This document shows, piece by piece, positions 1 through 28,146 of a stretch of 28,146 nucleotides of DNA (positions are counted from its first letter, which is position 1; each line of letters opens with the position of its first letter). The notes under the pieces are model-generated. The model worked only from the letters and a program-made list of their open reading frames with translations, ran no database searches and had not been told where the DNA came from. The stretch comes from a virus, in IMG/VR virus record IMGVR_UViG_3300042866_000153, positions 1 to 28,146 of that record; one strand, 5' to 3'. Both the position numbers and the translations under genes were made by a program.

Positions 1-161
1 GTGTCGGTTAGGTACTTTGTCTTGGTGACAATTACCGTGTCCCGAACAACTACACTCTGAAGGACTGGTTTCACAGTAGCGCAACTGCTAACTACCGCAA
101 GAGTCGCAGTCAGCAGGATTGTCCACATTGCAAGTCGGTTGGGGTTTAATTTCAAGTTCAT
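1..161 (-). CDS. Spanin-like lipoprotein, partial (3' end outside window)
   Basis: The visible 53 codons start at ATG 161-159 and run off the left edge without a stop. The N-terminus has basic residues (K4, R9), a hydrophobic stretch (WTILLTATLAVV) and a lipobox-like VVSSC ending at Cys27, as in a signal peptidase II lipoprotein. After the Cys comes a polar Val/Thr-rich region. It lies 12 bp downstream of the endolysin stop, the usual place for a spanin or Rz1-type outer membrane lipoprotein in phages of Gram-negative hosts. Seen: signal peptide, lipobox, position. Inferred: the spanin role. A generic phage lipoprotein is the alternative. An in-frame TTG at 176-174 could add five residues. 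Confidence 0.7.
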   Translation of the reverse strand, partial: MNLKLNPNRLAMWTILLTATLAVVSSCATVKPVLQSVVVRDTVIVTKTKYLTD

Positions 162-201
162 TGAGCCAGTTATCAAAAGGTGAGGTATTTAGTTTTGCCA
201 T
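88..201 (-). CDS. Tentative 37-residue Cys/Asp-rich microprotein overlapping the lysis genes
   Basis: An ORF starting at ATG 201-199, inside the 3' end of the endolysin gene, and ending with TAG at 88-90, inside the lipoprotein gene, in a different frame from both. It begins MAKLNTSPFDNWLNELEIKP and ends in a Cys/Asp cluster, C-x7-C-x2-C, with the last residues CDSCGS. The composition (amphipathic start, paired cysteines) looks more like a protein than a chance translation, and nested genes are normal in Rz/Rz1 lysis cassettes. I do not recognise the family. It overlaps the lipoprotein by 74 nt, which weakens the case. Confidence 0.35.
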   Translation of the reverse strand: MAKLNTSPFDNWLNELEIKPQPTCNVDNPADCDSCGS

Positions 202-598
202 TGTGCTTTACTGCTTTTAGGATTTGTTTTCGGTTCTTGCTACTTGAGTAACTAACGTGAACCCACGATGGCGCAGTATCAGAGCCAAATTCCCAAATGA
301 GTTGGTCAAAGTCCAAATTGTCCTTAATCCAATGGAACAACACATCATTGCCTGCTTCGCACTTGAGGTCGGCTGCTTGGCCTTGAACGTGCTGCGAGGT
401 CTTCGCTCCCCCTACTTTGCTATTCACCGCAGGGCTGCGGTATGCACTCGTTACTTTCACCGCACCCAATGCGTCTCTCGTGGGTTGTAAGACCTTTTCT
501 GCAAGCGCACGAAGGTTGGGTTCCAAGTGCTTGGGTAAAGCGTTAGGAAGCCCTGTTTTTGTAGCAGTCAGTTCTGCGAGGGTAAAGTTCTTGGTCAC
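173..598 (-). CDS. M15 family peptidase endolysin
   Basis: A 141-residue protein that fits the Peptidase M15_3 (D-Ala-D-Ala carboxypeptidase-like) endolysin family, predicted to cut the peptide side chains of peptidoglycan. Visible motifs: SAYRSP at residues 51-56, the zinc-binding S-x-H-x2-G-x-A-x-D block at 68-77 (His70, Asp77), Glu103 in IWEFG and the second His ligand in WVHVSYS at 112-118 (His114). The length matches the compact single-domain form, with no cell-wall binding domain. The start is GTG at 598; no internal ATG precedes the fold. It lies 193 bp downstream of the small basic gene, is preceded by a repeat-rich intergenic region and is followed by a lipoprotein: a lysis cassette. 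Confidence 0.9.
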   Translation of the reverse strand: MTKNFTLAELTATKTGLPNALPKHLEPNLRALAEKVLQPTRDALGAVKVTSAYRSPAVNSKVGGAKTSQHVQGQAADLKCEAGNDVLFHWIKDNLDFDQLIWEFGSDTAPSWVHVSYSSSKNRKQILKAVKHNGKTKYLTF

Positions 599-631
599 GT
601 TTTTAATATCAAAAGTTGGACATTTTACACA

Positions 632-677
632 TTATGCTCATTTGACTTTACACTTTGCGTGATTTATGCTCATTTGA
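632..677. repeat. 14-nt direct repeat, 32-nt period
   Basis: TTATGCTCATTTGA occurs at 632-645 and again at 664-677, identical in all 14 positions and exactly three helical turns apart. Both copies are in the leader region just upstream of the endolysin start on the minus strand. Such spacing is typical of protein-binding sites on one face of the helix; function is inferred. Confidence 0.7.
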
Positions 678-740
678 ATTAGCATTATTCGCTTTTTGCA
701 TAGTGCTTAATGTGCCTTTAATTGCACAATTTGTAGTCAT

Positions 741-764
741 AATGTACATTAAAACGTACATTAA
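741..764. repeat. GTACATTAA tandem pair with palindrome
   Basis: GTACATTAA occurs at 744-752 and 756-764 (12-nt period), and the first copy lies in the palindrome AATGTACATT at 741-750. Possible operator. No other copies were noticed in the window. Confidence 0.55.
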
Positions 765-791
765 CAGGTAAAGTGCGTCTTAATGCACATT

Positions 792-920
792 TTAACGACC
801 TTGACTCTTGTAAGGCTTGGAGTAGTTCTTACTCGCTTTGTTGGCAGATGCACTCTTGGAGTGCTTGCCTCGCTTCTTGCTCTTACTTATTCGTTGGCTT
901 ACCGCCTGCTGCTTTGCCAT
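792..920 (-). CDS. Very basic 42-residue protein
   Basis: Starts at ATG 920-918, inside the end of the holin-like gene in another frame, and ends with TAA at 792-794. The sequence starts MAKQQAVSQRISKSKKRGKH and ends NYSKPYKSQGR; about a third of residues are Lys or Arg, with many Ser and no hydrophobic core. Short basic proteins ending in K-P-Y-x-x-Q-G-R are ones I recall from other tailed phages, but I know no function. Nucleic acid binding is a guess from charge. It fills the gap before the repeat-rich region, which supports it as real. Confidence 0.7.
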   Translation of the reverse strand: MAKQQAVSQRISKSKKRGKHSKSASANKASKNYSKPYKSQGR

Positions 921-1086
921 CTTCTTTACCATCTTTAAAAAAGAAAAGTGCGAATGCACCCATCATAAACGCACTCACCTCCGTGAGCGTGGCCTTCTCG
1001 TAAAACACAAGCACAAAACAAAGGCCGATAATAATCAGCCCAAGTAGAGTAGTCTTCGGGTTACCGAAGATGCGCTCAATTAGCAC
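883..1086 (-). CDS. Small membrane protein, holin candidate
   Basis: With the GTG start at 1086 the protein has 67 residues: a short basic head, a hydrophobic segment around residues 11-30 (TTLLGLIIIGLCFVLVFY), a turn with KATLTE, a second hydrophobic segment around 35-51 and a Lys/Gly-rich hydrophilic tail. Two membrane segments, small size and location two genes before the endolysin match class II holin topology. The GTG start overlaps the upstream gene's stop by 11 nt; upstream in-frame TTG codons would give an implausible Arg/Thr-rich extension. The holin role is inferred from topology and position; the neighbouring 56-residue membrane protein is the other candidate. Confidence 0.65.
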   Translation of the reverse strand: MLIERIFGNPKTTLLGLIIIGLCFVLVFYEKATLTEVSAFMMGAFALFFFKDGKEDGKAAGGKPTNK

Positions 1087-1246
1087 CTTTGTCCTTCTTG
1101 TAGTCCCTTCGCCACTTCCAAAGAGTGTACGCAAGTGAGGTTACAAGTACGGCTAAACCCAACATTTGGTGGGCGTAACTTACGAGAAGTCCTGCTCCAG
1201 TTAAAGACCAAGACGTGATTACGCTATCTGCTGACTCCTTCGTCAT
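1076..1246 (-). CDS. Small membrane protein, alternative holin candidate
   Basis: A 56-residue protein starting at ATG 1246-1244. It has a polar N-terminus (MTKESADSVITSW), one long or two short hydrophobic stretches spanning about residues 14-43, and a strongly basic C-terminus (KWRRDYKKDKG). The charged C-terminal tail is typical of holins. A TTG start further up would read through a separate small gene, so the ATG is preferred. It overlaps the 55-residue gene by 23 nt and the next membrane gene by 11 nt, so translation is probably coupled. Holin or antiholin is inferred. Confidence 0.65.
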   Translation of the reverse strand: MTKESADSVITSWSLTGAGLLVSYAHQMLGLAVLVTSLAYTLWKWRRDYKKDKGAN

Positions 1247-1391
1247 CGCTTGAGAATTCAATCGTTGGCAGTTTGTGGAGTTCCTCCAACGCCTTGACAA
1301 TGTTGGTGACCTCAACCAAGTTAAAGCAGCCCTTTGCAATGGCGATGTTTAACGCTTCGGTCGTTACTTGTAGTGCTACTGAATGCTCCAT
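1224..1391 (-). CDS. 55-residue protein of unknown function
   Basis: Starts at ATG 1391-1389, directly after the TAA of the upstream gene (TAA then ATG with no gap), and ends with TAG at 1224-1226. It begins MEHSVALQVTTEALNIAIAK and ends with an acidic tail (SSDDEGVSR). The middle is probably helical (NLVEVTNIVKALEELHKL). No signal peptide or membrane segment. Abutting position and protein-like composition support it. I do not recognise a family. It lies between a virion-associated protein and the holin candidates. Confidence 0.7.
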   Translation of the reverse strand: MEHSVALQVTTEALNIAIAKGCFNLVEVTNIVKALEELHKLPTIEFSSDDEGVSR

Positions 1392-1715
1392 TTAGAAAGG
1401 CAACGGGGTGTTGACGGGATATACGGGGGGATTGATAAGGGAATCAATTTGCCCTTGAATGCAAGCCTCAAGATTAGCAACGCCATCAACGCCAAGTTGC
1501 TCTTGAACCCAACCGATAACGATTTCGTTGGTTAGGTCAGCGTAAGGGATGAACTCCGATACTGATTCGGTAGAGAATCGTGCGGTGTTAGATAGTGATG
1601 CGGTATACTCGCCATCAACGCCTACCACTTCGTAGTTTGCGATTACAACGTAGTCAGATTCGGTGCCGATGGTTTCGGTGTAAAGGGCAGTTACTGCCCA
1701 AGTGAAGGTTGTCAT
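1392..1715 (-). CDS. Conserved phage protein of the MTTFTW type, unknown function
   Basis: A 107-residue protein starting at ATG 1715-1713. The start overlaps the fibre gene's stop by 1 nt (TAATG), which fixes it; a longer reading from 1766 would begin inside the fibre gene. Beta-rich start (TFTWAVTALYTETIG...DYVVIANYEV), then FIPYADLTNEIVIGWVQEQLG and a Pro-rich end. I recall similar proteins, with a FxW-V start and an (F/I)P-x2-x-L-T-x4-I-x-W-V segment, beside tail fibre genes in marine and freshwater phages, usually annotated as hypothetical. A small virion or fibre-associated protein is the best guess. Confidence 0.75.
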   Translation of the reverse strand: MTTFTWAVTALYTETIGTESDYVVIANYEVVGVDGEYTASLSNTARFSTESVSEFIPYADLTNEIVIGWVQEQLGVDGVANLEACIQGQIDSLINPPVYPVNTPLPF

Positions 1716-3007
1716 TATGCTTTTAATAAGATTTTGTATGCTACTCCGTTGATGCGAACGCTCCAAGTTGTATCTGATACGACTACTTCGGTTGCGATGG
1801 CTCCTGCGTTGTAACTTGTGCTACCAACTACAAATTGGTTTGATGCGGTCGCGGTTGCTTCACGGCCTAAAATAACAGAACCACTAAAATTACCCGATTG
1901 AGTATCTTTACCAACCGCAGTATTACTAGAACCCGTTGTATTTGCATCTAAAGAAGAGCCACCCAAAGCGGTGTTGGCTGCACCCGTAGTATTTGAATCC
2001 AACGCTTGAAATCCAACGGCAGTATTGTTATTTGCCGTACTCACCAGCAAAGCTTGGTAACCGATAGCGGTGTTTTGAATGGCAATAGTATTGGCTTTTA
2101 ACGCTTGGAATCCAAGAGCGGTATTATTATTACCCGTAGATAATGTCAACGCTTGGTAGCCTATGGCAGTAACTCCCGTTCCACTCGTGTTGGAGAGTGC
2201 AGCTTCAAAGCCTACGGCAGTATTGTTAGATGCGGTGTTAGAGAATAAAGCAGATTGACCTATGGCAGTATTATTTGAACCCGTTGTATTGGAATCAAGC
2301 GCACTTCTGCCCATTACTGTATTAAAACTACCCGTACTTGTTAAACGTGAAGAGTTTAATCCTATTGAGGTGTTATCAAATCCCGTTGTATTTGATGATA
2401 GCGAGGAATTACCTACCGCAGTATTGCTCGCTGCCGTACTCAACTTCAATGCTTGGTAACCGATGGCAGTAACTCCCGCGCCACTCGTGTTGGTGAACGC
2501 TGCTTCATAACCTACGGCTACGTTGTTTGCGGCAGTGTTGGCGAATAAGGCATTACTACCTACTGATGTATTATTTGAGGTTGTAGTTACTGCGCTCAAT
2601 GCGCCATTACCAATGGCAGTATTATGAGAACCCGTAGAATTTACAATCATTGCAAATCTTCCAAGTGAGGTATTAAATTCACCCGTTGTATTTGCCTCTA
2701 AAGATTGTGTACCAATTGAAGTGTTATATGACCCCGTAGTGTTTGCGGTCAATGAAGAAGCACCAACTGACGTATTTTGAATACCTGAAGTGTTGCTATC
2801 AAGAGCCGTAGCACCAAAAGCAGTATTAGACGTAACCGCCCCTGCACCATAGTTGGTCAGCGACCCCGTTGATACAAGCAAAGGCAAATCGTTGCCTAAG
2901 CCATCAGATAAACGCTGAAGCGTTCCATCAATCGGCCCGTTATCACCTACCTTAATAAGGCTATCGTATGTGTCCTGTGGGGTTGTCCCCGTTAAAGTTG
3001 TTCCCAT
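1715..3007 (-). CDS. Tail fibre or spike with YadA-like head repeats
   Basis: A 430-residue protein. Residues 1-60 form a non-repetitive N-terminal part (virion attachment likely). Residues 61 to about 396 contain about 20 units of 15-17 residues with the pattern N-T-[AS]-[IVL]-G-x2-[AS]-L-x3-[TS], as in the left-handed beta-roll of YadA-like trimeric autotransporter heads. The last ~35 residues (EVVVSDTTWSVRINGVAYKI) are a non-repetitive C-terminal cap. Rich in Asn, Thr, Ser and Ala, with no Cys. It follows the small W-rich protein by 4 nt and overlaps the next gene by 1 nt. Receptor binding is inferred from fold type and position at the end of the structural block. Confidence 0.8.
   Translation of the reverse strand: MGTTLTGTTPQDTYDSLIKVGDNGPIDGTLQRLSDGLGNDLPLLVSTGSLTNYGAGAVTSNTAFGATALDSNTSGIQNTSVGASSLTANTTGSYNTSIGTQSLEANTTGEFNTSLGRFAMIVNSTGSHNTAIGNGALSAVTTTSNNTSVGSNALFANTAANNVAVGYEAAFTNTSGAGVTAIGYQALKLSTAASNTAVGNSSLSSNTTGFDNTSIGLNSSRLTSTGSFNTVMGRSALDSNTTGSNNTAIGQSALFSNTASNNTAVGFEAALSNTSGTGVTAIGYQALTLSTGNNNTALGFQALKANTIAIQNTAIGYQALLVSTANNNTAVGFQALDSNTTGAANTALGGSSLDANTTGSSNTAVGKDTQSGNFSGSVILGREATATASNQFVVGSTSYNAGAIATEVVVSDTTWSVRINGVAYKILLKA
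1820..2827 (-). repeat. About 20 in-frame beta-roll repeats with a 300-bp higher-order period
   Basis: The repeat units of the fibre gene are diverged at DNA level, but a block starting GGCAGTAACTCCCG at 2166 recurs at 2466, exactly 300 nt away (100 residues, six units), with most of about 57 positions the same. At protein level NTSG[AT]GVTAIGYQALxLST is the shared segment. This points to past duplication of a six-unit block. Confidence 0.75.
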
Positions 3008-3011
3008 AATT

Positions 3012-3221
3012 TTATGCTTCCCAAGTTGTTGACCAAGTGTTCCAAATTTCTACTATTGACTGCCAAACCTCCTGCTCGTTAGCACCATAAAGGTTTGTAG
3101 TCGGATGGCCATAAGACAATGGCTGAACCATACCCCAAGAGATACTATTCGTTGCAGCAGCTTGACCCCAATAGATGTCATTGTTTGCTGCTCCCTGTCC
3201 CCAATCGCCTTGTATGCCCAT
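3012..3221 (-). CDS. 69-residue W-G-Q repeat protein
   Basis: Starts at ATG 3221-3219, ends 4 bp before the fibre start. The N-terminal half contains an imperfect triple repeat, DWGQGAANN, YWGQAAATN and SWGMV, and the C-terminal half has VWQSIVEIWNTWSTTWEA, so Trp is strikingly frequent. Small proteins with W-G-x-G-A-x-N-N repeats occur, in my recollection, beside fibre genes of Bacteroidota phages. No signal peptide. It probably is a minor virion or fibre-attachment component, inferred from location only. Confidence 0.75.
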   Translation of the reverse strand: MGIQGDWGQGAANNDIYWGQAAATNSISWGMVQPLSYGHPTTNLYGANEQEVWQSIVEIWNTWSTTWEA

Positions 3222-3291
3222 TGTCTAAATAACTCTTTAACTTCACGATGTTGCTACGCTTCGGAGTGTAGGTCTGTTTCTTGCCACTCAT
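3178..3291 (-). CDS. Tentative 37-residue basic microprotein
   Basis: ATG 3291-3289 overlaps the upstream stop in an ATGA arrangement, the same coupling used by many genes here, and the ORF ends with TGA at 3178-3180. It begins MSGKKQTYTPKRSNIVKLKS and stays basic to the end. It fills the 66-bp gap before the W-rich gene but overlaps it by 44 nt. No family recognised. Support is the coupled start and the gap; the long overlap argues against. Confidence 0.4.
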   Translation of the reverse strand: MSGKKQTYTPKRSNIVKLKSYLDNGHTRRLGTGSSKQ

Positions 3292-3788
3292 AAAACCCAA
3301 GAGCTGAAGTTAGAGTCAGTATCTGGGTAAACGTCAGCATTGTTGTTGGCGTTGTATTCTGGGAATGAGGCTTGGTTGTAGCTCATATAAGTGATAAACC
3401 TGTCGGTGTAGTACTTTGCCAAGTCCCGTGCCTTGCCGACCAAATAGTCAACCTCAATCTTCTCTGCCGTTGTGCTATTCTCGGAGTTGTGCTTGAACAC
3501 ACCACCATTGCCGATGGTATACGCAGCAAAAGGCAAGTACTCTACCATTGCAAAATGGATTAACATCGGCTGAAGATAGTCGTTGACCAATGCCAAGTAA
3601 GGGTTGGCAAGAGTATTGGCGATGATGTCGTTGCTGATCTTGTCGTAGAGTTTTGTTCCTGTATAGTTTTGCAGGTGTATCTCCTGCGCAATCTTGATGA
3701 ACTGGATGAACTTGTCCGTGTCCACGTTACCGCCAATCGCGGTATTGCGAACCAAGTCCTCTCTTTTAATAAATAATGCCGTTGCCAT
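3288..3788 (-). CDS. Head-tail connector-like protein
   Basis: A 166-residue protein just downstream of the portal gene (9 bp). Mostly helical: residues 20-50 (DTDKFIQFIKIAQEIHLQNY), then ...LVNDYLQPMLIHFAMVEYLPFAAY... and a C-terminal helix with KYYTDRFITYMSYNQ. This matches the layout of Bacteroidota phage connector proteins annotated as DUF6712-like, which share the I-x2-AQ-x3-[IL] start and a central helical pair. Role by analogy: adaptor between portal and tail. Family assignment is from memory and position. Confidence 0.6.
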   Translation of the reverse strand: MATALFIKREDLVRNTAIGGNVDTDKFIQFIKIAQEIHLQNYTGTKLYDKISNDIIANTLANPYLALVNDYLQPMLIHFAMVEYLPFAAYTIGNGGVFKHNSENSTTAEKIEVDYLVGKARDLAKYYTDRFITYMSYNQASFPEYNANNNADVYPDTDSNFSSWVL

Positions 3789-3797
3789 TTCTATTCT

Positions 3798-5567
3798 TTA
3801 TTTTGGTAAAAATCCCTCATCATCCATATCAATGGGGCGTTTCGCTACTTTAGAGGGATTGGTCTCAAGTACCACGCCCTCTGCCTTTGCCTTGTTTACA
3901 CTCACCTCTGCGTTGGGGTTGCCGACATCGGGAGTTACGCCTTCGCCTTTTGCCAAGTACGTCTTGCGCATCCAGAAGTGATGACACCTAGCACCGCCCT
4001 TGTACAACCAGATAGAATAGGTCGCTGCGCCTCTTGGCCCGAAGCCTTCGTTGACGGCTTGACCATCCATACGAAGCACATCCTCCTTGCGGTATACCTT
4101 GCCTGCGGCTATCATTTTCTTGCAGAACTCGCGGCTATTAGATTTCTGAAGTGCTGCGGATTCGGGAGCGTAAGCATAACGAACCTTGTACCTCTTGCCG
4201 TCAGCCGTTACTCCATCTTGGCTGCTATTAGCGTTAGGGAATGCGCTGCCTGTTGATGCGAATGCGTACTTGCTCAATGCCTGCTCTGCATCGTAGTCAA
4301 CAGGTCTCTCATCTACAAGCTCCCATTCATCTTCGTTGATGACCTCACCTAATATCTCAAGCTCTGCGAACATAGCATCGAAATGCTCATCGGTAGGCTC
4401 TTGGCTTGACAACTTCACGCCTGTCTCCTCCTCGCGAGTCTCCAAATCCATAGGCGTTACCACGTCTTCCGTGAACTCCAAAGGCTGAATGGTCTTGAAG
4501 TACAAGTTGAGGCTGATGTCATTGTAGGCCAAGATTTGGTCTAGGCCATCAATAATAATCTCCTGCTTGGGGCGAATAACAAGATTGTCTAAAAGCGTAG
4601 ATGCGGTCTTCAACTCCTCTGCGTTGTTGCCAAGTCCCGAATTGTCTTTGATGCCTAAAAGCATAGGGCTGACAATACGATGCGACACCATTATCTTCTG
4701 CGTTGATTCAGCACTCAAGAACTGATATTGCTCCGCAGCATCCGACAACTGCACAGGGTCAACCGTAGCAGCAAGGTCTTTGTTGTCGTTGAACGCAAGA
4801 ATAAACTTACCAGAGTTTGAACTACCGCTGAACTTCGTGGCAATCTGCTGCTCTATGCTCCTGCGCTCCTCCTCACTTGGGACTCCGTTGTTGAAGTTAA
4901 TCAACATGGAAGGCGCAAGGCCATTCTGAATGTTGTTGATGTGGTAGTTGGCAATCTCCTCCTCTAGTTCCGCATAGGGCAATCCACCTTGATAGTCAAC
5001 GGGGGAGTAGTAGTAGAATCCTGCTCGGTAGGGTTTGATGTAAAGAATCTCCAATCCATCACGGCTCTTGCCAAATGCAGGGATGCGGACAGGTGTCTCT
5101 TTTCTGCTGCTCACCGCAAGCCAATCCTTTGCGTAGTAGTACGCTTCAATCTCACCATCTTCGTTGCACCTTGCGGCTCTCAACGTCTCTACTGGGATGT
5201 GCTGCACCTCTACGATGGTGTTGTGATCTTGGGAGTACACGACCTGCAAAGAGCATTGCCCCATCATCACATAATCGGCCACAACCTTCTGCAAGCAAGA
5301 CTTGGTGAACAAGCCACGCATCGCTGCGTACTCGCTCGGCTTCTTGGCAGAATCCGTTGCATCTAGTCCCTTGCCAAAAGTCAAATCCATCAACGAGTTG
5401 AGGATAGCGTTGTTCGTAGGTGAGCCGTTGTACCTGTCAATCAGATACCCGAAATAGTCGTTGTTATCTCCGTATTCTACGAAGTCCTTACCCTGCACCT
5501 CTTTAACAACAGGTGTGGTGTATGAACTGAAGTTCACAACGTGAATTTTAGATGATGATGTACTCAT
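3798..5567 (-). CDS. Portal protein with extra C-terminal domain
   Basis: A 589-residue protein. Residues 1-380 have the usual portal layout: N-terminal YGDNNDYFGYLIDRYNGSPTNNAI, helical and strand segments (FGKG, DYVMMGQCSLQVVY, IPVETLRAAR), a wing and stem region (EEERRSIEQQIATKFSGSSN) and ESTQKIMVSHRIVSPMLLGI with the helix after it. Residues about 425-560 form a separate domain ending in YSIWLYKGGARCHHFWMRKTY, a module I recall fused to portals or neighbouring proteins in Bacteroidota phages. Overlaps the upstream 111-residue gene by 20 nt. It forms the dodecameric DNA entry ring at a capsid vertex. Unusual: it is encoded after, not before, the capsid gene. Confidence 0.85.
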   Translation of the reverse strand: MSTSSSKIHVVNFSSYTTPVVKEVQGKDFVEYGDNNDYFGYLIDRYNGSPTNNAILNSLMDLTFGKGLDATDSAKKPSEYAAMRGLFTKSCLQKVVADYVMMGQCSLQVVYSQDHNTIVEVQHIPVETLRAARCNEDGEIEAYYYAKDWLAVSSRKETPVRIPAFGKSRDGLEILYIKPYRAGFYYYSPVDYQGGLPYAELEEEIANYHINNIQNGLAPSMLINFNNGVPSEEERRSIEQQIATKFSGSSNSGKFILAFNDNKDLAATVDPVQLSDAAEQYQFLSAESTQKIMVSHRIVSPMLLGIKDNSGLGNNAEELKTASTLLDNLVIRPKQEIIIDGLDQILAYNDISLNLYFKTIQPLEFTEDVVTPMDLETREEETGVKLSSQEPTDEHFDAMFAELEILGEVINEDEWELVDERPVDYDAEQALSKYAFASTGSAFPNANSSQDGVTADGKRYKVRYAYAPESAALQKSNSREFCKKMIAAGKVYRKEDVLRMDGQAVNEGFGPRGAATYSIWLYKGGARCHHFWMRKTYLAKGEGVTPDVGNPNAEVSVNKAKAEGVVLETNPSKVAKRPIDMDDEGFLPK

Positions 5568-5883
5568 TGTTGTAGCTTGTTTCTTCGGTGTAGACGTTTT
5601 GGTTCACCGTAAATTTATCGAAATCAGTTTGTGAAGTTACGAATACCCTGTCCCGATATATTAGATTTCCCGATGCAAATACCTTCAAGCCATAGAATCT
5701 ATTGTTGACAAGGCTGAACGTGCCTGTGAGGGTCATAAAACCATTAGCAGAGGCAGCAGTAACCGCAGGTGTTGCGGTGGTGTTTGTTGATTCATCAATC
5801 AGCGCAATCGTAACGCTCGCAGGGAACGTGCGTGGTATGATTACTATTGCTTGTGGCGAGGCTGATACTTGAAGGATATGCAT
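5548..5883 (-). CDS. Small beta-rich structural protein, unknown
   Basis: A 111-residue protein between the probable tail tube gene and the portal. It alternates strands (AIVIIPRTFPASVTIALIDE, GFMTLTGTFSLVNNRFYGLKVFASGNLIYRDRVFVTSQ), an Ig-like or beta-sandwich composition, with no helix-rich part, signal or membrane segment. The start ATG 5883-5881 comes 13 nt after an AAAAGG, which could act as a weak ribosome binding site. It overlaps the portal start by 20 nt. A decoration, tail or head-completion role is possible; I do not recognise the family. Confidence 0.65.
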   Translation of the reverse strand: MHILQVSASPQAIVIIPRTFPASVTIALIDESTNTTATPAVTAASANGFMTLTGTFSLVNNRFYGLKVFASGNLIYRDRVFVTSQTDFDKFTVNQNVYTEETSYNNEYIII

Positions 5884-5920
5884 CTTAAATAAATAACCTT
5901 TTACTTTGGATTTGTTTGAA

Positions 5921-5945
5921 AATAGAAAAGGGGCTTGCGCCCCTT
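5921..5945 (-). terminator. Rho-independent terminator after the tail tube-like gene
   Basis: On the minus strand a perfect 7-bp stem AAGGGGC / GCCCCTT with a 4-nt loop GCAA (positions 5945-5928), followed by T-rich sequence. It lies 23 bp past the stop of the gene ending at 5969 and before the start at 5883, so it may lower transcription of portal and later genes relative to capsid and tail tube. Confidence 0.75.
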
Positions 5946-5968
5946 CAACTATTCTGCCTTGTGGTAGG

Positions 5969-6517
5969 TTACGAGTTTGAACCTACAACAATCGTGTCGT
6001 TAGCAGCTGCAAGTCCTGCGAATGGATTGGCAGTAGTAGCACCTGCGATGAAGTTGGCAGGCATTGTCTCCTGTCCCTCCATTGTCAAAGTGTAACCCGA
6101 TAGGTCACCCATTGCTGCACCAGTTACAATCGTTCCACCCGTTACTTCAGCTCCGTTGTTCATGCCCATAAGGAATGCGTTGCCGTTGTAGTCTTGTACG
6201 ATAACGTAAGGGCGGCCATAAGCAAGCAACTTCAATTCTTTGTTGTCCTCCTTTGTGAGTTTGGTCAACGTCAAATTCAAGGTTTGAGTGAAGAACGTAG
6301 TTCCGTTGTCACGGCTTGAGTTAAAGGTTTGCTCAAAAGAGCTATTGCCTTTTACCAAGTATTGGTAAGCAGAGAAAGTACCACTAATGTTGGTTACCTC
6401 ATCGTTGGTGAGGGTAATAGTACCCAAGTCACCATAATCTACAAAGTACACGGCACGGATGCCACCTACTACGTCTTTACAGGGTACTGCCCTGCCTTTT
6501 GTTAAATCACAAGCCAT
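5969..6517 (-). CDS. Probable major tail (tube) protein
   Basis: A 182-residue, beta-rich protein immediately after the capsid gene and flanked by terminators on both sides, as expected for an abundant virion protein. It begins MACDLTKGRAVPCKDVVGGI, with two Cys, followed by RAVYFVDYG, a segment I recall in proteins annotated as structural in Bacteroidota phages. Further strands: GTITLTNDEVTNISGTFSAYQYLVKGNSS, FTQTLNLTLTKLTKED. Tail tube is inferred from size, fold composition, abundance signals and the lack of any other candidate; a capsid decoration protein is the alternative. Confidence 0.6.
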   Translation of the reverse strand: MACDLTKGRAVPCKDVVGGIRAVYFVDYGDLGTITLTNDEVTNISGTFSAYQYLVKGNSSFEQTFNSSRDNGTTFFTQTLNLTLTKLTKEDNKELKLLAYGRPYVIVQDYNGNAFLMGMNNGAEVTGGTIVTGAAMGDLSGYTLTMEGQETMPANFIAGATTANPFAGLAAANDTIVVGSNS

Positions 6518-6540
6518 TGTTTCTTTGTTTTATTAGAATT

Positions 6541-6574
6541 AAAAAAGGGGGCGAGGACATAGCCCAAGCCCCCC
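6541..6574 (-). terminator. Rho-independent terminator after the major capsid gene
   Basis: Minus-strand stem GGGGGC / GCCCCC (6573-6568 with 6552-6547) with a 15-nt loop, followed by six T (6546-6541). It lies 21 bp after the capsid stop. A GC-rich stem with a T tract makes this one of the strongest terminators in the window; partial read-through is needed to express downstream structural genes unless they have their own promoter. Confidence 0.8.
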
Positions 6575-6594
6575 TTGATTTACGTTAATTCGGA

Positions 6595-7521
6595 TTAAGA
6601 GTAAAGAACTACGTCTGCTCCGATTCCGTACTGAACTCCTGCGAAGAAGCGAAGGATTACGCGAATATTGGCACTTCCGTCAAGGTCGGCCATGTCAAGG
6701 ACACGCACTTCGTTTCTCTCATCAGCCAAACCGCAGCCGAAAAATAGGTTTGAAGCTTCAGCAGCAACCATCTTGTTAGAAGGAAGACCGTTTGCCATAG
6801 CAACGCGGATGCCATCAAAGTACAAGTCTCCGTTGCCGTACCACATTGTGCCTTGATTGTCAACACCATTTGCTCCAAGACCCGAAGTTCCGAATCCACC
6901 TAGCGCACGGACATAAGCCTTTGCGACATTCTGTGGAACGTAGATGGTCAAGTCCTCTTTGCCGTAAAGGGCAGAAGGGATAGCATCTACAACTTTACCA
7001 AGCTCGGTGATTACGTTTGCAGCAGTTACGGTGGTAGCGGTTACGTCAATAACGTCAGAGTCAGCAGTCATCAAAGAAAGGAATCCGCTGAACTCACCTG
7101 CACTTGCAGCGTTACCGTTCCAAATGTTCTGCTCAATCTTTTGGGCAGTCTTTGAAGCAACGTGGGCAATCAAGAAATCAGCAAAAGAAGTAGGGATGCT
7201 ATCGTAAGCAGAGACTCCCATCTGACCACCAATCCAAGATGAGTAGTAGTCTTTCTTGCAAAGCTGCAAGTTTACCTGAAAAGGCTCAACTGCAAGTACG
7301 CGGTCGGTCAAAGTCAAAGTAGAAGTTGCATCGAAATCACAAGTGCCATCTTTTACGATGTCGTTGGTGTTCACCTTCTGCAAGGTGGTTTTGTAGTTTA
7401 CGTTTGGAAGAATCTCAATGAGTCCTTTGTCCAAAGTGTTAGCAGAAAGAAGTGCGGCAGAAATGTACTTCTGCGCAAAAATACCTGCATAGTTTGTGGT
7501 GATTGAAGTGGTCGTAGCCAT
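6595..7521 (-). CDS. Major capsid protein (HK97-fold)
   Basis: A 308-residue protein directly after the scaffold gene, typical in size for HK97-fold capsid proteins. Features: N-terminal helix region (NYAGIFAQKYISAALLSANTLDKGLIEILPNV), a central spine-helix-like segment (FADFLIAHVASKTAQKIEQNIWNG), LTIYVPQNVAKAYVRALGG and a C-terminal axial-domain segment with FFGCGLADERNEVRVLDM and ANIRVILRFFAGVQYGIG. No N-terminal delta domain, consistent with a separate scaffold gene. The gene is preceded by an AT-rich leader and followed by a strong terminator. It self-assembles into the icosahedral head around the scaffold and portal. Confidence 0.85.
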   Translation of the reverse strand: MATTTSITTNYAGIFAQKYISAALLSANTLDKGLIEILPNVNYKTTLQKVNTNDIVKDGTCDFDATSTLTLTDRVLAVEPFQVNLQLCKKDYYSSWIGGQMGVSAYDSIPTSFADFLIAHVASKTAQKIEQNIWNGNAASAGEFSGFLSLMTADSDVIDVTATTVTAANVITELGKVVDAIPSALYGKEDLTIYVPQNVAKAYVRALGGFGTSGLGANGVDNQGTMWYGNGDLYFDGIRVAMANGLPSNKMVAAEASNLFFGCGLADERNEVRVLDMADLDGSANIRVILRFFAGVQYGIGADVVLYS

Positions 7522-7533
7522 TTTTTATATTTA

Positions 7534-8115
7534 TTATTTGTTGATTCGTGCAAGGACTCGGTCAATCGTCTTTTGGGGGCGGTTGGTACTCATCTTTTGG
7601 ACTTGCTTTGTTTCGGGGTTGTGCTTGATGGCTTTCGCAGCAGGTGCGGCAGATAGTTCTGCTTTAACCGCAGCCATCTCCTCCTTCTTGGCGTATCCGC
7701 CCATCTCCTCACGCATTCCTTTCATCTCCTCGCGCATCATGGCAATCTCCTCAAGAACTCTCTCAATGATTGCAACTACCGCAGGGGCTTCTTCTTTTAC
7801 CTCTACCTCTGCGAGTTCTACCTCTGCTTCGGGGGCTTCAACTTCTACCTCTACTTCAGTTTCGGTAGCGGCTTCTTTGATTTCAGCGATCATACCTTCT
7901 TCTGTGATGACCAAAATACGGCCATCAGCAAGTAGGTGTTCGCCAACTGGAGCAGCAACTCGGTCTTCGCCACTAATGACAAATACTTCGTTACCTGCTT
8001 CAAATGATTCTGCCTCAAGAACGGCTCCGTTCTCAAGTGTCATTTGCTCGAACTTAACCTCGCGGATGGAGGACAGTTCAGCAAGGATGCGGTTTAGGAT
8101 ATTGTTTGCTTTCAT
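7534..8115 (-). CDS. Capsid scaffold-like protein
   Basis: A 193-residue acidic protein 12 bp upstream of the capsid gene. Residues 25-85 hold a small beta domain (LENGAVLEAESFEAGNEVFV, ADGRILVITEEGMIAEI); residues 85-115 are a run of Glu/Val/Ala (ETEVEVEVEAPEAEVELAEV); residues 115-160 are a likely coiled coil (VVAIIERVLEEIAMMREEMK); the C-terminus is basic. The long Glu-rich linker and the coiled coil before the capsid gene are classic scaffold traits. It would be removed by the XkdF-like protease encoded two genes upstream. The plus strand of this gene is also open for 209 codons, but that is a shadow. Confidence 0.75.
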   Translation of the reverse strand: MKANNILNRILAELSSIREVKFEQMTLENGAVLEAESFEAGNEVFVISGEDRVAAPVGEHLLADGRILVITEEGMIAEIKEAATETEVEVEVEAPEAEVELAEVEVKEEAPAVVAIIERVLEEIAMMREEMKGMREEMGGYAKKEEMAAVKAELSAAPAAKAIKHNPETKQVQKMSTNRPQKTIDRVLARINK

Positions 8116-8155
8116 ATCTAAGTAATTAAAGGGGTTTTTGTTATTTGTAACATTT

Positions 8156-8317
8156 TTAAGGATTGATAACTACGGTTCCCTGCCCAACAAGTGAGCCGAC
8201 ACCCTGCGCAGCAAGAGAGCCATCGCAGCATTTAGAGTTGTAGGTATTGTCTGGGCATAGGCACCCACGATTTCCACCTCTCGGTGAGGCTACTGGGAGT
8301 TTTTGAGGTCTATACAT
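8156..8317 (-). CDS. 53-residue Cys-rich protein
   Basis: Starts at ATG 8317-8315, overlapping the end of the protease gene by 8 nt, and ends with TAA at 8156-8158. It begins MYRPQKLPVASPRGGNRG and has a GCLCPDNTYNSKCCDGSLA block with four Cys (C-x-C-x8-CC), then a Gly/Val-rich end GQGTVVINP. I recall the G-C-L-C-x2-x-T-Y-x4-CC-D-G-S pattern in short proteins of Bacteroidota phages, beside head genes. The Cys quartet could bind a metal. No function known to me. It fills the only sizeable gap between protease and scaffold. Confidence 0.75.
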   Translation of the reverse strand: MYRPQKLPVASPRGGNRGCLCPDNTYNSKCCDGSLAAQGVGSLVGQGTVVINP

Positions 8318-9395
8318 TGTTTAGGTCTTCTTTGTGGTATAGGTATTCGCTTTCTTCTGTATGCTCTGCGCCAGTCATCAGTTTGCCATCAGCATCCTTG
8401 TGAGTCGGGCCTGTGTAGAGTTTGCCGTCTGCGGTGTAATGGGGTACGCCTGCCGCAAGATCAATCTTGCCGAGTTCCTTGAGTTTAGACTCTGCCCATC
8501 TCTTGCCTGCAAGACCTCCCCATAGCAGGAACGATATAGTTCCGCAGGCTTCGTTGTTACCTTCATCGTAGTATTCTTCGGCTCTTGATAGGTAAGAGTA
8601 CATCCTTGTGATTGTCTCCACGCTTACAGGCTTGCCCTGTGCTAACTGCTGCGCCCTTACTTTACCGACAGGCGTTGCACACTTGTTGCCGTTCTTCTCG
8701 TTTAGTTCAATACCACGCTTGGCGTTGTTCTTCACCGCATCTGGGTAGTCAGAATACGAGGCCATCTCGGTGCGTGTTCCCGACTTCTTACGACCATCTC
8801 TTTTTATGATAGCAACAATCTGTGCAAGCATCAACGCTGCTTCTTGCTCCTCTATTTGCGCCATCTCTTGCTTGGCAAGGTTTAGCTTGTCCACAAAGTA
8901 CCCCTCAATAGAGAATCCTTTGACCTTTCCTGTCTTGACAAAGTTTGTCCAAATCTCTGGGTTGTTTACTTTCATGCTGACCATCCAAGTGCCTATTGGC
9001 AAATCAAAGCCGTACTTCTTGCTTTTGTCTTGTATGTCATCTTCTATTATCCATGACTCTACAACCGTAAGGCCGTTGATGCCTACTTCGTGTTCAAGCG
9101 TAGCGTTGTTCTGCTTGCTCTTTTGAAAGAACATCTCGCTTGCTTTGCGGATGGTGGCTTCGCTGAAGTACACATAGAACTCCTCTTGTCCCTCTGCTCG
9201 GTAGATGGGTTTGTTGGGTACGAGTGCTGCTCCCATAAGGATGCGCTTCTCATCGCTCTGCGTAGCGAACTCCACCCTTTGTGAGTTGAGGGCAATAAAG
9301 TCCTCCTCAATAGCAGGGTATTCTACAAGGGAGATTGCATCAATGCCAGTTAGCAGCATTGTTTCATCTAGTATTAGTTCAATTAATTTCATCAT
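8310..9395 (-). CDS. XkdF-like prohead protease with extra C-terminal domain
   Basis: A 361-residue protein. Residues 40-195 match the XkdF type (PBSX-like prophage) putative prohead serine protease: KPIYRAEGQEEFYVYFSEAT, NNATLEHEVG with a candidate catalytic His, IGTWMVSMKV and GKVKGFSIEGYF with a candidate catalytic Ser. Residues 205-315 are a second domain (YPDAVKNNAKRGIELNEKNG, CATPVGKVRAQQL, YSYLSRAEEYYDEG, CGTISFLLWGGLAGKRWAES) that I recall attached to portal or protease proteins in other phages. Predicted to cleave the scaffold during head maturation. ATG 9395 or the adjacent ATG 9392 overlaps the tape measure stop. Confidence 0.8.
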   Translation of the reverse strand: MMKLIELILDETMLLTGIDAISLVEYPAIEEDFIALNSQRVEFATQSDEKRILMGAALVPNKPIYRAEGQEEFYVYFSEATIRKASEMFFQKSKQNNATLEHEVGINGLTVVESWIIEDDIQDKSKKYGFDLPIGTWMVSMKVNNPEIWTNFVKTGKVKGFSIEGYFVDKLNLAKQEMAQIEEQEAALMLAQIVAIIKRDGRKKSGTRTEMASYSDYPDAVKNNAKRGIELNEKNGNKCATPVGKVRAQQLAQGKPVSVETITRMYSYLSRAEEYYDEGNNEACGTISFLLWGGLAGKRWAESKLKELGKIDLAAGVPHYTADGKLYTGPTHKDADGKLMTGAEHTEESEYLYHKEDLNNV

Positions 9396-10930
9396 CCGAA
9401 TGTTGCGGTTCTTACTCTTTGGCGTTGTAGTTGTTGCGAGGTCGTTACGTCACTACCTACAACGTATGCACGAACGGGTTGGTTAAACTGACCACCGATG
9501 CTCTGTGCAAGTTGGTTGATTCCACCCTGTCCGACTATGTTGAACTGCGGTGCTTGTGAGGGAGCAGTTGGCGCAGATATAGTTGTTGGAGGTGCGGCAT
9601 TCGGGGAAGTAGGTATTTGCGTAGAGCCAACCTTCTTTAAGTTGGCAAGACCACCTGCAATTACGCCTGCGGCAGCGATAGCACCAAATGGTGGTGGGTA
9701 TGCACCCAATGCTTTTGTAGCACCTTGATAAGTATCAATCACAATCTGTGTCATCGCAAGTGCCTTGCTGATTTTAGTGTTCTCTCCTGCAAGTGCAGCA
9801 AATCCGCTGATTGCTCCGCTTACCGCATCAAGGTTTGCAAGGGTGAAATTAATGTAGTCGTTTAAGTCGGCTGCTGAAGTCTCTGCTCCTTTAGCGACTG
9901 ATTCAGTAAAGAACTGACCTACCCTCGCTATCTCTGCTCCACCTTGTTTGCTTGCCTCTACCGATTTATCTACAAAGTCCTTGAACTTCTTTTCGCTATT
10001 TTCAAATCTTGCTTTCTCTGCACTGGTTCTAGCGGCCTCAAGTTCCTTGATCTTGGCAATTTCCTCATTAAGCAATGACATTGTTTCAGTCTGAAGCCTA
10101 CGCCTACGCTGAATGTTTGCCTGCTCAAGCTCTGATATTCTTGCACGAGCCTCCTCAATACGCACAAGACCATCTTCGGTAACCTCACCCATCTTGGCTT
10201 GCTCTTGCAATACATTCAATCTCTGCCTCTGAACGGCTAATTCTTGGCGGGCTACTTTTTCCTCAATCGCTCCCGCTCTCGCAACCGCAGCAATCCTCTG
10301 CTCGGTGCTTTTAGTTACGTCATCAGCGATAAGGCGAGCCTCTGCAATCTGCTTGTTGGCAATAGCACGTTGTGCGATAAGCGCACGTTCAGCATCCTCT
10401 ACATCGTTGAGCTGTTTGGCAAGTTCCCTGCCGAGTTTGGTCTCCCTAACAATCTCATCACCTAACCCCTTAAAAGCACCTGCAACGCCTTCAATGGCTC
10501 CCTTGAAGTCTCCTTGAAAGAACTTAAATAAAGCCTCGCCTAATCCAATCACTCGGTCGATTACAACCTTTACCGCTGCGCCAAGCGCACCCATAACTTC
10601 AGCAAGTTTATCGCCACCACGTTCCGTTTCTTTGAAATACGCAACAAGCGATGTTACTGCGACAAGCAGCGCACCTAATCCAGTTGCAATGATAGCACCC
10701 TTTAGTGTGCCGAATGCCCGAATCGTACTTGTGATACCGCCCTGCAATCCTTTGAAAGCAGATACTGCACCACCCGTTTGTTTGTCTAATGCAGATAAGC
10801 CGTTACTAATCGCCTCATTGCTCTCTTTGGCTTTGGTTTGGGTCTTGTCAGCCTCTATCCCTACGGCTTTAAGCGCAGCGATAGCGGATGTGGCATCCCC
10901 TTTAATCTCAATTATTTCAACTGCCGCCAT
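9392..10930 (-). CDS. Tape measure protein
   Basis: A 512-residue protein, mostly helical. N-terminal IEIKGDATSAIAALKAVGIE is typical of tape measures; residues 75-105 are hydrophobic (GAIIATGLGALLVAVTSLVA); residues 165-310 are a long coiled coil rich in Ala, Glu, Arg and Gln; residues 375-425 are another hydrophobic Gly/Ala region; and the C-terminus ends AYVVGSDVTTSQQLQRQRV. It sets tail length during assembly and is ejected with DNA. At about 1.5 angstrom per residue this predicts a tail of roughly 77 nm. It is separated from the tail chaperone by five genes, whereas in lambda they are adjacent. Confidence 0.85.
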   Translation of the reverse strand: MAAVEIIEIKGDATSAIAALKAVGIEADKTQTKAKESNEAISNGLSALDKQTGGAVSAFKGLQGGITSTIRAFGTLKGAIIATGLGALLVAVTSLVAYFKETERGGDKLAEVMGALGAAVKVVIDRVIGLGEALFKFFQGDFKGAIEGVAGAFKGLGDEIVRETKLGRELAKQLNDVEDAERALIAQRAIANKQIAEARLIADDVTKSTEQRIAAVARAGAIEEKVARQELAVQRQRLNVLQEQAKMGEVTEDGLVRIEEARARISELEQANIQRRRRLQTETMSLLNEEIAKIKELEAARTSAEKARFENSEKKFKDFVDKSVEASKQGGAEIARVGQFFTESVAKGAETSAADLNDYINFTLANLDAVSGAISGFAALAGENTKISKALAMTQIVIDTYQGATKALGAYPPPFGAIAAAGVIAGGLANLKKVGSTQIPTSPNAAPPTTISAPTAPSQAPQFNIVGQGGINQLAQSIGGQFNQPVRAYVVGSDVTTSQQLQRQRVRTATFG

Positions 10931-11064
10931 TGTAGCTTAATATATTCGTTCCATCCTTCGGGTAGTTTGTGCTTGCCTTTGGCGATTTCAACGCAATCAC
11001 CTGCTCCAAGCCACTCATCCGAGTTTAGTATTTCAATTAAATAACTTAAATAACTTGTCTTCAT
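10912..11064 (-). CDS. 50-residue protein upstream of the tape measure
   Basis: Starts at ATG 11064-11062, coupled to the upstream stop as ATGA, and ends with TAA at 10912-10914, overlapping the tape measure start by 19 nt. It begins MKTSYLSYLIEILNSDEWLG and ends GWNEYIKLQWRQLK; helical, with a conserved-looking DEWLGAGDCVEIAKGKH middle. Coupled start and overlap on both sides make it very likely a real gene. No family recognised. A tape measure-associated tail factor is possible from position alone. Confidence 0.75.
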   Translation of the reverse strand: MKTSYLSYLIEILNSDEWLGAGDCVEIAKGKHKLPEGWNEYIKLQWRQLK

Positions 11065-13193
11065 ACTACGTTGAGGAGTTCAAATGATGCTTTGCCTGTG
11101 GTCATGTTCAAGTTCACGTTGTTTATGATGTACTTGGTGTTGTTCCAGATGATTGCATTCTGAAGGTTCAGCGTGATGATCTTACCGATGGGCAAGACCG
11201 CATCTACGTTGTACACCCTGCGGCTCTTGGCGTATAGGTCGGTGATGTAGTCGCTCCACTCGTTGTTGTAGAGGCTTTGGTTTACCGATTGCAGATGGTA
11301 TGGGTCTATGTCTGCACCAAACGTGATAGTGTTCGATGCGCCTGCACTTGAGTAGCGGTTTGAGGTATTGGCATACCAAGCAACGGTTACCTCCTCGTGG
11401 CTGCCATCTGCATTTACAAATGTTAATTTATTTGCCGTTAAATTGTAGTTATCAAAATATCCGTAGAATAAAATAGGTGCGCCCAAGTATGGGTTGAACG
11501 TGCCATCTTCATTTGCTTCACTTGTGATGCTTTTGTAAACGAGTACGTTTGTCAGACCACCCGTATGCAGGTCAGTCAGCCTTTCAAATAGCGGACACTC
11601 AAACGGCACTTCAATTAAAAACTGCTCCCCATCAAAAGTGAAGGTGTTGTTCAAATCCCCAAATCCTACATTGTTTGTCTGCAAGTATTGGAAACCAAGT
11701 ATTGCTTGGGTCTCTTGGTACTTAAATTCTATCTCCCTGTAAAGCGGTGGTCGGTCTACGGTGTACTCCGTGATGTCAAGATAGGTCTGATAGTTTTGGT
11801 CGGTTCCTGCTGCGTACCAATCTTCCAATGGCTGAAGCAAGAAGCTCGTAGATGTAGTTGGCACAATCACCATATTGTACATCTTTAGAATGCCTGCTAA
11901 AAAGTCTTTTACCTTTATTTCGGGCATAAGGTCAGACACGACCACTAAAAAAGAATAGGTTGCGGATGCAGTTTGGTCAACCTCAAATCTTTTTGTGCTT
12001 GTGCTTGCATCAATAGCCTCATAATCATCTACTCGGTAATTGAATGAAACAGATGTTGATGGTCTAATAAATAATTGCACCGCGTCACCTGCGTTAAATC
12101 CAAGACCAATAAACGTATGAGTAACAGAACTTGCTGCGTGAGCGGCATTAGAAATAGAAGAAACAAGCACCCCGTTAGTAAATAAACCAATTTCATAGGC
12201 TGCATTTACATTAGTAATTGTAACTTCAAGTTGATAAAAATCCGTGTCAACTACGTTCCAAGTTTCAGTAGTTAAATTAAATTCAGTACCGCCTCCTGTT
12301 GTTCTGTTAAAGTTTATTAACTGCCAAGCAATGTCATTGCCTCCACCAAATAGATACCCCTCGTAGCGATGCAGCCATAGAGACAAATCAACAAACGGAG
12401 TGGCAGACAAGAATGAACCTGTAAACGTGATTCCGTATTGGGCTGCTATTGCATTAAGAATAGATTGAACCTTCAATGCAGGCTTCAGCTCAAAGTATCG
12501 GATGCCACGCAATCCCACGCCTCCTGTTTTGTGAGCAATGTTGTTCTCATTGTCAGCACCTGCGCCACTTGCGCTTTGATAAAACCAATTCTTTACAGGG
12601 CTGCATAGTGGATAGAACAAGCCTGTGTCATCATTGGTGGTTAGCTTATTAAAGATTACAGTATCGCTATACTCGTGATTAAACTCTGCAAAGTCAACGT
12701 CATACAAATAGTCCTCGCCAAACAAGTCCGTAAGCGTTACCACATCCCCATAGAACGTCAAGGTGTATGCATACGGCTCTGTGCCTTTTAGCTGCACGTT
12801 CTCTACCTCAATGACCCCTGTGCGGAATGGCAAGGAGTTTATTTCAATTCTTGCTTCTTGTCTTAACCTGCCATCAAACGTATTGACAACGCTCGTGCTT
12901 GATGCACCTGCATTCCAAACTGTGTTAAAAGTATTCCAAGTGATGCCTATGCTATTCCATACGGGGCTACCGCCAGTCTCGGTAGTGATAACAGAACTTG
13001 TGATGTTGGCGTTGTAGTAGTGCTGAAGTATCTCGTTATTGCGTGGGCTTGCAGGAATGGTAAATCCCTGCGTGAAGTCCGTGAACACCTTTGAGATGTC
13101 CTGCACGTTCTGCACCGAGAGGTTGATGCTGATCTCCTCATCATCAAAGATGTCTAGGCGGAAGCCATTGACGTAAATATCTACCTTGTTCAT
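11061..13193 (-). CDS. Large tail or baseplate (distal tail/hub) protein
   Basis: A 710-residue protein starting MNKVDIYVNGFRLDIFDDEE, with KVFTDFTQGFTIPASPRNNE at about residues 36-55, a segment I recall at the start of large tail-tip proteins in Bacteroidota phages. The rest is beta-rich with many aromatic residues and jelly-roll or carbohydrate-binding-like stretches, and the end has GKIITLNLQNAIIWNNTKYIINNVNLNMTTGKASF, a phage hub-like beta domain. It overlaps the upstream tail gene by 4 nt (ATGG...TGA region). Inferred to form the tail tip together with the preceding 409-residue protein; no enzyme motif seen. Confidence 0.65.
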   Translation of the reverse strand: MNKVDIYVNGFRLDIFDDEEISINLSVQNVQDISKVFTDFTQGFTIPASPRNNEILQHYYNANITSSVITTETGGSPVWNSIGITWNTFNTVWNAGASSTSVVNTFDGRLRQEARIEINSLPFRTGVIEVENVQLKGTEPYAYTLTFYGDVVTLTDLFGEDYLYDVDFAEFNHEYSDTVIFNKLTTNDDTGLFYPLCSPVKNWFYQSASGAGADNENNIAHKTGGVGLRGIRYFELKPALKVQSILNAIAAQYGITFTGSFLSATPFVDLSLWLHRYEGYLFGGGNDIAWQLINFNRTTGGGTEFNLTTETWNVVDTDFYQLEVTITNVNAAYEIGLFTNGVLVSSISNAAHAASSVTHTFIGLGFNAGDAVQLFIRPSTSVSFNYRVDDYEAIDASTSTKRFEVDQTASATYSFLVVVSDLMPEIKVKDFLAGILKMYNMVIVPTTSTSFLLQPLEDWYAAGTDQNYQTYLDITEYTVDRPPLYREIEFKYQETQAILGFQYLQTNNVGFGDLNNTFTFDGEQFLIEVPFECPLFERLTDLHTGGLTNVLVYKSITSEANEDGTFNPYLGAPILFYGYFDNYNLTANKLTFVNADGSHEEVTVAWYANTSNRYSSAGASNTITFGADIDPYHLQSVNQSLYNNEWSDYITDLYAKSRRVYNVDAVLPIGKIITLNLQNAIIWNNTKYIINNVNLNMTTGKASFELLNVV

Positions 13194-14419
13194 CGTACCA
13201 AACTACGCTCATCAAAGCCAAAGTCAAAGGACATGGTGTAATTGATAAGTTTTGTGTTTACTTGCTTCTGGTACTCTATGCTGCCACGATTCGGGACAAC
13301 ACTTACCCAGTTGCTATTGGTATAGACCGCGACATACTCGCTCATCAGAATGTCCTCAATAGTCTCATCGTAGTTTTGGTCAACGAACCCTGTGTTTAGG
13401 GTTAGAGTGTTGCGAGAGTTGACGTTGAAGGATTGATACTTGCCTACCTCCAATGAAGGGGTAGTGAAGCCATCGTTGTAGATGCTCTTTTGGTAGGAGT
13501 CCTGCGTGAAATTACCACGCTCATCGCTGCGCTTAAAGAACGTGATAAAGTCAGCAACGCCAAAGCGGTTGATGAAAGCCACCTGCACAGGCGTGTACTT
13601 CGCCTCACATTGAACATAGTACCTCACCGTTCCAATCGTGGTATTGGATGCATTCTTTAGAATTACATCGTAGTACTGCCCTATGCCACCATTAGGTTGC
13701 TCGCTTGGCTTTATCTCGGTAGGTAAAAAAGGATTGTTCTCAAGGTTTGCAGGGCCGACTCCTGCATAGATTACAAGGTTTTGTGAGTTGTTGGTTGCGC
13801 GTGTTGGTGGGGCGGTGCTTACGGCACTCACATAAAAATCATCAGAATCACCACTCTGCCAACTGATGATAATTTTAGCAAGACCATTATTTACGCTATT
13901 GTTAATCGCAAGGGATTCGTAGTTACCGACAAGCACCTGCCGATTGCGATTCGTGGCAAGCACGGCCTGCGTTACCGCAACAGGGGCGATGTTATCACGG
14001 GTAGCCCATCCATCAGTTGTGAGGTATGCGTATGCGGTAGGGGATTCATCTGGGAAGGTTGCGTTGGCGGGTGCTGCTCCGTTATTAGAGAATGTCACAG
14101 AGCCTTCGGGTACTATCCACAACGCCTCACCCTGTGGGCTTTGCGTGTAGCCTATGTCATTCCATACGCTGAAGTCGTGGTAGAACTCCGAGCGCACAAG
14201 GTCGCTGATTTCAAAGTTGATAACTTGGTTTATTGAATAGTCTTTGCTCAACGAGTAGTTGAACGAACCCGATGCAGCAAGGACACCCGTGCGAATACGC
14301 AGGTTCAAGTCCATCTCGGTAAGCGTGTCAAGCGCAAGAGCGTTGTTCTTTGCCGTGATAAATTGTGGGCTTCTTGCCATAGCAAGGCTGCTCGGTGTGG
14401 AAAATACAGGTGTACTCAT
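13190..14419 (-). CDS. Tail protein, unknown detailed role
   Basis: A 409-residue protein, start coupled to the upstream stop (ATGA at 14419-14416). Beta-rich with repeated Asn/Ser/Thr loops. Segments such as LNLRIRTGVLAASGSFNYSL, VINFEISDLVRSEFYH and YYVQCEAKYTPVQVAFINRFG are ones I associate with a tail-tip protein always next to the larger tail protein in related phages. No signal, membrane segment or enzyme motif. Its place between the gp10-like protein and the large tail protein supports a tail-tip role. Confidence 0.6.
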   Translation of the reverse strand: MSTPVFSTPSSLAMARSPQFITAKNNALALDTLTEMDLNLRIRTGVLAASGSFNYSLSKDYSINQVINFEISDLVRSEFYHDFSVWNDIGYTQSPQGEALWIVPEGSVTFSNNGAAPANATFPDESPTAYAYLTTDGWATRDNIAPVAVTQAVLATNRNRQVLVGNYESLAINNSVNNGLAKIIISWQSGDSDDFYVSAVSTAPPTRATNNSQNLVIYAGVGPANLENNPFLPTEIKPSEQPNGGIGQYYDVILKNASNTTIGTVRYYVQCEAKYTPVQVAFINRFGVADFITFFKRSDERGNFTQDSYQKSIYNDGFTTPSLEVGKYQSFNVNSRNTLTLNTGFVDQNYDETIEDILMSEYVAVYTNSNWVSVVPNRGSIEYQKQVNTKLINYTMSFDFGFDERSLVR

Positions 14420-14934
14420 TTGGTGGTTCTAAAGTCTTCTTCTGTTAGTTTGAATGCCTCTACTAATTCGGGAGGTAATTTTGCAAAGCCAAGTTTGAAT
14501 GGTGTGGTAAAGAAATTAGTGGGTCTAATACCCTGCCGATAGACCGACTCACGAACTGCAAAAGGATTCAGTCCCTTGCTTTCTGCCCAATCCTTAAATG
14601 CAGAGACGGGAGGCTTCTTGTCCTTGTAGGCAAATGGACTGTTAGGTGCCTTCTGCTTCCATATCTTGCCCTTGTTGTTTGTTCTCTTAAATGCGCTTGT
14701 AGTCTTTCTTGTGCCTCCTGCGCCCTTTACTCCCTTGTCTTGAAACTCACCATAATCCTCCATAAAGAAACTCATTGAGAACTTATCATTTGAGTAGTAC
14801 ACGCTATACCGAAGTGAATTGTAAAGGGTCTTGTTGAAGTTGTGCTTGCCTTTGATGAGATTACTCCTCGCCTGTTGAATGACATATTTGCCAAACTTAA
14901 TAAGTACCGCAGCAATCAAGTCCTCCCGTGCCAT
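14416..14934 (-). CDS. HK97 gp10-like head-tail completion protein
   Basis: A 172-residue basic protein. It has an N-terminal helix (EDLIAAVLIKFGKYVIQQAR), the motif DYGEFQDKGVKGAGGTRK comparable to the Y-x-x-(Y/F)-x-E-x-G-T-G core of gp10-like proteins, a Lys-rich loop with an Asn/Pro segment and a C-terminal part with IRPTNFFTTPFKLGFAKLP, comparable to the terminal R-P-T-x-F end of that family. It probably joins head and tail. It lies between the tail terminator-like gene and tail proteins, with only 1 bp before it. Confidence 0.6.
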   Translation of the reverse strand: MAREDLIAAVLIKFGKYVIQQARSNLIKGKHNFNKTLYNSLRYSVYYSNDKFSMSFFMEDYGEFQDKGVKGAGGTRKTTSAFKRTNNKGKIWKQKAPNSPFAYKDKKPPVSAFKDWAESKGLNPFAVRESVYRQGIRPTNFFTTPFKLGFAKLPPELVEAFKLTEEDFRTTK

Positions 14935-14935
14935 T

Positions 14936-15403
14936 TTAGCAGATGCTTATCTCGGTGTTTGCAAGCAGCACGTCAAACGTGGCAGTCCACCCTGCAAGCA
15001 GGTTCTCAAACCTCTCGCTAAAGGGAACGCAAGAAGCAGTACCATCCAACTGGTAAAGGTCGGTGTACAGAGTACCCCTGCGCAATTCTGTGATGACATC
15101 GTTGATTACTGCTAGTTGGGTGTTCAGTATGTTTTGCTCGTTGCTGATGCCGTAGAACGGCTCTGCCTGCAAGCGTGGATTCTCTTTGGTCTCATCTACC
15201 AAGTCCATACAAACAATGCTCACGTTCATGCGAACTATCTGTCCCTCGAATGTTGCTTGGTTGATGATAATATGCGACAAAGGGAAGATGGTCTGCTTGT
15301 TTAGGTCTATGTCAAAAATATCCCCTGTTGTTACCACGTTGACTTGGCTATTTGCTTCAAGCGTATCTTTTAATTTGGTGGTGATGTCGTAGAATTGTCT
15401 CAT
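14936..15403 (-). CDS. Tail completion/terminator-like protein
   Basis: A 155-residue protein whose ATG overlaps, as ATGA, the stop of the -1 frame of the tail chaperone. It starts MRQFYDITTKLKDTLEANSQ and continues with strands IIINQATFEGQIVRMNVSIVCMDLVD, then a helix AVINDVITELRRGTL and a strand end GWTATFDVLLAN. This alpha/beta order (helix, strands, helix, strand) and length match the tail terminator or neck family, and the gp10-like gene next to it agrees. Assignment is by order and length, so moderate. Confidence 0.55.
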   Translation of the reverse strand: MRQFYDITTKLKDTLEANSQVNVVTTGDIFDIDLNKQTIFPLSHIIINQATFEGQIVRMNVSIVCMDLVDETKENPRLQAEPFYGISNEQNILNTQLAVINDVITELRRGTLYTDLYQLDGTASCVPFSERFENLLAGWTATFDVLLANTEISIC

Positions 15404-15657
15404 TTTATTGACTTTTTTATTAGGTCGTTTTCAACTTCTTGCTTTTGCTTTTCAAATGTGAGGAAATGAAGACACTCTTGGAGTTCCAATTTAGTGACTC
15501 CTCCAAACCTTCTAATATCTCCTTGAGCAAGTTGATATATTGTAGCGTACCATCCCCAACGAGCGGCGAATTGTCCTTGCTTGGAGTATTCGTTTTCTGG
15601 TTCCCTTTCTCCAAAGAGGTCAGGGAAGCCCGCAATAATTCGTTCCCTAAACGCCAA
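15400..15657 (-). CDS. -1 frame extension of the tail assembly chaperone (GT-like)
   Basis: Open from the slippery T run to TGA at 15400-15402. Read as a -1 frameshift after F160 of the 0-frame gene it adds 85 residues, giving a 245-residue fusion. The extension starts LAFRERIIAGFPDLFGEREP and has SKQGQFAARWGWYATIYQLAQ, VTKLELQECLHFLTFEKQK and a basic end, a pattern I recall from Bacteroidota phage tail chaperones. Its stop is ATGA-coupled to the next gene, which argues that this frame is translated. The only start codon available in this frame is TTG at 15657, right in the T run, so frameshifting is more likely than independent initiation. Confidence 0.75.
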   Translation of the reverse strand: MAFRERIIAGFPDLFGEREPENEYSKQGQFAARWGWYATIYQLAQGDIRRFGGVTKLELQECLHFLTFEKQKQEVENDLIKKSIK

Positions 15658-16136
15658 AAAAAAAGCGATGCGCCCATTGCAACACTCATCGGGGCTTGCT
15701 TCATCTGCTCCGAATACCTGCTTGACCCTTCGTATGGCTCTATCAGATACCGATGCTTGACCTCGCTTGTTATTGGGCGATACAATACTGCCATCACTTT
15801 GTGCAGGTCTTGCACATCTTGCAGGTAGCCATCAAGGTCAACGAACTCACCATAGGTGATGTTGTCAATCTCTGGGATGAACCCGTACTTCGTGTCCCCC
15901 ATCGTGAAGGTTGGCGTGAGGCTTGGCTTCTCATTTATCATGGCCATTATGTGCTTGCTGATGTGGCTCACATCTTTGATGCGCACATTGGGCAACTGCG
16001 CCAGAGGCACTCCGCAGAATATCTCAAGCATCTTGTGGGTCAAGAACTCCTCATCGCCCTCAAGCCTCGCAAAGCGTTGGTATTGGTCAAGCGTGATCTC
16101 TGATAGGGCGGTGGGTACAATTACCTTTAGTTCCAT
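15420..16136 (-). CDS. Tail assembly chaperone, 0 frame (G-like)
   Basis: A 238-residue protein. Residues 1-157 hold a conserved-looking domain: ITLDQYQRFARLEGDEEFLT, MLEIFCGVPLAQLPNVRIKD, YGFIPEIDNITYGEFVDLDG, MAVLYRPITSEV and YLIEPYEGSSRYSEQMKQ. Then SLFFWRLGNELLR across the T9 run and a C-terminal helix LQYINLLKEILEGLEESL. By analogy with lambda gpG it would bind the tape measure and help tube assembly. Start ATG 16136, 13-14 nt after AAAAGG. The last 78 codons are coding in two frames. Unlike lambda, the gene sits directly after TerL, far from the tape measure. Confidence 0.7.
   Translation of the reverse strand: MELKVIVPTALSEITLDQYQRFARLEGDEEFLTHKMLEIFCGVPLAQLPNVRIKDVSHISKHIMAMINEKPSLTPTFTMGDTKYGFIPEIDNITYGEFVDLDGYLQDVQDLHKVMAVLYRPITSEVKHRYLIEPYEGSSRYSEQMKQAPMSVAMGASLFFWRLGNELLRASLTSLEKGNQKTNTPSKDNSPLVGDGTLQYINLLKEILEGLEESLNWNSKSVFISSHLKSKSKKLKTT
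15655..15665 (-). promoter_or_regulatory. Slippery site for programmed -1 frameshift
   Basis: On the minus strand: C then nine T then G, read in the 0 frame as CTT TTT TTT TGG. This contains the canonical X-XXY-YYZ heptamer as T TTT TTT. Slipping one base back after the second TTT puts the ribosome on TTG GCG TTT, the start of the 85-codon -1 frame. It is at codons 158-161 of the chaperone gene. Sequencing or assembly error in the homopolymer is the alternative, but both downstream frames look coding. Confidence 0.7.
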
Positions 16137-16159
16137 TGTATTAAAATAACCTTTTAGTT

Positions 16160-17320
16160 TTAGCGTATGGCATACCTGCCAAAGTTAGGTCTGCTCAACT
16201 TGTTATACGTTGCATAGCGCAGCGCATCTATGGCGTGATTGAATGCATCTATGGGTTTGTTTAAGAGGTTGCCGTTCTTGTCCTCTACCCATTTGTAGTT
16301 CTGAAGTTCCTTGATTAGGTTGCTGCTTCGTGGTGTTACGAATAGTTTGTGCCGCTTTAGCACGTCAATACCCACTATGACGCTATCTGCGCCCTTCTGC
16401 GTGGGTTTCACGTTCCATCCCATACGATGCAGCTCCTCGATGCTTTTGGGTTCAGCAGAGTCAGCATATATCTCTGCCCTTCGGTCAAGGCCAAGTGAGG
16501 CAAGTACGTTGCTGATGTCGGGGTTGGTCATCCCCGTGCGGTAAATCAATTCATCCACATACAGATTGTCACCCGACTTATAGACCGCCACAAGTGCGGT
16601 AGGGTCATTGGTGTACCCAAAGTCCATCCCGTGACATAAGAGCGTGGCATCAGTTGGTATCTCTGCCTGCCCGTATTGGAAGATGGTGGCTCTGCTCATA
16701 CCACGTTCTCCGAGTCCGTAGATTCTCCAATAGTCATTGTCCGTATGTTGCAGCCTTTCTATCTCCTCAACGATTGAGGCATCCAAGAACGGATTATCAA
16801 GGTATGTGGATTGGATGTACGTTACGTCATCACGAGTCAGCAACTTGTCGTATATCCAATGGAACGCGTCTGAAGGGTTGTAGTCAACCCATATCTTGCC
16901 TGTGGTACGAATCAAGAGCTGAAAGAAATCCTCCCAAGTGAGTTCGTTTGCCTCGTTGCAGAATAGGTAGTCACGTCTTGCTCCCCGTTTCTTCTGCGGT
17001 TGGTCAAGGCTTATGAACTCAAAGAGGTTGCCATTCAACTCGTAGGTGTAGTCGCTCTTATTATGCCGTGCCTCATCGTAAAGATTGTTGGCATTTAGAA
17101 TCTCAAAGAAGTCACGATAGGCCGTCATCTTCAGAGACGGCAGAGACTTGCGGACAATGGAGTACACCTTGCCTCTATCCTCCATCGCCATCACGATGAG
17201 CATCTGCAAAAGCGAGTACGTCTTACCAGAACGGCTGCCGCCTTGATTGACTACTATCCGAGTTGGTGCGGTGTAGTTCTTCTCAAAGAGTTCACTACTC
17301 TTTAGGTTTAGCTCGGACAA
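16160..17320 (-). CDS. terL: Terminase large subunit
   Basis: A 386-residue packaging motor with a complete ATPase and nuclease. ATPase: Walker A GGSRSGKT at 27-34, Walker B YLFCNEA at 118-124 with catalytic Glu123, coupling-like SILSTYLDNPFL equivalent YIQSTYLDNPFL. RNase H-like nuclease: Asp233 in GMDFGYTND, Asp287 in IYADSAEPKSIEEL and Asp365 in HAIDALRYA. The layout is that of the PBSX/T4-like Terminase_6 group, short form. The start is TTG at 17320, overlapping the TerS stop by 26 nt; no ATG lies before Walker A. It cuts concatemers and drives DNA into the prohead. Confidence 0.95.
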   Translation of the reverse strand: MSELNLKSSELFEKNYTAPTRIVVNQGGSRSGKTYSLLQMLIVMAMEDRGKVYSIVRKSLPSLKMTAYRDFFEILNANNLYDEARHNKSDYTYELNGNLFEFISLDQPQKKRGARRDYLFCNEANELTWEDFFQLLIRTTGKIWVDYNPSDAFHWIYDKLLTRDDVTYIQSTYLDNPFLDASIVEEIERLQHTDNDYWRIYGLGERGMSRATIFQYGQAEIPTDATLLCHGMDFGYTNDPTALVAVYKSGDNLYVDELIYRTGMTNPDISNVLASLGLDRRAEIYADSAEPKSIEELHRMGWNVKPTQKGADSVIVGIDVLKRHKLFVTPRSSNLIKELQNYKWVEDKNGNLLNKPIDAFNHAIDALRYATYNKLSRPNFGRYAIR

Positions 17321-17594
17321 TCTCTACTTTGATTTTGGTTAGCTCATCCGATACCTCGTGTGAGTTCTCCACCCTTGCGAGTTTGGGAGTCGTATACTCT
17401 GCCATCTTGTTCAATAGGTCAAGTGCGCCCTTCGGGTCATCAGCAGCAACTTGCGTGAGCCATAAGGTCATGTTCTCAAGGTTGGCTTCTATGAGGGTTT
17501 GGAATGCCTCTCGTATTTTGTTGGTGGTCTTGTTTGGTGTTCCGCTTGGCCTTCCTGTGTTGCCTGCTATGAACCTGCCTTTGTCATCTTTCAT
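17295..17594 (-). CDS. Terminase small subunit-like protein
   Basis: A 99-residue protein directly before TerL, overlapping it by 26 nt. N-terminal GRFIAGNTGRPSGTPNKTTN is the basic G-R-P-x-G-(T/S)-P-N-K motif found at the start of many small terminase-like DNA-binding proteins (DUF5681 type), followed by helices REAFQTLIEANLENMTLWL and ALDLLNKMAEYTTPKLARVE. Position, length and motif agree with a TerS that recognises the packaging site. The family is not perfectly diagnostic, so a general DNA-binding helper is possible. Confidence 0.7.
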   Translation of the reverse strand: MKDDKGRFIAGNTGRPSGTPNKTTNKIREAFQTLIEANLENMTLWLTQVAADDPKGALDLLNKMAEYTTPKLARVENSHEVSDELTKIKVEIVRAKPKE

Positions 17595-17626
17595 TTCCGT
17601 AGAGTTCCGTTATTTTCGGTTTGTAT

Positions 17627-17902
17627 CTAAATAACCCTTTTTGCGAGGTGGTGATCGTGTGTTGCGGTTAGCATCTCTTTGTGCTGCTTCTTATCCCCAT
17701 ATTCTGTATGGCAATTACGGCATAGTGCCATCAGGTTTTCTATGGTATCAGCAATTTTGCTTCCACCCATTCCGCGTGATTCTATGTGGTGAATGTCTTG
17801 CGCTTGGGCTTGACATACCTCGCAGGGTATGAAGTCAGTTGTGGAGTAGCCCATCCCTTTGAGATAGACCTTTGTGTGGTTCTTCACCTTTGGTAAATCC
17901 AA
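17627..17902 (-). CDS. HNH endonuclease
   Basis: A 91-residue protein with the full HNH layout: Cys27-x2-Cys30, the DIHHIESRG block with His38/His39, Asn57 in ENLMALC and Cys61-x2-Cys64-His65. The four Cys form the structural zinc site and the HH/N/H residues the metal-dependent active site. Located 32 bp before TerS, where HNH proteins often work with the terminase in cutting cos ends. Start is TTG at 17902, or GTG five codons later. It overlaps the methyltransferase gene by 19 nt. A free-standing homing-type nuclease is the alternative. Confidence 0.85.
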   Translation of the reverse strand: MDLPKVKNHTKVYLKGMGYSTTDFIPCEVCQAQAQDIHHIESRGMGGSKIADTIENLMALCRNCHTEYGDKKQHKEMLTATHDHHLAKRVI

Positions 17903-18411
17903 CAGTCATCAATGAACCAAGCACGGGGGAGTAGTTCATCAACGGCTTGGATTACTCCCTTCCAATTCTCGTGGTAGTCATCTCCTGCGATAAAGCCTCC
18001 CTTCTTTACTTTAGGTAGCCATAGCTTAATATCCTCCTTTACGGCCTCATAGGTATGGGTTAGGTCTATGAATACCACGTCTAACGATTCGTTGGCAAAC
18101 TTCTTTGATGCTGCTTTGGATGTTGCTTTGATTGCCTTGTACTTGCGGTCTCCCATATTCTCCACAAAGAGATTGTAGATATTCTGTTCCGTTGCAAGTT
18201 TATGTGTGGTCGTGAGTTCGTTTGGCGAACCCTTCCAAGTATCTATGATTGTGATGTTTTGGTATGTTGCTTTGTCGCATAGGTAGGCTGATGACTTACC
18301 GAGCCAAGCACCCAGTTCAACGAAGGTGCCGTCTTCGGGCATATTGGCAAGGAGGTAGTCGTATGCTGCTTGGTGGTTGAACCACCCGTCTATTTGTTTG
18401 CTCGTTTTCAT
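17884..18411 (-). CDS. Class I SAM-dependent methyltransferase
   Basis: A 175-residue protein of the Methyltransf_24 type. Motif I is VELGAWLGKSS at 31-41, motif II acidic residue in ITIIDTW, and a motif IV-like SLDVVFIDLTHTYEAVKEDI followed by LPKVKKGGFIAGDDY, where the IDxxHxYExVxxD layout is characteristic of sugar or small-molecule O-methyltransferases with a metal site. The start ATG 18411 is ATGA-coupled to the glycosyltransferase upstream; a longer start at 18432 would overlap it. Coupling with two glycosyltransferases suggests it methylates the sugar product, by inference. Confidence 0.8.
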   Translation of the reverse strand: MKTSKQIDGWFNHQAAYDYLLANMPEDGTFVELGAWLGKSSAYLCDKATYQNITIIDTWKGSPNELTTTHKLATEQNIYNLFVENMGDRKYKAIKATSKAASKKFANESLDVVFIDLTHTYEAVKEDIKLWLPKVKKGGFIAGDDYHENWKGVIQAVDELLPRAWFIDDCWIYQR

Positions 18412-18935
18412 TTTAGGGCGTTGTAGTAGCAAAGGTACTGCTCTACGCAGATAAGTGTACCGAGCCTTGCGGCTTCACTTGCAAAGATACCATCGGCCTC
18501 ATAGGACATTTCAAAGCGTAGGTTGGGCAGGTCGTGTGGCTTGAACATATAGCAGGCGGTATCTATGTTTCCGACTTGTGGTTGGTCGGTAGGGCGTAGC
18601 CTACCTATTTGCCCCCACGTTACGATTGAGCAATCAAGAGAATGCAAGTTGCTCCACTCCTCAAGGAACTTTGGATGCAGCACATTGTCATCATCCAGAT
18701 AGTAAACCCAATCCTCTTTGGTAAAAGATTCAGCATACAAGTCAAGGAACTCATTGCGTAGGGGATTGCCCATATCCCCCGTGCGTGTGGAGTAATGTGT
18801 GATTGATGCGCCTGTTGCTCCCTTGAAGTCGGTAGCAGCATCCATCATGACAACCCACGTTGCATAGGCAGGGATATGTTGTTTTAGCCTAACGAGGTTA
18901 TGAGGTCGTGAGCAGGGCGTGACTATGTAAAGCAT
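18408..18935 (-). CDS. GT-A-like glycosyltransferase
   Basis: A 175-residue protein with a Rossmann-like start (MLYIVTPCSRPHNLVRLKQH) as in small family 2-like enzymes, and the metal-binding acidic motif VYYLDDDNVLHPKF at 78-90 (DDD 81-83). The C-terminal FEMSYEADGIFASEAAR may supply the catalytic base. It is short for GT-A enzymes, a minimal single domain. It overlaps the preceding glycosyltransferase by 13 nt and the methyltransferase by 4 nt. The acceptor is unknown: virion protein, modified base or host envelope sugar. Confidence 0.75.
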   Translation of the reverse strand: MLYIVTPCSRPHNLVRLKQHIPAYATWVVMMDAATDFKGATGASITHYSTRTGDMGNPLRNEFLDLYAESFTKEDWVYYLDDDNVLHPKFLEEWSNLHSLDCSIVTWGQIGRLRPTDQPQVGNIDTACYMFKPHDLPNLRFEMSYEADGIFASEAARLGTLICVEQYLCYYNALK

Positions 18936-19861
18936 CGTAGTTCGTTTATCTTATCCATCGTGAATTCCTGCACATACTCGTATAACGATTCCGTTAGGTC
19001 AGCAACTTGGTTGGGGTTTTCTTTTAGCCTCTTGATTGCTCCTGCCCATTCGCTTGGGTGCTTGATGGCAATGCAGTTCTCTTTGGTGATGTATGGTGAA
19101 TAGGGTTGTGTGTTGCTCACTATCAAAGCGCATTTGCTAAAGCCTGCCTCAAGCATCTTTAGGTGCGACTTGCACTTTGCAAACTCTGATGTTGTTAAAG
19201 GCACAAGGCTCACGTCAAAGTAATTGTAGAGCTTGTGGTAGTGCGTTGGTGGCATAGTGGGCAGCCTATGGCTTGCCTTCATAATGTCGGGATAGCCATC
19301 TACCTCTGCCACATACCCTTGATAGCCTTCAAGGTTAATTGTGGAATCCTTTACGTCTGCTGCGTGGTGATTGCCTCCGATATACCCAAAGCGTACTTCT
19401 TCGCTTGGCTTTCTCTCTACCTGCCACGTTGCTACGCTAATTGCATTGGGGATGATTCGGATGTTGGTATTGTACTTCTTGACCTTTGAGGCAAGGTGCT
19501 TGTTTGTCACCCATACCTCATCTGCTGCTTTCATAGAGCGCACGATGCGAGTTCTCATCCGCTCAACGTACAATCCCTGCAAAGGATGCGTAGGAGGCAG
19601 AACCCACCAGTCATCATTGTCAACGATTAACTTGATGCCTTCCTTGCGGCAGAGTTTCACGAAGTCATCAAACGGCTCAACAGGGAATGCACGGCTTGCA
19701 AAGATGTGAGTGACTTTAGGCCACATTTCGGGGTCTATGTCGGTAATCTTCTCAATGAAAAAGACATCTACATCCTTGTGGCATATCAAGGGTGCAAATG
19801 TCCTGTGGTGAGAGACTCCAGAGTTCTGCTTGTGGAAGGCAAGCACAAAGGGTCTAATCAT
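18923..19861 (-). CDS. GT-B-like (family 4-type) glycosyltransferase
   Basis: A 312-residue protein. The first half contains short alternating strands with FAPLICHKDVDVFFIEK, THIFASRAFP and LIVDNDDWWVLPPTHPL; the second has IIPNAISVATW, RFGYIGGNHHAADV, SLVPLTTSEFAKCKSHLKML and EAGFSKCALIVSNTQPY, matching the family 4 donor-site region where a Glu in K-x-LEA contacts the nucleotide sugar. Start ATGA-coupled to the upstream small gene. No membrane segment. It is the first enzyme of a three-gene sugar cassette inserted between the exonuclease and terminase genes. Confidence 0.75.
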   Translation of the reverse strand: MIRPFVLAFHKQNSGVSHHRTFAPLICHKDVDVFFIEKITDIDPEMWPKVTHIFASRAFPVEPFDDFVKLCRKEGIKLIVDNDDWWVLPPTHPLQGLYVERMRTRIVRSMKAADEVWVTNKHLASKVKKYNTNIRIIPNAISVATWQVERKPSEEVRFGYIGGNHHAADVKDSTINLEGYQGYVAEVDGYPDIMKASHRLPTMPPTHYHKLYNYFDVSLVPLTTSEFAKCKSHLKMLEAGFSKCALIVSNTQPYSPYITKENCIAIKHPSEWAGAIKRLKENPNQVADLTESLYEYVQEFTMDKINELRCFT

Positions 19862-20049
19862 AAATTAGCCTCTTGGTCTTTGAACCATTGCGACATCGCT
19901 TTGCGGTCTAAATACTTTACCCACATCCGAGCAGCTACTGCTCTGCGTTGGGGCTTGAAGGGGTAGGTGCTACGGAGCTGCGCCATAGCAATCCTCATAA
20001 ACTGATCTTGCATTATTCTTTGGTATTTGAGGTGTTGCAAAAAATGCAA
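19858..20049 (-). CDS. Small basic protein upstream of the glycosyltransferases
   Basis: Two starts are possible. TTG at 20049 gives 63 residues and stands right behind a copy of the AAACCAATC element, as other starts here do. ATG at 20013 gives 51 residues (MQDQFMRIAMAQLRSTYPFK...). The core is basic and helical (PQRRAVAARMWVKYLDRKAM, SQWFKDQEANL). The stop is ATGA-coupled to the GT-B gene. No family recognised. A hairpin at 20034-20050 covers the TTG, so it may control initiation. Confidence 0.6.
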   Translation of the reverse strand: MHFLQHLKYQRIMQDQFMRIAMAQLRSTYPFKPQRRAVAARMWVKYLDRKAMSQWFKDQEANL

Positions 20050-20050
20050 C
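20034..20050 (-). promoter_or_regulatory. Hairpin over a TTG start
   Basis: Perfect 6-bp inverted repeat GTTGCA / TGCAAC with a five-base loop (TTTTT on the minus strand). In the transcript it includes the TTG at 20049-20047 and follows the AAACCAATC element. It could hide the TTG or mark the real start as the ATG at 20013. Confidence 0.5.
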
Positions 20051-20060
20051 GATTGGTTTG
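20050..20060 (-). promoter_or_regulatory. AAAACCAATCA-type leader element, copy 1
   Basis: CAAACCAATCG on the minus strand, between the 50-residue Cys gene and the small basic gene; the TTG start follows after one base. No promoter box upstream. Confidence 0.55.
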
Positions 20061-20063
20061 ATG

Positions 20064-20216
20064 TTAAAGTTTAGTGTTCCAATAGTATTCGCATTGGCCG
20101 TGCTTGACAGGTATGCCAACAAAGAACGATTGGTACATATCCGTAGGTGCGGTGAATCGATAGCAGGTTTCTTTTAGAGGGCAACCTTCTCCTGTGCATT
20201 TGGTGATGTCGGTCAT
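20064..20216 (-). CDS. 50-residue Cys-rich protein
   Basis: Starts at ATG 20216-20214, ATGA-coupled to the exonuclease stop, and ends with TAA at 20064-20066. The sequence MTDITKCTGEGCPLKETCYR has C-x4-C-x5-C, a fourth Cys lies near the end (KHGQCEYYW) and RFTAPTDMYQSFFVGIPV is in between. I recall this C..CP-x-(K)-x2-CYR-F-x-AP pattern in short proteins common in Bacteroidota phages, annotated as hypothetical. Four Cys suggest a zinc knuckle. Coupling to the exonuclease hints at a recombination or replication helper, without other evidence. Confidence 0.8.
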   Translation of the reverse strand: MTDITKCTGEGCPLKETCYRFTAPTDMYQSFFVGIPVKHGQCEYYWNTKL

Positions 20217-20983
20217 AACGTGCCTACTATTGTGTACGAATCCAAGTCCTCACCCAAGATAAAGAACTGCTTGTACAATTCTATTGCCTCCATAGTCTTG
20301 CGCTCACCCTCTGCCACAAACTCGGGACTCACCGAGTAAATGCCTATGTCAAGGCTTGCCTTGTCAATAGCGACAAAGAAGAACTTATCAATAGGAACTC
20401 CGAATAATCGGGTGTAGATAAACGCCTGCACATCGTAGCCGTACTTCTTTGCAGAGTAGGGGAATGCCCGTAGGTCGGTTGTTGTTTTCAAATCAGCCAA
20501 GAATCCTTCAGCATAGATGTCAGCCTTCGCCCTAAAGGGCAGGCCGCCAATCATACCAATCTTTGGCACCTCAAACTCGCAGCCAGTTAGCAGGCCAAGC
20601 ACGTTCTCGTTGCGCAGGAGCGCATCAGATATTCGTTGCGCCTCGTTGTACTCTTTACGGGTGCATAGGTTACGCTTGCCCTTTGCATCCTGCCACGCCT
20701 TTGCGTTCTTACTCTGCACCTCAATGACCTCGTAGTCCGCTACTCGGTGCGGCTCAAGAGCCATCAAGTGTACCAAGCGACCGACTGCAAACGCATCGGA
20801 TTCATCGCTGCCGTACTTGGTGACGTAGTGGTATGTCTTTGGTGATGTCAGAAGCAGTTTACACGCAGAGGAGGATAGGGCGTTCTTGCCCAGTACTCCG
20901 TAGTAAAAGTCATCATCTTGCATCTTTTCAAGGACTGTCTCCATGTCCCAAGTGCTTCCGTCAAGTAGTTCTATGATTTTCAT
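20213..20983 (-). CDS. RecE/lambda-type PD-(D/E)XK exonuclease
   Basis: A 256-residue protein of the phage exonuclease VIII C-terminal (DUF3799-like) type. Motifs: LSSSACKLLLTSPKTYHYVT near the start, GRLVHLMALEP at 68-78, RAKADIY at 151-157 (Asp155), LADLKTTTD at 162-170 (Asp164, Lys166) and the helix YDVQAFIYTRLF with Gln186 and Tyr190, the full PD-(D/E)XK plus Q-x3-Y set. It degrades one strand of double-stranded DNA to give 3' tails for annealing. Start ATG 20983 was chosen since an AAAACCAATC element stands 1 base before it; a longer reading would run into the methyltransferase gene. No RecT/Beta-like annealase is visible in the window. Confidence 0.85.
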   Translation of the reverse strand: MKIIELLDGSTWDMETVLEKMQDDDFYYGVLGKNALSSSACKLLLTSPKTYHYVTKYGSDESDAFAVGRLVHLMALEPHRVADYEVIEVQSKNAKAWQDAKGKRNLCTRKEYNEAQRISDALLRNENVLGLLTGCEFEVPKIGMIGGLPFRAKADIYAEGFLADLKTTTDLRAFPYSAKKYGYDVQAFIYTRLFGVPIDKFFFVAIDKASLDIGIYSVSPEFVAEGERKTMEAIELYKQFFILGEDLDSYTIVGTL

Positions 20984-20984
20984 A

Positions 20985-20995
20985 AGATTGGTTTT
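20985..20995 (-). promoter_or_regulatory. AAAACCAATCA-type leader element, copy 2
   Basis: AAAACCAATCT on the minus strand, followed by T and the ATG of the exonuclease. It lies in the 13-bp gap after the methyltransferase stop and decides the exonuclease start. Confidence 0.65.
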
Positions 20996-20996
20996 G

Positions 20997-22307
20997 TTAA
21001 TTAAATAAAGGTAAACATTTTTTAGCGACTGCTGCAACCACGTCAACTGTTACTGCGTTACCGCATTGCTTGTATCGTTGGGAGTTGCTCATAGGCTTTA
21101 CTTCTCCATCGTAGTTGCCATAGGCCGTATGCTGATCTGGGAATCCCTGTAAGCGTTCACATTCAATAGGTGTTAGCCTACGGATTCGGTAGCCATCAAA
21201 TAGGCTGATGCCGTTGTGTTCGGGTTGCGTTAGTGTAGGTGATTCATCACGCAGGGTTTTGTTGTACAAGTCCATTGCCTTAACCTCTCCCTCCCTAAAG
21301 TCATTCCGTCTGATGGTCTCGTTGACTTTCTCGTAGGTATAATTTGGTTGAACTACTGCTTGATTGCAACTCGTTTCAAGTGTCTGCGCCTTCTGCTTTC
21401 CTACACGGCCTCTGCGAGTTTCGCTTTGGGTGCGAGAAGTGTAAATGGTATCACCGCTTGTTGCTTCTTCGTACCCTAAACTTGTGGCTGACTTTACTCG
21501 TAGAATCAAATCACTTTTACCTTGATTAAGAGCAGGAACAATACCATCAGCATCGTACACTCGGTCTTGCTGGTAGGGTTGAGTGCCGCTATTAGAATCA
21601 AGTCTAGTTCCGATTTGCTTGACCTGTACTTTTGTTGGGTCTTTGTAGCAGCAAGCACTCAACGTAGGGGCAATCCCAGCTTCGCCATAGATGAATCCTT
21701 GCTGACCGCCTGTACCACGATGACCTACTATTTCAACCCCGTGTTGTTCAGTATTTGATTTATTGTTTTCTGCGATAGGAAGTACTCCTCGCCAATCTCC
21801 TCCTGTGGTTGTAGAATATCCGACAAGGTATATCCGCTCTCTATTTTGGGGTAGAAACCAACTTGTATTAAGCAGTTGCCATTCAAGTCTATAACCCCCA
21901 ATGTCGGTAAAGGCTTGGATAATCGCCCAAAAGTCTGCGCCATCATTTGAGGAGAATGTCCCTTTAACATTTTCCCAGACAAATACACTTGGTCGGCATT
22001 CGCTAATAAGACGGATTGCTTCGAGGACAAGAGAACTTCTTTGTCCTTCCATCCCCTTTCGGTTTCCTGCCAATGAGAAATCTTGGCAAGGACTTCCAAA
22101 AGTGATGAGGTTGATTCTTGGAAGGTCTGCTCCTCGAACATTGGTAACTGAACCGACATAGGTTGAGGTTGGGAATTGATGTTTGTAAACTGCGATTGCG
22201 TGTTTGTCTATCTCCGAGAAGTAGGATGTTATTTCATATCCTGCTCGCTCAAAGCCTAAATGGAATCCACCTATCCCACTAAACAAATCAAGGTGGTTGA
22301 TCTTCAT
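20997..22307 (-). CDS. DNA (cytosine-5) methyltransferase
   Basis: A 436-residue enzyme with motif I DLFSGIGGFHLGFERAG at 7-23, motif IV GSPCQDFSLAGNRKG at 71-85 with catalytic Cys74, motif VI WENVKG at 111-116, motif VIII QNRERIYLVG at 154-163, a variable target recognition region from about 170 to 340 and motifs IX-X (RRLTPIECERLQGFPDQHT, QCGNAVTVDVVAAV) at the end. The start ATG 22307 is ATGA-coupled to the upstream gene. It adds 5-methylcytosine to phage DNA, likely to avoid host restriction. No restriction enzyme is adjacent. An internal 143-codon overlap in another frame is a shadow. Confidence 0.92.
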   Translation of the reverse strand: MKINHLDLFSGIGGFHLGFERAGYEITSYFSEIDKHAIAVYKHQFPTSTYVGSVTNVRGADLPRINLITFGSPCQDFSLAGNRKGMEGQRSSLVLEAIRLISECRPSVFVWENVKGTFSSNDGADFWAIIQAFTDIGGYRLEWQLLNTSWFLPQNRERIYLVGYSTTTGGDWRGVLPIAENNKSNTEQHGVEIVGHRGTGGQQGFIYGEAGIAPTLSACCYKDPTKVQVKQIGTRLDSNSGTQPYQQDRVYDADGIVPALNQGKSDLILRVKSATSLGYEEATSGDTIYTSRTQSETRRGRVGKQKAQTLETSCNQAVVQPNYTYEKVNETIRRNDFREGEVKAMDLYNKTLRDESPTLTQPEHNGISLFDGYRIRRLTPIECERLQGFPDQHTAYGNYDGEVKPMSNSQRYKQCGNAVTVDVVAAVAKKCLPLFN

Positions 22308-22471
22308 TTGTTGAATGTTGCTTCGTGCCATTGCTCAAATGGAACACTAACTGATGAATCGCGGTAAGCGTAACGCAAGTGTATGGTCTCAATAGTTTCA
22401 ATGTCTTTTAGGATTGATTCTGACAGGCCACAGGTCTTGAGGTCTCGGAGTATTTGGGAGATAGTTTGCAT
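22304..22471 (-). CDS. 55-residue protein of unknown function
   Basis: Starts at ATG 22471, five bases after an AAAACCAATC element; upstream in-frame starts would run into the preceding gene. Starts MQTISQILRDLKTCGLSESI, helical, then LKDIETIETIHLRYAYRDSS and WHEATFNK. The stop is ATGA-coupled to the methyltransferase. No family recognised; small regulatory partner possible only by position. Confidence 0.7.
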   Translation of the reverse strand: MQTISQILRDLKTCGLSESILKDIETIETIHLRYAYRDSSVSVPFEQWHEATFNK

Positions 22472-22475
22472 TGTG

Positions 22476-22486
22476 TGATTGGTTTT
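22476..22486 (-). promoter_or_regulatory. AAAACCAATCA leader element, copy 3
   Basis: AAAACCAATCA exactly, on the minus strand, followed by CACA and the ATG at 22471. It is in the 17-bp gap between two genes and has no promoter box upstream. Confidence 0.65.
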
Positions 22487-22488
22487 AA

Positions 22489-22815
22489 TTATTCTTCTGA
22501 TGCGACTTGAGTTGCCCAGTTCATCCACTTGATGTAGATGTCATTGTCAAGGTTTGGTATATTCCTGTAAATGGATGTCGTGGGGTATGCGGTGGTATTG
22601 GTATAGCCATCCTCGTTGTATGACTCCTCTATGTATGTGATTTGCATCTCGTACTCGTAGAAGTCAGCAACGTGGGCAAAGCCAAGCCACTTGGCAAGAA
22701 TCTCATCGGAGTTCTTGTCATCAGGGTTGTAGTCCTCAAGGGCATCCCAATAAGACTGTGGTAGCAGGTCGGCATCTTCTAGCCAAAACTTTAGGTCGTT
22801 GTAGGTAAAGGTCAT
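22489..22815 (-). CDS. Acidic 108-residue protein, unknown
   Basis: Starts at ATG 22815, one base after the stop of the membrane microprotein. Very acidic, aromatic: FWLEDADLLPQSYWDALEDY, DKNSDEILAKWLGFAHVADF, then Tyr/Thr/Asn-rich QITYIEESYNEDGYTNTTAY and an end with IYIKWMNWATQVASEE. A strong negative charge is a trait of DNA-mimic anti-restriction proteins, but also of many phage unknowns, so I do not assign this. No membrane segment or Cys cluster. Confidence 0.75.
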   Translation of the reverse strand: MTFTYNDLKFWLEDADLLPQSYWDALEDYNPDDKNSDEILAKWLGFAHVADFYEYEMQITYIEESYNEDGYTNTTAYPTTSIYRNIPNLDNDIYIKWMNWATQVASEE

Positions 22816-22816
22816 C

Positions 22817-22921
22817 TTACAGGTTAATTAGAAATTCAACAAGGGCAAGACTGCCAATAAGGGTAAAGATAATCGCTAATGAAGCAACTGTCTTTGCAAT
22901 AAGAACTTTGAATTGGTACAT
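22817..22921 (-). CDS. 34-residue membrane microprotein
   Basis: Starts at ATG 22921-22919, two bases after an exact AAAACCAATCA element, and ends with TAA at 22817-22819. The sequence MYQFKVLIAKTVASLAIIFT is followed by another hydrophobic stretch to the end, one transmembrane helix with Lys near the N-terminus. The element and the exact fit in the gap support it. Function unknown; small single-helix proteins in early phage regions can affect host membrane processes. Confidence 0.7.
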   Translation of the reverse strand: MYQFKVLIAKTVASLAIIFTLIGSLALVEFLINL

Positions 22922-22922
22922 C

Positions 22923-22933
22923 TGATTGGTTTT
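22923..22933 (-). promoter_or_regulatory. AAAACCAATCA leader element, copy 4
   Basis: Exact AAAACCAATCA followed by G and ATG 22921 (AAAACCAATCAGATG). Overlaps the stop of the preceding gene at 22932, so it is operon-internal. Confidence 0.7.
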
Positions 22934-23189
22934 AATTGATTTTAATAATTCCTTTTGGCAAGTTGTTTTCGTAGTCAGCCCAAGTAGTAACGATAATCAT
23001 ATCGTTGCCTTCAAACCAACTCATTTCTTCAGCGCACTCCGTGAAGATGCAGTCTTTCTCAAGGATAGAGAACAAACGCTTGTACAAGCCATTGTATCCC
23101 TTGTCCTTTTGATTCTCCAAGCGGTAGATAGCAAAAGAATTTTGACCTAATTCTTGGTAAACTTTGTTGACAATTTTGTTGCGGTTCAT
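22932..23189 (-). CDS. 85-residue protein, unknown; first gene of an operon
   Basis: Starts at ATG 23189, preceded by two tandem leader elements and a TATATTTG promoter box, so it is probably the first gene of the operon that carries the methyltransferase and exonuclease. The sequence NKIVNKVYQELGQNSFAIYR is followed by KGYNGLYKRLFSILEKDCIF, EEMSWFEGNDMIIVTTWADY and a Lys/Ile end; alpha/beta, soluble. No family recognised. Confidence 0.75.
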   Translation of the reverse strand: MNRNKIVNKVYQELGQNSFAIYRLENQKDKGYNGLYKRLFSILEKDCIFTECAEEMSWFEGNDMIIVTTWADYENNLPKGIIKIN

Positions 23190-23190
23190 C

Positions 23191-23215
23191 TGATTGGTTT
23201 TGTATGATTGGTTTA
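23191..23215 (-). promoter_or_regulatory. AAAACCAATCA leader elements, two tandem copies (5 and 6)
   Basis: TAAACCAATCA at 23215-23205 and AAAACCAATCA at 23201-23191 on the minus strand, 14 nt apart, the second followed by G and ATG 23189. The upper copy lies 8 nt after the -7 box at 23224, so it is expected at the very 5' end of the transcript. Confidence 0.7.
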
Positions 23216-23223
23216 TCTATACC

Positions 23224-23231
23224 CAAATATA
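23224..23231 (-). promoter_or_regulatory. Bacteroidota-type promoter -7 box
   Basis: TATATTTG on the minus strand fits TAnnTTTG. The -33 position is weak (TGTG at a 20-nt spacing). It lies between a terminator and the gene at 23189, so a new transcription unit starts here. Confidence 0.65.
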
Positions 23232-23273
23232 TAACAACTTTACTAATTATTCACACTCCAATAAAAAATAAAT

Positions 23274-23299
23274 AAAAAAAAGAGGACTACTTGCCCTCT
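23274..23299 (-). terminator. Rho-independent terminator at the end of the 45-residue gene
   Basis: Minus-strand stem AGAGG / CCTCT with a 9-nt loop followed by eight T (23281-23274) and more T-rich sequence. The stem includes the last codons of the small gene, whose TAG is in the loop. It closes the replication operon that begins at 26775. Confidence 0.75.
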
Positions 23300-23424
23300 C
23301 TGAATTGCGTGTAGCAAACTGCTACCGCTTGGTCTTTATCTGGGTACTCGCTTCCGATAGCCTCCAAGCAGCGTTGGATGTATTCGGATTGCTTTTCACC
23401 ACTTTTGGGTTGAGGGATTGGCAT
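23287..23424 (-). CDS. 45-residue conserved phage microprotein (MPIPxP type)
   Basis: Starts at ATG 23424-23422, overlapping the nuclease gene by 29 nt, and ends with TAG at 23287-23289 inside the terminator. It begins MPIPQPKSGEKQSEYIQRCL and ends DQAVAVCYTQFREGK. The pattern M-P-I-P-x-P-x-x-G-E-x-x-x-E-(F/Y)-I-x-R-C, then a second Cys in A-V-C-x3-(W/F), is one I recall from many phages as a small protein of unknown role. Two Cys could form a metal or disulfide pair. Confidence 0.8.
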   Translation of the reverse strand: MPIPQPKSGEKQSEYIQRCLEAIGSEYPDKDQAVAVCYTQFREGK

Positions 23425-23899
23425 AGGTTAAAACTTTGAATGAAACTAATCTTTGAATGTCTGGCAACTCAAGTCTGCTTATCACATCCTCTCTGCCTTC
23501 TCTTTGGTAGTATTTTCTTGTAGCATCTTGCTTTGTGACAAACACAGGCTCTACAATCTGCTCACATAGCCGTGCAAGTTCTTGCGTTCTTACCATGACA
23601 AAACCACCAAGCTCTGGCATATCAAATGCGATGTACTCGGCTTTGCCGTACATCCATCCATTGTCACCTTTTACGTTCTTGAACTCAACCCAGATGGTGT
23701 TAGGGTGGTTGCCCCCCTTTACATCTACGGATGTTGTTCCGTTTAGCCGTGTAACGAAGTAGTCAATGTGATCGTAGATGTCGGTGTTGCGGTCTGACTT
23801 CTCACAAGAGTAGCCGATGGCCTCGCAAGCCTCTACAAATCTCTTTGCGGTGATGTCCCCAACTTGATTAGAGTACACCCTGCGCTCGTTACTGACCAT
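23396..23899 (-). CDS. PD-(D/E)XK-type phage nuclease
   Basis: A 167-residue protein with GDITAKRFVEACEAIGYSCE as first helix, Asp46 in YDHIDYFVTRL, the D-x-K pair in SVDVKGGN (Asp59, Lys61), WVEFKNVKGDNGWMYGKAEY and IAFDMPELGGFVMVRTQELA. The HxDY...VDVKG....W(I/V)E(L/F)K(N)V(R/K)G..GW(L/M)YGKA series is a phage nuclease family I recall in Bacteroidota phages. Role probably in DNA repair, recombination or host DNA degradation. The start ATG 23899 overlaps the upstream gene by 11 nt. Confidence 0.75.
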   Translation of the reverse strand: MVSNERRVYSNQVGDITAKRFVEACEAIGYSCEKSDRNTDIYDHIDYFVTRLNGTTSVDVKGGNHPNTIWVEFKNVKGDNGWMYGKAEYIAFDMPELGGFVMVRTQELARLCEQIVEPVFVTKQDATRKYYQREGREDVISRLELPDIQRLVSFKVLTYANPSTQKW

Positions 23900-24293
23900 A
23901 AGCGTTGTATAGGGTCTCTAGTTCCTGCAACCTACCACGAAGGCAAGAGCCGCAGTTGGTGGGCTTCACGGAGTCTTTGAATACTCGGTTGTAGATTCTA
24001 TTCACCTCCGTCTGCTCAATAGCGGTCACGGTGTTCCTGCCTCGCATCTTGCCCACAAACTCGTATTCTTCTTTAGTCAAGCATTCTGGCTTCCTGTACC
24101 TAAATAGCTTGTTCAGTTTCTCCTTACGCGCATCGCATCCGCAATCAACGCCTGTGGCTTCGCTAAACCAATCCACCGCAGCCTTGATGCCTGTGGCGGT
24201 TGTGATTTGCTCAATGGTATCACCCAAGCCGCTTGGCTTCTTTGTACGCTTGGTAGGTGTCTTGGCAGTCTTCTTGGATTCGCTCTCTTGCAT
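23889..24293 (-). CDS. Cys-rich, basic 134-residue protein, unknown
   Basis: N-terminal 25 residues are Lys/Thr-rich and disordered (ESESKKTAKTPTKRTKKPSG), followed by GLGDTIEQITTATGIKAAVD, a DCGCDARKEKLNKLF block and, near the end, NCGSCLRGRLQELETLYNAY. The four Cys (C-x-C and C-x2-C) with the G-L-G-D-T-I-E-x-I-T-x-A-T-G-I start recur in Bacteroidota phages, in my memory, without known role. Zinc binding likely. It overlaps the sigma-like gene by 74 nt, with both frames convincing, since no later start precedes the conserved part. Confidence 0.75.
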   Translation of the reverse strand: MQESESKKTAKTPTKRTKKPSGLGDTIEQITTATGIKAAVDWFSEATGVDCGCDARKEKLNKLFRYRKPECLTKEEYEFVGKMRGRNTVTAIEQTEVNRIYNRVFKDSVKPTNCGSCLRGRLQELETLYNAYGQ

Positions 24294-24756
24294 TTTTTAG
24301 TGTGTTGAAAATTGATCTTGCTGAAATCTTGGTCTCATCCGCTAACGTGCGAATAGACATATCGGTGTTGTGGTACAAGGCAAATATCTTTTTGTCGTAC
24401 CAATGCCAGTCAGTTTGGGTTGACCACACCCTGTCGTAAAGTTGGATGAGTTGCACCTCTGCATCTTCATTGGTGTCCTCGTAGATAAACTCCTCAAGGA
24501 TGTCCACATCTACAAACTCAAACCTTGCCCTCTGGCGCATCAGGGTCGCGTACATATTGCGCAGAGTAACGTACACGAAGAAGGTGTTGACCTCCGTTTC
24601 GTTGTACATTATTTTCTCGGCATCATCAACATACTTGTACAACCGAACGTACATCTCCTGCACAAGCTCTTGAGCAAGGTCATCACTCGCCCCGAAGCTC
24701 TTGCACATCCGAATCCAATCGGTCTGCCGCTTTGCTAATACTGCGAGGAGTCCCAA
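24220..24756 (-). CDS. Sigma-70-like (ECF-type) factor
   Basis: A 178-residue protein with a region 2-like helix pair (SDDLAQELVQEMYVRLYKYV at about 24-43, then TFFVYVTLRNMYATLMRQRAR), an acidic linker and a region 4-like helix-turn-helix at the end (MSIRTLADETKISARSIFNTLKNARERI). Size and two-domain layout are those of small ECF sigma factors. Start is TTG 24756; the upstream frame stays open but that belongs to the membrane microprotein gene. It could redirect host RNA polymerase to phage promoters, which would fit the absence of TAnnTTTG boxes in the late region. That link is inference. Confidence 0.8.
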   Translation of the reverse strand: MGLLAVLAKRQTDWIRMCKSFGASDDLAQELVQEMYVRLYKYVDDAEKIMYNETEVNTFFVYVTLRNMYATLMRQRARFEFVDVDILEEFIYEDTNEDAEVQLIQLYDRVWSTQTDWHWYDKKIFALYHNTDMSIRTLADETKISARSIFNTLKNARERIQEDCQDTYQAYKEAKRLG

Positions 24757-24893
24757 GTGATTTCTACAATTACAACAAACAGAGCAAATTGCACCGTGTG
24801 CATCACAATATCTTCTTCAAGGTAGTCGGTCTTTGACCAGTTAGCCCCTACGATAAGCCCATAGATTGGGTAAAGTCCTACGTTAAAATTCAT
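24735..24893 (-). CDS. 52-residue membrane microprotein
   Basis: Starts at ATG 24893-24891, overlapping the DnaA-like gene by 11 nt, and ends with TAG at 24735-24737, overlapping the sigma-like gene by 22 nt. Begins MNFNVGLYPIYGLIVGANWS, then acidic YLEEDIVMHT and a hydrophobic helix VQFALFVVIVEITW. I recall similar short proteins with an N-V-G-x-Y-P-I-Y-G-(L/I) start and a C-terminal membrane helix in Bacteroidota phages. Function unknown. Confidence 0.8.
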   Translation of the reverse strand: MNFNVGLYPIYGLIVGANWSKTDYLEEDIVMHTVQFALFVVIVEITWDSSQY

Positions 24894-25302
24894 CAAATGT
24901 GCGTTTAAGAGTTAGATACAATTCCTTGTATTTAGATAACTCTGCAACGACTTCATTGAGTTTATTTAGTTCCAATTCTAAAGATTGAAAGTCGGGCTTA
25001 TCAATGCAGGCCATCGGGTTCTCCTCAAGAACGCAGCAGGCTACTTTGTAGTAGTGCTGATAGTCCCCGTAGATAAGGCGGTCTTTGTGCATCCTTACGG
25101 CATAGGCTACGCTTGAATGGTCTTTGTCTATGGCCTCACCCAGTTCGTGCAGGGTGGCGTGATTGCGGAATGCTGATACGAATGCTGCTCTAGCGGTGGA
25201 TTCTTTATGCGCACGGCTTCCGTTATCAGAAAAGCCCAGACGGGCGAAGTATTGCTCTTTAGATACTTTTAGTTGACGTAGTTCGAATGGTCTCATTTGC
25301 AT
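24883..25302 (-). CDS. Stand-alone DnaA domain IV-like DNA-binding protein
   Basis: A 139-residue protein. Residues 35-80 match the DnaA C-terminal DNA-binding domain: ARAAFVSAFRNHATLHELGE, then DKDHSSVAYAVRMHKDRL, where DHSSVAYAV corresponds to the DnaA signature D-H-(T/S)-T-V-x-(H/Y)-A. No AAA+ module. The C-terminal 40 residues are a coiled coil (LELELNKLNEVVAELSKYKE). It could bind an origin or control sites and dimerise by the coil. Start ATG 25302 or 25296, the latter ATGA-coupled to the upstream stop. Confidence 0.75.
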   Translation of the reverse strand: MQMRPFELRQLKVSKEQYFARLGFSDNGSRAHKESTARAAFVSAFRNHATLHELGEAIDKDHSSVAYAVRMHKDRLIYGDYQHYYKVACCVLEENPMACIDKPDFQSLELELNKLNEVVAELSKYKELYLTLKRTFDEF

Positions 25303-25523
25303 TTACAGAGTCTTGCTCTGCCCTCGTTGTAATTGGTTATTATTTTAGCGATTGGCATAGTGAAGTGCTTGTGATCTTTTAGTCTTTTGAACTTCATCTC
25401 ACTCGCCCATTCAACTAAATTGTCATCTTTGTCTTGTACGATAGTGTAGTCAACCACTAGGTAGTCCACCCCATCTACTGCAAAGCATTCGTACTTCTGA
25501 AAGGGTGAGAGGATTTGCTTCAT
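25293..25523 (-). CDS. 76-residue protein, unknown
   Basis: Starts at ATG 25523, ATGA-coupled to the upstream stop. Beta-rich: KYECFAVDGVDYLVVDYTIV, VEWASEMKFKRLKDHKHFTM, ending in a basic Cys-containing RARLCKCK. No recognised family; a small barrel-like fold is plausible. Confidence 0.7.
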   Translation of the reverse strand: MKQILSPFQKYECFAVDGVDYLVVDYTIVQDKDDNLVEWASEMKFKRLKDHKHFTMPIAKIITNYNEGRARLCKCK

Positions 25524-25849
25524 AGCGAGTCCTCAATAATCCCTTGCAGGCGTTGTATCTCATAAATCATTTGTTCGCTATCAACTCGTAGCTTTGAGTT
25601 AGCCAAGTACATCTCATTCATCTTGCCTTCGGTGAACTGGCGGTAGTCAATGAACTGCTGCAAGAGTAGGTCTGCGTAATGGCAAGACATAACATGGTGC
25701 AGTAGGTCATCCTGTACCTCCCTGCCGTTTGCTTTGTCTGCTGCTTGCTTCGCCAACCACATCGCAGTTCCTGCAAGCATAAGTTGCTTCTCCCGAATGT
25801 AAAGGTCGTGTGAGTCATCAGAAGGGTACATCGCTCGCAGGTGTTTCAT
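25520..25849 (-). CDS. 109-residue helical protein, unknown
   Basis: Starts at ATG 25849, overlapping the ATPase gene by 32 nt. Helical throughout: LYIREKQLMLAGTAMWLAKQ, DDLLHHVMSCHYADLLLQQF and a C-terminal coiled coil LRVDSEQMIYEIQRLQGIIE. Following a DnaB-type ATPase, a loader or helicase partner is possible, but only the position suggests it. Confidence 0.7.
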   Translation of the reverse strand: MKHLRAMYPSDDSHDLYIREKQLMLAGTAMWLAKQAADKANGREVQDDLLHHVMSCHYADLLLQQFIDYRQFTEGKMNEMYLANSKLRVDSEQMIYEIQRLQGIIEDSL

Positions 25850-26750
25850 CTAATTTTATTGGCAGCAAGTTACGGCCGTTTATCACAAACCCAACATTAC
25901 CTAATACGCTCTGCAAGATTAAGGGAGTTTCAAGGGGCGTGATGCGCCCACCAGATTCCATCTCCTTGACCTTACGAACATGGATGTGCGTGTAAATCCA
26001 ATCGGTTTCGTGTGCAGCGAATCGGTGAATCACGATTACGCAGTCTGATCTGTTGCCCCACTTACCGCCACCTTCAATGTCTGATGTGTTTGGCGGCATC
26101 GCCATACCCTCGTACTTGTGGCCTTTGTAGAATGTCTTGCGCATCGCCTCCGTAACTGGGTGAGCGTTGACTATTGTGGTGACGTTGTTCTGATGGGCAA
26201 ACACCCGAAGGGCAGAGGCTACCTCGTAATGGTATTCGTGCATCCCTGTCTTGCCTAATTTCTTTTGGTCGGTTGATAGGGAGTTGTATGGGTCTATCAA
26301 TGCCCCCGTATAGTTCCATTCGTTCTTGATAGAGTTCATCACCTCAAGAAGTTCGAATGCGGTAAATAGCCTGTTGCCGTCAATAAATTGGAAGTACTCG
26401 TTGATGAAGTCCAACTTGCGGAACATCATGCCCTCATCAATCCCTTGAATGGGTTTGCAAACTAGGAACTCAATTAACTTTCGCTTGAGGCTTGGCACTT
26501 CATTCTCTGCGGAGTATATCAGCCACTTCTTGCCGAAGTTATACGACTGCAAAAGCATAAGGTAAAGTAGCGTGTGGGTCTTGCCCACGTTAGCGTGGCC
26601 GACCACTACGACAAACTCACCATCTTTAAGTCGTAGGTACTGATCTACTTCATAAACACCGAGCTTGCCCGTGTCATAGTACTTGCCTTTTAAGGCTCTC
26701 TGGAGGTATGGTAACGAAGATTCGTTAGATAGTAGGTCGGGATGTATCAT
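25818..26750 (-). CDS. DnaB/RecA-fold replicative ATPase (helicase-like)
   Basis: A 310-residue single-domain RecA-fold ATPase. Walker A GHANVGKT at 51-58, LIYSAENEVPSLKRKLIEFL at 77-96 with the glutamate expected for DnaB catalysis, Walker B ALIDPYNS at 150-157, motif 3-like TTIVNAHPVTEAMR, and DIEGGGKWGNRSDCVIVIHR with HVRKVKEMESGG, an arginine-finger region. It lacks a primase or N-terminal DnaB domain. Probably the phage replicative helicase or an SSB-linked recombinase-like ATPase. It begins a transcription unit: terminator upstream, then TATATTTG and a CCAATC element before ATG 26750. Confidence 0.85.
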   Translation of the reverse strand: MIHPDLLSNESSLPYLQRALKGKYYDTGKLGVYEVDQYLRLKDGEFVVVVGHANVGKTHTLLYLMLLQSYNFGKKWLIYSAENEVPSLKRKLIEFLVCKPIQGIDEGMMFRKLDFINEYFQFIDGNRLFTAFELLEVMNSIKNEWNYTGALIDPYNSLSTDQKKLGKTGMHEYHYEVASALRVFAHQNNVTTIVNAHPVTEAMRKTFYKGHKYEGMAMPPNTSDIEGGGKWGNRSDCVIVIHRFAAHETDWIYTHIHVRKVKEMESGGRITPLETPLILQSVLGNVGFVINGRNLLPIKLDETPASDVPF

Positions 26751-26756
26751 TGATTC

Positions 26757-26775
26757 TGATTGGTGAGCAAATATA
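26757..26775 (-). promoter_or_regulatory. TATATTTG promoter box and CCAATC leader element, copy 7
   Basis: Minus strand: TATATTTG (26775-26768), two bases, then CACCAATCA (26765-26757), then seven bases to ATG 26750. The -33 region is TTTT at a 19-nt spacing, in the T run of the terminator, so a weak match. Variant of the leader element, with a shorter distance to the -7 box than the other two promoters. Confidence 0.6.
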
Positions 26776-26791
26776 ACAAAATAATTGACAT

Positions 26792-26814
26792 AAAAAAACC
26801 CCTCCGTAGAGGGG
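26792..26814 (-). terminator. Rho-independent terminator after the SSB-like gene
   Basis: Minus-strand stem CCCCTC / GAGGGG with a TACG loop, followed by seven T (26798-26792). It lies 29 bp past the SSB-like stop. Clear intrinsic terminator. Confidence 0.85.
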
Positions 26815-26835
26815 CTTCACACAACGACCTAATAT

Positions 26836-26846
26836 AAAACCAATCA
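26836..26846 (+). promoter_or_regulatory. AAAACCAATCA element in opposite orientation
   Basis: An exact copy on the plus strand, overlapping the SSB-like stop codon. No plus-strand gene follows. CGACC and GGTCG flank it as an inverted pair (26824-26828 and 26852-26856), so the transcript could form a stem around it. Confidence 0.5.
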
Positions 26847-27272
26847 GAAAGGGTCGTTGCGATTTGCGAAATGCTCGGTGTGTGATGCAGGAGCAGCACT
26901 CTGACCAGTCATCCAAGCATTGAAGGTCTCTGCGTTGGCAAGGATGGTGTTGACATCGTGTTGCGCTGCACAAGCGTACTCAACCGCAGCCTTTAGAGCA
27001 ACCTGTCGGATGATAGAGGCGGAACGCTCATCGTTGCCTTTAGGGGCTGATGGGGTGTAGCTTGAACCAGTAGATGCACCATAAGGATTGGCACGTTGGA
27101 TTTTAACGGTTCCCTTTTCGTTCTTGGTGTACTCTACCTCATCGCCTACTGCGTAGGGAGGGGTTTGGGATTTTGCAAAGGCAGTACCGAAGTCTCCGTT
27201 GTCAAAGCGAACCTCAAGCTTGAATAAATCCTGCCATTGGCCTGTGGGGGTGATTGAAATAATTTTTGACAT
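26844..27272 (-). CDS. SSB-like replication protein
   Basis: A 142-residue protein. Residues 1-60 are strand-rich as in an OB fold (ISITPTGQWQDLFKLEVRFD, DEVEYTKNEKGTVKIQRANP); the middle is a Gly/Ser/Pro-rich linker; residues 85-120 are a helix pair (SIIRQVALKAAVEYACAAQH) and the last residues are NRNDPF, like the acidic-hydrophobic tip of SSB that binds partner proteins. I recall the layout FDNGD.G.A..KS..PPY.VGDEVEY from phage proteins annotated as SSB-like. It binds single-stranded DNA by inference. The start ATG 27272 follows an AAAACCAATC element by four bases. Confidence 0.75.
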   Translation of the reverse strand: MSKIISITPTGQWQDLFKLEVRFDNGDFGTAFAKSQTPPYAVGDEVEYTKNEKGTVKIQRANPYGASTGSSYTPSAPKGNDERSASIIRQVALKAAVEYACAAQHDVNTILANAETFNAWMTGQSAAPASHTEHFANRNDPF

Positions 27273-27275
27273 AAT

Positions 27276-27286
27276 AGATTGGTTTT
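27276..27286 (-). promoter_or_regulatory. AAAACCAATCA-type leader element, copy 8
   Basis: AAAACCAATCT on the minus strand, then ATT and ATG 27272. It overlaps the stop codon of the 46-residue gene, so operon-internal. Confidence 0.65.
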
Positions 27287-27425
27287 AGATAAATAGAATT
27301 GATTGCTGCTCCAAAACCTCAATACGAGCTTCAAGCTCTTGTACCTTGTTTTGTAGTGCTTGGATTTGTGCTTGTTGCACCTGCACCATCTCGGTGTAAA
27401 CGTCTGAACTGAAAGATAAAGTCAT
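27285..27425 (-). CDS. 46-residue coiled-coil microprotein
   Basis: Starts at ATG 27425-27423, after a promoter and a leader element, and ends with TAA at 27285-27287. Begins MTLSFSSDVYTEMVQVQQAQ and continues with heptads (IQALQNKVQELEARIEVLEQ), a parallel coiled coil of about four heptads. First gene of the SSB-like transcription unit. Function unknown; a small oligomeric regulator or SSB partner is possible. Confidence 0.75.
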   Translation of the reverse strand: MTLSFSSDVYTEMVQVQQAQIQALQNKVQELEARIEVLEQQSILFI

Positions 27426-27428
27426 AAC

Positions 27429-27439
27429 TGATTGGTTTT
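27429..27439 (-). promoter_or_regulatory. AAAACCAATCA leader element, copy 9
   Basis: Exact AAAACCAATCA, then GTT and ATG 27425. It lies 8 nt after the -7 box of the promoter at 27448, so it should be the 5' end of the mRNA. Confidence 0.7.
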
Positions 27440-27447
27440 AAGTTATG

Positions 27448-27478
27448 CAAATATACAACTTATTCTGATACCACCAAA
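27448..27478 (-). promoter_or_regulatory. Bacteroidota-type promoter with both boxes
   Basis: On the minus strand TTTG (27478-27475), 19-nt spacer, TATATTTG (27455-27448). This matches the Bacteroidota consensus TTTG-N19-21-TAnnTTTG exactly. The -33 box and most of the spacer are inside the end of the RusA gene. It drives the coiled-coil and SSB-like genes. Confidence 0.8.
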
Positions 27479-27819
27479 CCTGTGAAGGTTATTTCTGCCG
27501 TGTCTTTAGGAATTGATTTGTCATGAACCATCTTCAGCGACTGGACATAGGTGCGTGAGTCATCCTTTACGCCACCCCAAGTCTTGAATGCATCCAGAGC
27601 AAACTTCACCGCCATTATCGCATTGTCAATATCGTATCGGTAGTTGACCTTGCAAAAAATTTGCACATCCGTTATCTGCTCAAGATCATACTCTGCTAGT
27701 TGCAGCATCACCTCATCGCAATGTTTGGTCTTTGCCTTTGCACGGACTGTCCAATGCTTGGAAGCGTAGAAAGCATTGAGGCTTGGAACCTTACCGACTA
27801 CGACCTTGTAGCTTTTCAA
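27460..27819 (-). CDS. RusA-like Holliday junction resolvase
   Basis: A 119-residue protein of the RusA family. VPSLNAFYASKHWTVRAKAK is the conserved N-terminus (P-x-L-N), YRYDIDNAIMAVKFALDAFK holds the catalytic D-x-D (Asp63, Asp65) and WGGVKDDSRTYV supplies the third acidic site (Asp86/87), followed by the strand end DTAEITFTG. Length matches the family (about 120). It would resolve branched replication or recombination intermediates before packaging. The start TTG 27819 is coupled as TTGA to the upstream stop. Confidence 0.88.
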   Translation of the reverse strand: MKSYKVVVGKVPSLNAFYASKHWTVRAKAKTKHCDEVMLQLAEYDLEQITDVQIFCKVNYRYDIDNAIMAVKFALDAFKTWGGVKDDSRTYVQSLKMVHDKSIPKDTAEITFTGLVVSE

Positions 27820-28064
27820 TTATCGGGGATAAGGTATCCGCATTGTATAGCGAAGTGCAGGTCTATCTTGGCAATCTCACCGAGTAACTCTTGTTCTTTG
27901 TACTTCGCCTGTTGGCGAGCGTTGTATGTGGCTTCGCAGTTAGACATGAGCGTAGCGCACTCCTCAAGGATAAAGTCAATCTTCCTGCGTTTGGCAGGGT
28001 TAGTATAGTACTGCATATTTTCCTGTTGTTGTTTGGCTTCCTTCGCTTGTTGCTCGTTGCTCAT
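27816..28064 (-). CDS. 82-residue protein, unknown
   Basis: Preferred start ATG 28064 (MSNEQQAKEAKQQQENMQYY...); ATG 28016 would leave 66 residues and cut the overlap with the upstream gene from 65 to 17 nt. Gln/Glu/Lys-rich start, then PAKRRKIDFILEECATLMSN, CEATYNARQQAKYKEQELLG and IAKIDLHFAIQCGYLIPDN; mostly helical. Three Cys. Unknown function; immediate coupling to RusA suggests a replication or recombination context. Confidence 0.6.
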   Translation of the reverse strand: MSNEQQAKEAKQQQENMQYYTNPAKRRKIDFILEECATLMSNCEATYNARQQAKYKEQELLGEIAKIDLHFAIQCGYLIPDN

Positions 28065-28146
28065 TCTGTCGTTCAAGTTCAAATTGTAGGTGAGCGATAG
28101 CCTTGCGGATGTCATCGCAGATAGGGTTGTGAGGTTTCTTGCCTGC
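28000..28146 (-). CDS. Partial unknown protein (5' end outside window)
   Basis: The last 48 codons of an ORF entering from the right edge, ending with TAA at 28000-28002. Visible: KKPHNPICDDIRKAIAHLQF, ELERQNEQRATSEGSQTTTG and KYAVLY. Helical middle, polar end. It overlaps the next gene by 65 or 17 nt depending on that start. Too little is visible for assignment. Confidence 0.55.
   Translation of the reverse strand, partial: AGKKPHNPICDDIRKAIAHLQFELERQNEQRATSEGSQTTTGKYAVLY

Follow-up and report, generated by a model that had tools for sequence, protein, structure and literature searches.

The gene that follows the terminase in this tailed phage very probably makes two proteins, which share a common front half and differ in their tails, by a -1 slip at a run of nine T's (T9). 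We consider it likely, at a probability of about 0.7, that the gene works like the tail-assembly-chaperone gene G/GT of phage lambda, which uses a -1 frame change. Comparison of homologous loci indicates that the slip site and both reading frames are conserved and under constraint. We infer production of both proteins, a mainly ribosomal frame change and a role of the products as chaperones of tail assembly. As judged from the alignments, constraint is strong on both frames near the site only; at greater distance constraint acts chiefly on the -1 frame, and the 0 frame appears to be mainly kept open.

Organization of the locus

The window (the whole stretch of 28,146 nucleotides analyzed here) comes from the record of a tailed phage, in which terminase, portal, protease and tape-measure-like genes are present. 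The features of the locus are the following.

16160..17320, minus strand: preceding gene, terminase large subunit (Terminase_3, E = 3.7e-26; Terminase_3C, E = 4.8e-21)
16136..15420, minus strand: 0-frame ORF encoding the G-like product, 238 codons, 238 aa; in the AlphaFold2 model, a folded N-terminal domain of about 165 aa, a helix (150-181) across the slip site and a disordered tail
15664..15656, minus strand: T9 run, codons CTT TTT TTT TGG (158-161)
15663..15657, minus strand: slippery heptamer T_TTT_TTT, third base of codon 158 plus codons 159 and 160
15657..15400, minus strand: -1 extension encoding the T-like domain, 85 codons plus stop; fusion product of 245 aa
15420..15657, minus strand: dual-coded region, 238 nt, with both frames open in the clade of the window
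15597..15656, minus strand: proximal 20 codons after the site, with the strongest dual constraint
15420..15596, minus strand: distal 0-frame tail, predicted to be disordered, with weak amino acid constraint, stop-free
15403..15400, minus strand: ATGA overlap of the -1 stop TGA with the ATG of the next gene
14936..15403, minus strand: next gene, 155 aa, phrog_30964 (unknown function)

The heptamer lies in exactly the phase required for a tandem -1 slip, past which the -1 frame reads ...LFF-LAFRERIIAGF... and ends at a TGA (15402..15400), 20 nt beyond the 0-frame stop. An earlier note on this DNA had described products of 238 and 245 residues sharing 238 nt and ending 20 nt apart, the T9 heptamer at codons 158-161 and the ATGA link of the -1 stop to the next gene, and all of these were verified. 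The offset of the ATGA is identical in 81 of 166 homologous loci. Within each clade, the 0-frame stop lies at an almost constant distance from the next ATG (16-19, 64-67 or 84-86 nt), a hint of translational coupling. The 0-frame ORF matches phrog_32199 (E = 4.5e-21), a family of unknown function. Between it and the tape-measure-like gene (9392-10930) lie four other genes. Elsewhere in the window, positions 1715-3007 encode a 430-aa protein made of short NTAxGxxAL-type repeats, probably a fiber or surface protein, and positions 20997-22331 encode a 444-aa C5 cytosine methyltransferase-like protein, which is overlapped in another frame by an ORF of 143 aa (21728-22159).

Conservation of the slip site

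Homologs were searched with the whole protein, the -1 domain alone, the relative in Nonlabens phage P12024S, a DNA pattern and a divergent alignment, which together gave several hundred loci; the T run was a precondition in the DNA-pattern search alone. Of the 174 distinct sites, 173 were T9 and one was T10, in the same frame throughout; this tally was itself drawn from runs of 9 to 10 T's, and the sites that were read directly show no other kind. The divergent set added about 80 loci, all of them with T9 or T10 on inspection. At every site collected the heptamer T_TTT_TTT, which fits the X_XXY_YYZ pattern of -1 frameshift sites, was in phase and the run was never shorter than nine. The codon preceding the two Phe codons was CTT, GTT, ATT or TTT, so that its third base was invariably T. 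Given local codon usage, the expected retention of the heptamer had a summed log10 P of about -29 across 29 clusters (<75% identity), which share ancestry and are not fully independent.

In the window itself the T9 is the sole run of its kind, and one is found where composition predicts 1.14. This count is near chance, so the evidential weight must come from conservation, which by this comparison far exceeds chance. A chance T9 was ruled out on this ground. An error of assembly in the length of the run is unlikely, since the same run occurs in hundreds of separate contigs and in the record of the P12024S isolate. One locus (L421) considered as an exception to T9 turned out to carry a T10. No relative of the gene was found in a scan of bacterial and archaeal genomes.

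Constraint on the two reading frames

Comparative evidence indicates that the -1 frame is read from the slip site onward. Just past the site, where the 0 frame encodes [YW]-x-L-G-N, the codons GGT and AAT would each create a stop in the -1 frame. GGT was used in 0 of 173 cases, versus 37% upstream in the same genes, and AAT in 0 of 165, versus 64% upstream. The -1-frame ratio in the selection test over the overlap was 0.14 to 0.36 in five clades. The -1 domain (87 residues) was modeled by AlphaFold2 as helices with a mean pLDDT of 85 and is thus predicted to fold as a helical domain. The conservation of the heptamer together with both frames is comparative evidence for a frame change that fuses this second domain onto the same N-terminal domain. 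The alternative that the -1 domain is a separate protein made by internal initiation, with no fusion, has a parallel in the annotation of P12024S, where the end of the -1 ORF is given as a separate gene whose ATG overlaps the 0-frame stop. Such initiation would require neither an invariant heptamer nor a -1 frame that is stop-free from the slip site, and the -1 extension in the window has no Met codon at all, which makes this alternative very improbable.

Selection on the overlap and the occurrence of stops were assessed with approximate parsimony and pairwise methods. The 0-frame ratio over the whole overlap was 0.22 to 0.51, versus 0.68 to 1.3 in a phantom-frame control of the same geometry placed upstream. 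Three clades showed this constraint clearly, whereas the window clade (P = 0.88) and cluster 2 (P = 0.81) did not reach significance. When the five clades were pooled, constraint on the 0 frame was found in the proximal part (z = -2.9) and in the distal part (z = -2.1); in the window clade alone, the distal amino acid test was not significant (P = 0.81). The comparison of homologs proposed in the earlier note thus reveals purifying selection on both frames in the pooled data, without significance for the 0 frame of the window clade. The synonymous rate in the first 20 codons was 0.23 times that of the upstream control (pooled z = -7.0), and in the remainder of the overlap it was 0.69 times the upstream rate (z = -3.1). 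There was no synonymous suppression in the distal part in the window clade, and the use of the -1-only tail as an internal control of the synonymous rate showed no significant difference.

The proximal codons carry recognizable motifs in both frames, a helix with FF[YW]xLGN[ED]L in the 0 frame and FFLxFRxR in the -1 frame. The distal 0-frame tail, about 57 codons after these first 20 or so, has a pLDDT mostly between 29 and 58 in an AlphaFold2 model whose N-terminal domain is confident. A 0-frame GDG[IT] motif was set aside as evidence, as it looks like a by-product of the WGWY motif of the -1 frame. Since a stop-free 0 frame in a single sequence is weak evidence (about 0.15 for the window clade), stops were counted on trees. 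In the core of the distal part, 11.5 stops were expected and none was observed (P = 1e-5; 6.6 expected and none observed in the window clade), and the final 15 codons of the 0 frame tolerate stops. The near-complete two-frame overlap described from the window is supported by the several hundred homologous loci. The accompanying claim that both tails look like protein holds for the whole -1 tail and for the first 20 or so codons of the 0-frame tail, the rest of which is predicted to be disordered and is weakly constrained.

The overlap is not equally long in all relatives. In P12024S and in five other loci (L164, L304, L280, L246 and L343), the 0 frame stops 16 to 39 codons past the site, but the -1 frame continues without a stop for about 80 to 85 codons. 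Homologs that keep only one frame, which had been named as evidence against dual coding, thus exist in part, and the short 0-frame tails make the long overlap a feature of a lineage. It is quite possible, though at somewhat less than even odds, that the long 0-frame tail has no function as protein and is kept open so that most ribosomes end near the next gene, which would preserve coupling. The 0 frame of the window clade does end 16 to 19 nt ahead of the next ATG, and its distal part combines predicted disorder and unsuppressed synonymous change with a stop-free core. In other clades, however, the 0 frame ends 64 to 86 nt before the next gene, the relatives with early stops dispense with the tail, and the distal constraint is weakly significant over the five pooled clades.

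Slippage by the ribosome or by RNA polymerase

We think it somewhat probable that the frame change is ribosomal. In Escherichia coli, U_UUU_UUU belongs to the motifs with a shift frequency above 0.10% in the absence of stimulators (PMC4066793), and the known frame changes of tail chaperones are ribosomal (PMC5009743). No conserved or excess folding of the RNA was found downstream of the site (mean z of about 0 for folding without pseudoknots). An upstream Shine-Dalgarno-like stimulator is not general either: SD-like 4-mers occur in 32 of 174 sites and are concentrated in a few clades. Stimulators of -1 frameshifting are common and not obligatory.

The rival explanation is that RNA polymerase slips on the T9 and adds or drops U's, and that normal translation of the altered mRNAs yields the -1 product. 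On runs of nine A's or T's, bacterial RNA polymerase is known to slip efficiently, and the dnaX gene of Thermus uses this (reviewed in PMC5009743). Such slippage needs neither a downstream structure nor an SD-like stimulator, which is consistent with their absence here, and the run had fewer than nine T's at none of the sites collected. On the other hand, coding can account for the two T's in excess of the heptamer: the two Phe are always preceded by L, V, I or F, and the -1 residue that follows them is nearly always Leu. Hydrophobic columns as strict as these make up 11 of the 38 in the 0-frame alignment, the three columns of the site included. Together with the ribosomal precedent among tail chaperones, this makes polymerase slippage the less probable route, though one with an appreciable chance. 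Slightly less probable is the broader proposition that, in a widespread phage family with relatives infecting Flavobacteriaceae, polymerase slippage at an invariant T9 sets the ratio of the two tail-chaperone products, with about 235 nt dual-coded. Because the extra T's are explicable by the flanking hydrophobic residues, sequence alone does not decide the mechanism.

Identity of the products

Tail assembly chaperones of the G/GT type are built in this way, with a common N-terminal domain and a -1 domain as the alternative ending. Their frameshifting is found widely among long-tailed phages, and such chaperones are known to share little sequence (PMC5009743). In agreement with a tail function, the best named structural matches (BFVD, Foldseek) were tail assembly chaperones, although weak (E = 0.11 and 0.46), and a few members of the family weakly match a PHROG "tail protein" family. 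In hhalign comparisons, neither lambda G nor lambda T proved similar in sequence (probability <1%), Pfam and NCBIfam searches assigned no family, and a fold search of the PDB gave no significant match.

The gene adjoins the terminase and is not directly upstream of the tape measure, the position expected of G/GT. This placement, with the lack of a sequence or PDB-fold match to known chaperones, would suit a family that is expressed by frameshifting and acts as another protein of head or tail morphogenesis. We regard this as rather unlikely. A shared N-terminal domain combined with an alternative -1 domain, in a virus that has a tape measure, is what G/GT genes typically show. In the ORF list, no comparable pair of overlapping frames directly precedes the tape-measure-like gene, and the weak matches of fold and PHROG family point to the tail. 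The frameshifted chaperone proposed in the earlier note thus gains support from homologous loci for its frame change; its chaperone role is likely, and ribosomal slippage is favored over slippage by the polymerase.

In the model that we propose, most ribosomes would remain in the 0 frame and make the 238-aa protein, with its folded N-terminal domain, long helix and loose tail, the helix from the N-terminal domain continuing through the slip site. A minority would switch to the -1 frame at T_TTT_TTT and make the 245-aa fusion of the same N-terminal domain with a folded helical C-terminal domain. The two products may then chaperone tail assembly, and the -1 domain would bring in the tail-tube protein, which is the role of gpT in lambda. 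In chaperones of the G/GT type, the tape measure is bound by the N-terminal domain and the tail-tube protein by the extension, and neither product is part of the virion.

Significance

Frameshifted tail chaperones are already known; as far as we found, the family with an invariant T9 and the length of its overlap are new, though longer overlaps may be recorded elsewhere. In annotated frameshifts of actinobacteriophages (SEA-PHAGES training set), the slip site lies on average 26 nt from the 0-frame stop (PMC10885494), versus about 234 nt here. A predictor missed nearly all sites with long distances from slip to stop (PMC10885494), so annotation can miss such cases, as in P12024S. Frameshifts of tail chaperones are commonly taken to involve little overlap, close to the end of G; here both frames are constrained near the site. 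With its hundreds of natural sequences, the family lends itself to dissecting a homopolymer slip site and coding in two frames, and it should allow slippage by the ribosome to be told cleanly from slippage by the polymerase.

Comparison with known systems

The dnaX gene of Thermus thermophilus resembles the gene described here in that a run of nine T's lets a single gene give two products (PMC5009743), but it does so by transcriptional slippage, is a cellular replication gene and has no homology to it. Flavobacterium phage 6H encodes a distant homolog of the N-terminal domain, AGN89393 (hhalign, E = 2.9e-6), which is probably the Foldseek match R9VW65. It differs in that the corresponding position holds a T6C run and the -1 frame is not open there. 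At this locus (L341, 10044-10392), AGN89393 ends at the T6C with an immediate -1 stop, and an unannotated ORF of 105 codons follows in another frame. The arrangement reflects either recoding by another route or an error in the sequence. Phage 6H was rejected as a second annotated example, as the -1 domain has no match in the ORF that comes after AGN89393.

Lambda G/GT differs in that the annotated G and T overlap by 19 nt, versus 238 nt here; the -1 product here is just 7 aa longer than the 0-frame product, the sequences have no detectable similarity, and here the tape measure is not adjacent to the gene. The two systems have in common a shared N-terminal domain, a -1 frame change, a minor and longer product of two domains and a virus with a tape measure. 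The relative in Nonlabens phage P12024S (Inhavirus, JQ823122.1), P12024S_38/39, is a homologous gene that also follows the terminase, carries the same T9 and encodes a homologous -1 domain, but its 0 frame ends 25 codons past the site and its frameshift is unannotated. There (L081, 9444-9692), P12024S_38 and P12024S_39 are annotated as separate, unrelated hypothetical genes, and the T9 and open -1 frame suggest that they are joined by a frameshift fusion. Phage P12024L looks like P12024S at this locus (tblastn).

Follow-up and report, generated by a model that had tools for sequence, protein, structure and literature searches.

Genes for an O-methyltransferase and two glycosyltransferases (GT) are found between the portal and the protease/capsid genes of the Corndog-group mycobacteriophages (PMC4351075). 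Glycosylation of the capsid and the tail tube of mycobacteriophages is reported in two papers citing Freeman 2023 (PMC12363180, PMC12619734). In phage phi92 and the Stephanstirmvirinae, gp163-gp166 form an overlapping array of GT-B and GT-A-like genes, for which we found no function in the literature that we searched. TAGT transferases are part of phage DNA-modification systems (PMC13390438). Finally, the gtr serotype-conversion cassettes combine a membrane flippase with a polytopic transferase, and the TylF/CmcI group includes macrocin (TylF) and rhamnosyl O-methyltransferases with a Methyltransf_24 core. Here, we compare with these systems a cassette of two glycosyltransferase genes and one methyltransferase (MT) gene.

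The window is the whole stretch of viral DNA that was analysed (28,146 nt), and the cassette and the flanking genes discussed here are all on its minus strand (Table 1). In the order of transcription, the C5-cytosine DNA methylase and the exonuclease are followed by the 50-aa gene, the small basic gene, GT-B, GT-A, MT, HNH, TerS, and TerL, and the methylase gene, which the preliminary description had not mentioned, overlaps the exonuclease gene at the start of the latter. The small basic gene overlaps GT-B by 4 nt, GT-B overlaps GT-A by 13 nt, GT-A overlaps MT by 4 nt (ATGA), and MT overlaps HNH by 19 nt. This preliminary description of the DNA had reported GT-B-like, GT-A-like, and Methyltransf_24-like genes overlapping by 4-13 nt between an exonuclease and a terminase. 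The coordinates and the family matches confirm this, and the flanks are indeed a RecE-like exonuclease on one side and HNH, TerS, and TerL on the other. The 232 loci of near relatives all keep the GT-A/MT junction, and 231 of them keep the GT-B/GT-A junction as well; no internal stop was found in the distinct full-length copies of the three genes from relatives (79, 82, and 78 copies, respectively).

Table 1. Features of the cassette locus and its flanks, with positions in the window.
Feature	Position	Strand	Remarks
C5-cytosine DNA methylase	20997..22331	-	base-modification gene here; absent or swapped among relatives
RecE/ExoVIII-like exonuclease (DUF3799)	20213..21046	-	flanking landmark
50-aa gene	between RecE-like exonuclease and small basic gene in transcription order	-	
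Inverted repeat TTGCA-TTTTT-TGCAA	~20026..20041	-	spacer ahead of small basic gene
Small basic protein	19858..20049 (63 aa from TTG 20049)	-	heads gene set; no family match
GT-B glycosyltransferase, 312 aa	18923..19861	-	PHROG 7162; phi92 gp164/gp163 homologue
GT-A-like glycosyltransferase, short, 175 aa	18408..18935	-	LDDDN (DXD-type) motif, invariant
SAM-dependent methyltransferase (MT), Methyltransf_24/TylF-like	17884..18411	-	175 aa from ATG
HNH endonuclease	17627..17902	-	packaging-associated neighbour; outside glycan set
Terminase small subunit-like (TerS, DUF5681)	17295..17594	-	flanking landmark
Terminase large subunit (TerL)	16160..17320	-	flanking landmark

Judged from its family matches, the first enzyme is a GT-B glycosyltransferase of the GT4-like type. 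It matches PHROG 7162, labelled "glycosyltransferase," over residues 10-309 (E 1.8e-45). The window protein alone is under the Pfam cut-off (17.5 versus 25 bits), and both GT-B half-domains are matched among its relatives (PF13524, E 1.9e-6; PF13439, E 1.3e-3). It is also truly homologous to gp164 and gp163 of phi92 (tblastn, 26%, E 6e-22), which are matched at 98-99% in hhalign by the profile of its near relatives. A search of PDB sequences with GT-B returned only noise, and an AlphaFold model made from a shallow alignment had a mean pLDDT of 48.3, with partial confidence in the N-terminal half only. The family assignment of GT-A rests on its relatives, since the window protein alone reaches no significant score (E 0.03-0.09 against GT2 models). 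Seven of 13 diverse relatives match PF00535 (Glycos_transf_2; best E 4.7e-6), and the LDDDN motif is invariant across the family, a bacterial homologue included. The best PDB match of the family profile is a beta-1,3-GlcNAc transferase (E 0.003), a tblastn search with GT-A against 50,697 phage records found nothing, and the AlphaFold model, again from a shallow alignment, had a mean pLDDT of 36.9. Like the cassette, phi92 has a GT-B gene beside GT-A-like genes in an overlapping array; however, its cluster lacks a methyltransferase, and we dropped its GT-A genes as homologues of the cassette GT-A because no homology was detectable.

The methyltransferase matches Methyltransf_24 (PF13578) with an E value of 1.1e-19 (71.7 bits versus a cut-off of 26.3), while its match to TylF is weak and under the cut-off of that family (E 4.8e-4). 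It shares the Methyltransf_24 core with the TylF/CmcI group, and the MT domain of a fused bacterial homologue (see below) passes the RMNT_CmcI cut-off, but the cassette enzyme is much shorter than the members of this group. The gene is best begun at ATG 18411, the alternative start at TTG 18432 giving 182 aa. It also matches a PHROG labelled "DNA methyltransferase," a label that is loose. The NCBIfam search gave no match for any of the cassette proteins.

The gene content of related loci indicates that the three genes belong together. We scanned loci from TerL, exonuclease, TET, GT-B, GT-A, and MT anchors and obtained several hundred, of which 115 are distinct in the exonuclease gene and extend from there past TerL into the gene that follows it. 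In this anchored and thus non-random sample, where near-identical phages inflate the locus counts, 65 of the 115 loci have GT-B, GT-A, and MT, 30 have GT-B and GT-A, and 20 have none of them, all 20 originating in the TET-anchored scan. Neither GT-B alone, nor GT-A alone, nor MT without both transferases was seen among these 115 loci, and the cassette is present in every TerL-anchored contig that extends far enough upstream. We found at least five gene orders: GT-B, GT-A, and MT ahead of HNH; HNH followed by GT-A, MT, and GT-B; HNH followed by GT-A, GT-B, and MT; GT-A followed by GT-B; and GT-A apart from a GT-B that lies next to TerL. Because the gene orders differ, the linkage of the cassette reflects more than an inherited order. 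If only well-supported branches are counted, the methyltransferase has at least 7 changes of state; the best tree requires a minimum of 12. Since 30 of the 95 cassette loci lack this gene, methylation appears to be optional, and the nesting of the two-gene set within the three-gene set fits a pathway that would end in an optional methylation.

A link between GT-A and MT is also found outside phages. One strong GT-A match was obtained in a sample of 297 genomes from the phylum of a Flavobacteriaceae MAG. A fused Bacteroidota protein of 396 aa has GT-A as its N-terminal half (E 3e-62) and a Methyltransf_24/RMNT_CmcI domain as its C-terminal half (E 3.5e-14 and 5.9e-8, respectively). Its gene adjoins those of eCIS_core proteins, an AAA+ ATPase, a sheath, tail-tube proteins, and baseplate proteins, a setting that on gene content is an extracellular contractile injection system (eCIS), i.e., a machine derived from phage tails. 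In this one case, the fusion ties GT-A directly to MT and places both beside tail proteins; wider searches, covering several hundred Bacteroidota genomes in all, gave no further fusion of a cassette-type GT-A with MT. We also observed a second protein in the same eCIS cluster in which a GT2 domain is fused with Methyltransf_24. The earlier suggestion that the two transferases and the methyltransferase act as one set is thus upheld by their co-occurrence, by the reshuffled orders, by the nested MT, and by the one fusion, and we consider it very probable that they form a glycan-assembly set.

How could such a set work? We infer a short glycan pathway of soluble enzymes, all encoded by the three genes, in which GT-B would put the first sugar on the acceptor, the small GT-A enzyme would attach the second one, and the TylF/CmcI-like methyltransferase would add an optional cap by O-methylation of a hydroxyl group on a sugar. 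The methylated disaccharide proposed in the preliminary description is also what we infer, with the methyl group being optional. The host would supply the sugar nucleotides. The acceptor would be a virion protein of the tail or the head, and the resulting glycosylated particle could serve in the interplay with receptors or in shielding. A virion acceptor is suggested by the soluble nature of the set, by the packaging neighbours, by one clade in which the GT-B gene directly follows TerL and precedes the virion genes, and by the GT-A/MT half found beside a tail-derived machine. The cassette adjoins HNH-TerS-TerL in all TerL-anchored relatives that reach that far. Against this reading, the cassette lies in most relatives between recombination and packaging genes, outside the confirmed virion genes. 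Cassette-positive and cassette-negative phages also showed no clear difference in the Ser/Thr content of five late gene families located downstream, and a search for Ser/Thr-rich virion tails linked to the cassette gave no clear signal, so that the sequences pointed to no particular acceptor. On balance, we hold with moderate confidence that a two-sugar, optionally O-methylated glycan is placed on a virion protein.

The Corndog/Firecracker cluster is the closest functional precedent for the cassette. Both have an O-methyltransferase gene adjacent to at least two glycosyltransferase genes near the head genes, and glycosyltransferase and O-methyltransferase genes are linked to late/virion genes here, as in the Corndog/Che8 type. 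However, the transferases of that cluster are not homologous to those of the cassette by hmmsearch or hhalign: the hhalign probability of Firecracker gp34-36 against the GT-A and GT-B profiles is at most 1%, and the Corndog-group O-methyltransferase matches the cassette MT marginally (28% probability). Moreover, one enzyme of the cassette is a GT-B and its genes are upstream of the terminase, whereas the Corndog cluster lies between portal and protease. Since the enzymes are not homologous, the cassette is no member of the Corndog group by descent, but it may work in a similar way.

The neighbourhood of the cassette raises the question of whether the enzymes help the phage to evade restriction by assembling a sugar on modified cytosines in its DNA. 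The C5-methylase gene is located upstream, phage TET/TAGT systems with glycosyltransferases are known, and relatives carry genes for TET, TAGT, Mom, N6-methylases, or ParB one to three genes downstream. In particular, relatives with an alternative terminase have a ParB-like gene, and HNH is separated from TerS in them by a swap slot. This slot may contain a TET/JBP dioxygenase with TAGT or another glycosyltransferase, TAGT with a UDP-galactopyranose mutase, Mom, an ABC/GNAT gene, or a ParB-fused N6-methylase. The upstream C5-methylase is itself optional in relatives, and in two of them it is replaced by a gene of the thymidylate synthase (TS) family and a MazG-like gene. The preliminary description had argued against DNA from the absence of base-hydroxymethylation or base-synthesis enzymes. 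The window does lack a recognised source of hydroxylated bases, with no TS-family match, no Tet_JBP match among the window proteins scanned, and no dCMP-hydroxymethylase-type or nucleotide-sugar genes; yet the argument is weakened by the close relatives that carry TET/JBP, TAGT, or Mom only a few genes away. The same description had advised a search for nucleotide-sugar and hydroxymethylase genes beyond the window, and these are almost absent from 16 long relatives, of which 2 have a TS-family gene; two other relatives have a UDP-galactopyranose mutase. Across 17 phage records, that of the window among them, no epimerase or nucleotidyltransferase family was found, so that the nucleotide sugars would come from the host.

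What decides against DNA as the target is that base modifiers and cassette vary independently of each other. On the GT-A tree, we counted 61 changes of base-modification class, against a mean of 62.0 with shuffled labels, i.e., the class is distributed at random, which bears out the earlier ranking of DNA as the less likely target. No recognised base modifier is present in 26 of the 95 cassette loci, and 20 TET loci lack the cassette. An independent-pairs test of MT against single base-modification genes had few informative pairs. In addition, TET slots carry their own transferase (TAGT or another one): the cassette proteins do not match PF20691 (TAGT), and no homology was detectable between TAGT, the 260-aa glycosyltransferase, and the GT-A and GT-B profiles of the cassette. 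The TET/TAGT systems occur in the genomes of the same phages as the cassette and lie a few genes downstream of it, in the company of C5-methylases, ParB-like proteins, and transferases, but they are made of separate genes that are gained and lost independently. The random distribution of classes and the lack of detectable homology between the transferases of the TET slots and those of the cassette suggest two separable systems, and these phages appear to run base modification and the cassette separately. We therefore regard a glycan on DNA as improbable, with some chance left for a base chemistry not yet described.

Decoration of virion proteins must also be weighed against a change in the glycans of the host surface, where altered capsule, O-antigen, or S-layer glycans would shift receptors or exclude rival phages. 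Phages do encode transferases that modify host glycans. The portal protein has 65% identity with its counterpart on a phage contig from a Flavobacteriaceae MAG and 39% with that of Nonlabens phage P12024S, a similarity that points to a host in the Bacteroidota, and the host of this lake-water phage is probably flavobacterium-like. No prophage with the cassette turned up in two scans of GTDB contigs, which yielded a single related phage contig, from a Flavobacteriaceae MAG. Bacteroidota are rich in surface glycans, which favours a surface target. Still, unlike the gtr cassettes with their flippase and polytopic transferase, the cassette has no flippase and none of its proteins has a membrane-spanning segment (maximal 19-residue Kyte-Doolittle mean ≤0.90). 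Furthermore, the window has no recognised integrase or lysogeny gene, and the position of the cassette is fixed beside the packaging genes. A modification of host surface glycans has, in our judgment, a small chance of being the function. The preliminary description had favoured virion or envelope decoration over DNA; this preference stands for the virion, while the envelope is less supported because the cassette proteins lack membrane segments.

Other substrates, such as nucleotide sugars, small metabolites, tRNA, or host proteins that would be inactivated, could be envisaged since both the Methyltransf_24 enzymes and the short GT-A proteins of phages have diverse functions. Three large-phage contigs (L502, L503, and L509) are exceptions to the pairing of the transferases, with a GT-A and no GT-B within 8 kb. 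Against such substrates are the pairing with GT-B and the nested MT in this phage group, together with the strong purifying selection on all three genes (median dN/dS of 0.063 for GT-B, 0.119 for GT-A, and 0.130 for MT among full-length copies of relatives). We find them quite improbable as targets.

If virion proteins are the acceptors, the decoration of the phage's own particles with a small glycan, optionally methylated, would be a core trait of an abundant group of uncultured phages of lakes and seas. This trait is better known in mycobacteriophages, where capsid and tail glycans reportedly shield the particle. It would be relevant for the encounters of these phages with glycan-rich host surfaces. 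More speculatively, and with a limited chance of being correct, GT-B and GT-A with the optional O-methyl cap could be a portable tail glycosylation module that is core to a large group of aquatic uncultured Bacteroidota phages; the GT-A/MT half of this module, as a fused enzyme, could also serve an eCIS, and tail-like particles of the phylum would then be routinely glycosylated. A virion acceptor would also call for caution in annotation: a "glycosyltransferase" beside DNA-modification genes need not signal the glycosylation of DNA. The nearby swap site, with TET/TAGT, Mom, ParB-methylase, or TAGT with UDP-galactopyranose mutase, provides a natural series for the study of phage base modifications.

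The small basic gene at the head of the set had been described as having its own leader element. This element is an inverted repeat in the spacer, and of 68 distinct relatives only 31 have it; hence, it is no fixed part of the cassette and we dropped it as a fixed regulatory leader. Family searches with the small basic protein gave no match, and we dropped it as a glycan enzyme. The product of the gene has a pI of 10.7. Its start is probably ATG 20013 rather than TTG 20049, as the former (MQDQFMRIAMA...) is conserved among relatives.

The junction between the GT-B and GT-A-like genes of the cassette was broken in L253 only, among 232 near relatives, by the insertion of an N6/N4 DNA methylase gene. 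Some relatives, L253 among them, carry a 290-aa gene at the MT/HNH boundary, in two versions about 53% alike; it has no Pfam match but, judged by eye, looks PAPS-reductase-like.

Immediately upstream of the exonuclease, the contigs bearing L147 and L132, both from relatives, have a short thymidylate-synthase (TS)-family gene scoring under the TS equivalog cut-offs and then a MazG-like gene, a pair that could function in modified-nucleotide synthesis. Relatives also have an exchangeable slot between HNH and TerS, whose contents come after a ParB_N gene: TET/JBP with a TAGT-like GT, TET with a 260-aa GT, TAGT with UDP-galactopyranose mutase, Mom, or ParB-N6-methylase fusions. Together these variants make up a natural series of modules for base modification in phages. 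The TerS/TerL module has two types, swapped among otherwise close phages, with TerL halves nearly identical at the C terminus and different at the N terminus.

The Bacteroidota eCIS (phage-tail-derived injection system) cluster of L544 encodes two methyltransferase fusions, one to GT-A and one to GT2, as well as one more GT2. A contractile injection system may thus be glycosylated here.

Coordinates of the features in the window and in related loci
Feature	Coordinates	Position
N6/N4 DNA methylase gene	L253:3312-3941	precisely at GT-B/GT-A junction
290-aa gene	L253:4974-5846	between MT and HNH
TS-family gene, then MazG-like gene	L147:2183-3476	
Swap slot examples	L123:7871-9480; L056:3273-4949; L018:8782-10804; L063:7693-8421; L182:6809-8023	
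TerS/TerL packaging module	window 16160-17594	
Glycosylation-type genes, Bacteroidota eCIS cluster	L544:9030-10220; L544:6042-8270
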